In this document: positions 1 to 47,711 of the stretch, in pieces
Position numbering within the stretch: position 1 is the stretch's first letter
Layout: each line of letters begins with the position of its first letter
DNA from: Tissierellales bacterium
GTDB taxonomy: Bacteria; Bacillota; Clostridia; Tissierellales; JAOAQY01
NCBI GenBank assembly: GCA_025210965.1
Contig: JAOAQY010000094.1
Location: 1 to 47,711, forward strand
Reading direction: 5' to 3'
Length of the DNA: 47,711 nucleotides
Translations under genes and position numbers: made by a program
Notes under the pieces: model-generated
What the model was told of the DNA's origin: nothing
The model's input: only the letters and a program-made list of their open reading frames with translations
Database searches by the model: none

Positions 1-1244
1 CATCCATTGTCTTCTATTTTGATAGCTGCAAAATCATTTTCTTTATAGAGCTCTACTTTTATTGCACCCTCTTCTTGAGTGTATTTGATAGCGTTGTGAA
101 GTATGTTGATTATAGATTGCTGTATTTTATCAGAATCTAACCTGAGCTGCAATTTATCTTTTTCTATAAATGTTATGCTCATTCTCTTTTCTTCAGCTAA
201 TGGACGTAATCTTTTTATTATTCTTCCAACTAAAAAATTTACATAAGTCGGTTTAAGGTTTACATCTAATTTTTTCTTATCTAAATCCACTAATAGCAAT
301 AAATCAGTTATTATATTATTCAATCTTTCAACTTCACCATCTATATCTTTCATAAATTCTCTATAAATCTCTATACCTGCTGATTCATCTTGAATCAAAC
401 TATTTGACAGGAGTTTTATAGAACTGAGAGGTGTTCTAAGTTCATGCGATACATTAGCAACAAAATCTTTTCTCTGAGCATCAACTTCACCAAGCTTTAC
501 ACTCATACTGTTAAATGCACTACTTAGAAGACCAAATTCATCACTACTGTGTGTTTCTATTTTTTGTGAAAAATCGCCCTGAGACATTTTATTTATCGCT
601 TGTATCATTCTATTTATTGGTTTAGACAAGTAATCCGCAAATCCAAAGCCTATTAAACTTATAAAAACCAGACCTATAAGTGATATAAGGTTTATTAAAT
701 CCTGTACCTCTTCTATGTTCTTTTTTATATCATTTAACGATGTGGATATAAATGTAACTCCTATAACCTTGTTATCAAGTCTAATTGGTACTGCAAGATA
801 CATTACTCTTCCAAACTCTTCAAATTCATGAGTTTCTACAGTAGTATCTCCTCCAAGTGCTTTTTTTATCTCGTCATGTTTTAATAACTTACCTTCTATT
901 ATTTGATTAGAATCTTTCAGTACTCTACCATTTTTGTCTAGTATGAGAACTCTAGAATTTAAGGTTTCTCCATAGCTTATTATTTGGCTACTCAAAAGTG
1001 CAAACGAATAATTTTGCTTTGGAATATCTATAAAGTACTTCACACTATTACTTATTACGTTAGCTTCCGAAAGAAGAGATACTTTTTTGTTTCTCACATA
1101 GGTTTCTTCCAAAGTACTCGCTATAAAAATATTTAATATGACTACAAAGAATAAAATAAGTAGTAAATACGTCGATATGAGTTTCCATCTTATACTCATA
1201 AATTTACTACGCTGCATACTTTCTATTACACTATTTCTATTCAT
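1..1244 (-). CDS. Membrane sensor histidine kinase, C-terminus cut by window edge
   Basis: Partner of the OmpR-type regulator just upstream. The start is ATG at 1244 behind GGGAGAAGG. About 414 codons are visible. In order: a membrane segment (about residues 19-42), an extracellular sensor region of about 130 residues, a second membrane segment, a HAMP linker, a HisKA domain with phospho-acceptor His267 in HELRTP, and the start of the GHKL ATPase domain with its N box. The reading runs off the window just after the DNG of the G1 box, so nothing suggests a broken gene. The layout resembles PhoR/ResE/WalK kinases; no PAS domain is evident. The ligand cannot be told. It is separated from the regulator gene by 51 bases that contain a hairpin. 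Confidence 0.9.
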   Translation of the reverse strand, partial: MNRNSVIESMQRSKFMSIRWKLISTYLLLILFFVVILNIFIASTLEETYVRNKKVSLLSEANVISNSVKYFIDIPKQNYSFALLSSQIISYGETLNSRVLILDKNGRVLKDSNQIIEGKLLKHDEIKKALGGDTTVETHEFEEFGRVMYLAVPIRLDNKVIGVTFISTSLNDIKKNIEEVQDLINLISLIGLVFISLIGFGFADYLSKPINRMIQAINKMSQGDFSQKIETHSSDEFGLLSSAFNSMSVKLGEVDAQRKDFVANVSHELRTPLSSIKLLSNSLIQDESAGIEIYREFMKDIDGEVERLNNIITDLLLLVDLDKKKLDVNLKPTYVNFLVGRIIKRLRPLAEEKRMSITFIEKDKLQLRLDSDKIQQSIINILHNAIKYTQEEGAIKVELYKENDFAAIKIEDNG

Positions 1245-1273
1245 AACCTTCTCCCAATATTTTATTTAAAGAA

Positions 1274-1291
1274 AGCGGCCAAATGGCCGCT
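1274..1291 (-). terminator. GC-rich hairpin between response regulator and kinase genes
   Basis: AGCGGCCA and TGGCCGCT form a perfect dyad with a two-base centre, in an otherwise AT-rich gap. On the coding strand it is followed by TTTCTTTAAAT, a weak U-tract. It could be a leaky terminator or an RNA processing/stability element that lowers kinase relative to regulator. Which one is inference. Confidence 0.5.
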
Positions 1292-1295
1292 CATA

Positions 1296-2015
1296 CTATC
1301 TAATTCTAGCTTCTTCTTTTCCACCTCTAAAGTAATAGCCTACGCCCCACTTTGTAAGTATATATTCTGCCTGACTAGAATTTTCTTCTATTTTCTCACG
1401 TAAACGTCTTATATGGACATCCACCGTTCTCAAATCTCCAAAATACTCATATCCCCAAATTGTTTCCAATAACTCTTCTCGAGTAAATATCTTACCAGCA
1501 TTTGTTGCAAGCAGTACAAGTAAATCAAATTCTTTTGCTGTTAGATTTACGTTTTTACCCTTTAAAGCCACCTTTCTTCCAAGTGTGTTGATCTTGAAGT
1601 CTTCTACTTCTATTACTTGATCTCCTATGGATATATCTTTTGGCTGAGCAGTTCTTCTAAGTATTGCCTTTATTCTAGCTTTTAATTCTAAAATATTAAA
1701 TGGCTTAGTCAAATAGTCATCTGCACCAAATTCCAATCCCAAAATCTTGTTCATATCTTCTGTTTTTGCAGTAAGCATGATAATTGGAACATTTGATTTT
1801 TGTCTAATTTGCTGACACAAATCAAGTCCATCTATCTTTGGAAGCATAACATCTAATATAATCAAGTCATATTTGTTATTCAATGCTTTTTCTAAAGCTA
1901 CCTCACCATCGTAAGCAACGTCTGTTTCATAGCGTTCTTGCTCTAAACTATACTTTAGGCCCTTTACTAATAATGTCTCATCATCAACGATGAGAATTTT
2001 TGTCGGTTCACCCAT
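1296..2015 (-). CDS. OmpR/PhoB-family response regulator
   Basis: DNA-binding regulator of 239 residues phosphorylated by the adjacent kinase. The receiver domain (about 1-120) has the acidic pair in IVDDE, the phospho-acceptor Asp in LILDVMLPKIDG, the conserved Thr in LTAK and Lys in TKPF. A winged-helix effector domain follows, with the TVDVHIRRLREKI recognition region near the C-terminus. A longer reading to 2054 is open, but ATG at 2015 sits 4 bases after GGGGTGA and starts directly at the receiver fold. It lies 82 bases downstream of selB in the same direction with no strong terminator between, so part of its expression may come from the sel operon. The signal sensed is unknown. Confidence 0.93.
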   Translation of the reverse strand: MGEPTKILIVDDETLLVKGLKYSLEQERYETDVAYDGEVALEKALNNKYDLIILDVMLPKIDGLDLCQQIRQKSNVPIIMLTAKTEDMNKILGLEFGADDYLTKPFNILELKARIKAILRRTAQPKDISIGDQVIEVEDFKINTLGRKVALKGKNVNLTAKEFDLLVLLATNAGKIFTREELLETIWGYEYFGDLRTVDVHIRRLREKIEENSSQAEYILTKWGVGYYFRGGKEEARIR

Positions 2016-2097
2016 GATTTCACCCCACTTTAGTCTATAATTACATATTATCATAATCTCGCCAATGATTAAATAAAAATCGAATCAAGATTTGTAA

Positions 2098-4023
2098 TTA
2101 AGACTTTACATTTTCGTAAAGTTTTCTAATATCTCCTTCGCGAATTGTTATCTTTTGGCTATCTAAGAATTCCAAAAATGCAACAGCATATTTACGACTT
2201 ATTCCTAGTTTATCTCTAAATTCAGCCATAGTAATTCCACCATTTTCTGAAATATGCTTCTTCAAGTACTCTATTGCCTCATCATAGTATTTTTTATGAT
2301 AAGTAACTATATTAGAAACTTTAATTAATGTTCCTTCTATAAGCATAGCATTATATATTTCGTTTACCAATGGTTGTTCTTTTTGACTATATGCTTCTAT
2401 TATCTCAAAACTATTTTTTGGAGCATATGCTCCCTCTTCAAATTCTTTTGAAAGCGCATTGTATATTGCTCTCGATTCGTCATCATAGCTTTTCTCGAAA
2501 TCATAAAGAGCTATAGCCTTGTCTTTCACCTTGATTTCTGATTTTGATTCAAGTAATTGAATAAACACATCAAATACATTTGAATTGACATTTTGAAAAT
2601 ATTTGCTTCTCATTTCTTCTTTTATAGCTCCATCTCTAAGTGGATAATCTCTATGAAAATCACTTAAGTGGTCTTTTAATTGTTGCACTAGCATCTGATA
2701 TGAACTATCTGCTATATAATAATTTTCACTATATACTTTTAATTCGTGAATTTTATTTTCTTCTTTCAGATCACTTATATCTGCTTCTAGAATTTTATTT
2801 GACTGACCTAATTCAAGAGCTAGTGTTTTCATAGTAGCAAAATATCCTTTAGATTGCTTTATTTTATTTAAAACTAACTCATTGGAATCACCGGTTTCCA
2901 TAAGTTCTATTTCCTTTAATGCATTTTCATCAAAGCGCTTTCGCTTTGGGGGATTTGGCTCTATTATAACACCTCCACCAATAGTATCCATCGGTGAATA
3001 AAATCTTAGGACAAATCTATCTTCTTTTTTCGCTACAATCTCTTCTTCAAGTCTAAGCTGTACATAAGCCTCTTCACCAGGCCCTACATATTCTCTGTCT
3101 AATACTACCGCTCTACAAAGCACTTCCCTCGCACCATGATACAATCTAAGTCTCGTTCTATTTTCAATAATTCTTGGAGCGTCTTTTAACATCTGAACTT
3201 TGACATCTAACATCATAGTATTAGTAAATGTCTTTGGCGGTGCCACAATATCTCCTCTTTCAATTTCACTTTTCTTGATATTTGAAAGATTTAAAGCAAC
3301 TCTCTGTCCTGCATGAGCTTCATTAGACGCCTCTCCGTGAACTTGAATTCCCCTTATTTTTGTAGATTTACTCGCTGGATATACACTTACCTCATCCCCA
3401 ACTTTAAATGTTCCCGATATAAGAGTTCCAGTTACTACAGTTCCAAATCCAGTAATTGTAAATATTCTATCTACCGGAAGTCTTGGGATACCTTCATCGC
3501 TCTTAGCTTCTATTTTTTCACTCATATCTGACAATAATTGTTTCAGTTCAGCTATACCTTCTCCTGAAACCGAATCAACTGACAATATTGGTGCATTTTC
3601 CAAAAAAGTACCTTCTAGTGAATCTTTTATATCTTCTTGCACTAATTCTAACCAATCTTCATCAACTAAATTCTTTTTTGTAAGAACTACTATACCATGA
3701 TGTAATTCTAACATGTTTAATATATCTAAGTGTTCTTTTGTTTGCTTCATTATTCCTTCATCAGCAGCTATCACTAGCATTACCATATCCATGCCACTTA
3801 CTCCAGCAAGCATGTTTTTTAGAAATCTCTCGTGACCTGGAACATCTACGATTCCTGCTTTAGTACCATTTTCTAAATCAAAATAAGTAAATCCAAGTTC
3901 TATAGATATACCTCTTTCTTTTTCTTGTTCTAAACGATCAGTCTCATGACCTGTAAGTGCCTTTATCAACGTTGTTTTACCATGATCTATATGACCAGCC
4001 GTTCCTATTATAAAGTTGCTCAT
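2098..4023 (-). CDS. selB: Selenocysteine-specific elongation factor SelB
   Basis: Carries Sec-tRNA(Sec) to the ribosome at UGA codons marked by a SECIS hairpin. The 641 residues hold an EF-Tu-like GTPase domain (about 1-170) with G1 GHIDHGKT and G3 DVPGHE, beta-barrel domains (about 170-345), then the C-terminal winged-helix repeats that bind SECIS RNA. The length is normal for the family. The start is ATG behind AGGAG. Odd point: the G4 motif is T115-K-K-N118 where family members have Asp at the last position (codon 3670-3672 read as AAT), and the G5 region reads VDSVSG with Asp151. The rest is intact, and selD of the same operon needs a working SelB. Last of the comEA-selD-selA-selB series, 22 bases after selA. 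Confidence 0.96.
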
Positions 4024-4045
4024 TTATTCACTCCTCTACGTCATC

Positions 4046-5452
4046 TTATGCTTTTTTCAAAACTTCTTTAAATGTCTTTGCAATATATTCAAATGAATTA
4101 ACGTCAATAGTCCTAACATCCAATAGCAAACGATCTTGATAAACTCTAGCAATAATGGGTACTTCTACATTACGAAGTCTCTCTTCTAAACTAGCCACAC
4201 TTATCTGACTTGGATTTATTTCTATAGCTTTAGTAGCTAAACGAGAAAGTGGCATAGCGCCTCCACCTATTTGAGACTTTTGATCAACTATTCTAAATTC
4301 TGCATCTACATTTTCGCTTTTTAGCGTATCAAACAATCCATTAGCTTTATCTTCTAGTTCTTCCATCGTCATAGTTGCCATTTTCATAGTTGGTATCTGC
4401 TCTATAACTTTCTTTTCATCTAGATATAATTTTAATGTTTCCTCTAATGCTGCTATGGTAAATTTATCTATCCTCACTGCTCTAGTAAGCGGATTTTTCT
4501 TCATTTCATCTATATAACATTTTTTCCCTACAATAATTCCCGCTTGTGGTCCTCCTAAAAGTTTATCTCCACTAAACGAAACGATTTCTATTCCTGCCTT
4601 TATAGATTCTTGAACCGTTGGCTCATGTTCAAGACCATATTTTTCTAAATTCAGAAGAACTCCACTTCCGATATCTTCTATTACCGGAATATCATGTTTT
4701 TGACCTATCTCAACAAGTTCTTCAAGTGATACTTCATCTGTAAATCCCATTATTCTGTAGTTACTTGTGTGAACTTTCAATAGTACACCAGTTTCTTCTG
4801 TAATCGCTTTCTCATAATCTCTAGCATGCGTTTTGTTTGTAGCTCCCACTTCTACGAGCTTTGCCCCACTTTGTTCCATAACTTCAGGTATTCTAAACGA
4901 TCCACCTATTTCAACTAATTCGCCTCTAGAAACTATAGCTTCCTTACCTTTAGCCATAGTACTAAGTATAAGCATTACAGCAGAAGCATTGTTATTTACA
5001 ACCATAGCGGCTTCTGCTCCTGTTATCTTTTGAATAACTTCTTCTACATGGCTATATCTAGAGCCTCGCCTTCCAGCTTCTAAATTATACTCTAAATTTG
5101 AATATGATCTAGCCACTTCCGCTACTTTCTCAACTGCAGATTCTGCCAAAAGCGATCTTCCTAAATTCGTGTGTATTATTGTTCCAGTTGCATTTATAAC
5201 TTTTTTAAGATGTGAATCATTTTCCTTCAATATATCTTTTTCTATAACTTGAGGCAAATTTCTTATCAATGCTTCTAGCTCATCTAAATTTACTTCATCA
5301 TTTTTTATCTTTTCTCGTAATCCATCTAACGCTTTACGAATCATTTCCATAACTGTTACTCTTGGACACTCTTCAAGGCAAGCCTCTACTCTAGTATCTG
5401 CCAATATTTCATCCACTTTTGGGATTTTTTTAAACAATTCCCCTTTATTCAT
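4046..5452 (-). CDS. selA: L-seryl-tRNA(Sec) selenium transferase SelA
   Basis: Pyridoxal-phosphate enzyme that converts Ser-tRNA(Sec) to Sec-tRNA(Sec) using selenophosphate from SelD. 468 residues, normal for bacterial SelA. The PLP lysine is Lys297 in SGDKLLGGPQAG; INATGTIIHTNLGRS is the family's N-terminal signature. The frame is open 12 bases further up (GTG/TTG codons), but those lie on or against the AGGAG ribosome site, so ATG at 5452 is preferred; its spacing of about 11 bases is long. Lies between selD and selB, all in one direction. The 83-base selD-selA spacer contains short AT-rich direct repeats. Confidence 0.96.
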   Translation of the reverse strand: MNKGELFKKIPKVDEILADTRVEACLEECPRVTVMEMIRKALDGLREKIKNDEVNLDELEALIRNLPQVIEKDILKENDSHLKKVINATGTIIHTNLGRSLLAESAVEKVAEVARSYSNLEYNLEAGRRGSRYSHVEEVIQKITGAEAAMVVNNNASAVMLILSTMAKGKEAIVSRGELVEIGGSFRIPEVMEQSGAKLVEVGATNKTHARDYEKAITEETGVLLKVHTSNYRIMGFTDEVSLEELVEIGQKHDIPVIEDIGSGVLLNLEKYGLEHEPTVQESIKAGIEIVSFSGDKLLGGPQAGIIVGKKCYIDEMKKNPLTRAVRIDKFTIAALEETLKLYLDEKKVIEQIPTMKMATMTMEELEDKANGLFDTLKSENVDAEFRIVDQKSQIGGGAMPLSRLATKAIEINPSQISVASLEERLRNVEVPIIARVYQDRLLLDVRTIDVNSFEYIAKTFKEVLKKA

Positions 5453-5500
5453 GAAATTCAACACTCCTCATCAATCTACTACTTAGTCAATTAATTAACG

Positions 5501-5540
5501 ACTAACTAATTAGCTATCAACTAATAAACTACTAACTAAT
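5501..5540. repeat. Short direct repeat in selD-selA spacer
   Basis: ACTAACTAAT occurs at 5501-5510 and again at 5531-5540, exactly 30 bases apart, with a related TCAACTAATAAA between. The second copy runs over the selD stop codon. The region is simple AT-rich sequence; it may be chance or slippage. Confidence 0.45.
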
Positions 5541-6576
5541 CAACTACTATATAATACTCTTGCTTATCCGTTACCTCTCCTATAACTGCGTAAGGCGTAA
5601 CATTAGCTTCAAGTTCTTTTAATATTTCATCTTTTTTCTCTGCTGGTAATGATATCAATAATCCACCTGATGTTTGTGGGTCATACATACAATCTACCAT
5701 ATTTTGAGCAACTCCATCTTTTATCAATACTTCGTCTTTTATATGCTCCATGTTCGCATAAGCCCCAGCTGGTATTATACCCATAGAAGCTAATTCTAAT
5801 GCTCCGTAAATCGTAGGAATACTTTCAGTATGCAAATGAAGTGTTTTTCCACTTCCTTCCGCCATCTCAAAAGCATGACCCATAAGACCAAATCCAGTAA
5901 CATCTGTACAAGCATTTGCTCCTACCTTCATCATAGCGTCTTTAGCTATCTTGTTCAAAGTTCTCATAGAAAGTATTGCTTCTTCATACGATTGCTTTTC
6001 AGCCATATCTGCTTTAAAAGCAGTATTCACCACTCCAACTCCAATTGGTTTTGTAAGAACCAATATATCTCCTGTTTTAGCACTAGAATTTTTCATAACA
6101 TCGTCTGGATGTATGAACCCTGTAACAGAAAGACCAAATTTAGGTTCTTTATCCTCTATAGTATGTCCACCAACAACCATAGCATTCGCTTCTCTTACTT
6201 TGTCATGTCCACCTCTCAATATGCCTTCAATGGTAGATGCACAAAGATCTTCTGGAAAACAAACTATATTCATAGCAAGCAGTGGATCTGTACCCATAGC
6301 ATAAACATCACTAAGAGAATTTGCCGCTGCTATTTGTCCATATAAATAGGGGTCATCTACTATAGGTGTAAAGAAATCTACTGTAAGAACTACTGCTGTT
6401 TCATCATTTATTTGGTATACAGCCGCATCATCAGATGTTTCTATCCCAACTAACAATCTATCATCTTTTTGATTCTTTGGTAATTCACATAACACTTGAG
6501 CCAGAACATCTGGCCCTATTTTAGCAGCTCAACCCGAACTTCTAGTCATTTCCGTTAATCGCTTTTGTTTTTCCAT
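5536..6576 (-). CDS. selD: Selenide, water dikinase SelD with in-frame selenocysteine
   Basis: Makes selenophosphate from selenide and ATP, the selenium donor for SelA. Read as 346 residues from ATG 6576 behind AGGTGG, with TGA at codon 16 (6529-6531) decoded as selenocysteine. A plain open frame begins only at 6495 and would lose the catalytic N-terminus. The stretch SSG-U-AAKIGPDVLAQ matches the family's catalytic loop, in which Cys or Sec sits at exactly this position and Lys19 is the essential lysine. The rest is complete: VDFFTPIVDDP, AANSLSDVYAMG, VVGGHTIED, TDVTGFGLMGH and the C-terminal DPQTSGGL. A SECIS-like hairpin follows the TGA. The selD ribosome site overlaps the end of comEA, so translation is probably coupled. 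Confidence 0.96.
6498..6516 (-). promoter_or_regulatory. Bacterial SECIS-like hairpin in selD
   Basis: Starting 12 bases after the TGA, GGGCCAGA and TCTGGCTC pair (one G-U) around the loop TGT. Bacterial SECIS elements lie inside the reading frame just after the UGA with an apical loop about 20 bases downstream that binds the SelB C-terminus; this one fits in place and size. The family consensus is loose, so the match is by position and pairing. Confidence 0.75.
6529..6531 (-). other. selD: Selenocysteine codon (TGA) of selD
   Basis: In-frame TGA, codon 16 of selD, at the catalytic Cys/Sec position. Open coding sequence of the same family continues in frame on both sides (LTEMTRSSG before, AAKIGPDVL after), so it is recoded and not a terminating codon. 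Confidence 0.93.
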
Positions 6577-6587
6577 TTTAAACCACC

Positions 6588-7178
6588 TCAAATTCTAATT
6601 AGAGACTTCATTTTTTCATATGTTTTGTCTCCAATTCCCTTAATTAATTTTACTTCATCTATACTTTTAAATTTGTGTTCTTTTCTATATTGTATAATGA
6701 GCTCAGCTTTTTTCTCTCCCACTCCTGGAAGTTTCTCGAGTTCAGCTTTAGTTGCTACATTAATGGATACCTTGCTTGATTTTACTTCATTATTACTTTG
6801 CATACTCACTTCACTAGATTTAGATATCTGTCCTGCTTCTGCTATTGTTATTTTTTCTTCATCTTGAACTACTCTAGCTAAGTTTTCAGATTCTCTATCT
6901 GCATTGTATTCAAATCCCCCTGCGCTTTCAACAACATCCATCAAACGGCTTCCTTCATCCATTTCATAGACTCCAGGATTTTTCACACACCCACATATAT
7001 GAACAAAAATTTTAGATGATTTTTCAGATTCTGCTTCACCATTTAAACTCAATCTCTCAAAATTTTCTTCTAATTCAAATTGGTCATCAGAATTAAAATT
7101 CATCCAACATCCTATAATAAAGAAAATACCAACAACTACTAGTATAAACAACTGCTTTCGTTTTGTAAAGAATGACAT
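6588..7178 (-). CDS. comEA: ComEA-like membrane-anchored DNA-binding protein
   Basis: Likely DNA receptor for uptake across the wall. 196 residues: an N-terminal membrane anchor (about 10-28), a linker, an SLBB domain (about 56-105, beginning IFVHICGCVKNPGVYEM), a low-complexity linker, and a C-terminal helix-hairpin-helix pair (about 137-196, INVATKAELEKLPGVGEKKA) that binds DNA backbone. Start ATG behind GGAGGCGG. It has no ComEC neighbour here. Instead it heads the selenium genes: its stop is 11 bases from the selD start, and the selD ribosome site overlaps its last codons. Confidence 0.9.
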   Translation of the reverse strand: MSFFTKRKQLFILVVVGIFFIIGCWMNFNSDDQFELEENFERLSLNGEAESEKSSKIFVHICGCVKNPGVYEMDEGSRLMDVVESAGGFEYNADRESENLARVVQDEEKITIAEAGQISKSSEVSMQSNNEVKSSKVSINVATKAELEKLPGVGEKKAELIIQYRKEHKFKSIDEVKLIKGIGDKTYEKMKSLIRI

Positions 7179-7203
7179 GTAACCGCCTCCAATATATGTT
7201 TTT

Positions 7204-7231
7204 ATTATATTTTTTTATAAAACCATTGTAA
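7204..7231 (-). promoter_or_regulatory. Predicted sigma-A promoter for comEA-selDAB
   Basis: Reading leftward: -35 TTACAA (7226-7231), 16-base spacer, -10 TATAAT (7204-7209), 25 bases before the comEA start. Found by eye only. Confidence 0.5.
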
Positions 7232-7268
7232 TTTCAACGAAATACTTAAAAAATCTATTTTTTTTTGA

Positions 7269-7274
7269 TATACT
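7269..7274 (+). promoter_or_regulatory. Predicted extended -10 element for dacF
   Basis: TGATATACT gives an extended -10 (TATACT with upstream TG); the -35 region TTAAAA is poor. About 38 bases before the dacF start. Confidence 0.4.
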
Positions 7275-7311
7275 AATTGAGTTAAGGATTTTAAATGAAG
7301 AGGTGACAATT

Positions 7312-8610
7312 TTGTACTTTAAACCAACTATTAAAAAGAAAACTATTTTTGTTCTAATTTTATGCAATTTATTCTTGCTTTCCTCCTTTGCATTCGCTGC
7401 AAAACAACCTAGTATTGTAGGAGAGTCCGCAATATTAATTGATAAAAACTCAGGTCAGATTCTATTTGAAAAAAATTCAGATAAAATCATGTACCCTGCA
7501 AGTACTACAAAAATAATGACCGGAATATTAACTCTAGAACTTGCTAACTTAGACGATAAGGTTGTCGTTGATGAAAAAACACCTTATGAAATATCCGGTA
7601 GCCATATCGCTCTAGAATCAGGTGAAATAATAACTATCAAAGATCTATTGTATGCAACTATGATAGAATCTGCTAATGACGCTGCTGTCGTTTTAGCTAA
7701 AAAAGTAGGCGGAAGTGTTGAAAGTTTTGCAAATTTGATGAATGAAAAAGCAAAGTCTTTAGGGTTAGAACATACAAATTTCGTAAATCCAAACGGACTT
7801 CCAAATCCGAATCACACAACAACTGCTCACGATTTAGCATATATAATGAAATACGCTACTGAAAATGAAATGTTTAAATCGATAATTTCCAACTATACCT
7901 ACACTATAAATCCTACTAATAAAAAGGATGTACCTAGGTATCTTAAATCTGAAAATAAAATGCTCTATGGCAAGGGAACTGGGAACAAAATAGATGTCAA
8001 CGGTTCTACTAAAGATATTTACTATCCTGGTATAATGGGTGGCAAAACGGGATACACTCCTGAAGCTAAGTCCTGCTTAGTTTCATATGCCAAAAGAGGC
8101 GATATGGAATTAATTTCGGTAGTTCTAAAGTCTTCTGGCAAAAATATCTGGATAGATAGTCATAAATTATTAGATTACGGATTTGATAATTTTAAAAGCA
8201 CCACGCTTGCAGCCAAAGGTACTTATCTAAAAATGTTGCCAGTTACAAATGGTGTCTTTTCGCAAGTACCTGCTGTAATTAGCCAATCTTTTTCAATCGT
8301 TCTGCCACCGGATCAACTAGAATCAGTCAAAACAGAGCTGATATTGAGCGATAGTATAGATGCTCCAGTTTACGATGGTCAAATTTTAGGTGAGCAAATA
8401 TATACTCTAAATGGAAATTCTGTTGGTAATACTAAAATTATAGCTGCTCAAAACATAGATAGAAAACCCGAATCTAAAACAAAAGAAGAAGGTCCCAAAA
8501 TATCAGTATCCAAAACACTGTTTTATTCATTAATTGGCTATTCTTGTTTCATAAGCTTGCTAACCATACTTAGAATTCGCAAAAGACTAAAACAATTAGA
8601 TGATATGTAA
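7312..8610 (+). CDS. dacF: D-alanyl-D-alanine carboxypeptidase (DacF/PBP5 type)
   Basis: Trims the terminal D-alanine from peptidoglycan stem peptides outside the membrane. 432 residues: a signal peptide (about 1-30, ending AFAA), a class A carboxypeptidase domain with the active-site S64-T-T-K67 in YPASTTKIM, the SAN triad in IESANDAAV and KTG in MGGKTGYTP, a C-terminal PBP5-type beta domain, and a final membrane helix (about 405-422) with a basic tail. TTG at 7312 is chosen because GAGGTG lies just before it; the alternative GTG at 7303 would sit inside that ribosome site. One of only two rightward genes; transcribed alone and ended by a strong hairpin. Confidence 0.93.
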   Translation: MYFKPTIKKKTIFVLILCNLFLLSSFAFAAKQPSIVGESAILIDKNSGQILFEKNSDKIMYPASTTKIMTGILTLELANLDDKVVVDEKTPYEISGSHIALESGEIITIKDLLYATMIESANDAAVVLAKKVGGSVESFANLMNEKAKSLGLEHTNFVNPNGLPNPNHTTTAHDLAYIMKYATENEMFKSIISNYTYTINPTNKKDVPRYLKSENKMLYGKGTGNKIDVNGSTKDIYYPGIMGGKTGYTPEAKSCLVSYAKRGDMELISVVLKSSGKNIWIDSHKLLDYGFDNFKSTTLAAKGTYLKMLPVTNGVFSQVPAVISQSFSIVLPPDQLESVKTELILSDSIDAPVYDGQILGEQIYTLNGNSVGNTKIIAAQNIDRKPESKTKEEGPKISVSKTLFYSLIGYSCFISLLTILRIRKRLKQLDDM

Positions 8611-8616
8611 AAAAGA

Positions 8617-8657
8617 AGAGAGCTCTTAGCACATAGCGCTAGTAGCTCTCTTTTTTT
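8617..8657 (+). terminator. Rho-independent terminator after dacF
   Basis: AGAGAGCT (8617-8624) pairs with AGCTCTCT (8644-8651), followed by seven T. The A-rich flank on the other side gives a weak U-tract leftward too, so it may serve the convergent gene at 8739 in part. Confidence 0.85.
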
Positions 8658-8738
8658 CAATTTTGTTTTAAATTTATCATTTAGCGCTCAATACAATTAT
8701 AGCACTCTAAAATGATTTTAACATATCTATTTAAAAAT

Positions 8739-9395
8739 TTAATATTTTTCGTCTCTAATTTCATCTAGATAGTTGTATATTGTATATCTCGAAACACATA
8801 GTATCTCTGCTATATAGTCAACTGCACCTTTTATCAAAAACATACCTTTCTCATCTAATTGCTTTACAATCTGAACTTTTTCTTCTTTGTTGAGGTATGC
8901 TATTGGTTTTCCAAATTCTGCAATTACTCGCTCTACTACATTGTACAATATGTCATTTATATTGCTTCCATAAGTTTCATCAGCCTGGGGACTTTCTATT
9001 TGAGGCTCTACTGTGATTGCCATATCATCAATAATATTTTTTACCAAAAGCAATTCAGTAATATCCATATTTATACAAAGACAACCAATGACCTTACCCT
9101 CTAAATCTTTAATAAAAAAAGTAGAGGATTTAAGCGTCCTACCATGATTCGTAATAGTTTTGTATTTGATAAGACCCTGCTCATACTCCTTGTTTCTAAT
9201 AGCTTTGAGCCCCATTTCAGTCATAGGTCCACCAACTTTTCTATCGGTCACATGACCATTTGAAATAGCTACTATAGACTTTTGTGGATGTTCTAAGTCA
9301 TGAAGTACCACTTCACAATTCTTTCCGATAGTATTGGCCAATCCTTCAACAAATGGAATCAAATTTTTCAAAATTGGATTTATCTCTTTGTTCAA
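8739..9395 (-). CDS. YheO/DauR-like transcriptional regulator (PAS plus HTH)
   Basis: 218 residues with the YheO-like PAS domain at the N-terminus (about 8-115, with the typical CEVVLHDLEHPQKSIVAISNGHVTDR stretch near its start) and a C-terminal helix-turn-helix (about 180-215, IAEILCVSRYTIYNYLDE). Family members regulate amino-acid or nucleoside metabolism; no target can be named here. The start is TTG at 9395, six bases after GGGGGA. Follows rsfS by 18 bases and probably shares its transcript, which is an unusual place for such a regulator. Confidence 0.82.
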   Translation of the reverse strand: MNKEINPILKNLIPFVEGLANTIGKNCEVVLHDLEHPQKSIVAISNGHVTDRKVGGPMTEMGLKAIRNKEYEQGLIKYKTITNHGRTLKSSTFFIKDLEGKVIGCLCINMDITELLLVKNIIDDMAITVEPQIESPQADETYGSNINDILYNVVERVIAEFGKPIAYLNKEEKVQIVKQLDEKGMFLIKGAVDYIAEILCVSRYTIYNYLDEIRDEKY

Positions 9396-9413
9396 TGAAA
9401 TTCCCCCTTTAAA

Positions 9414-9767
9414 CTATTGTACTTCTATCAAATCTTCAATATCTATCTTAGTTGCTTCTTTCCAAAGCTCATCTAGACCATAAAAAGATCTTGCTTCTTT
9501 TTGGAATACATGTACTACTAAATCACCATAATCTAATAATACCCAATCTCCCTCTCTATGACCCTCTTTTCCTATAACAAAGTGCCCTGATTTTTCTAAT
9601 TGATGTTCCACTTCTTCTGCAATTGCCATAACTTGTCTATCAGTATTTCCACTTACAATTACAAAATAATCTGCCAAGCTGCTCATTCCTTGTAAATCTA
9701 TGGCATTCATGTCAAATGCTAATTTTTTGTCAGCAGCTTTTACTGCCAATTCTAACATTTCCTGCAT
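9414..9767 (-). CDS. rsfS: Ribosomal silencing factor RsfS
   Basis: Binds ribosomal protein L14 on the large subunit and blocks subunit joining when nutrients are low. 117 residues, the usual size; signatures are LADYFVIVSGNTDRQV and the GDWVLLDYGDLVVHVF stretch. The start ATG overlaps the yqeK stop by one base (TAATG), with GGAGGAA ahead, so the two are translationally coupled. Family and order nadD-yqeK-rsfS are standard for Firmicutes. Confidence 0.95.
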   Translation of the reverse strand: MQEMLELAVKAADKKLAFDMNAIDLQGMSSLADYFVIVSGNTDRQVMAIAEEVEHQLEKSGHFVIGKEGHREGDWVLLDYGDLVVHVFQKEARSFYGLDELWKEATKIDIEDLIEVQ

Positions 9768-10354
9768 TAATTACTTCCTCCTTTTACAATCAATTGATTA
9801 CGCGCTTTTATAGTATCTATGTGTAACAATTGTCTTCTCTCTATTACAAATTTAATAGTTTCATCCATCGCCATAATCAAACTATCCTCTAGCTTTCCTT
9901 CGAATGCTAGTTTTCTAGCTTTAGCACAAGCTTCATGTTCTCTAGATGGCTCTATATAGTCAGCTAAAAAAACTATCTTGTCAATCATACTCATGTCTAT
10001 TTTTCCCGTAGTATGAACTCTTATGGCTTCTAATATTTCTTCATCATGGATATCAAATTCTACGCTAGCCATAGCTGCACTTAGCTTTCCATGTGCCAAC
10101 TCTGCAGATTGAATCTCGTATTGATCCAATTCAATATTATATTTTTCTAGATACTCCATGTATTTTTCTCTTGGTTTTATTTTACCCAAATCATGTAGCC
10201 ATGCTGCTATCTTAGCTTTTTTCAGATTAAAATTATAATAATTCGAAAGTTCCTCAACTGTCTCTACAACAGAAATTGTATGTTTATATCTCTTATTCCC
10301 AATTAAATTAAGTAACATTTCCTTTTGCCATTTTTCTATGGAATTCACTATCAT
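9767..10354 (-). CDS. yqeK: HD-domain Ap4A hydrolase YqeK
   Basis: Predicted symmetrical bis(5'-nucleosyl)-tetraphosphatase that removes the alarmone Ap4A. 195 residues; the metal-binding HD motif is in AAWLHDLGKI, an upstream His sits in NKRYKHTISV, and VHTTGK and FLADYIEP give later metal and active-site positions. The start overlaps the nadD stop by four bases. The usual partner of nadD, as seen here. Confidence 0.92.
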   Translation of the reverse strand: MIVNSIEKWQKEMLLNLIGNKRYKHTISVVETVEELSNYYNFNLKKAKIAAWLHDLGKIKPREKYMEYLEKYNIELDQYEIQSAELAHGKLSAAMASVEFDIHDEEILEAIRVHTTGKIDMSMIDKIVFLADYIEPSREHEACAKARKLAFEGKLEDSLIMAMDETIKFVIERRQLLHIDTIKARNQLIVKGGSN

Positions 10355-10959
10355 TCATCTCCATAATAAGAATTTTTTAATATATACTCTCTAACTGATT
10401 CAGGCAATAAGTATTTAATCGATCTATTTTTATTACAGCGCTTCCTAATAATCGTAGATGATATATTTATGCCCTCAATATTTATTAAATGAGATTCTAT
10501 AGAATAGTTCTTATTTAATTTGTCCTTAGCGCAAACTAGTTCATTCTGATTGTAACCTGGTCTTGCAACCACTATAAATTCGCAATAATTGTGAACCTCT
10601 TCAATTCTTTTCCACTTTTCTAAATATAAAAAAGCATCCGCTCCCAAAATAAAATACCATTTTACATCCGGTCTATCTTCATGTAGTGACTTTAATGTAT
10701 CTATGGAGTATGAATAACCAGTTCTATCAACTTCTATCGAGCTTACACTAAAATAGTCTGTTGTTTGAACTGCTAACTTCGCTAATTGGTAACGGATCTT
10801 TCCATCTAGTATATTCGCATTTGATTTATGAGGAGGTGTTCCAGTAGGTATGAATAGTATTTCATCAAGATCATAGACGTCTTTCACTTCTTCAGCTATA
10901 AATAAATGTCCAAAGTGAATCGGATTGAACGTCCCCCCCATAATACCTATCTTTTGCAT
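10351..10959 (-). CDS. nadD: Nicotinate-nucleotide adenylyltransferase
   Basis: Joins nicotinate mononucleotide to ATP to give deamido-NAD, a late step of NAD synthesis. 202 residues with the nucleotidyltransferase signature GGTFNPIHFGHL at the N-terminus and ISSTIIRKR near the C-terminus. Start ATG behind AGAAGGTGAG. Sits between yhbY and yqeK; the yqeK start overlaps its end. Confidence 0.96.
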   Translation of the reverse strand: MQKIGIMGGTFNPIHFGHLFIAEEVKDVYDLDEILFIPTGTPPHKSNANILDGKIRYQLAKLAVQTTDYFSVSSIEVDRTGYSYSIDTLKSLHEDRPDVKWYFILGADAFLYLEKWKRIEEVHNYCEFIVVARPGYNQNELVCAKDKLNKNYSIESHLINIEGINISSTIIRKRCNKNRSIKYLLPESVREYILKNSYYGDE

Positions 10960-10972
10960 ATGCTCACCTTCT

Positions 10973-11269
10973 TTATTTTTTAGGTAAGTCTATAGTTTTT
11001 TTCTCACGTGATTCTTTATACAAAACAAATTTATTTCCTATACTCTGTACAAACTCACTATTTGTTCTATCCGCAACCTCTTCGCATGCTTGTTTTGCAC
11101 TCAAAAAGCTACTATCTAAAACCTTTACTTTTATAAGTTCTCTTGCCTCTAATGCATCTCTAATTTGTTGCAAAAAAGGATCTGTAATCCCATTTTTACC
11201 AATTTGGAAGATAGGATCAATATTGTGAGCTAATTTTCTCAAATAGCTTCTTTGTTTTCCAGTTAACAT
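10973..11269 (-). CDS. yhbY: YhbY-type CRM-domain RNA-binding protein
   Basis: 98 residues forming one CRM domain, which binds pre-50S ribosomes or structured RNA. Signatures: LTGKQRSYLRKLAH at the start, IGKNGIT as the GxxG RNA-binding loop, and KVLDSS. Start ATG behind GGAGGAAAAA. It follows obg by 12 bases, in keeping with a ribosome-assembly operon. Confidence 0.93.
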   Translation of the reverse strand: MLTGKQRSYLRKLAHNIDPIFQIGKNGITDPFLQQIRDALEARELIKVKVLDSSFLSAKQACEEVADRTNSEFVQSIGNKFVLYKESREKKTIDLPKK

Positions 11270-11281
11270 GTTTTTCCTCCT

Positions 11282-12620
<1,339 letters not shown>

Positions 12621-12625
12621 TCTCA

Positions 12626-12913
12626 TTACATTGCTTCGTTAGGATATACGCTTACTCGCTTTTTGTTTTTACCCATTCTTTCGAATCTAACGATTCCATC
12701 AGCTGTAGCAAACAATGTATCGTCACCACCGCGACCTACATTTGTTCCTGGATGAATCTTAGTTCCTCTTTGTCTGTAAAGGATGTTTCCGCTCTTAACG
12801 AATTGTCCGTCAGCTCTCTTAGCACCTAAACGTTTTGACTCACTGTCACGACCGTTTTTAGTACTACCAACACCTTTCTTATGTGCGAATAATTGTAAGT
12901 TTACTTTAATCAT
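12626..12913 (-). CDS. rpmA: 50S ribosomal protein L27
   Basis: Large-subunit protein next to the peptidyl-transferase centre. 95 residues with the Firmicute N-terminal extension ending LQLF before AHKKG; Prp removes the extension, exposing the functional N-terminus. Start ATG behind GGGAGGTG. It is 3 bases after prp, which encodes that protease. Confidence 0.98.
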
Positions 12914-12916
12914 ATC

Positions 12917-13243
12917 TTACACCTCCCTGCTCTTGAGAGTTATATATTCTGGATAACTTTCGAGAATACTTTCAAATCCAACAGCTATCGTCTCAAGTAC
13001 GACAGATGCTTCTTTGCAATTCTCTAAAGTCTCTTGTTCTAATTTTAACAGAATATAACCTTCATCAATCTCGTAAGTAATAGAACACTCATACCTGTCT
13101 AACAAAGTATTAATACCAGTATAAGCTAATATTGATACAGCCGAACAAACTATGTCTTGTCCGGATTCTGCATAGCCAGCATGTCCGCTAACTTCATACC
13201 CGAAGACTTGATGATCATGTTTTAATAATTCGACTCGAACCAT
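12917..13243 (-). CDS. prp: Ribosomal-processing cysteine protease Prp
   Basis: Cuts the N-terminal extension from L27 before ribosome assembly. 108 residues; the catalytic pair is His21 in SGHAGYA and Cys33 in QDIVCSAVS, at the family's spacing. No strong ribosome site is seen, so translation probably depends on coupling to rplU, whose stop lies 4 bases upstream. The position between L21 and L27 genes is standard. Confidence 0.95.
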   Translation of the reverse strand: MVRVELLKHDHQVFGYEVSGHAGYAESGQDIVCSAVSILAYTGINTLLDRYECSITYEIDEGYILLKLEQETLENCKEASVVLETIAVGFESILESYPEYITLKSREV

Positions 13244-13247
13244 AATA

Positions 13248-13559
13248 CTAACCGTTGATCTTGTTGATCACTACTTTTGTATAAGGTTGACGATGTCCTT
13301 GTTTCTTTCTGTAGTCTTTCTTAGCTCTGTATTTAAATACGATAACTTTTTTGCCTTTACCGTGTTTTTCTACAGTTGCATCTACATTAGCGCCATCTAC
13401 ATATGGCTTACCAACTTTAACGTCTCCGTTTTCAGAAACTAACAATACTTTGTCAAATTTAAAGTTTTCACCTTCGATTACGTCCAATTTTTCAACGAAT
13501 AATTGATCGCCCTCTTGAACTCTGTATTGCTTTCCACCTGTTTCAATAATTGCGTACAT
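13248..13559 (-). CDS. rplU: 50S ribosomal protein L21
   Basis: 103 residues with the normal start [18 protein letters not shown] and the C-terminal signature [18 protein letters not shown], which binds 23S rRNA. First gene of the L21-Prp-L27 unit. A structured leader of about 75 bases and a near-consensus promoter lie just upstream. Confidence 0.98.
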
Positions 13560-13565
13560 TCAAAA

Positions 13566-13640
13566 CACCTCCTCTAACCAGTCTCGCCAAAATTCAGGTA
13601 CTGCCTAGCAGTTTTAAACCCAATCTGTGCGGCTTACAGC
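13566..13640 (-). promoter_or_regulatory. Probable L21 leader (5' UTR structure)
   Basis: The transcript from the promoter at 13646-13674 begins with small hairpins: CTGT/ACAG at 13625-13639 and ACTGC-TAG-GCAGT at 13600-13612, the latter next to the conserved-looking GGGTTTAAAA. Firmicutes carry an L21 leader thought to control rplU. The match is by place and general shape; no covariance model was run. Confidence 0.55.
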
Positions 13641-13645
13641 TATAG

Positions 13646-13674
13646 ATGATATCAATTTTAGCAAACTTTGTCAA
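13646..13674 (-). promoter_or_regulatory. Sigma-A promoter for rplU-prp-rpmA
   Basis: Reading leftward: -35 TTGACA (13669-13674), 17-base spacer, extended -10 TGATATCAT (TATCAT at 13646-13651). It overlaps the last codon region of the RNase G gene. Confidence 0.85.
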
Positions 13675-15098
13675 TACTTTTTAGCAAATTTCTTTGTTTT
13701 TACTTGAAAATATGGCTTTATTTCATCAAAATCGAATACCAACTCTGTTTTTATGTCATATTTTTTTTCAATATCACATATTATTCTATTTAATTCTACT
13801 TTACATTTTTCATATTTAGGTGCCATTCTTAGCAAAACACAACTTGTATTTGTAGATTTAAAATACTTCCTATATTCATTCTCTATACCTATCATTAATC
13901 TTCTTATACTATGATGACTACTTTCTCTCTGGCAGGCAGCACATCTCATTTTATATTGTTTCTCTAATGGATTATAATTCCGCTGCCTTGAAATTTCAGC
14001 AAGCCCTAGCTTAGTAAATCCCCAAAAATTAGATCGCAAACAATCTTTTTTCAGCTCTGACTTAATTAATTTACTTAATTTATTTTTTTCAGAGTCACTC
14101 ATTTTCATAAAGTCTATCAGAATCATCCCTGATAAATTTCTGAGAATAATTTGTCTAATACTCTCTACTGCAGCCTCTTCATTTACTTCAAATTTGAGCT
14201 TATTATCTGACTTATTGGTTTTAATCTGACTCTTTGTATTTACATCTATAACAGTCATCGCCTCGGTTTTTTCAATGACCAATTCGCCACCATTTTTTAG
14301 CTTTACACTAACATCTAGTAGCTCCTCTATTTGCTGATTTATAGCATATCTAGAACTCAGAAATTCTTGACCTTCATAGTATTTTATTAATTGTGGATTG
14401 CAATAATTTATTCTCAAATTCCACCTACAAAACTCATCATATAATTCCCGATCTTCAATTAAAATCGATTCTACTTTTTCTGATTCATAATTTTTTATTA
14501 TATCCCAAAAATATTCCTTCGAACGTCTTATCAAACATGGTTCATAACCTTTAGTCATGTTTTCATTTATTCTGCTAAATTCGTTTTTCAAAAACTCTAT
14601 CTGCCCATCGAACTCATCACCCGTACATTTATCAACGCCAGTTCTAAGTATGATATCATATCCAGTGATATCATACTTTTGCATTTTTTCTTTGAGCTTT
14701 TTTCTTATTTTAGTATCATTTATTTTTTTAGATATATTAATTTGTCCAGTTCCATTGTTAATCAAAACCATTTTCAAATCTCTTATTTCACTATACATGC
14801 TAACTCGCGGACCTTTATCTCCTATAGCCTCTTTGAGCACCTGCACTTGCAATATCTGTCCACGTTTTAAACTCGTACCATTTGGAATATCATCCATTCT
14901 CAAGAATGCATTTTTACCTAGTCCAATATCAACAAACGCCGCATCTATTTCAGGAAGAATAGCTTCTACTCTGCCTTTAAATATATCTCCTACCATAGGT
15001 GTTTCATTTCCTATAATTTGATAATTGCACAGCCTATTTCCTTCTAATATCATCAATCGATATTCAAGCAATCCTTTTTCAATAAATATAGTATTCAT
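13671..15098 (-). CDS. rng: Ribonuclease E/G family protein
   Basis: Endonuclease that cuts AU-rich single-stranded RNA in rRNA and mRNA maturation. 475 residues: an S1-like domain (about 35-120, GDIFKGRVEAILPEIDAAF), an RNase-H-like region, and the catalytic DNase-I-like region with its two metal-binding Asp in AMTVIDVN and MILIDFMKM. The zinc-link position reads RCAACQ, close to the CPxC of RNase E. It lacks the long scaffold C-terminus of RNase E, so RNase G type. Follows the radical-SAM pair by 9 bases. Confidence 0.9.
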   Translation of the reverse strand: MNTIFIEKGLLEYRLMILEGNRLCNYQIIGNETPMVGDIFKGRVEAILPEIDAAFVDIGLGKNAFLRMDDIPNGTSLKRGQILQVQVLKEAIGDKGPRVSMYSEIRDLKMVLINNGTGQINISKKINDTKIRKKLKEKMQKYDITGYDIILRTGVDKCTGDEFDGQIEFLKNEFSRINENMTKGYEPCLIRRSKEYFWDIIKNYESEKVESILIEDRELYDEFCRWNLRINYCNPQLIKYYEGQEFLSSRYAINQQIEELLDVSVKLKNGGELVIEKTEAMTVIDVNTKSQIKTNKSDNKLKFEVNEEAAVESIRQIILRNLSGMILIDFMKMSDSEKNKLSKLIKSELKKDCLRSNFWGFTKLGLAEISRQRNYNPLEKQYKMRCAACQRESSHHSIRRLMIGIENEYRKYFKSTNTSCVLLRMAPKYEKCKVELNRIICDIEKKYDIKTELVFDFDEIKPYFQVKTKKFAKKY

Positions 15099-15107
15099 AC
15101 ATTTCTC

Positions 15108-15803
15108 CTAAATAGGTTTTACTCTCTTATCATCTTTTTCTATAAACAATTCAAGTCGCTGATATTCTATACTAATTAAATCTAGCTCTAAATTTTCCAC
15201 TTCATTCATCAGTTCAACCATTTTATCGGGTTTTAGATTTCCTTCGCTACCAGTTCTGACAAGTGTTTTTAAAACTACAAATTCGCTATCCTCTACTACT
15301 AGTTCTATATTTTCTATATACGGTCTAATGTTTATTTCTCTCTTAACAATTTTCTTTTTCTTCTTTTTGACCTTTGTATATGATATATCTTCTCTCTTCA
15401 TGAAGTCATTTATTACGTCCATCATAGGTCTTTCTATTTTCTCTTTTATGCAAATCAAATAGCTTCCCCATCGTATTTGCCCCATTATAGGTTTTTCTTT
15501 CTCGTCAATTATTTCTCCAGCTATGAATCTTAAGCCTTCAGGCAAATAAGGATTTATTCTATCAATATAGTTTTGAGCAGTCAGCTCATCTTTCATATCT
15601 ATATCCATATACTCACTTTCAATAGTAAGTCCTAGAGGAACTGCTGTTGAAAATGACATAAGTGGATGCGGATTGAATCCTTGACTATACTCTACCTTCA
15701 TTCCAGCTCTTTTCATAGCTCTTTGAATAACTCTCATCATATCAAGATGTGATATATAAATCATATCTTCTTTTTTAAAAAATTTTAATCTCAATTTAGA
15801 CAT
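15108..15803 (-). CDS. TIGR03936-type radical-SAM-linked protein (DUF2344)
   Basis: 231 residues of the family that accompanies, or is fused to, TIGR03960 radical-SAM proteins, as here. Signatures: YISHLDMMRVIQRAMKRAG and YSQGFNPHPLMSFSTAVPLG. The role of the family is not established; its constant neighbours suggest RNA or ribosome modification. ATG at 15803 is preferred to a TTG at 15821 because GGAAGTGG sits ahead of it. The start lies 8 bases inside the end of the upstream gene. Confidence 0.88.
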   Translation of the reverse strand: MSKLRLKFFKKEDMIYISHLDMMRVIQRAMKRAGMKVEYSQGFNPHPLMSFSTAVPLGLTIESEYMDIDMKDELTAQNYIDRINPYLPEGLRFIAGEIIDEKEKPIMGQIRWGSYLICIKEKIERPMMDVINDFMKREDISYTKVKKKKKKIVKREINIRPYIENIELVVEDSEFVVLKTLVRTGSEGNLKPDKMVELMNEVENLELDLISIEYQRLELFIEKDDKRVKPI

Positions 15804-17643
15804 TGCACACACCACTTCCAAATGTTTTTGTTATACCGCAACCATGACATTGCTTCCTACAATCGCATGTTAATTCTTCAGATTTACACTTCTCATTTTC
15901 TCTAATCAAAAATTCCTTCGATATCCCCGCATCAATAAAATCCCAAGGTAAAACTTCATCATACGATCTCTCTCTATTAGCATAAAAACTAGTATCTATA
16001 TTAAGTTCTTCAAATGTCTCCATCCATAATTTATAATCAAAGAAATCTGCCCATCCATCAAACTTACAACCTTTTTCCCAAGCTTTTATAAGCGCTTCAC
16101 TGAGCCTTCTATCTCCTCTAGCAAATATAGCCTCTAAAAAGCTCACTTCAGCATCATGTGTACTAAATGATATTTTGGGATCTCTAATTGCACTTTTGAG
16201 TGCTCTTTGCTTTTCTTTGAATTCATCCATTGTATTTTGACCATGCCATTGGAATGGTGTAAATGGTTTTGGTACAAAACATGATGCACTTGTTGCCACT
16301 CTAAGATTACCCTTACGTTCTTCTCTAGGTATTGCAAAGAATAAATCTTTGACTTTGTATGCCAAATCTCTGATACCCATTACATCATCCATAGTTTCAG
16401 TTGGCAATCCAATCATGAAATAAAGTTTGATGCTTGACCAACCCATTTTAAATGCTTGATCTGCTGTCTTTAATAAATCTTCTTCTTCTATACCTTTATT
16501 TATTGCATCTCTAAGCCTTTGACTTCCTGCTTCAGGTGCAAAAGTAAGACCTGTTTTTCTTACTTTTTGTATTTCCTCTAATACATCAAATGCAAAGTTG
16601 TCTAGTCTAAGCGACGGAAGTGATATACCAGTATTTGTTTTTTTCATTTCCACCATTAAATCTTTGACTAAAATTTCTACACACGAATAGTCACTTGTAG
16701 ATAAAGACGAAAGTGATAATTCTTCAAAACCTGTATTTTGTAGTAATTTTTGTACCTTAGCTTTTATTGTCTCTACATTTCTCTCTCTAACCGGTCTATA
16801 CTGCATACCAGCTTGACAAAATCTGCATCCTCTTGTACATCCTCTAAAAATTTCAACCATGGTTCTATCATGTACTGTTTCAACATAAGGAACTATAACC
16901 TTCTCTGGGAAATAAGCTTCATCTAAATTTTTCACCATAGCTTTTTTTATTCGAGCTGGATACTTTGCATCTTTTGGTAGAAATTCTTTAATTGTTCCAT
17001 CTTCTTTGTACTCTACATCATAAAATTCGGGTATATAAATACCATCTAATCCAATTATAGCTTCGTAAAAAGCTTTTTTAGAAAATGAACCTTCACGCTT
17101 CATCTTTCTATATATCATTAGCAATTCTGGCAATACTTCTTCTGAATCACCAATCAAAACCACATCAACTATTGCTGCTAATGGCTCTGGATTAAATGCA
17201 CAAGGTCCGCCTACCATAACTATAGGATCTGTCTCTTTTCTCTCTGACGATCTAACTGCAACTTGAGCTAAATCTAGCATATTTAATATGTTTGTGTAAC
17301 TCATTTCATATTGTAATGTAAATCCAATAAAATCCATATCAATCAATGGCGTTTTGCTCTCCAATGTATATAATGGAATATTTGCATTTCTCATCTCTTT
17401 TTCCATGTCAGACCAAGGTGTAAACACCCTTTCGCAATAAACCCCATCCATATCATTTAACATATTATATATAATGTGAAGTCCCATATGAGACATTCCA
17501 ATATCATATACATCTGGAAATGCAAAAGCATATCGTATATCTACATCTTTCACATTTTTTTTAAATACATTTACCTCTTCACCAATATATCTTGCTGGTT
17601 TTTCTACTTTTAATAAAATATCTTTTACCTTATCTTTAATCAC
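15796..17643 (-). CDS. B12-binding-type radical SAM protein (TIGR03960)
   Basis: 615 residues: an N-terminal cobalamin-binding-like region (about 1-210), the radical-SAM core with the cluster motif C-x3-C-x2-C in FRGCTRGCRFCQAG, the SAM-binding stretch ESLSSLSTSDYS-like, and a cysteine-rich tail (CDCRKQCHGCGI) that may hold a further Fe-S cluster. The substrate is not known. Starts with GTG at 17643 behind AGGTGAT. First gene of a unit with the DUF2344 protein and RNase G. Confidence 0.88.
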   Translation of the reverse strand: MIKDKVKDILLKVEKPARYIGEEVNVFKKNVKDVDIRYAFAFPDVYDIGMSHMGLHIIYNMLNDMDGVYCERVFTPWSDMEKEMRNANIPLYTLESKTPLIDMDFIGFTLQYEMSYTNILNMLDLAQVAVRSSERKETDPIVMVGGPCAFNPEPLAAIVDVVLIGDSEEVLPELLMIYRKMKREGSFSKKAFYEAIIGLDGIYIPEFYDVEYKEDGTIKEFLPKDAKYPARIKKAMVKNLDEAYFPEKVIVPYVETVHDRTMVEIFRGCTRGCRFCQAGMQYRPVRERNVETIKAKVQKLLQNTGFEELSLSSLSTSDYSCVEILVKDLMVEMKKTNTGISLPSLRLDNFAFDVLEEIQKVRKTGLTFAPEAGSQRLRDAINKGIEEEDLLKTADQAFKMGWSSIKLYFMIGLPTETMDDVMGIRDLAYKVKDLFFAIPREERKGNLRVATSASCFVPKPFTPFQWHGQNTMDEFKEKQRALKSAIRDPKISFSTHDAEVSFLEAIFARGDRRLSEALIKAWEKGCKFDGWADFFDYKLWMETFEELNIDTSFYANRERSYDEVLPWDFIDAGISKEFLIRENEKCKSEELTCDCRKQCHGCGITKTFGSGVCNV

Positions 17644-17721
17644 TCTTAATCACCTACTATTTCTACTCACAAGCAACATTAACGTTCGATCATTTGTTAA
17701 ATAAAATTTTTCACACCCTTC

Positions 17722-17751
17722 ATTATAGCATTTTTTGTGTTTTAACTACAA
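17722..17751 (-). promoter_or_regulatory. Predicted sigma-A promoter for radical-SAM/rng unit
   Basis: Reading leftward: -35 TTGTAG (17746-17751), 18-base spacer, -10 TATAAT (17722-17727) with an upstream TGC (extended -10). It directly follows the mgsA terminator. Confidence 0.65.
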
Positions 17752-17752
17752 C

Positions 17753-17776
17753 AAAAAAAATAGAGCTACGCTCTAT
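17753..17776 (-). terminator. Rho-independent terminator after mgsA
   Basis: ATAGAGC and GCTCTAT pair around TAC (17760-17776) and are followed leftward by eight T. The hairpin includes the mgsA stop codon. Closes the maf-mre-min-mgsA unit. Confidence 0.88.
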
Positions 17777-18168
17777 TTTTTATTTTTTCTCCAATCTAAA
17801 TAACCTACATCCATGGATTTTATTAAAAGTTCTGCCGTTCCAGGGTTTGTAGCTAACGGAATATTGTGCACATCACACAATCTCATCAAAGCCAGAATAT
17901 CTGGTTCATGTGGTTGTGCTGTAAGTGGATCTCTAAAAAACAATATCATATCCATATCATCAGTAGCTATACAGGCTCCTATCTGTTGATCTCCACCTAA
18001 AGGTCCTGATAAAAATCTCGTTATCTTAAGATCAGTAGCCTCCATAATCCTAAGTCCTGTAGTTCCTGTTGAAAACAACTCGTGCTGATTTAATATATTT
18101 TCGTATGCTATAGTAAAATTAACCATCTTGTCTTTCATCTTATCATGAGCTACTAATGCTATTTTCAT
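17773..18168 (-). CDS. mgsA: Methylglyoxal synthase
   Basis: Turns dihydroxyacetone phosphate into methylglyoxal, a bypass that relieves sugar-phosphate stress. 131 residues; signatures [10 protein letters not shown] at the start, STGTTG for phosphate binding, [12 protein letters not shown] with the catalytic Asp, and [17 protein letters not shown] at 18168 is preferred over an in-frame GTG at 18180, because that GTG is part of the GGGGG ribosome site. Last gene after minE, separated by 11 bases. Confidence 0.96.
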
Positions 18169-18179
18169 AAAAACCCCCA

Positions 18180-18443
18180 CTATTTCATTTTCTTTATAGG
18201 AATATTAGCAACTAATGCCTGAACTGGCATATTGTCACTTTCTCTTCTCGTTCTAGTAAATTGTAGGTTGAATTCACTTTCATCAACTTCAACATATTGA
18301 CTAACTACACCTAACATCTCAGCTCTTATCTTGTCCATAAATTGAGGTGAGATATTTGTTCTATCGTGAATCAAGACCATCTTCAATCTCTCTTTTGCAA
18401 CATTTTTGCTTTTTTCTGGCCTAAACATCTTAAATAGATCCAT
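18180..18443 (-). CDS. minE: Cell division topological specificity factor MinE
   Basis: Drives MinD off the membrane and sets the MinCD gradient that keeps division at mid-cell. 87 residues: an N-terminal membrane/MinD-binding part ([22 protein letters not shown]) and a C-terminal dimer domain. Having MinE rather than only DivIVA indicates the oscillating Min type found in many Clostridia. 14 bases after minD. Confidence 0.95.
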
Positions 18444-18457
18444 TTGATCTCCCTCCT

Positions 18458-19252
18458 TTATTTCTTAGCAAAAAGCTTTTTTATTTTATCAAAAAAGTTT
18501 TCCTCTGTAGTTAAATCTAAAAGAGGCACTTCCTCACCAGTAATACGCCTAGTTATATTCTTATACGCTCTACCCGCTAAGGCCCCTTGATCTGCAACTA
18601 TTGGCTCACCTTTGTTTGTAGATATTACAATAGCCTCATCATCTGGAACTACTCCTATTAAGTCAACCGCCAATATATCTAATATATCCTCAACATCCAT
18701 CATATCTCCTCGTTTTACCATATCTGGACGAATTCTATTTATAACTAATTTATGTTCTGAAATGCCTGCTGAATCTAAAAGACCTATTATTCTATCAGCA
18801 TCTCTTACAGCTGATACCTCTGGTGTGGTTACTACTAACGCTCTATCAGCTCCAGCTATAGCGTTTTTAAACCCTTGCTCAATGCCTGCTGGGCAATCTA
18901 TCAGTACATAATCAAACATAGTTTTAAGCTCATCTGTCAATAACTTCATTTGTTCTGGACTAACTGCAGTTTTATCTTTTGTCTGAGCTGCAGGTATTAA
19001 ATAAAGTCCTTCATGTTTTTTGTCTTTAATCATACCCTGCTTTATTTTACAGTTTTCTTCAACTATGTCAACCAAATCATATACTATTCTGTTCTCAAGA
19101 CCCATTACAACATCCAAATTTCTAAGTCCAATATCAGCATCAACAACTACTACTTTTTTATTTAAAAGTGCTAAACCTGTACCAATATTTGCAGTCGTAG
19201 TCGTTTTACCAACCCCGCCTTTACCCGATGTAATAACAATGACTTCGCTCAT
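18458..19252 (-). CDS. minD: Septum-site ATPase MinD
   Basis: Membrane-cycling ATPase that carries MinC. 264 residues with the deviant Walker A GKGGVGKTTTTANIG, Walker B VLIDCPAGIE and a C-terminal amphipathic membrane-targeting helix (FFDKIKKLFAKK). ATG at 19252 is chosen over the upstream ATG at 19294, since GGGGGA lies 5 bases ahead and the protein then begins MSEVIVITSGKGG like its relatives. This start is 29 bases after the minC stop. Confidence 0.97.
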   Translation of the reverse strand: MSEVIVITSGKGGVGKTTTTANIGTGLALLNKKVVVVDADIGLRNLDVVMGLENRIVYDLVDIVEENCKIKQGMIKDKKHEGLYLIPAAQTKDKTAVSPEQMKLLTDELKTMFDYVLIDCPAGIEQGFKNAIAGADRALVVTTPEVSAVRDADRIIGLLDSAGISEHKLVINRIRPDMVKRGDMMDVEDILDILAVDLIGVVPDDEAIVISTNKGEPIVADQGALAGRAYKNITRRITGEEVPLLDLTTEENFFDKIKKLFAKK

Positions 19253-19280
19253 TTTAATCCCCCATTTACTTTTATCTTTT

Positions 19281-19934
19281 TTACTCAGCTTCAATCATCA
19301 CTTGATTATCTTCAATCCTCGCAATTTCTGGCCCTTGCGGGACAAAATCGTCATCAGAAGATATAGCTATCAAATCCGCAATTCTAAGTTGTATTGGTTG
19401 CAACAATTTAGAATACACAATGGCATCTCTATTGCCTTCACAACCAGCATGAACAACACCCCTAAGGTTTCCATAAATTATGATATTTCCTGTAGCTGTA
19501 ATTTCTGCTCCAGGATTTACATCTCCAAATACTATTACTGAACCATTATAGGTTATACTTTGTCCAGATCTCATAGTAGCTTTAACAAACAATGTATAAT
19601 CCTCTTCGATTCCTACAAATCTATTTATGGTATTCATTCCAACTTTTTCTTCATGATCAGAGGATTCTTCTGAAGCTATTTCTGTTTTTTTCTCGTCATA
19701 ATACTCTACAATAGCACTTAATTTCTCCGAAAACAATTTTTCCAGCTTTTCTCTTTGTACTTCGTCAAACAATCCATTTCTAATACTAATCTTACTACAA
19801 TCTTGATAAAATTCATAATATTTTTCCAGCTTTTCCTCAATTTCATCGTAAATCACATTAAAATCATCCGTCGTCGTTTTTAAGTAAAGACCCTCTTTAA
19901 TATTTCCTTTAAAACTAACTTGTTCTTTTACCAT
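19281..19934 (-). CDS. minC: Septum-site inhibitor MinC
   Basis: Blocks FtsZ polymerisation near the poles. 217 residues: N-terminal FtsZ-binding domain (about 1-100), linker, and the C-terminal beta-helix (about 110-205) with VKATMRSGQSITYNGSVIV, GDVNPGAEITATGNI and the GNLRGVVHAGCEG signature that binds MinD. ATG at 19934 lies 6 bases after GGAGG; the earlier ATG at 19949 is too close to it. Confidence 0.95.
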   Translation of the reverse strand: MVKEQVSFKGNIKEGLYLKTTTDDFNVIYDEIEEKLEKYYEFYQDCSKISIRNGLFDEVQREKLEKLFSEKLSAIVEYYDEKKTEIASEESSDHEEKVGMNTINRFVGIEEDYTLFVKATMRSGQSITYNGSVIVFGDVNPGAEITATGNIIIYGNLRGVVHAGCEGNRDAIVYSKLLQPIQLRIADLIAISSDDDFVPQGPEIARIEDNQVMIEAE

Positions 19935-19957
19935 ATTTTTCCTCCGCATGCCCTTAT

Positions 19958-22900
19958 TTATTTTTCTAAGCTTGCTTTAAAATCAAAGCCGGATTCCTTA
20001 TAATTTAGTCCCAAATATTGAGCCATTATATCCCTGCTCATAGGACCTGCTGAACCACCATGTCCCGCTTGGAATATAACTGTTGCAACAGCAATCTCTG
20101 GATCATCGTATGGTGCAAATGACACAAACCAACCATAACTGTCATAGCTTTCTCCAGTAATAGGATTAATACCATCTTTTTCTGCTGTTCCAGTTTTAGC
20201 AGCAACTTCAACTGGGAAATTTCTAAATATACTTCTCGCTGTACCATCTGTCGTAACTTTATTCATGGCTTTCTTAATTATATCCAAATCTACCCTGTTT
20301 GAAACTTCAATTTGATGAGCTTCATCAATTGGTTCATCCAGTTTTTTTCTATTTTCAAAATCTTTAACCACATCTATAGTACTAACTTTATGTCTCAATC
20401 CATCATTCGCAAGCGTTGCTATATAATTAGCCATTTGAATAGGAGTATATGCATTTTCTCCCTGACCAATACTAACATTTAATGTGTTCGCTTTTCTCCA
20501 TCCTGCGTCATATAAATATCTATACCTTATTGTATCTGCAAGACTGTTTTCTTTTCCATTTGATTTGTCCGGATTTAAGCCCAACTTTTTTAATTCCTTA
20601 TATACCGTGTTATAACTAGGTGTTTTTTCAAGTTCTGCCCAGCCTGAAATCTCTTCTATAATCTTCTTTCTATGCTCTTCAGAAATTTCTTCATCACTTA
20701 TTAGATAAAACTCAAGATTTTGATTTAAAAAATTAGCAATTTTTCGTTTACTATATAGTGCTTTAGTAACTGGATTTGGAACTCCACCCGATCTCTCATT
20801 AGGTATATTAATTTCAATTCCAGTTTTATCATTTAAACCAAACTCGTTCGCTATTTTAATTATATCATAGATGTTTACATTTAATCCAAGTTTCTTTGAA
20901 GTTCTCATATTTTCTCCAAGAACTACTGTATAGAAATAATAGTTACAAGATTCCTGTATCGCTTTAATCATATCAGTAGGCCCATGCATTCTTCCATAAC
21001 CATTCCAGTACCAGCATCCAAATCTTGAATTACCATATTCTATATATCCCAACGAATTAATTTTTTGATAAGGATTCATACCCTTATCAAGTGCTGCTAC
21101 TGCCGTAATCATTTTAAATATAGATCCAGGTTGTATTGCTGTTTGAAGTGCTATATTGTAAAGTGGTCTAGGAGCCATAACATCTTTATCTTCCTTTGGC
21201 AATAAGCTGTTCCAATTTTTGGTAGTTATTCCAGTCGCAAATAAATTAGGATCATACGCTGGATAACTAGCTAAAGCAAGCACTTTACCCGTTTTTACAT
21301 CTATAGCTACCGTTGCTCCAGATGTTGCATTTTTAAAATGCTCTCTATCCCTTGCATAACTATAGTTTCCCCAAACACTCTTGTATTCTGTTTTTGCCTG
21401 AATAGTGTCTAATGAATGTTTTAAACTTTCTTCAGCAACTTGTTGTAACTTTCCATCAATACTCATATAAACATTGTTTCCAGGCGTTGCATTCTCAACA
21501 GACTTCACATCTATTATATTTCCTCCGATATCTACCTCTACCTGTTTTTTACCATCTGTTCCTTTGAGCCACTTTTCATAGCTTTGTTCTATTCCAGTTT
21601 TACCAATAATATCATTTGGTGTATATCTTCCATCTCCATTTTTTATATATTTATCAATCTCTGATTGCTGAGATATTTTTCCAAGATATCCTAGCAAATG
21701 AGCTGCTGTAGTCCCTTCTGGATAATACCTAATAGGTTCAGCAGTAACCTTTACTGCGGGGAGAGCCATTTCATTTTCCATAATTCGTGAAACCGTAACA
21801 TCTTTTACATCATATGATATATTTATTGGATAATACGCTAAGTATCCAGTTTTTTGCAATTGATCTATACCTGTAAATATCAATCTTTTCTCATACTTAC
21901 TCAATGATTTATCTATATCATAATAGTCTTCACCAGAAATAATTTCAAAACTTTCTTCCGCTGTAGCTGTCTCACTTACTTTTCTATAAAGTGACGTCCA
22001 ATTATTTTTTTCTAATATCGGCACGTAATTCCATTCCTCCGTAGATTCATTTGAAATAGATATTCTAGGATTAATTCCTTTATTGAGCATAGCTTTTTGC
22101 GCATAAAATTTTATCTCTGAACTTGCAACAAAGTCCTTTAATATTTCTTTTTCTTTAGACATTAGCAATATCGCATCAATAGCACTTGTATCAACATTTA
22201 GTCCAGCTTTAATCAAAAAATTACGCTTTTTGCCATCTATAAATTTAAATGCAGGACGTCCATTTATGTCCTTTCCAAGTTCTATTGGAATATTTTGCTC
22301 TTCTTGCAATTTTTTGAGTAATTCTTCTCCAACAAGAATTTCTTTATCGTTTTTCGTAAGCATCAACTCGTATATACAACTATCTAAAACAATATTATAA
22401 AAGTCATCAACAGCAATACTATCCATTGTTATTTTAGAATGATTAGCCATCAATGTTCTTTTAATCTGTCTATACTCCGAATCGTAATCATATGAGTACT
22501 CAATAAGTTCAAAATCTTTATCTAAACCATTGCTTTGGAGTATCTCAAAAACAAATTTCCTCATTATCGGATTTTCAAGCGTAGATTCTAAAATACTCTT
22601 CTGAGTTTCTATTGCCTTTATTATCACTTCTTTGGGGTCTCTCTGCGTTATTCCTTGTTTCAAACAAAACAAATTAAATGCTTCTTGATCATCTATGGCA
22701 AACTGAGTTTGGAACTCTCCAGAATCAACTTTTATACCCGAATTTCCAAGTTCATTTTCAACAACATTAAACAACTCTCGGCCTGCAGAATACTTGTACT
22801 TACTTGTTTCTGTATTGTGAGTATAGTAATTATCTATCAGTTGATTTAAAAGCTTATTTTCAATGATTATTTCAGCTAACTCTCTTTTGATATTTAATCC

Positions 22901-23332
22901 ACTTTCTGTTACTGTGTTTTCTTCATCGGTATTAGCATATTTTTCTTCTATATAAGCAGTCCTATCTCTGATTTCTATTACATTTAAGTCTATTGGAAAC
23001 TCATCAATATAGTGTTCTCCTTCTTCTTCAAGTATAGTGTATAGTTTCAACAGTATCTCATTTTTTCTGTTTTTTTGTATTTCATCTTTTGCAATTTGTA
23101 TAGTAAAACTAGTTTTATTTCCAGCTAACAAACGTCCATATCTATCTCGAATTTCACCTCTAGCCGCTTCTATCGGTACCGTTTTGAGACGCTTTCTCTC
23201 TGATTCAGCTCTATGTTTTTCGCCTTCTACTATAGTAAGATTAGCTAATCCAAACGACAAAAATATAATAACTAGAAAAACAAACAAAATCATAATATTA
23301 TATCTATCTGTTATCTTCTCAACAATTTTCAT
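19958..23332 (-). CDS. mrdA: Penicillin-binding protein 2 (rod-shape transpeptidase), very large
   Basis: Cross-links peptidoglycan for cell elongation with MreBCD. 1124 residues against roughly 600-750 in most bacteria. In order: membrane anchor (about 12-32), start of the pedestal (PIEAARGEIRDRYGRLLAGN), about 350 extra residues, the family stretch LLGYLGKISQQSEID and GKTGIEQSYEKWLKG, then the transpeptidase domain with S737-I-F-K, the SCN triad in QESCNYYFY and KTG near 1045 (AAKTGTAEKDG). A second insertion (about 100 residues) follows NERSGGVPNPV. Large PBP2 forms occur in Clostridia. ATG at 23332 is chosen, 4 bases after mreD, behind AGGTGATGGG. Confidence 0.93.
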   Translation of the reverse strand: MKIVEKITDRYNIMILFVFLVIIFLSFGLANLTIVEGEKHRAESERKRLKTVPIEAARGEIRDRYGRLLAGNKTSFTIQIAKDEIQKNRKNEILLKLYTILEEEGEHYIDEFPIDLNVIEIRDRTAYIEEKYANTDEENTVTESGLNIKRELAEIIIENKLLNQLIDNYYTHNTETSKYKYSAGRELFNVVENELGNSGIKVDSGEFQTQFAIDDQEAFNLFCLKQGITQRDPKEVIIKAIETQKSILESTLENPIMRKFVFEILQSNGLDKDFELIEYSYDYDSEYRQIKRTLMANHSKITMDSIAVDDFYNIVLDSCIYELMLTKNDKEILVGEELLKKLQEEQNIPIELGKDINGRPAFKFIDGKKRNFLIKAGLNVDTSAIDAILLMSKEKEILKDFVASSEIKFYAQKAMLNKGINPRISISNESTEEWNYVPILEKNNWTSLYRKVSETATAEESFEIISGEDYYDIDKSLSKYEKRLIFTGIDQLQKTGYLAYYPINISYDVKDVTVSRIMENEMALPAVKVTAEPIRYYPEGTTAAHLLGYLGKISQQSEIDKYIKNGDGRYTPNDIIGKTGIEQSYEKWLKGTDGKKQVEVDIGGNIIDVKSVENATPGNNVYMSIDGKLQQVAEESLKHSLDTIQAKTEYKSVWGNYSYARDREHFKNATSGATVAIDVKTGKVLALASYPAYDPNLFATGITTKNWNSLLPKEDKDVMAPRPLYNIALQTAIQPGSIFKMITAVAALDKGMNPYQKINSLGYIEYGNSRFGCWYWNGYGRMHGPTDMIKAIQESCNYYFYTVVLGENMRTSKKLGLNVNIYDIIKIANEFGLNDKTGIEINIPNERSGGVPNPVTKALYSKRKIANFLNQNLEFYLISDEEISEEHRKKIIEEISGWAELEKTPSYNTVYKELKKLGLNPDKSNGKENSLADTIRYRYLYDAGWRKANTLNVSIGQGENAYTPIQMANYIATLANDGLRHKVSTIDVVKDFENRKKLDEPIDEAHQIEVSNRVDLDIIKKAMNKVTTDGTARSIFRNFPVEVAAKTGTAEKDGINPITGESYDSYGWFVSFAPYDDPEIAVATVIFQAGHGGSAGPMSRDIMAQYLGLNYKESGFDFKASLEK

Positions 23333-23336
23333 CCCA

Positions 23337-23840
23337 TCACCTATTTCTAGAAAATTTAAGCGAATTTTCTCTGTAAATTTTTGCAATAATTCTGTATAGT
23401 ACAAGCGTCCATATGACATTTAGTGCACATTCGATAACGCCTACTTCACTTAAAAATAATATCAAATTAAACTTTACCCCTTGAAAAAACATAGCAAAAG
23501 CATAACTAATATGATAAAAAAACGTACTGATCGCCACATAAATTACGGCTATAATGCTTAAATCAACTGGTAAATTTTCCTTATACTTCATTACTATATA
23601 TACAATCGCAACATATATCAAAATATTTATCCCAATACCTCGTCCGTACAAAAGGTCTTGTAATAATCCGATAAATATAGCCATTGTATAACTAAAATTT
23701 TTGTTCTTTATCAATGCAAAACAAACAACAAATACAAGAGCAGTATTAGGCGATACACCTAATACTGTAAAATCCCTCATAAATGTTGTTTGAATTCCAA
23801 AGTTAATTACAGCAATCAACAATCCTATCAAATAATCCAT
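23337..23840 (-). CDS. mreD: Rod shape-determining protein MreD
   Basis: Polytopic membrane protein linking MreB/MreC to the elongation machinery. 167 residues with about five hydrophobic segments; sequence itself is poorly conserved, and the call rests on topology, length and the position between mreC and the PBP2 gene. Start ATG behind GGAGAG, 2 bases after mreC. Confidence 0.88.
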   Translation of the reverse strand: MDYLIGLLIAVINFGIQTTFMRDFTVLGVSPNTALVFVVCFALIKNKNFSYTMAIFIGLLQDLLYGRGIGINILIYVAIVYIVMKYKENLPVDLSIIAVIYVAISTFFYHISYAFAMFFQGVKFNLILFLSEVGVIECALNVIWTLVLYRIIAKIYRENSLKFSRNR

Positions 23841-23842
23841 AT

Positions 23843-24688
23843 TTACTCTCCATCGTCATGTAGTACAATAACTTTGCTAATTTTCTTAAAATCTATCTGT
23901 GGTTTAACTTTAACGCTTTTGATGAGAGAATCATCACTCTTACTAATTTCAGCAATCTCACCTATATAAATGTTTTTGCGAAATACTCCACCAGTTCCAG
24001 ATGTAACTAATTTATCACCAACAACTATATCTGCCTCACTGTCAAATAGATATCCACTAATAGTTTTCTCCAAACTTCCAGACAAAATCCCTTGATCTTC
24101 AGTCCTGACAACTCTAAAACTTACACTACTGCCATAATCAACTACAGCTATAACTCTAGACCAATTATCTCCAATTTCTACAACTCTACCAACAAGACCT
24201 TCAATTACTAGTTTTTCATCATATTGAACTGGTAACACTACCATATCATTCAACAAAACTCCATCTTGGCTCCCTTTGTTTATAGTAAAATTGTTAAACC
24301 AATTGCCAGGGTCTTTGCCAACAACTTCTGCATCTATATAATTATTTTCACTAGTCTTCGTTAATTCATACTCTCTTTTCAAATAATCTTTCTTAGAAAT
24401 AATGTCTTTTATCAATCTATTTTCTTCTTCTAAAAACGCTATTTCTTTTTTTAAAGTTTCATTTTCTTTTTTTATATATGAGATACTTCCAACAGTATGA
24501 AGTGCATCTGATACAGATTGACTCATATTCTTGAAAAACGACTGAACTGTTACCAGTACGCCTCCAGTTTTATCTTCAACTACACTAGCATCTCTAGGCG
24601 AACCAGATGTAAAAATAATAATGACAAATAGCAAAAATATAGCCAGCCCTACGATGACTTTCTTAAAAAAGCCTTTTTGCAAATTCAT
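23843..24688 (-). CDS. mreC: Rod shape-determining protein MreC
   Basis: Bitopic protein outside the membrane that couples MreB to PBP2. 281 residues: one N-terminal membrane segment (about 9-28), a coiled coil (about 65-100, KKENETLKKEIAFLEEENRL) and the beta-rich MreC domain (about 115-275, DPGNWFNNFTINKGSQDGV). Start ATG behind GGTGATTT, 5 bases after mreB. Confidence 0.95.
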   Translation of the reverse strand: MNLQKGFFKKVIVGLAIFLLFVIIIFTSGSPRDASVVEDKTGGVLVTVQSFFKNMSQSVSDALHTVGSISYIKKENETLKKEIAFLEEENRLIKDIISKKDYLKREYELTKTSENNYIDAEVVGKDPGNWFNNFTINKGSQDGVLLNDMVVLPVQYDEKLVIEGLVGRVVEIGDNWSRVIAVVDYGSSVSFRVVRTEDQGILSGSLEKTISGYLFDSEADIVVGDKLVTSGTGGVFRKNIYIGEIAEISKSDDSLIKSVKVKPQIDFKKISKVIVLHDDGE

Positions 24689-24693
24689 CTAAA

Positions 24694-25716
24694 TCACCAT
24701 CTAGAATTTTTTGTATTTACTGCTACGTTCTTAAGCATTTTAAGATCTTCTACTGCTTTTCCTGTTCCCATAACTACACAATCTAGTGGCTCATCCGCTA
24801 TTTGAACTTGTATACCAGTTTCTTCAGATATAATTTTATCAAGTCCGCTAAGCAAAGCACCACCACCTGTAAGCATTATACCTGCTCTAATGACATCCGC
24901 AGCCAATTCTGGTGGAGTTTTTTCCAAAGTAAATTTAATAGCCTCTACAATATTCGCAACAGGCTCGCTAAGAGCTTCTCGTATTTCATATGATGAAATT
25001 TCTATTGTCTTAGGTAATCCTGAAATCAAGTCTCTTCCTCGTATACTCATTTTCTGTTCTTTTATTTGAGAATGAGCTGATCCTATTTCTATTTTTATTT
25101 CCTCTGCAGTTCTAGAACCAATCATCAAACTATATGTCTTCTTTATAAAACTCACTATAGATTCATCTAGTTCATCTCCACCTACTCGGATTGATTTACT
25201 AGTAACTATTCCGCCTAGTGATATAACTGCAACTTCTGTAGTTCCACCACCAATGTCTACAACCATACTTCCTGTAGGCTCTTGAACTGGAAGCCCTGCT
25301 CCAATAGCAGCTGCCATTGGCTCTTCTATCAAATATGCTTCTCTCGCTCCTGCCTGCTGAGTCGCTTCTTCAACAGCTCTTCTTTCAACTTCAGTTACGC
25401 CAGAAGGAATACATACCATTACTCTTGGTCTTACAAATGCATTTTTTTGAAATGCCTTATTCATAAAGTATTTTATCATACTCTGCGTTACTCCAAAATC
25501 AGCTATAACACCTTCTTTAACAGGTCTAATCGCTGATATATTGCCAGGTGTTCTACCAATCATACTCTTAGCCTCTGCACCAACTGACAATACCTTTCCT
25601 GATTTAGAATCTATAGCGACTACCGAAGGTTCTCTAACTACAATTCCTTTTCCCTTTACATACACCAATGTATTTGCAGTTCCCAAATCAATTCCTATAT
25701 CTTTTGTAAATAACAT
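24694..25716 (-). CDS. mreB: Actin-like rod shape protein MreB
   Basis: Filament-forming ATPase that guides side-wall synthesis. 340 residues with the phosphate-binding loops [19 protein letters not shown] and [16 protein letters not shown] and the adenosine loop [12 protein letters not shown]. Start ATG behind GAGGAGG. First of the mreBCD-mrdA set, downstream of radC, which is the classic order maf-radC-mreBCD. Confidence 0.97.
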
Positions 25717-25728
25717 TTATTTTCCTCC

Positions 25729-26415
25729 TCAAATCAGACCCTCTTCTTTCATGCTATAATACTTAGCTTCGCCAATTATAACATGATCTAGAACATTTAT
25801 GCCTAAAAGCTCTCCTGCTTCAAAAAGTCTGTGCGTTAAATTTATATCTTCTTTACTCGGTCTCGGGTCTCCACTTGGATGGTTATGAATCAATATTATA
25901 GATGCACTAGAATGCTTTATAGCCTCTATAAATACTTCTCTCGGATGAACTATAGATGTATTGAGACTCCCGATAGAAATATTCTTGACTTCCTGAACTA
26001 CATTCTTAGTATTTAGCAATATTATATTAAAATATTCCTTAGTTTTAAATTTCAAATCATCCATCACAAGATAAGCTGCATCACATGGACATGTTATTTT
26101 TTTAGAATGATCTCGCTTTATAGAATTAAACCTTTTTGCTAATTCTACGGATGCTAAGATTTTACATGCTTTAGCATCTCCTATTCCATCAAACTGCATA
26201 AGTTGCTCATATCCAATATTTATGATGCTCTCTAATCCCTTATTTTCATTTAGTAAATCTCTAGAAACATCTAGTGCTGATCGCTTTACAGAGCCACTGC
26301 CTATAACTAATGCTATTAATTCTGCATTGCTCAAAAAATTAGCACCATATTCTCTTAATTTTTCTCTAGGTCTGTCATCAAATGGCAAATCTTTTATTCT
26401 CATATCAGAATACAT
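25729..26415 (-). CDS. radC: RadC-family (JAMM/MPN) protein
   Basis: 228 residues: an N-terminal helix-hairpin-helix region (LREYGANFLSNAELIALVIGSG, and DGIGDAKACKI) and a C-terminal JAMM domain with the metal motif HNHPSGDPRPSKED. Despite its name the family's role in DNA repair is unproven. Start ATG 4 bases after GGAGTGA. Between maf and mreB, as in Bacillus. Confidence 0.93.
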   Translation of the reverse strand: MYSDMRIKDLPFDDRPREKLREYGANFLSNAELIALVIGSGSVKRSALDVSRDLLNENKGLESIINIGYEQLMQFDGIGDAKACKILASVELAKRFNSIKRDHSKKITCPCDAAYLVMDDLKFKTKEYFNIILLNTKNVVQEVKNISIGSLNTSIVHPREVFIEAIKHSSASIILIHNHPSGDPRPSKEDINLTHRLFEAGELLGINVLDHVIIGEAKYYSMKEEGLI

Positions 26416-26446
26416 CGAATCACTCCAATTTCTCAGACTTTATACC

Positions 26447-27025
26447 CTAAATTAAATAAAAATCATAAAACTTTTCTAACACTTCTGCTATTTTTTCTAT
26501 CGGAAGTCCAACTACATTTGAATAGCTCCCATTTATTCTTTCTACCAAAAGTTCTCCTAGCCCCTGTATGCCATAGCTTCCAGCTTTATCAGCATACTCT
26601 TTTGTTTCTAAATATCTTTGAATCTTAGCATCAGTCAAATCTTTGAAATACACTTCTGTTTCAACATAATCTACATGTTTCTTCCCAGTAGATAAATTTA
26701 TTAAACAAAAACCAGTTATAACACTATGTTTTTTCCCCGAAAGTTTATTTAGCATTAATTTCGCATCTTCATAGTTTTTTGGTTTTCCAAGTACTTCTTC
26801 ATTTAATACAACAATTGTATCTGCACCTAAAACAATATCTTCTTCGTATTTATTAGCTACTTCATAAGCTTTTTGAAACGCAAGTCCCATAGCTATTTGC
26901 TCTGGCTTCTCATCTGTTCTAATAACTTCTTCTGACTCGCTTTTACAAATTTCTAACTCTATGGAGTATTTTTCTAAAATTTCTCTTCGCCTAGGTGATT
27001 GTGATGCCAATATTAATCTTCCCAC
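26447..27025 (-). CDS. maf: Maf nucleotide pyrophosphatase
   Basis: House-cleaning enzyme that hydrolyses dTTP/UTP or modified nucleotides, linked to septum arrest. 192 residues; signatures LILASQSPRRREIL at the start and VLGADTIVVLNEEVLGKP with the catalytic Asp, then GKKHSVITGFCL. Starts with GTG at 27025 behind GAGGAGG. First gene of the long cell-shape/division unit that runs to mgsA. Confidence 0.94.
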   Translation of the reverse strand: MGRLILASQSPRRREILEKYSIELEICKSESEEVIRTDEKPEQIAMGLAFQKAYEVANKYEEDIVLGADTIVVLNEEVLGKPKNYEDAKLMLNKLSGKKHSVITGFCLINLSTGKKHVDYVETEVYFKDLTDAKIQRYLETKEYADKAGSYGIQGLGELLVERINGSYSNVVGLPIEKIAEVLEKFYDFYLI

Positions 27026-27133
27026 AACTGCCTCCTCTAGTGTCTCTCTTTTTTAGCTACAGTTTTTCGTCTGCCGATATTTATGGACTCAGAATGTTTT
27101 AATACCAAAATACTGTAACTACCTAACATATTA

Positions 27134-27162
27134 AGTTTATCATTCCTATTTTGCTTTTACAA
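27134..27162 (-). promoter_or_regulatory. Predicted sigma-A promoter for maf-radC-mreBCD-mrdA-minCDE-mgsA
   Basis: Reading leftward: -35 TTGTAA (27157-27162), 17-base spacer, -10 TAAACT (27134-27139) with upstream TGA (extended -10). It leaves a leader of about 100 bases before maf in which no clear structure was seen. Confidence 0.6.
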
Positions 27163-27213
27163 GATTTTTAATCGTGAAAAATATGTAAGAAGTTTTTTTG
27201 TCCTACAAATAAT

Positions 27214-27243
27214 AAAAAAGCCACCTCTGTTTCCAGAAGTGAC
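27214..27243 (-). terminator. Rho-independent terminator after rnfB
   Basis: A 10-bp stem (27220-27229 with 27234-27243) closed by a GAAA tetraloop on the transcript, followed by six T. It ends the rnf operon cleanly before the maf promoter. Confidence 0.93.
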
Positions 27244-27256
27244 TCTCTAATAAATT

Positions 27257-28084
27257 TTATTTAACTTTAGGAATCATCTTACCAGTTTCCTTGTCAAAAT
27301 GAGGTGTAATCGCTCCTGTAGGACATTTTTTCGCACATAGCATACAGTTTTTACATTTTTCATAATCAATAACTGCAAGGTTGTTTTCAAACGACATAGC
27401 ATCAAATGGACAAGCTTTTACGCACATTTGACATCCTATACAACCATTAGCACAAGAATCCTTTACGTCCTTACCTCTATCTTTACTATTACAGTCTACA
27501 AATACTTTTTGCTTATAAGGCACTAATTCTATAATATGTTTTGGACAAGCACTTATGCATGCTCCACATGAAGTACATTTTTCTTCATTAATTTTTGCTA
27601 TTCCATCTACCATTTCAATAGCATCAAATGCACATACATCTTTACATGTACCATATCCTAGACATCCATAATCACATGCTTTTTGTCCACCCTTTACATT
27701 AGCTGCTGCCTTACATTCTTTTATACCTTCATAAATCAATTTATCTTTGGCTATAGAACATGTCCCCTGACATTTAACTCTAGCAACTTTTTTATCAGCG
27801 CTTCCAGCTTCTACACCCATTATTTCTGCAATTTTTGCGGCACAATCAGCTCCGCCTACTGGACATGCATTTGCAGGTGCATCTCCTTTTGCTATAGCGC
27901 CAGCTAAACCATCACAGCCTGGATATCCACAAGCACCACAATTCGCACCAGGAAGTGCTCCTCTTATAGCTTCAACCTTTGGATCAACTTCTACTGCAAA
28001 TTTCTTAGCCGCTACACCGAGAATGAGACCAAAAAGTAAACCCAATCCCGCTAAACATAAAATCGAATAGATTATAATTTCCAC
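27257..28084 (-). CDS. rnfB: Rnf complex ferredoxin subunit RnfB
   Basis: Entry point for electrons from reduced ferredoxin into the ion-pumping ferredoxin:NAD oxidoreductase. 275 residues: N-terminal membrane helix (about 5-25), the RnfB-type [4Fe-4S] domain (GANCGACGYPGCDGLAGAI), and a series of ferredoxin-like cluster motifs, among them CTSCGACISACP, CIGCQMCVKACP and CKNCMLCAKKCP. Clostridial RnfB proteins carry more clusters than proteobacterial ones, as here. GTG start at 28084 behind GGAGG. Last gene of the operon. Confidence 0.95.
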   Translation of the reverse strand: MEIIIYSILCLAGLGLLFGLILGVAAKKFAVEVDPKVEAIRGALPGANCGACGYPGCDGLAGAIAKGDAPANACPVGGADCAAKIAEIMGVEAGSADKKVARVKCQGTCSIAKDKLIYEGIKECKAAANVKGGQKACDYGCLGYGTCKDVCAFDAIEMVDGIAKINEEKCTSCGACISACPKHIIELVPYKQKVFVDCNSKDRGKDVKDSCANGCIGCQMCVKACPFDAMSFENNLAVIDYEKCKNCMLCAKKCPTGAITPHFDKETGKMIPKVK

Positions 28085-28100
28085 TTTTTTCTGCCTCCTT

Positions 28101-28682
28101 CTATACTAAGCCTGTAAAACCTAAAAATGCAATGGCCATAAGTCCTGCTGTAATAAGTGCTATTGGAAAACCTTCTAGCGACTCTGGTACATCAGCTAGT
28201 GCCAAACGCTCACGAATACCTGCAAATAAAACTATTACAAGTGTAAAACCAATAGCAGCTGCTACTGAATGTGCTACTAATTGAACTAAATTAAATCCTT
28301 CTTGAATATTTAATATAGAAAGACCCAATACTGCACAGTTTGTTGTTATAAGTGGCAAGTAAACACCTAACGCTTCATAAAGCGATGGACTTGCTTTTTT
28401 GATAAACATTTCTACAAATTGTACTAACGATGCTATAACAAGTATAAACACTATTGTCTGTAAGAATTCTAGACCTGCTGGTACTAATATTACTTTTTGT
28501 ATGAAATAAGTCAACACTGATGACAATGCCATTACAAATGTAACTGCTGCACCCATACCAGCTGCTGTTTCTACCTTCTTAGATACACCTAGGAAGGGAC
28601 AAATTCCAAGAAAGCGAACTAATATAAAGTTATTTACTAGAATCGCACTAATAATAATCTGAAATAATGATAATTCTGCCAT
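28101..28682 (-). CDS. rnfA: Rnf complex membrane subunit RnfA
   Basis: Integral membrane subunit of six predicted helices that forms the ion path with RnfE. 193 residues; signatures [18 protein letters not shown] with the conserved Cys, and TTNCAVLG with the second half-site Cys. RnfA and RnfE share these paired cysteines, which bind a [2Fe-2S] cluster within the membrane. Start ATG behind GGGAGG. Confidence 0.95.
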
Positions 28683-28694
28683 TTCTCTGCCTCC

Positions 28695-29294
28695 CTACGC
28701 TTTTTTCTTTTTAGAAATCATATTAACTAAACCAATTAGTAATCCCAATGTCAAAAATGCACCAGGTGGTAATATCATTATAATAGCCGGTTGGAAACTA
28801 GCTCCGAAAACAGCATTTCCTAAAAATGTTCCAGCTCCTAATAACTCTCTTATAACACCAAGTACAGATAAAGACAATGTAAATCCAAGTCCCATTCCAA
28901 GTCCATCAATTATAGCATCACCAGGTTTAGCTTTTGATGCAAATGACTCCGCTCTACCAAGTATCAAACAGTTAACTACAATAAGTGGTAAAAATAAACC
29001 AAGTGCATTGTAAATTGGCAATGCATATGCATTTAGCATCATGCCTATCATAGTAACAAACGACGCTATTACTATTATAAATACCGGAATTCTTATTTTG
29101 TCTGGCACAACTTTTCTAATTAATGATATTACAAGGTTCGACCCTAAAAGAACTGCAGTAGTTGCAAGTCCCATAGCAAAACCATCTTTAGCAGTAGTAG
29201 TAACCGCTAGAGTTGGACACATTCCTAAAAGTTGTACAAATGTAGGATTGTCTTTAATCAATCCATTTTTTAATATATCTATTTTTTTGCTCAT
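28695..29294 (-). CDS. rnfE: Rnf complex membrane subunit RnfE
   Basis: Membrane partner of RnfA. 199 residues, about six hydrophobic segments; LLGMCPTLAVTTTAKDG and VVNCLILGRAESFA hold the two conserved cysteines. ATG at 29294 is chosen over TTG at 29312 because AGGAGGTGG lies between them at proper distance. Confidence 0.95.
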   Translation of the reverse strand: MSKKIDILKNGLIKDNPTFVQLLGMCPTLAVTTTAKDGFAMGLATTAVLLGSNLVISLIRKVVPDKIRIPVFIIVIASFVTMIGMMLNAYALPIYNALGLFLPLIVVNCLILGRAESFASKAKPGDAIIDGLGMGLGFTLSLSVLGVIRELLGAGTFLGNAVFGASFQPAIIMILPPGAFLTLGLLIGLVNMISKKKKA

Positions 29295-29315
29295 CGTTCC
29301 ACCTCCTACCAAGTC

Positions 29316-29870
29316 CTATTTAAGATTTTCTTCAAAATAATTCAATGATTCATTCACTGCCAAAGCTACTGCTTTTGATGTTATAGTAGCTCCAGTAATA
29401 GCCTGAACTTCACTGTCTTTTTGTGGCTCTAACTTATTTATTTGAACCTTATCTGTTGAGTTTTTGCCTACAAATTTTGATTGAAAAGAATCCTTTTCAG
29501 CATTAGCTCCAAGACCTGGTGTTTCAGTATGTTTTAGAACTTTCATTCCTGTAATTTCTCCATCAGAACTGATTCCAGTCAATATTTCAAGTTTTCCGCC
29601 AAATCCATTAGATTTTGACTTTATAGTATATCCTGAAATAGAATCTCCACTCTTTCCAACATATACTTCGATTATATTTTCGTTGTCAACTACATCGACA
29701 CTTTCAAAATTTTCAGCATTAGGCAATACAGCCAATCTAGCCTCTTGATTTGTTTTTATCTCAGCTTCTAGTATTTTAGGCGCTGTAATTTGATTTGTAA
29801 AACCCAGTACTAGAGCAGAAATAGCAGTGATAAATGCCAATTTAAGTCCTAACGTTATAGTATCACGCAT
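29316..29870 (-). CDS. rnfG: Rnf complex flavoprotein RnfG
   Basis: Outer-face subunit with covalently bound FMN. 184 residues: N-terminal membrane helix (about 8-27), and an FMN-binding domain with the attachment motif ITGATITSKAV, in which a Thr takes FMN through a phosphoester bond made by ApbE. No apbE was seen in this window. Its start overlaps the rnfD end by 8 bases. Confidence 0.94.
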   Translation of the reverse strand: MRDTITLGLKLAFITAISALVLGFTNQITAPKILEAEIKTNQEARLAVLPNAENFESVDVVDNENIIEVYVGKSGDSISGYTIKSKSNGFGGKLEILTGISSDGEITGMKVLKHTETPGLGANAEKDSFQSKFVGKNSTDKVQINKLEPQKDSEVQAITGATITSKAVALAVNESLNYFEENLK

Positions 29871-30810
29871 GCTTTTTCACCTCGCTAACACCAAATACTT
29901 TTGGTCTTGTATATTTGTCTATAAGTGGTGCTGCTAAATTCATAAGTAATATAGAATAAGAAACACCTTCTGGATATCCACCATATAATCTTATTACAAC
30001 TGTGAGAATACCACATCCAACAGCATATATTATCTGTCCTTTAGGACTAACTGGCGATGATGCATAGTCAGTTGCCATAAAAAATGCACCTAACATCAAT
30101 CCACCTGCTAAAACTTGTGTAATCATTCCATTTAAACCTTGTCCTGCAACTAACATAAGTATAGCAACAGTTCCTATATACATAGTTGGTATTCTCCAAG
30201 AGATGATCTTTCTAAATATAAGATATACTCCGCCTAATATCAAAAGTATTGCTGATGTTTCTCCAATACATCCTGGAACGTTTCCAAGAAGTAATTCCTT
30301 AGCAGAAAACGTATACTCAAGTCCCTCTTTTAACTGGCCAAGAGGTGTAGCTGTAGTTACAGCATCTACGCCTGTGCTAATCCACTGTCCTGTCATGATA
30401 ACTGGCCATGATGCTACTAGCATTGCTCTAGCTGCAAGTGCTGGGTTCATGAAGTTATGACCAAGTCCTCCAAACGCTTGCTTTACTATACCTACCGCAA
30501 ATACAGAACCTATAACTGCTATCCACCATGGTGCAGATGCTGGTAAGTTAAATGCAAGTAACAATCCAGTAACAGCTGCACTTAAATCTCCAATTGTAAC
30601 TGGTTGTTTTCTAAGTTTTTGAATCAAATATTCTGTCAATACTGCTGTTAATACCGACAATAATATCAATTTTGCTGCATTAAATCTAAAATAATATATA
30701 CCAGCAAGAGTTGCTGGCAACAGTGCTATTAAAACATCAAGCATTATACTTCTCGTACTCTGTTTTGTTCGAATATGAGGTGAACTTGATGCAAATAAAA
30801 TCTTATCCAT
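29863..30810 (-). CDS. rnfD: Rnf complex membrane flavoprotein RnfD
   Basis: Polytopic membrane subunit with covalent FMN. 315 residues with about nine hydrophobic stretches; the FMN site is in AVTTATPLGQLK, and GLGHNFMNPALAARAML and ATDYASSPVSPKGQ are family signatures. Start ATG behind GAGGGGGT. Confidence 0.95.
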   Translation of the reverse strand: MDKILFASSSPHIRTKQSTRSIMLDVLIALLPATLAGIYYFRFNAAKLILLSVLTAVLTEYLIQKLRKQPVTIGDLSAAVTGLLLAFNLPASAPWWIAVIGSVFAVGIVKQAFGGLGHNFMNPALAARAMLVASWPVIMTGQWISTGVDAVTTATPLGQLKEGLEYTFSAKELLLGNVPGCIGETSAILLILGGVYLIFRKIISWRIPTMYIGTVAILMLVAGQGLNGMITQVLAGGLMLGAFFMATDYASSPVSPKGQIIYAVGCGILTVVIRLYGGYPEGVSYSILLMNLAAPLIDKYTRPKVFGVSEVKKHA

Positions 30811-30824
30811 AATTGTACCCCCTC

Positions 30825-32150
30825 TTATCTATTGCGTCGACGCGCTATTACTTCTCTTTTAGCCAATCTAATAGTCTCTACAAGTGGTCTTCTTGCTGGA
30901 CATATATACGAACATGATCCGCATTCTATACAATCCGCTACATGCATAGACTCAGCTTCATCAATTAGATTCTTCATAGCATATTGACTCAAAAATAAAG
31001 GTTGAAGATGTACTGGACAAGCGTCTACACACTTACCACATCTAATACATGCTTCTGCTTGTGGTACTTTAGATTCTGATTCATCTAACATCAATATACC
31101 AGATGTACCTTTTATTACAGGTATATCATCCGTATACTGTGACAATCCCATCATTGGTCCACCCATGATAATTTTACCAATATTTTCTTTCGCTCCACCA
31201 CATTGTTCAATAACCTCACTAAATGAAGTTCCTACTTTTACCAATAAGTTCTTAGGCTCTTTGACAGCACTACCTGTGATAGTAACTATTCGCTCTATTA
31301 ATGGCATTCCTTTTGTTACAGCATCAGCTATAGCAGCGGCTGTTCCCACATTATCAACTACTGCTCCTGCATCCATTGGCAATCCGCCAGATGGAACTTC
31401 TCTTCCTGTAACAGCATTTATTATTCTCTTTTCATCCCCTTGAGGGTATTTAGGAATAAGTGATGCTACATGTACATTACTATATTTTTCAGATGCCTTT
31501 TTTATAGCTTCTATTGCATCAGGTTTATTTGTTTCTATTGCAATAAAACCTTCTTTAACACCCAAAATTTTCATTATAATTCTAAGACCTTCAACAACAC
31601 GTTCTGGTGTTTCTAACATCAGTCTGTGATCTGCTGTCAAATATGGTTCACATTCTGCACCATTTAATATCACCACATCAATTGGCTTGTCTTTAGGTGG
31701 CGATAATTTGACATGGGTTGGGAAGCTTGCTCCACCCATACCAGTTATACCTGCTTCCTTTACTACTGCAAGTAATTCTTCTGCCGAAAGTGATTCCACT
31801 GATCCTTTTGGCTTTACACTTTCATGTAATTCATTTTTCCCATCTGATTCAATAAAAACTGCTTTTGCTTTACCAAGTGGTGTTTTAACATCTGCAACCT
31901 TCTTTACCTTTCCAGATACACTCGAATGAATATTCGCCGCAACAAAAGATTTAGCTTCTCCAATCATTTGTCCAACTTTTACTTCATCCATAACTTTTAC
32001 CACTGGTTCGCAAGGCGCTCCAATATGCATATGCAATGGAATAACAACCATTTTAGGCTCATTTGCCTTTTCAACAGTTTTTGCCTCAGTTAAACTTTTA
32101 AAATGTGGCGGATGTATGCCACCTTTAAATGTTAACCCCTCTAGCTTCAT
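30825..32150 (-). CDS. rnfC: Rnf complex NADH-dehydrogenase subunit RnfC
   Basis: Cytoplasmic subunit that reduces NAD; binds FMN and NADH plus two [4Fe-4S] clusters. 441 residues: N-terminal FKGGIHPPHFK barrel-like region, the Rossmann-type NADH/FMN part (GITGMGGASFPTHVKL, LNGAECEPYLTADHRLM), an SLBB part, and clusters CIRCGKCVDACP and CIECGSCSYICP near the C-terminus. ATG at 32150 lies 5 bases after GAGGTGA; an open upstream extension to 32198 has no ribosome site. First gene of rnfCDGEAB. Confidence 0.96.
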   Translation of the reverse strand: MKLEGLTFKGGIHPPHFKSLTEAKTVEKANEPKMVVIPLHMHIGAPCEPVVKVMDEVKVGQMIGEAKSFVAANIHSSVSGKVKKVADVKTPLGKAKAVFIESDGKNELHESVKPKGSVESLSAEELLAVVKEAGITGMGGASFPTHVKLSPPKDKPIDVVILNGAECEPYLTADHRLMLETPERVVEGLRIIMKILGVKEGFIAIETNKPDAIEAIKKASEKYSNVHVASLIPKYPQGDEKRIINAVTGREVPSGGLPMDAGAVVDNVGTAAAIADAVTKGMPLIERIVTITGSAVKEPKNLLVKVGTSFSEVIEQCGGAKENIGKIIMGGPMMGLSQYTDDIPVIKGTSGILMLDESESKVPQAEACIRCGKCVDACPVHLQPLFLSQYAMKNLIDEAESMHVADCIECGSCSYICPARRPLVETIRLAKREVIARRRNR

Positions 32151-32254
32151 ACTTTTCACCTCGTCTTTTTTTCCTACTTTGCGTGGACATGTAAACACAT
32201 CCTTTTTTCAAAATAGAATCCTTTTATTAATGACCCTTTTGCCATGATTCACAC

Positions 32255-32288
32255 AAAAATCCTCTATACTAAAGCACAAAGGATTTTT
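32255..32288 (-). promoter_or_regulatory. Hairpin in the rnf leader
   Basis: AAAAATCCT (32255-32263) and AGGATTTTT (32280-32288) form a perfect 9-bp stem with a 16-base loop. The end of the stem is itself a T run, so it could act as a weak attenuator in the 240-base leader of rnfC. Function is inference. Confidence 0.5.
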
Positions 32289-32341
32289 AAGATAGTCCCC
32301 AATTCATGGCTATATTCAGAGACTTTCTTGATTTATAGAAG

Positions 32342-32359
32342 GGATATGATTTCATATCC
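32342..32359. promoter_or_regulatory. Inverted repeat in rnf leader, possible operator
   Basis: GGATATGATTTCATATCC: perfect 8-bp arms around TT. About 35-50 bases downstream of the predicted rnf transcription start. Could be a repressor site or an RNA hairpin. Confidence 0.45.
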
Positions 32360-32376
32360 AAACACAGAACCATTTT

Positions 32377-32390
32377 TATTGTATACAATA
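32377..32390. promoter_or_regulatory. 14-bp perfect palindrome at rnf start site, likely operator
   Basis: TATTGTATACAATA is fully symmetric and lies from about +3 to +16 of the predicted rnf transcript, where a bound repressor would block initiation. It is not the Rex consensus (TTGTTAA-N4-TTAACAA). The binding protein is unknown. Confidence 0.5.
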
Positions 32391-32399
32391 TCCTTTTAA

Positions 32400-32428
32400 A
32401 TTATATCACCTATTACATTCTCTCACAA
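32400..32428 (-). promoter_or_regulatory. Sigma-A promoter for rnfCDGEAB
   Basis: Reading leftward: -35 TTGTGA (32423-32428), 17-base spacer, -10 TATAAT (32400-32405) preceded by TGA, an extended -10. It lies just after the stop codon of the GHKL gene, so rnf is separately transcribed though close to the regulatory cluster. The intergenic stretch 32151-32442 holds this promoter, two dyads and a hairpin. Confidence 0.82.
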
Positions 32429-32442
32429 GAGTTGATAGATAA

Positions 32443-32988
32443 CTAACAATCTAGTAATTTATCTTCTTTTTCTTTCAAGTATTCCTTAATCCACATTAAT
32501 ATATCTACTTCACTTAAATCTTCGCATTCTAACACTCTTTTTATGTCTCTAGTATCTAATTCATAAAAATTTTCATTTATACTCCTTTTCAGTAACACAT
32601 CGCAATTATATTGATTGCCAGCCAAACTAACTATAGTATTCACAAAATCACCAAGTGGTGGTAGATCTATATTGTTACGCTCAAACCAGACTTCTAATTT
32701 TGTTCCTTTTCCCAATTCTGAGCTTATACAAAAGCATCCTCCGCACCTCTCAGCAGTCGCTTTTAATAATGATAACCCCAGCCCTACTTTCCTAGTTGTT
32801 CTAGTTGTAAAAAAAGGATTTGTTGCACGTTCTAAAAGTTCTTCACTCATACCCGTTCCATCATCCTCAACTATAAGTTCTATTTTATTTTCAGCTATAT
32901 TTTCTTTCCAAATAATTTTAACTAAATTCGCTTTTGCTTTAAACGAATTTTCTACTATATCAAGTATGTGAAGAGATAATTCTTTCAT
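32443..32988 (-). CDS. GHKL ATPase domain protein without phospho-acceptor domain
   Basis: 181 residues. The first 110 are a histidine-kinase-type ATPase fold: the N-box-like HILDIVENSFKAKA, G1 box VEDDGTGM, and GLGLSLLKATAERCGG as G2. There is no HisKA, sensor or membrane segment. The last 70 residues have no recognised fold. Such proteins occur with [FeFe]-hydrogenase genes in Clostridia. Probably a protein kinase or switch of the cluster. ATG at 32988, 8 bases after GGAGG; it overlaps nothing and lies 1 base from the PHP gene. Confidence 0.8.
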   Translation of the reverse strand: MKELSLHILDIVENSFKAKANLVKIIWKENIAENKIELIVEDDGTGMSEELLERATNPFFTTRTTRKVGLGLSLLKATAERCGGCFCISSELGKGTKLEVWFERNNIDLPPLGDFVNTIVSLAGNQYNCDVLLKRSINENFYELDTRDIKRVLECEDLSEVDILMWIKEYLKEKEDKLLDC

Positions 32989-32989
32989 T

Positions 32990-33685
32990 TTAAAAACCTC
33001 CAAGCCATTTAAATACTGATTTTATAGTCTTGTCATCTATATTCATACAATTAATAGCTTCATTCATATCAACTAATCTATGAGCATCAGAATTAGAAAT
33101 TATACGCATTTTTCGTTTATAAGTGCTATCATCTTCAGTTTTTGAATTTATTTCTATAAATGAAACCTTAGGACTTTCAGGCAAAAAACCTAATACATTT
33201 AGTATCCCATTTGATTTTCTATAAATGTGAGCATATCCCATTATCCCATCTAATTTTTTTACTATAGTATATATCTCATCTATACTAAATTTAGTGCTTG
33301 AAATAAGTAATTTGTCTAAATTTCCAATCACTTTATCCTCTTCATCCATCAATTGCTGTTTTCCAAAGAACTCTGTGCATGGCAAATCAGGTAATGATGA
33401 ATACATTTCTTGTGCCATAATAAAAGCATTTTCAAAACTTTTAAAATAGCATAGCAAGTGCACACCTTCCCTTGATTCTACCTCCATTCCTGGAATTAGC
33501 AATATATCTTTTTCTTTTGCAAGCTCTTGAATCGCTTCTAAATTTCCGCTTTGGTTATGATCTGTAACTGCTATTATATCCAATCCTTTAAGCCATGCCA
33601 TATTAACTATATTATTAGGTGTCATATCATCATCTGCACAAGGTGATAAAACAGAATGTATGTGTAGATCATAATAAACTTTCAT
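32990..33685 (-). CDS. PHP-domain phosphoesterase-like protein
   Basis: 231 residues of the PHP metal-dependent hydrolase fold: DLHIHSVLSPCADDDMTP gives the first metal site (HxH), ITVTDH-type AVTDHNQSGN the second, PGMEVESREGVHLLCYF the third, and SNSDAH a late ligand. Substrate unknown; relatives hydrolyse phosphate esters or trim nucleic acids. Start ATG directly after the DRTGG stop. Confidence 0.88.
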   Translation of the reverse strand: MKVYYDLHIHSVLSPCADDDMTPNNIVNMAWLKGLDIIAVTDHNQSGNLEAIQELAKEKDILLIPGMEVESREGVHLLCYFKSFENAFIMAQEMYSSLPDLPCTEFFGKQQLMDEEDKVIGNLDKLLISSTKFSIDEIYTIVKKLDGIMGYAHIYRKSNGILNVLGFLPESPKVSFIEINSKTEDDSTYKRKMRIISNSDAHRLVDMNEAINCMNIDDKTIKSVFKWLGGF

Positions 33686-34021
33686 CTAGACACCTTCTTC
33701 AGCTAGTACCTTCGCCAGTTCATATGCAGACATATCACTTTCAAATATAGGAATTCCAACTTCATTTGCCTTACTTATCGTCGCTTCTTCTACTTTCATC
33801 CCTTCTACAACTATTATTGCTGCAACTTCTAACAACGATGCTACAGCTATTATATTTAAATGAGTTTGTATAGTAAGCCATAATTGACCTTCTTTAGCTT
33901 TTCCCATCACTACGCTTAACAAATCTCCAATATAAACCCCTCTTAAATCAATATCCTTTGAAATTGCGTTGTCCGTAACTTCTTTTATATTACCTAGTTT
34001 CATAATAGATTCTAATTTCAT
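33686..34021 (-). CDS. DRTGG-domain protein (second copy)
   Basis: 111 residues forming one DRTGG domain, a small ligand-binding fold also found next to CBS domains and in phosphotransacetylase N-termini. No catalytic residues are evident. The stretch LRGVYIGDLLSVVMGKAKEGQLWLT is typical. Ten bases after the hydrogenase-like gene; ATG start behind GGGGG. Confidence 0.82.
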   Translation of the reverse strand: MKLESIMKLGNIKEVTDNAISKDIDLRGVYIGDLLSVVMGKAKEGQLWLTIQTHLNIIAVASLLEVAAIIVVEGMKVEEATISKANEVGIPIFESDMSAYELAKVLAEEGV

Positions 34022-34030
34022 AATAGCCCC

Positions 34031-35269
34031 CTATCTAAATTTACAATCTTCTATCTTGGCAAACCCTCTCACTATGTCTTCTGCAAACGCTCTACAGCTT
34101 GGTGCACCACAAGAACCACAGTCTAAACCTGGTAGCATCTTCACTATCTTGTCAAGCTCTTCAATCTTTTGCATAGCCTTCACTAGATTATCATCTAATG
34201 GCATTATTTCAATTGGAACTATTTCTTTATCCCAATGCATAAACCCTGATCTAAGCATCCTTAAAACTTGCTCCTCATCATATTTCAAATTTCCATGATT
34301 TATAACCTCTAAATGTTTCAATCGCCCAATAGCAATATAAGGATTCTCTATATTTAGAGCCCCTCCTACACATCCACCAACACAAGCTGATGCCTCTATA
34401 TATTCAACACTATCTAGTTTACCCATTTCTACAGCTTCCAACACATCTATAACATTGAATATTCCATCTACCGCTACATATTTATGACTATTGATTGATT
34501 CACTTTGTCCACCTAAGAACGCCCATCTGACTCCCTCTAGGTTTCCTTTTCTATAAGAACTACTTTCATTTATAACTTTTAAATTTCTAACAAGATCTCC
34601 ATATATGTCCTTAAATGAAACTGCTCCATCAAGTGCCGAATACCAAATTCCAAGTGGCCTTTTTACACTGGTAACTCTAGCTGTACATGGAGAAATATAC
34701 ACTATGCCTATATCTGAATCTTCACAATTCAATTCTTCTTTTAGTTCTCTTCTAATCATTCTACCGCCAATTTCAACTGTCGATTCTACCGTAACTAAGT
34801 TTTCTATCAGTTCTGGAAATCTCGCTTGAATAAGTCTAATAACCGCTGGACAATGAGATGATATAAGCGGTCCATCAATTTTTTTATTTCTAAGTTCATC
34901 TTTGACCATTATGCTAGCTAAATCAGCAAATACTGCTTCATCATAAACATAATCAAATCCCATATTCTTTATTGCCTCGAAAACTCTATCCATTTTCGTA
35001 TTGTCTTCAAATTGACCATAAATCGTTATAGGTACTAAAGCTACCTTGTATTTAAAATCTTTTATAATATCTATATTATCTGTAACTGATTTTTGAGCAT
35101 GATATGGGCACACACGTATGCATTCTCCGCAATCAATACATCTTTCTTTATCTATTATAGCTTTTCTATCCTTAACTCTTATTGCTTCCATCGGGCATCG
35201 TTGCATACAATTAGTGCATCCCATACATAATTTTTCGTCTAACACAACTGAATGAAAATACTGACTCAT
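34031..35269 (-). CDS. [FeFe]-hydrogenase-like iron-sulfur protein, probable sensor
   Basis: 412 residues: two [4Fe-4S] ferredoxin motifs (CMGCTNCMQRCP at 15-25, CIDCGECIRVCP at 44-54), a hydrogenase large-subunit C-terminal type region (about 80-330), and an extra [4Fe-4S] domain (LDCGSCGAPSC...C, 384-409) like that of RnfB. At the H-cluster positions Cys140, Cys195, Cys296 and Cys300 are all present, but the proton-relay Cys is His139 (SHCP for SCCP) and PCTAK reads PCTAR. So it may bind an H-cluster-like or other Fe-S centre, yet is unlikely to be a fast hydrogenase. Best guess: redox or hydrogen sensor for the flanking ATPases. ATG at 35269 is preferred to the one 6 bases up. Confidence 0.88.
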   Translation of the reverse strand: MSQYFHSVVLDEKLCMGCTNCMQRCPMEAIRVKDRKAIIDKERCIDCGECIRVCPYHAQKSVTDNIDIIKDFKYKVALVPITIYGQFEDNTKMDRVFEAIKNMGFDYVYDEAVFADLASIMVKDELRNKKIDGPLISSHCPAVIRLIQARFPELIENLVTVESTVEIGGRMIRRELKEELNCEDSDIGIVYISPCTARVTSVKRPLGIWYSALDGAVSFKDIYGDLVRNLKVINESSSYRKGNLEGVRWAFLGGQSESINSHKYVAVDGIFNVIDVLEAVEMGKLDSVEYIEASACVGGCVGGALNIENPYIAIGRLKHLEVINHGNLKYDEEQVLRMLRSGFMHWDKEIVPIEIMPLDDNLVKAMQKIEELDKIVKMLPGLDCGSCGAPSCRAFAEDIVRGFAKIEDCKFR

Positions 35270-35287
35270 ACGCATCCACCACCATTA

Positions 35288-35695
35288 TCATAATTTGAAT
35301 AACATTTTTAAAACCGTTCCCTCTTCACTAGACTTCAATTCCATATCATCAGTGCATCGCCTGATATTTGGTAACCCCATACCTGCTCCAAATCCCAATT
35401 CTCTGACCTGATCTGAAGCTGTTGAAAACCCTTCTGTCATTGCCAAAGGAATATCTTTTATGCCTGGCCCTTTATCAACAAATGATATATTTACTTCATC
35501 TTGACTAATAGATGCTTCCATAAAGCCGCCATCCGAATGAATTATAACATTTATTTCTGCCTCATAAGCAGCCACTGCAATTCGTCTTATCACTTTACTA
35601 TTTAGTCCTAGCTGTTTTAGTACTCTTTTCAATTTGCTTGAAACTTCTCCCGCTGTATCAAAATTATTTGCCTCTATTTCATACGAAAATTTCAT
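35288..35695 (-). CDS. RsbW/SpoIIAB-like GHKL ATPase
   Basis: 135 residues, an anti-sigma-factor-type serine kinase fold: AAYEAEINVIIHSDGG as the N box, FVDKGPGI as G1, and GFGAGMGLPNI as G2. No cognate sigma factor or STAS antagonist lies in the window, so the usual partner-switch cannot be assumed. Start ATG at 35695 behind GGTGAT; another ATG at 35716 overlaps the upstream stop. Confidence 0.85.
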   Translation of the reverse strand: MKFSYEIEANNFDTAGEVSSKLKRVLKQLGLNSKVIRRIAVAAYEAEINVIIHSDGGFMEASISQDEVNISFVDKGPGIKDIPLAMTEGFSTASDQVRELGFGAGMGLPNIRRCTDDMELKSSEEGTVLKMLFKL

Positions 35696-35715
35696 AGCAT
35701 CACCGCTTTTAACCA

Positions 35716-36084
35716 TTATCGCACAACCCCTTGAATATCAACACCCTCTAGTCCTTCTTGAAATAATTTACCACATGCAACATACATTATATCTTCCGTT
35801 CGCATAAGTACCAATTCATTGTCTATTGCGAGCTCTATCATTTCTTCTGTAGGATTCTTACCACGTACGAATACTATTGCATGTATTTCACTCATTTCTG
35901 CCGTCCTTATTACCTGAAGATTAGCAAGCCCAGTAAGCAATAGCGTTCCTTGATTGACAAACGCCAATACATCACTCATCAAGTCCGCTCCAAAAGCTGA
36001 TTCGATTTCAATATCCAAATGATTTTCTCCAGTTAAAACTTCTGCCTGAAGAACTTTTTGTATCTCATTTAGCTTCATCTTCAT
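35716..36084 (-). CDS. DRTGG-domain protein (first copy)
   Basis: 122 residues, a DRTGG domain with the EIQKVLQAEVLTG start and GADLMSDVLAF core. First gene of the six-gene cluster. It differs clearly from the second copy at 33686, so the two are not a recent duplication. ATG at 36084 follows GGAAG; the ATG at 36102 has no ribosome site. Confidence 0.82.
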   Translation of the reverse strand: MKMKLNEIQKVLQAEVLTGENHLDIEIESAFGADLMSDVLAFVNQGTLLLTGLANLQVIRTAEMSEIHAIVFVRGKNPTEEMIELAIDNELVLMRTEDIMYVACGKLFQEGLEGVDIQGVVR

Positions 36085-36146
36085 AAAACATCTTCCTTTC
36101 ATAAGTACTTTCTCATCTAAAATAAGTATTCGATTTTAATGAGTTG

Positions 36147-36160
36147 ATATCCTTTTAAAT
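36147..36160. promoter_or_regulatory. 14-base motif shared with the rnf promoter region
   Basis: ATATCCTTTTAAAT is identical to 32388-32401, which starts within the rnf -10 box. Here it lies 63 bases before the first DRTGG gene and is within a small dyad (GATAT/ATATC, 36146-36163). The -10 aligned to it reads TGATAT and is weak. Confidence 0.4.
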
Positions 36161-36180
36161 ATCAAAATTAACTAACCAAA

Positions 36181-37113
36181 TCAAGAAACATCGCGCTTAG
36201 TTTCTACATTGGCTTTAATTTTTGATTTAACTTTTAATCCGTGTTCCACAATATAAATCGAAGCTAATACCAATATACTGCCGAGTATTTGCATGTAGCC
36301 AAGTCTTTCTTTAAAAACCAATACTCCTGCAACCATTGTAACTATAGGCATCAAATTTAGGTATATAGATGATTCGCTCGCTCCTATTTTAGCAACTGCA
36401 AAATTATAGCCCAAAAAAGCCATTGCACTACAAATTACACTCAAAAAAATTAGATTCAATATTATTACAAAATCTATTCGAGACCACAAAATTTCTTCTC
36501 CAAATGAAAATGGCAAAAAACAAAGAGCTCCAACTATCGACTGGTAACAAGTTATGGTAAGTGAGTCGTACTTGTAACTAAGTTTTTTCATAAACATTGC
36601 ATATACAATCCAAGAAAAAATTGCACCAATCATCATTGCTAATCCTGTCAAAAATATACTACGATCCGCACCAATTCCTATTTCTTGATTTGAAACTATC
36701 AAGTATACTCCAAATATAGACAATACTACACCTATCCATTTGATCTTTGGAATAGCCACTTTATAAAATATAGCATCCGATATCATGGTGAATATTGGAA
36801 TAGTTGCTATTAATATTCCCGCTATTGACGTTGGCAAATAAAGCATACTTGAATTTTCAAAATAAAAATACAAACTTATTCCAATAGCACCTACCGCTAA
36901 AAGATCTTTGTAGTCCTTACGTTCTATTTTTTGTTTATTCCCACTCATCTTCTTTACTACGACCAATATCGCACTAGCTATTAGAAACCTGACCGCACCT
37001 TGACTCATAGGCGGTATAACTTGAACCACCACTTTAATACTTAAAAATGAAACTCCCCATACAAAAATAGTTAAAAGCATAATAAAAATTGCCTTCTTCT
37101 TTATATTTTCCAC
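36181..37113 (-). CDS. EamA/DMT-family transporter
   Basis: Ten-helix exporter or permease of the drug/metabolite family; 310 residues with two EamA repeats (about 8-145 and 160-295). Signatures: FVWGVSFLSIKVV in the first helix and YNFAVAKIGASESSIYLNLMPIVTM near the second repeat's end. Substrate cannot be told. GTG at 37113 is chosen, 5 bases after GGGGGTG; the ATG at 37134 would be upstream of that ribosome site. Confidence 0.9.
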   Translation of the reverse strand: MENIKKKAIFIMLLTIFVWGVSFLSIKVVVQVIPPMSQGAVRFLIASAILVVVKKMSGNKQKIERKDYKDLLAVGAIGISLYFYFENSSMLYLPTSIAGILIATIPIFTMISDAIFYKVAIPKIKWIGVVLSIFGVYLIVSNQEIGIGADRSIFLTGLAMMIGAIFSWIVYAMFMKKLSYKYDSLTITCYQSIVGALCFLPFSFGEEILWSRIDFVIILNLIFLSVICSAMAFLGYNFAVAKIGASESSIYLNLMPIVTMVAGVLVFKERLGYMQILGSILVLASIYIVEHGLKVKSKIKANVETKRDVS

Positions 37114-37142
37114 AAAAGCACCCCCAATAATCATATATCTAT

Positions 37143-37170
37143 ATACTACACTTTTTCAAACAAATATCAA
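37143..37170 (-). promoter_or_regulatory. Predicted sigma-A promoter for EamA gene
   Basis: Reading leftward: -35 TTGATA (37165-37170), 16-base spacer, -10 TAGTAT (37143-37148), 30 bases before the GTG start and just after the tRNA terminator. Confidence 0.6.
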
Positions 37171-37184
37171 TAGTATAAAAGGAT

Positions 37185-37210
37185 AAAAAAAAAGCAAGGT
37201 CTCCCTTGCT
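37185..37210 (-). terminator. Rho-independent terminator after tRNA-Leu
   Basis: AGCAAGG and CCTTGCT pair around a GAGA loop (37193-37210), followed leftward by nine T. Confidence 0.94.
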
Positions 37211-37217
37211 AAAAATT

Positions 37218-37304
37218 TGGTGCGGATAACTGGACTCGAACCAGCACGGGATCACTCCCATAGCGCCCTCAACACTACGTGTCTGCCTATTCCACCATAT
37301 CCGC
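37218..37304 (-). tRNA. tRNA-Leu (anticodon GAG)
   Basis: 87 bases with encoded CCA. Acceptor GCGGATA pairs with TATCCGC; anticodon stem TAGTG/CGCTA encloses the loop TTGAGGG, anticodon GAG (reads CUC/CUU). The long variable arm GGGA/TCCC marks a class II tRNA, and the T arm is CTGG-TTCGAGT-CCAG. Single gene with its own promoter and terminator. Confidence 0.97.
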
Positions 37305-37323
37305 TCATTTAACTTACTATATT

Positions 37324-37351
37324 ATTTTAGCATATTATGTCAATTTGTCAA
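37324..37351 (-). promoter_or_regulatory. Promoter of tRNA-Leu
   Basis: Reading leftward: -35 TTGACA (37346-37351), 16-base spacer, -10 TAAAAT (37324-37329) with upstream TGC. Strong match, as expected for a stable RNA. Confidence 0.85.
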
Positions 37352-37384
37352 TGCTTAGTTAAATTTTCGCTATCTTTAGACTTT

Positions 37385-37424
37385 TCAGTAATCTAGAAGA
37401 GGCTATGCTCCCCTAGATTACTGA
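37385..37424 (-). terminator. Perfect 12-bp hairpin after the peptide-binding protein gene
   Basis: TCAGTAATCTAG (37385-37396) and CTAGATTACTGA (37413-37424) are exact complements and lie directly after the stop codon. Leftward it is followed by AAAAG, not a T tract; rightward a TTTTATT follows. So it may be an mRNA 3'-end stabiliser or an unusual terminator. Confidence 0.6.
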
Positions 37425-37426
37425 TT

Positions 37427-39109
37427 TTATTCCAAACCTATATTCCAAGTTATAATTTTCTCATAAATATCAAACATATTCGGATCAATACTTCCTCCAA
37501 TTCTATCATCAACCAATATAACCCTATCCCTATAAGCTATAGGCGTTACTACTTGTTCATGAGTAATGAGCTTAAGTAATTCCTCAGTTCTTTGCTTTAT
37601 TTCTTGACCATTTAGATTTTTTAATTCATTTAATCTGGTATCAATATCACTATTAGAATATCCTCCAAAATTCAAAGCACCTCTAGTTTTCACCAAATCA
37701 TCATAATAATCGCTAATTGGCATATTTACTGTAGCAATTGCCATATCAAATTTTTGTGTCACTAAAGCTTCTTGAAATAACTCCATATCATCATATAAAT
37801 TTACATTAATTAATATTCCTATAGCTTTAAGGTTTTTTTGTATAATTTCTATTTCTTTAAGTCTTATATCATCTTTCAAAGCTATCATATTAAACTTCAG
37901 AACTCTACTCCCCTTCGAATAGTACCCATCATCTCCTAGATTGTAGCCGTTTTCAATCATAACTTGATCAAAATTCGACAAATCATATTGATCATATAAA
38001 AAGCTCTGCCCTTCTGATTCTAATTTAGGATGTCTAAGTGTATGTGCTGATACTCCATGAGATAAAAATGACTTACGAACTATATCTTCCCTGTCAATTG
38101 CATTTGCAATAGCCAAGCGAATAGTATTTCCAATATCGCTCTTTAATATACTATTTTTATAATTATAAAATATCAAATCTATAGAAGTTCCAGAATAATC
38201 ATATAGTTTTAATCTTTTATTCTCTACATATTTTCCCCAATCTAACTCATCAGTGACTGCCAAATCTGTTATCCCAGAAAGTACACTCGTTAGGAATGCA
38301 TCTTTAGCAGACACAATTATTCCTTTTATATTTCTAATTTGAGGAATCCCTTCAAAATAATCTTCAAATGCAATTATAGAATACTCTTTTAAAACTTTAT
38401 GCTCTTCAAGTTTATAAGGACCTGTACCATTCACCTTGAACTCATAATCATTAGTCATAATTTTGCTATAACTACTATTTTGATTTCTAAGTCCGTTCAA
38501 TGTTGTTCTTCTATTAACTATTGGCAATGTTAATAGATAATCTGCATTGACATAATTCTTGTCAAATATCATTACAATCTCTTGATTATTTACTTTTTGA
38601 ATTCTAAACTTAGAAGTCAAGCTAACAGATGTATCAAAAACAGCTTCAAATAGATCTTTATACCCACTTTTTTGATATTGACTTCTCATTAAATTATAAG
38701 AAAAAACTACATCATCTGCATTGAGATTACTGCCGTCATGCCACTTCACATTGCTCTTTAGTTTTATAGTGATTTTTTTACCATCTTCACTTTTTTCCAC
38801 AGATTTCGCCAATTTATTTTCAAGATCAAAATCGCCATTATATTCACACAATCCCTGAAATATTAATTTGTTAAAATATATCAAGCTCTTATCTTTTACC
38901 ATATAAGGATTTTTACTTTTCACATAGCTAATAGGCACTCTAAGATCAGTTTTTTCTAATATTTCATTTGAATTTTCATTTATTTCTACACCGTTCTGCG
39001 TTTTAATCTCTTTTTGTTCTAAATTATCTACATCCTGCATACCGCATCCTGTCAATGCTATAAATAGCATTGTAAATGTCGATATAATGAGTTTTTTCCT
39101 TAAATTCAT
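37427..39109 (-). CDS. Peptide/nickel-type ABC substrate-binding lipoprotein
   Basis: 560 residues of the SBP_bac_5 (OppA/DppA) family. The signal peptide ends in the lipobox LTGC (Cys at about 22), so it is a membrane-anchored lipoprotein outside the cell. The fold is complete, with FEDYFEGIPQIRNI and AIANAIDREDIV as family stretches. No permease or ATPase gene adjoins it; its neighbours are coaE and polA, so it either works with a distant transporter or has another role. Two ATG codons overlap the coaE stop; the second (39109) is better spaced from GAGGTGA. Confidence 0.9.
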   Translation of the reverse strand: MNLRKKLIISTFTMLFIALTGCGMQDVDNLEQKEIKTQNGVEINENSNEILEKTDLRVPISYVKSKNPYMVKDKSLIYFNKLIFQGLCEYNGDFDLENKLAKSVEKSEDGKKITIKLKSNVKWHDGSNLNADDVVFSYNLMRSQYQKSGYKDLFEAVFDTSVSLTSKFRIQKVNNQEIVMIFDKNYVNADYLLTLPIVNRRTTLNGLRNQNSSYSKIMTNDYEFKVNGTGPYKLEEHKVLKEYSIIAFEDYFEGIPQIRNIKGIIVSAKDAFLTSVLSGITDLAVTDELDWGKYVENKRLKLYDYSGTSIDLIFYNYKNSILKSDIGNTIRLAIANAIDREDIVRKSFLSHGVSAHTLRHPKLESEGQSFLYDQYDLSNFDQVMIENGYNLGDDGYYSKGSRVLKFNMIALKDDIRLKEIEIIQKNLKAIGILINVNLYDDMELFQEALVTQKFDMAIATVNMPISDYYDDLVKTRGALNFGGYSNSDIDTRLNELKNLNGQEIKQRTEELLKLITHEQVVTPIAYRDRVILVDDRIGGSIDPNMFDIYEKIITWNIGLE

Positions 39110-39735
39110 CATTTCACCTCAATATCTAAGCGTTCTAATCCTCTGTCTATTTGCTGAAATAGAGTTTCTAAATTTCCATTATTATCTAAAACATAATCCG
39201 CTTTTTCACACTTTTCTTTACTACTCATCTGCGACTTTATTTTTTTAATCGCAAAATTTTCTGCTATACCATCTCTTTTCATTAACCTCTTTATTTGCTC
39301 TTTTTCATCTACATAAATCATCCAGATTTCATCAAATATTATACCCGCATCATTCAAATCTTCCAATACTTCAAACAGAAGAGGAACATCTACTATAACT
39401 ACTGGATACTCCTCTAGAAAGAATTCTATAGTGCTTTTTATCTTTTCTCGAATTATAGGGTGCAATATATTATTTAAAACTCCTAGTTCTTCAGGATTAT
39501 TAAATACTATATGCCCTAATTTATCTCTGTCAATGCTCAAATCTGCCGAGAGGATATTACTACTAAAGTGATTCACCACTGCAATATAACCTTCTTCTCC
39601 AAATTTTGTCACACTATGTGATATCTTATCTGCATCTACAATTGGATATCCTTTTTCTATTAGATAGCCTACTGCTGTAGATTTTCCTGACGCAATGTTC
39701 CCAGTTAATCCAATAATTCTACTATTTTGTCTCAT
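39109..39735 (-). CDS. coaE: Dephospho-CoA kinase
   Basis: Last step of coenzyme A synthesis. 208 residues with the P-loop GLTGNIASGKST at the N-terminus, DADKISH as substrate site, and VVIVDVPLLFE. ATG at 39735 lies 14 bases inside the end of polA and is preferred to a GTG at 39747. The polA-coaE order is common in Firmicutes. Confidence 0.95.
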   Translation of the reverse strand: MRQNSRIIGLTGNIASGKSTAVGYLIEKGYPIVDADKISHSVTKFGEEGYIAVVNHFSSNILSADLSIDRDKLGHIVFNNPEELGVLNNILHPIIREKIKSTIEFFLEEYPVVIVDVPLLFEVLEDLNDAGIIFDEIWMIYVDEKEQIKRLMKRDGIAENFAIKKIKSQMSSKEKCEKADYVLDNNGNLETLFQQIDRGLERLDIEVK

Positions 39736-42064
39736 ACCAACTATCACCAGCCTTCATATCTACATCTAAAGGAATATCAAGTTTAAGAACTTGCTCCATT
39801 TCTTTTTTCAATAAATTCTGTACCACTTCGATTTCATCTTCGGTAGCATCTATTATCAATTCGTCATGAACTTGAAGTACCAACTTAGACTTTAAACCTT
39901 TTTCTTTCAGAGATTTATACACTTTAACCATGGCTAATTTTATTATATCTGCAGCACTTCCTTGTATAGGTGTATTTAAAGCTATTCTTTCTCCGAAACT
40001 CTGAATGTTTTTATTAGATGCACTCAATTCTGGAATATATCTTCTTCTTCCAAAAATAGTCTCAACATAACCTTGTTCTTTAGCTGTAGCTATAATCTCC
40101 CCCATATACTCATCGACTCTAGAATACAAATTCAAATAAGCATCAATATAAGTTTTAGCTTCTTTCAATGATATTTTGAGATCTCTAGATAAACCAAAAT
40201 CACTGATTCCATAAACTATACCAAAATTGACAGCTTTAGCTACTCGTCTCTGATTATCTGTAACTGCATCTGGCTTTACAAAAAATACTTCTGCAGCTGT
40301 TTTGGTATGAATATCTTCATTTTCAAGATACGCCCTTTGTAAATTTTCATCTTTTGATATATGGGCTAAAACTCTGAGCTCGATTTGAGAATAATCTGCA
40401 TCAACCAATTTTCGCCCCTCAGTCGGTACAAATACCTTTCTTATAAGTCGTCCCTCTTTCGTTCTGACAGGTATATTTTGTAGGTTTGGCTGAGTGCTAC
40501 TAATCCTACCAGTAGTAGTTATTGCTTGATTAAACGATGAATGAATTTTGCCATTATCATCGATTAAATCTTGAAGTCCATCTACATACGTTGATACCAA
40601 TTTAGAAAGCTTCCTATATTCGAGTATCATCGGAATTATTTCATGTTTATCAAGTAATTTATCTAATACTTCAGCATTAGTTGAGTATCCTGTTTTTGTT
40701 TTCTTTATTACAGGCAGTCCAATTTCTTCGAATAACACCTCGCCTAATTGTTTTGGAGAATTGATATTAAATTCTCGTCCAGCCAATAGATAAATACTTG
40801 ATTTTAGCCCTATAATCACCGAACCAAATTCATCATTTAATTTTTTTAAACCCTCTCTATCAACACTGATTCCCTCATATTCCATATCTGCTAATACTTC
40901 TACTAGTGGCAATTCAATATCAAAATACAATTGTTCCATTCCCAAGTCTTTCATCTTTTCTTCTAATTTATCTTGAACTCTAGCTATTACACTTACATAG
41001 CTCACTAAGTATTTTTCAAGTTCTATATCTTCAATATCTCTATAACATTTTTTCTGTTTTCCCTTTCCAAGCAATTCTTCTTCACTAGATATTTTTTCAT
41101 CCAAATAATTTTGAGCTATATAATCTATTCCATAATCATCAATAGATGGATCTAAAATATATGCAGCTATCATACTATCGCCCATTAGATTTACCACTTC
41201 TATATTCTCTTTTTTTAATAAAATCAGATCATCTTTAATATGATGCCCATACTTGCCAATACTCGAATTTACCATAAGTTTTTCAAACTCAGCATTACCT
41301 AAAACCAAACTAAAATCTGTATAGTACATAATTTCTAAATCATCTATTCCAAAAGCCATTGATACAGGAGTTCCATAATAAGCTTTTTCTCCATCATATA
41401 AACATTTAAAATAGATTTTTGACTGCACTTTGCTCAATACTTCACTTAGACTTTCTGCAGATTCTATTTTTTCTGTTCTTATTTTTTTCTTTCCTAGAAC
41501 TTCATATTTATAATCGTCTAAATCCAACTTATAATTTAAGTCATTGTTCTCAAGTTCATTCAACTCTTCAATATTTTGGTATGATGAATTTAAAATTTTT
41601 ATCTGATTATTTTCTTCTGCCTTCAATATGAACGTCTTAGTTATATCGTCTCTGTTTAAATAATTACTTTGTAGTTTATATCCTACATATTGATTATATT
41701 CTATAGAATGATTTACTTTATAATTCACTTCAAATAATTGATTTTCCCAGCTATTTTCAAGTTTTAATATTTCACTATCTAATATATATACCTTGTCATT
41801 TGACAATAGTAATTTTCCTGCTATTTTTTCTATTGAGCAGTCATCTATAAAGTACTTATCTATAAAGTTCTTCGTCTTTTCTGTATAATCTACTTCTCTG
41901 TTTTCTCCTACAAATATACAATGGCTTATATCAAACTTTTCCTTTAAATTCTCCATCATTTTGAAAAAATAGCGCTCAGCATATTCATTACTCTCGCTAA
42001 ATGGTACAGATAATTTGGCTTTTTTCCAAATTAATTCAGGTGTTGCTAAAAATATTGAGTTCAT
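39722..42064 (-). CDS. polA: DNA polymerase I with degenerate nuclease domains
   Basis: Repair and Okazaki-fragment polymerase. 780 residues against about 880-930 usually. The polymerase domain (about 375-780) is intact: motif A DADYSQIELRVLAH, motif B RRVAKAVNFGIVYG, motif C LQVHDELI. The exonuclease-like middle (about 200-370) lacks the DxE metal site (FKCLYDGE where others have DTET), so proofreading is probably lost, as in several Firmicutes. The N-terminal 170 residues look like a shrunken 5'-nuclease (ERYFFKMMENLKEKF, KVYIL), without its carboxylate cluster. ATG at 42064 behind GGAGGATG. Confidence 0.93.
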   Translation of the reverse strand: MNSIFLATPELIWKKAKLSVPFSESNEYAERYFFKMMENLKEKFDISHCIFVGENREVDYTEKTKNFIDKYFIDDCSIEKIAGKLLLSNDKVYILDSEILKLENSWENQLFEVNYKVNHSIEYNQYVGYKLQSNYLNRDDITKTFILKAEENNQIKILNSSYQNIEELNELENNDLNYKLDLDDYKYEVLGKKKIRTEKIESAESLSEVLSKVQSKIYFKCLYDGEKAYYGTPVSMAFGIDDLEIMYYTDFSLVLGNAEFEKLMVNSSIGKYGHHIKDDLILLKKENIEVVNLMGDSMIAAYILDPSIDDYGIDYIAQNYLDEKISSEEELLGKGKQKKCYRDIEDIELEKYLVSYVSVIARVQDKLEEKMKDLGMEQLYFDIELPLVEVLADMEYEGISVDREGLKKLNDEFGSVIIGLKSSIYLLAGREFNINSPKQLGEVLFEEIGLPVIKKTKTGYSTNAEVLDKLLDKHEIIPMILEYRKLSKLVSTYVDGLQDLIDDNGKIHSSFNQAITTTGRISSTQPNLQNIPVRTKEGRLIRKVFVPTEGRKLVDADYSQIELRVLAHISKDENLQRAYLENEDIHTKTAAEVFFVKPDAVTDNQRRVAKAVNFGIVYGISDFGLSRDLKISLKEAKTYIDAYLNLYSRVDEYMGEIIATAKEQGYVETIFGRRRYIPELSASNKNIQSFGERIALNTPIQGSAADIIKLAMVKVYKSLKEKGLKSKLVLQVHDELIIDATEDEIEVVQNLLKKEMEQVLKLDIPLDVDMKAGDSWYETK

Positions 42065-42093
42065 AACATCCTCCAATTTAGTATTCTCTATAT

Positions 42094-42122
42094 ATTATAA
42101 CTCATTTGAATCTATTTCTCAG
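42094..42122 (-). promoter_or_regulatory. Predicted promoter for polA-coaE
   Basis: Reading leftward: -10 TATAAT (42094-42099), 17-base spacer, -35 CTGAGA (42117-42122, weak). Thirty bases before the polA start. Confidence 0.5.
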
Positions 42123-42153
42123 TAGGATATACCATTTTACAAATTTATTTTAC

Positions 42154-42194
42154 AAAAAAACTGCGAGTAATTCTAAACTAGAACCACTCGCAGT
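42154..42194 (-). terminator. Rho-independent terminator after SIMPL-domain gene
   Basis: ACTGCGAGT and ACTCGCAGT (42160-42168 with 42186-42194) pair, extended by about seven more pairs including G-U, then seven T leftward. Ends the ECF sigma operon. Confidence 0.93.
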
Positions 42195-42206
42195 TTTTAA
42201 ATACAT

Positions 42207-42908
42207 TTAATAGTTGAAATTCATACTTACATTTGCTCTTATTTCTATCTGGCCTTGACTAATACTTGTCGATGCTGCATCTGCTGATTTTAGCATCATA
42301 TTTTCATATCCTCTATATGGCGCTACATAAGATGCACTCTCTACTATGCTCGATGGAGTCGTTATAACCACACCTGCTGCTTTTGACATAGCACTTGCCT
42401 TCATCTTTGCACTTGAAATAGCTTTTGCAAGTGCTTGTAAGTAAAGTTCTTCACTTTTACTAGTTGTAAAGTTCACTTGACCTATTTGATTTGATCCAGC
42501 TTTGGTAGCATCATCTATTATTTTGCCTACTTTATCAATATCATCAACATCTACCTTAACTCTATTAACTACTCTATAAGCATAAAGCTCAGATTCTCTA
42601 GTCTTTTCATTATATTTTGTCAATGGATAAATACTATACTCTATAGTTTGTATATCTTTGTCTTCTAATCCATTTGCCTTAATTGACTTCATGACACTTG
42701 CCATTTTTTTAGCATTTTCTTCCTGTGCAATCTTAGTATCTTTGTTTTCTGTTTTTACACCGATTTCTATACTAGCTTGGTCTGGTTCCGCCCAAACACT
42801 TCCTTGACCTGAAACTGCAATAAAATTCGTATTTTCTGCTGCCATTGCTGGCATTACACTACCTAACATCATCACCATAATTAATAATACACTAGCTATC
42901 TTTTTCAT
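42207..42908 (-). CDS. Secreted SIMPL-domain (DUF541) protein
   Basis: 233 residues: a signal peptide (about 1-25, ending AMAA) and one SIMPL domain, the family of YggE and similar cell-surface proteins, with the start VSGQGSVWAEPDQASIEIGV. Exact role unknown; relatives are linked to oxidative or envelope stress. ATG at 42908 is preferred over a start at 42968: the GAGGAGG ribosome site lies within the end of the upstream gene, and a signal peptide then begins at once. Last gene of the sigma operon, overlapping the anti-sigma gene by 17 bases. Confidence 0.9.
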   Translation of the reverse strand: MKKIASVLLIMVMMLGSVMPAMAAENTNFIAVSGQGSVWAEPDQASIEIGVKTENKDTKIAQEENAKKMASVMKSIKANGLEDKDIQTIEYSIYPLTKYNEKTRESELYAYRVVNRVKVDVDDIDKVGKIIDDATKAGSNQIGQVNFTTSKSEELYLQALAKAISSAKMKASAMSKAAGVVITTPSSIVESASYVAPYRGYENMMLKSADAASTSISQGQIEIRANVSMNFNY

Positions 42909-44190
42909 TTTTTTTCCTCCTCTTAATTTTAAGCACTTTATTTTTAATAAATAAATAAACACTTCCAAACAAACCTATACCCAATATAATATATATAGCA
43001 TTACTTGTTAAGAAAACAATAGCATTTTCTATATTTTTGAAAAGTTTATTCATTTCCAATATAAAACCGTCTTTTATTCTTTTTCCTAAGTTCTCATCTC
43101 TTTTTTCAATCTGTGGTTCAAGCGAACTGACTTCTTCTATAGAAACATCTAATCTTGAATACTGTACTTTGTCATCCCAGTTTTTAAGAGTTCCTTCAAG
43201 ATGCTCTATATCAATTGCAAGTCTAGACATTTCAGCTTCTATCTTCAACAAGTCTTCAACTGTTTCCGCTCTTTGAAGTAGTTCTTTGTACCTATTATTC
43301 TGAGCTCTCATATTGTTTAGTCTTAGAGTCGTATCATAATATTCTTTTGTTATATCACGAGCATCGGTTTCTTCGTACACCACTTTTCCTAGTGTCTTTA
43401 TAAATTCTACACATCCATCAAAGTGTTCCTTAGGTACTCGTATAGTAATCTCACTAGATTTCAATTTACCATTTGTGTAAGTTTCTTTATTCTCTATATA
43501 TGCTCCATTTTCATTCAAATAATCCTCTATGATATTCATTTTCTCGTCATATGACTCTAATTTAATATTTATAGAACCACTTTTTATGATTTTTTTCTCT
43601 CTCTGTACTGATTTCGTTCTGATTCCCGTCTGAACTTCCATGCTATTTAGACTAGCTTCAGTAGCACCGAAGTCTGCTCCATATTTTGCAGATTCACTTG
43701 TATTTGCCATTTTCAGCTGTTCTGCATTTCCTACATCAAACCCTCTTGCCTTTTGTTCGTATGCTTCTGGCATTTCTTCGCTCGCCATTTCATACATTGT
43801 ATCTCTATCTATATTATTGCGATTCATCATAGGATAACTAATTGCAACCAGCACAAGTGCTGCAGCAACTGAACTTAATGGCACTAATTTTCGCATCCAT
43901 TTGTTCTTTTTGTTTGATTTCATTCTTTTATCGCTTAATTCATCTTTTGATTTCAATTCATTATTTGGCTTCAATTCTATAGATTCAAATTTTTCGCACA
44001 ATGCCGAATGGTAATTTTCTGGAAGTTCCACTTCTTCTCGCGCTAACTCCAAAATTTCTAATGTAAACTCATATTCTTTTCTGCATTCCTCACACGACAA
44101 TATATGCAAATCCATTTGCTTTTTCTTTATCTCATCTAATTCATTATCTATATATTCATCCAATAATTCTCTAAATTCATCGCATCTCAT
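42892..44190 (-). CDS. Anti-sigma factor: zinc-finger (ZAS) plus DUF4349 membrane protein
   Basis: 432 residues. The first 80 are a ZAS-type anti-sigma domain with the zinc motif in DLHILSCEECRKEY (H-x3-C-x2-C). A membrane helix follows (about 102-120). The outer part (about 200-380) is a DUF4349 domain (KKIIKSGSINIKL...) with a coiled coil (LLKIEAEMSRLAIDIEHLEG), and a second membrane helix (about 397-418) with a basic tail. So the N- and C-termini are inside and DUF4349 outside: a sensor holding the ECF sigma factor. It is 20 bases after the sigma gene. Confidence 0.9.
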   Translation of the reverse strand: MRCDEFRELLDEYIDNELDEIKKKQMDLHILSCEECRKEYEFTLEILELAREEVELPENYHSALCEKFESIELKPNNELKSKDELSDKRMKSNKKNKWMRKLVPLSSVAAALVLVAISYPMMNRNNIDRDTMYEMASEEMPEAYEQKARGFDVGNAEQLKMANTSESAKYGADFGATEASLNSMEVQTGIRTKSVQREKKIIKSGSINIKLESYDEKMNIIEDYLNENGAYIENKETYTNGKLKSSEITIRVPKEHFDGCVEFIKTLGKVVYEETDARDITKEYYDTTLRLNNMRAQNNRYKELLQRAETVEDLLKIEAEMSRLAIDIEHLEGTLKNWDDKVQYSRLDVSIEEVSSLEPQIEKRDENLGKRIKDGFILEMNKLFKNIENAIVFLTSNAIYIILGIGLFGSVYLFIKNKVLKIKRRKKNEKDS

Positions 44191-44210
44191 GATTTCTAAC
44201 CTCCTTTCTC

Positions 44211-44783
44211 TTAAGTTTTATAATTTTGTCCACTATCTATTAGCCATTTTTTAAGTTTTTTCCTACCTCTATTAATTCTTGATTTTACAGTTCCCTTATT
44301 AGAAGATGTAATCTCTGCAATTTCATCATAACTAAATCCTTCTACATCTCTAAGTAAAATAACCGTTCTATGATCATCATCTAAACTATCTATGCCTTTC
44401 TTTATGAATTCTCTTGACAACTTATTTTCTAATGCTTTTTCTGGAGTCAAATTTTTGTCGATTAACTCCAATTTTTCGTTTCCATCCTCATAAGTTTCAT
44501 TCAAACTAACAATTTGAGGTTTCTTTTTCTTTTTAAAATCCAATGCTGTATTCATAACTATTCTATAAAGCCACGTACTAAAACTTGATTGAAATTGAAA
44601 TTTACTTATGTTCTTATACAACTTAATAAAAGCTTCTTGTGATGCATCTAAGGCATCTTGTTCATCTCTAAGTACTTTATAAGCAATATTATACGCTTTT
44701 TTCTCATAGCTCAATATCAGCTCTTCGAAAGCTTTCACGTGCCCTGATTGACTATCCTCAATCAAAATCCTCTCTCGGTCCAC
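44211..44783 (-). CDS. ECF sigma factor (RpoE/SigW type)
   Basis: 190 residues: sigma-2 region (about 20-90, with DALDASQEAFIKLYKNI and FSTWLYRIVMNTALD) and sigma-4 (about 130-185, LLRDVEGFSYDEIAEI and GTVKSRINRGRKKLKKW). No sigma-1.1 or sigma-3, as in the ECF group. Starts with GTG at 44783 behind a perfect AAGGAGGTG. The promoter in front carries an ECF motif, so it very likely makes its own mRNA. First gene of sigma/anti-sigma/SIMPL. Confidence 0.94.
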   Translation of the reverse strand: MDRERILIEDSQSGHVKAFEELILSYEKKAYNIAYKVLRDEQDALDASQEAFIKLYKNISKFQFQSSFSTWLYRIVMNTALDFKKKKKPQIVSLNETYEDGNEKLELIDKNLTPEKALENKLSREFIKKGIDSLDDDHRTVILLRDVEGFSYDEIAEITSSNKGTVKSRINRGRKKLKKWLIDSGQNYKT

Positions 44784-44818
44784 TTTTACACCTCCTTTTC
44801 ATTTCCCTTTTCACATCT

Positions 44819-44847
44819 TTAGACGACTACTTTTAAAAAAAGTTCCC
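44819..44847 (-). promoter_or_regulatory. ECF-type autoregulatory promoter
   Basis: Reading leftward: -35 GGGAAC (44842-44847), with AAC then 16 bases then the -10 CGTCTAA (44819-44825). This is the AAC-N16-CGT pattern of SigW/SigX-like ECF promoters. It lies just before the ECF sigma gene and after the lipoprotein stop. Confidence 0.82.
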
Positions 44848-44854
44848 AAAAATA

Positions 44855-45586
44855 TTATTTTTTTTCAAATTTAATACCATCTATCTCAATTTTTATATTG
44901 CCGTTTTGCCATTCACTAGGCACAAACTTCTCAATTACAACATAATTTTTTTTACTTTCCCATATATAACCTGCTTTTAATACGTTTCCTAAAGCTTCTG
45001 TTGATTGCATTTCATCGCCTAGTGCATTATAACTGCTCTCGTAAATAGCTCTACCTTCATTATCTAAGTAATAAACTTTTACGCTAAGAGAAATAATATC
45101 CTTGTCTCCTAAATTTCTTATCTTAAAGTTTACCCCAACAGGCGATTGTTCATTTGTTTCAATTCTCTCAGATTTTTCATCATATATTTTAATAAAATTT
45201 TGCTTATAATTTTCAGCACTAACCCATAAATTATAGTCCTCTTCTATTTCTGAAAAATCTCTCAATCTTTCATAGTACTGCAACTTTTTATTATCTGCTT
45301 CTAATTTTTCATTTATTTGTTTTAAACTTGTAAGTTTTTCTTCTATCTCATTTAGTTCTTTATTTTTTTCTGTCACAGTCATTTCAGCACTACCTAGTTG
45401 ATCCTTTAAATTCTCTATTTCTAAATTCATATTCTCATTTTGCTTTTTTAGTTCTGATATTTTATTTTCGTGCTCTGACACTTGATTCACAGCAGATTGA
45501 TACTCATTTGAAGGAACACAAGCTGTTAGTAACACTAGTCCTAAAGTAGCCAATATAGTCTTTTTTATAAAATATTTTTTCACCAC
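44855..45586 (-). CDS. Coiled-coil lipoprotein of unknown function
   Basis: 243 residues. The signal peptide ends in lipobox LLTAC (Cys at about 23). Residues about 35-105 form a long heptad-rich coiled coil; about 130-240 look beta-rich (VNFKIRNLGDKDIISLSVKVYYLDNEG), a fold seen in surface lipoproteins, but no family is recognised. Two adjacent GTG codons can start it, behind GGAGGAG. It is 71 bases upstream of the ECF sigma gene in the same direction; whether it belongs to that regulon is unknown. Confidence 0.82.
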   Translation of the reverse strand: MVKKYFIKKTILATLGLVLLTACVPSNEYQSAVNQVSEHENKISELKKQNENMNLEIENLKDQLGSAEMTVTEKNKELNEIEEKLTSLKQINEKLEADNKKLQYYERLRDFSEIEEDYNLWVSAENYKQNFIKIYDEKSERIETNEQSPVGVNFKIRNLGDKDIISLSVKVYYLDNEGRAIYESSYNALGDEMQSTEALGNVLKAGYIWESKKNYVVIEKFVPSEWQNGNIKIEIDGIKFEKK

Positions 45587-45713
45587 AATCTCCTCCTTTT
45601 TTACATCTTCGCGATGTCTCTCTTTTCGTTTTTACCCCATTAGATTTGCAATTAACTATCATTACTCTATTTTAACAATTTTTTCCTTTAACCGTCAATA
45701 TTCGTCTAATCTA

Positions 45714-45734
45714 GTTATAAATTAGATTTATAAC
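45714..45734. promoter_or_regulatory. Dyad in the divergent lipoprotein/LysR region
   Basis: GTTATAAAT and ATTTATAAC form 9-bp arms around TAG. A second overlapping dyad is AATCTA (45708-45713) with TAGATT (45723-45728). LysR-type proteins bind such AT-rich dyads between divergent genes, so this may be the LysR site. The rest of the 307-base stretch 45587-45893 holds promoters only. Confidence 0.5.
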
Positions 45735-45812
45735 ACTTTTGTATATTATTATTAAATTTAATTTAACTTAGTTTACAATTCTTTTCATACAAGTATTCTC
45801 ACCTTATAAATG

Positions 45813-45821
45813 TGTTATAAT
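45813..45821 (+). promoter_or_regulatory. Predicted extended -10 promoter for LysR gene
   Basis: TGTTATAAT is an extended -10 with a perfect TATAAT (45816-45821); the -35 place (45793-45798) is not a good match. It leaves a leader of about 65 bases. Confidence 0.5.
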
Positions 45822-45893
45822 TAGTAGATGACAATTACGATTCAAAAGCTTGACTGCTGTACTTGTTAACTTTATATATTTGAAGGTGATTTT

Positions 45894-46799
45894 ATGGATT
45901 TTAGACAATTAGAAACGTTTATAGAAGTTGTAAATTTGAAAAGCTTTTCAAAAGCTGCAGCCAAGATGTTTTTGACTCAACCAACTGTTACTAATCATAT
46001 ACAGGCATTGGAAAAAGAACTTGGTATGCCTCTATTTAATCGTTCTGGTAAAAAAATATCAACTACTGAAGCTGGTGAAATGCTTTACAATTACGCTATT
46101 GAAATAATTAATATGCGTGATGCTGCACATTTTAATATCAATAAATATCAAGGTAAAATTGAAGGTATTTTGGAAATTAGTTCAAGTACAATTCCCAAAC
46201 AATATGTTTTACCTAAATTGTTAAAAGCTTTTACAAAAGACTTCCCTTATGTTGGGTTCGATATCAGCTCTGGTGATTCTAAAGATGTAATTCAAAGCAT
46301 ACTTGATGGCTATACCAATTTTGGAATAGTAGGAGCTAAGTATCCTTATAAATCATTAAATTACATAGATTTGATGGATGATGAATTAGTCTTAGTAACT
46401 GCTAATAATACTTCTAAATACCCTTGGCCTGCATATAGCGAAGTAGATTTTGAAGATATAAAAGGTCTGAATCTGATTCTTAGAGAAGAAGGTTCTGGAA
46501 CTAGACTTCTAATTGAAGATGCTCTAAAGGAATCTGGACATTCTTTTTCAGATTTTAAAACTCATACTACTATAAGTAATAATGAAACTATAAAGCGTTT
46601 TATAGAATTAGATATGGGTGTTAGCTTCATATCAAAAGTTGCAGTTGAAAGAGAAACCGATTTAGGTGTTTTAAAACCAATATTTATCAAGAATTTAAAT
46701 TTAAAACGAAAATTCTATTTCGTTTATCACTCTAATCGTTATCTTTCTCCACTATCAGAAACATTTAAAAACTTTATAATTGATCACATAGACCAATAA
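45894..46799 (+). CDS. LysR-family regulator, selenium-metabolism type
   Basis: 301 residues: winged-helix DNA-binding domain (about 1-65, MDFRQLETFIEVV, SKAAAKMFLTQPTVTNHIQALE) and a two-lobed ligand-binding domain (about 90-300). The wording of the helix and of the stretch GKIEGILEISSSTIPKQYVLP closely resembles the LysR group that co-occurs with selenocysteine genes, which would fit the selDAB genes in this window; this is from memory of the family. Target and ligand are unknown. ATG with AAGGTGAT ahead. Confidence 0.9.
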   Translation: MDFRQLETFIEVVNLKSFSKAAAKMFLTQPTVTNHIQALEKELGMPLFNRSGKKISTTEAGEMLYNYAIEIINMRDAAHFNINKYQGKIEGILEISSSTIPKQYVLPKLLKAFTKDFPYVGFDISSGDSKDVIQSILDGYTNFGIVGAKYPYKSLNYIDLMDDELVLVTANNTSKYPWPAYSEVDFEDIKGLNLILREEGSGTRLLIEDALKESGHSFSDFKTHTTISNNETIKRFIELDMGVSFISKVAVERETDLGVLKPIFIKNLNLKRKFYFVYHSNRYLSPLSETFKNFIIDHIDQ

Positions 46800-46802
46800 A
46801 CA

Positions 46803-46837
46803 AAACGGATAATAATGAATTACATTATTATCCGTTT
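46803..46837. terminator. Bidirectional terminator between LysR gene and kinase gene
   Basis: AAACGGATAATAATG and CATTATTATCCGTTT pair perfectly over 15 bp around AATTA. It overlaps the 3' end of the convergent kinase gene and can serve both transcripts. Confidence 0.85.
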
Positions 46838-47711
46838 ATTATTTCATATATATTTTTGTAAATAGGCTTAAGCCTTCCATACATCTGCTTGTATACCTTT
46901 TCGTAAAGCTCTTTATAAATTTCTGCCTCACCTGCTTCTGGATAAAAATAGTCTGTTTTTCGTACCATGTTTTTAACAGCATCTTCTGGACTCTCAAAAT
47001 AACCCATTCCAGTAAACAATACCATCGCTGCACCAAGACCTGATGTCTCATGAGTTTGTACTCTATAAATTGGTCTATTTGCCATATTCGCAGAAATTTG
47101 ACAAATCTCATCGCTTTGAGCCCCTCCACCTGATATTGCAATTTCTTCTATAGTATTTCCATTTCTACTTTCTATCATATTCAAACCATCTAATAGTGCG
47201 TATCCAATTCCCTCGACTATTGCCCTATAGATATGGTGTCTCGTATGTATTGCTCCAAATCCTATCATCGCGCCCTTTGCTTCCGGTCTCTTAAGTTCTG
47301 CACCCCAATACGGCTGTATTAATAGTCCATCAGAACCGGGTGGTATTGTTTTAAGTGCCTCATTTAGCAATATTTCAGGCTCTAAATTACGTTCTTTTGC
47401 TAACATAACTTCTTTTTGAGCAAATTCATTTTTAAACCACGAAACCATCCAATATCCACGTCTAACTTGAAATTCCGGATTGTATAGACCAGAAACAACT
47501 GAAGGATATGGTGGTATAAATTTAACAATTTCTTTATACCTATCCATTGTAGTTTGTATAGTAGTAGATGATCCTAACGATATACTAGCCGTATTTTGAT
47601 TCATACAACCATTTCCGTATGTTTCACAACCTTTATCTGAACCTGATGCAATAACTGGTAATCCTTCTGGAATTCCAGTTTCTGAAGAAGCTTGCTTTGT
47701 AACATTTCCTA
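46828..47711 (-). CDS. FGGY-family carbohydrate kinase, N-terminus cut by window edge
   Basis: The 3' part of a sugar or polyol kinase; 294 codons are visible and the frame stays open to the window edge, so the ATG at 47604 is internal. The edge stretch LPVIASGSDKGCETYGNGC is the FGGY phosphate region of the second half; later SGGGAQSDEICQI (the ATP-binding motif) and HETSGLGAAM are typical of glycerol/xylulose/gluconate kinases. Substrate cannot be told without the N-terminal half. Confidence 0.9.
   Translation of the reverse strand, partial: GNVTKQASSETGIPEGLPVIASGSDKGCETYGNGCMNQNTASISLGSSTTIQTTMDRYKEIVKFIPPYPSVVSGLYNPEFQVRRGYWMVSWFKNEFAQKEVMLAKERNLEPEILLNEALKTIPPGSDGLLIQPYWGAELKRPEAKGAMIGFGAIHTRHHIYRAIVEGIGYALLDGLNMIESRNGNTIEEIAISGGGAQSDEICQISANMANRPIYRVQTHETSGLGAAMVLFTGMGYFESPEDAVKNMVRKTDYFYPEAGEAEIYKELYEKVYKQMYGRLKPIYKNIYEIING

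Follow-up and report, generated by a model that had tools for sequence, protein, structure and literature searches.

Selenophosphate synthetases (SelD) which themselves contain selenocysteine (Sec) have long been known from many bacteria (PMC4561486, PMC1794560), and among prokaryotic selenoproteins SelD is often ranked second in how widely it occurs (PMC4561486, PMC1794560, PMC13188914). In bacteria the SECIS element lies just past the UGA codon, and bacterial SECIS elements have been described, in general terms, as more plastic (PMC13188914). In Clostridioides difficile the selD gene stands at the start of an operon in the order selD-selA-selB (PMC5677094) and SelD appears among its listed selenoproteins (PMC1794560); its selD gene has been described as 951 bp (PMC5677094), a length that would fit the same truncated gene call as is reported below.

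The stretch of DNA analysed here (the window; 47,711 nucleotides of contig JAOAQY010000094.1 from a Tissierellales bacterium) carries a selD gene at the start of an operon in the same order as in C. difficile (Table 1). When TGA was translated as Sec (U), the selD frame gave a protein of 346 amino acids beginning MEKQKRLTEMTRSSGUAAKIGP, in which codon 16 was the sole TGA, as proposed in the first-pass annotation. This reading gave a full-length match to the curated selD model TIGR00476 with 393 bits (cut-off 125) and matched the curated model NF002098 with 346 bits (cut-off 299), and phmmer aligned it from end to end with SelDs of solved structure, including 2yye, which has Cys at the Sec position. 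The catalytic loop reads RSSGUAAKIGP, compared to RSSGCAAKVGP in 2yye, with the xGUAAK motif and the following lysine present. The protein would be expected to make selenophosphate from selenide and ATP. As in other bacterial Sec-SelDs (and in eukaryotic SPS2/SEPHS2), Sec occupies the catalytic residue and the gene is a single one; only one copy of selD was found in the genome, which is rated 95.8% complete. Gene calling with translation table 11 begins the selD open reading frame at GTG 6495 and returns 319 amino acids; the loss of the first 27 codons had been anticipated from the sequence, and with them automated annotation loses the catalytic residue of SelD. A 15-bp AT-rich tandem repeat of about four copies (5488-5556) covers the 3' end of selD and the spacer between selD and selA.

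Table 1. Features of the selD-selA-selB locus in the window.
Feature	Position	Strand	Remarks
selD, selenophosphate synthetase	5536..6576	-	346 aa, Sec at residue 16; TAG stop included in coordinates
In-frame TGA (Sec codon)	6529..6531	-	Catalytic position, motif SSG-U-AAK
8-bp hairpin GGGCCAGA-UGU-UCUGGCUC, probable SECIS	6498..6516	-	UGA-to-loop spacing 20 nt
Decayed remnant GCUCAAGUGUUAUGU of the order-conserved hairpin	6487..6501	-	2 of 6 pairs broken; four-base overlap with the new hairpin
Ribosome-binding site AGGTGG	6583..6588	-	Precedes selD ATG 6576; rated good
selA, Sec synthase	4046..5464	-	TIGR00474, 640 bits; adjacent to selD
selB, Sec-specific elongation factor, winged-helix C-terminal domains	2098..4023	-	TIGR00475, 386 bits; SelB-wing_2 and SelB-wing_3

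The genome holds all four of selA, selB, selC and selD. A tRNA-Sec gene (selC; anticodon UCA, 68 bits) was found on a second contig (C90), the right end of which (L045 2821-2961) is identical to the left end of the window (1-141) over 141 nt; joining the two contigs yields one uninterrupted histidine-kinase frame, and the overlap suggests that they are contiguous. The joined order would be selD, selA, selB, a response regulator, a histidine kinase, a lipoprotein-like gene and selC, with the end of selC 3.3 kb past the selB stop; the match with C. difficile covers selD-selA-selB. Other selenoprotein genes are present in the genome: two GrdA genes with an in-frame TGA, and three full-length GrdB genes in which the frame stays open across a TGA at the established Sec site (TST-U-GTCTRCG). 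A scan of the window for in-frame TGAs between long open stretches gave no convincing selenoprotein gene besides selD, and TGA served to end 4 of 14 sampled genes in the ordinary way. A tRNA selenouridine synthase gene (SelU; L188, contig C84 271-1185) scored above its cut-off and represents a second use of selenophosphate.

The first-pass annotation had also placed a SECIS-like hairpin 12 bases after the TGA. The stem GGGCCAGA-UGU-UCUGGCUC does begin 12 nt past the TGA and spans +15 to +33 (with the U of UGA as 0); it is predicted to fold as an 8-bp stem with a 3-nt loop at -12.5 kcal/mol in context and -11.0 kcal/mol for the stem alone. It was compared with the published bacterial SECIS (bSECIS) model, which allows a loop of 3-9 nt with a G at loop position 1 or 2, an upper stem of 4-16 bp, a spacing of 16-37 nt and a free energy of -7.5 kcal/mol or below (PMC13188914). 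The hairpin lies within every one of these limits (loop UGU of 3 nt with G second, stem of 8 bp, spacing of 20 nt, energy under -7.5 kcal/mol). Among synonymous recodings, 74 of 5000 folded as well over 42 nt and 624 of 5000 over 60 nt, a length at which the excess of structure is weak to modest. A model-conforming hairpin as stable as that of the window arose in 0.33% of 20,000 synonymous recodings, -7.5 kcal/mol being reached in 2.1% of 20,000. The hairpin thus folds in excess of chance, and the evidence for this is local to the hairpin itself.

The hairpin proved not to be the one conserved in relatives, which lies 13 nt further downstream. In 151 Sec-SelDs the mean z-score against synonymous recoding was -1.8 to -2.25 in 42-nt segments starting 2-9 codons past the UGA and about 0 elsewhere, while in 18 Cys-SelDs z was near -0.3 to -0.5 in the synonymous-recoding test. 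In the order, much of this post-UGA signal is due to a hairpin that occupies +30 to +44 on the same numbering (codons A-Q-V-L-C/S/R; for example GCACAG-GUU-CUGUGC) and is complete in 115 of the 126 Sec-SelDs of the order. Its pairing was found in 97% of cells (85% in shuffles) and its covariation was 0.148 (0.033 in shuffles), a value equalled in 0 of 1000 shuffles. The covarying codon pairs were GCA/UGY, GCU/AGY, GCG or UCG/CGN, CAA/UUG and CAG/CUG, so that the third positions of the Ala/Ser codons follow the Cys/Ser/Arg/Gly codon; row pairs on separate well-supported branches of the tree agreed 7 to 0 and 6 to 0. The best model-fitting hairpin of the order's Sec-SelDs stood at a spacing of 32-33 nt in 118 of 126; among the remaining members the window was alone at 20, others were at 17 or 18, and one had none. 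Two Cys-SelDs nested among Sec forms (L171 and L175) retain the order hairpin only as broken remnants, as is expected if it serves Sec insertion.

At the place of the window hairpin, order-wide conservation was not found among the relatives (54% of cells paired, with covariation not above shuffles). An upstream hairpin seen in part of the kin (centre +20.5 to +21) was rejected as a candidate, its early loop G usually being missing and its covariation weak. One pair of the downstream hairpin is missing in three Sec-SelDs (L170, L180 and L185), and in L170 no hairpin conforms to the model. Two SelDs of another genus of the order (L154 and L167), which are without the downstream hairpin, have a hairpin at a third place (AAACC-GGA-GGUUU, spacing 17).

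In the window the bases at +30 to +44 read GCU CAA GUG UUA UGU, fold at only -1.0 kcal/mol and have two of the six pairs of the order hairpin broken. The nearest relative of the window SelD (L052) is 67% identical, and no close kin of the same family was present among the genomes searched. In a sequence comparison the window differs from L052 by the silent changes GGA to GGG, CCU to CCA, GUC to GUU and GCA to GCU, probably in the direction from the kin form to the window form; each makes or permits a pair of the new stem, and GCA to GCU also disrupts the old one. Since the old and new stems share four bases, they are mutually exclusive. In a SelD tree (FastTree) from which the hairpin codons were left out, the window was nested, on a long branch, within the clade that carries the downstream hairpin (supports 99 and 100). 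Most likely, then, the SECIS was relocated by silent substitutions in the window lineage, as judged from this one genome. The downstream hairpin is also missing from a separate genus (L152, L155, L162 and L165), where another hairpin shares its centre with that of the window but agrees badly with the model, its loop being without an early G. It appears rather probable that the SECIS jumped 13 nt upstream through silent changes to an overlapping, exclusive hairpin while the surrounding protein stayed unchanged, and that the separate genus moved independently in the same direction. No clear precedent for relocation of a bacterial SECIS by silent change within an orthologous gene was found in a literature search of partial coverage. 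The protein itself is no different from other bacterial Sec-SelDs; a Sec-containing SelD is ordinary, but the placing of the hairpin, which differs from that in its own order, is the part which deserves specialist attention. An order-wide SelD SECIS, which covaries even with amino-acid changes (Cys, Ser, Arg or Gly at one position), would thus be replaceable by a new hairpin through silent changes.

It is unlikely, though deserving of consideration, that Sec is inserted while the hairpin at 6498-6516 is incidental, with the true signal residing in the remnant at 6487-6501 or in another weak structure. The order-wide hairpin sits at the remnant's place, both GrdA copies also show weak folds past the UGA, and distinct SECIS classes outside the model have been reported (PMC13188914). 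The weakness of the remnant fold argues against this reading, however, as do the pairing of four remnant bases within the new stem and the rarity of recodings that reach the stability of that stem. The GrdA genes (L081 1501-1941 and L082 1501-1938) gave a predicted fold of about -2 kcal/mol past the Sec codon, although a SECIS should be needed there, and with predicted folds this weak the GrdA SECIS was set aside as a yardstick.

The GrdB genes bear on how SelB might accommodate a hairpin at the new place. The GrdB hairpin GUUGC-GG(U/A)-GCAAC, with a spacing of 18, was found in the window genome and in 30 relatives; with GrdB at 18 and SelD at 33, SelB of the order would already read both spacings. 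The SelB of the window would probably accept a SelD hairpin at a spacing of 20 with no change of its own. The window and its kin offer natural pairs for testing how strictly SelB gauges the distance from UGA to hairpin.

Sec at residue 16 was weighed against two other fates of the UGA. It is very improbable that the codon is a true stop, so that SelD would start at GTG 6495 and lack the catalytic loop, or that the gene is a pseudogene. This is the frame that standard calling yields, and TGA ends other genes here normally, but the 15 upstream codons, preceded by a ribosome-binding site, match SelD, and more than 120 relatives keep the UGA in a frame that stays open before and after it. The truncated form would also be without a residue given as essential in E. 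coli SelD in a 1992 paper, as cited in PMC5677094. Among the same-order SelD matches listed with E <1e-100, each had one in-frame TGA except for two with Cys (G071 and G126). A reading of the UGA as some other amino acid, through a changed code or unspecific read-through, is scarcely credible: the frame is indeed open, but in 173 aligned SelDs the catalytic position is always either Sec (UGA, 154 SelDs) or Cys (19 SelDs), tRNA-Sec, SelA and SelB are present, and the window has no further convincing gene interrupted by TGA. A changed genetic code is ruled out by the use of TGA as a normal stop in the sampled genes. Nor is there any realistic prospect that the hairpin acts in transcription, as a terminator or attenuator, and not as a SECIS, for although a terminator-like call overlaps 6498-6516, it lies on the + strand, opposite selD, and the T-run is found on that strand only, with none after the hairpin on the sense strand.

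The claim that SelD is itself a selenoprotein is therefore strongly supported by the adjacent selA and selB, the tRNA-Sec with anticodon UCA, the GrdA and GrdB genes, the conserved UGA, the alignment with Sec and Cys forms and the normal use of TGA as a stop; the SECIS-like nature of the hairpin stood as regards the published model but not as regards conservation in relatives. We are highly confident of a Sec-containing SelD in which SelB and Sec-tRNA act at a hairpin past the UGA and Sec enters at residue 16, the SECIS most likely having moved. We infer that cells insert Sec at the UGA and that the window hairpin is the one recognised by SelB. In this mechanism SelB carrying Sec-tRNA(UCA) would bind the predicted hairpin just past the UGA, and Sec would be inserted at the catalytic position to give the 346-amino-acid enzyme. 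Selenophosphate from SelD would then pass to SelA for Sec and probably to SelU for tRNA selenouridine. The ancestral hairpin at 32-33 nt past the UGA would have been lost through silent changes and replaced by the overlapping 8-bp hairpin at 20 nt.

If Sec is needed for activity, the supply of SelD depends on selenophosphate, and the supply of activated selenium would depend on a pathway which SelD itself feeds. Such feedback of SelD on its own product, suggested in the first-pass annotation, is plausible from the anatomy of the gene, and the single SelD copy fits it. SelD may have partial function through misincorporation at residue 16, a possibility that follows from the activity of Cys forms in general (PMC4561486). 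SelDs were also seen in phage records, at 38-44% identity and without bearing on the selD of the window. Elsewhere in the window, a ribosomal protein L21 leader RNA (RF00559) was found at 13570-13645.
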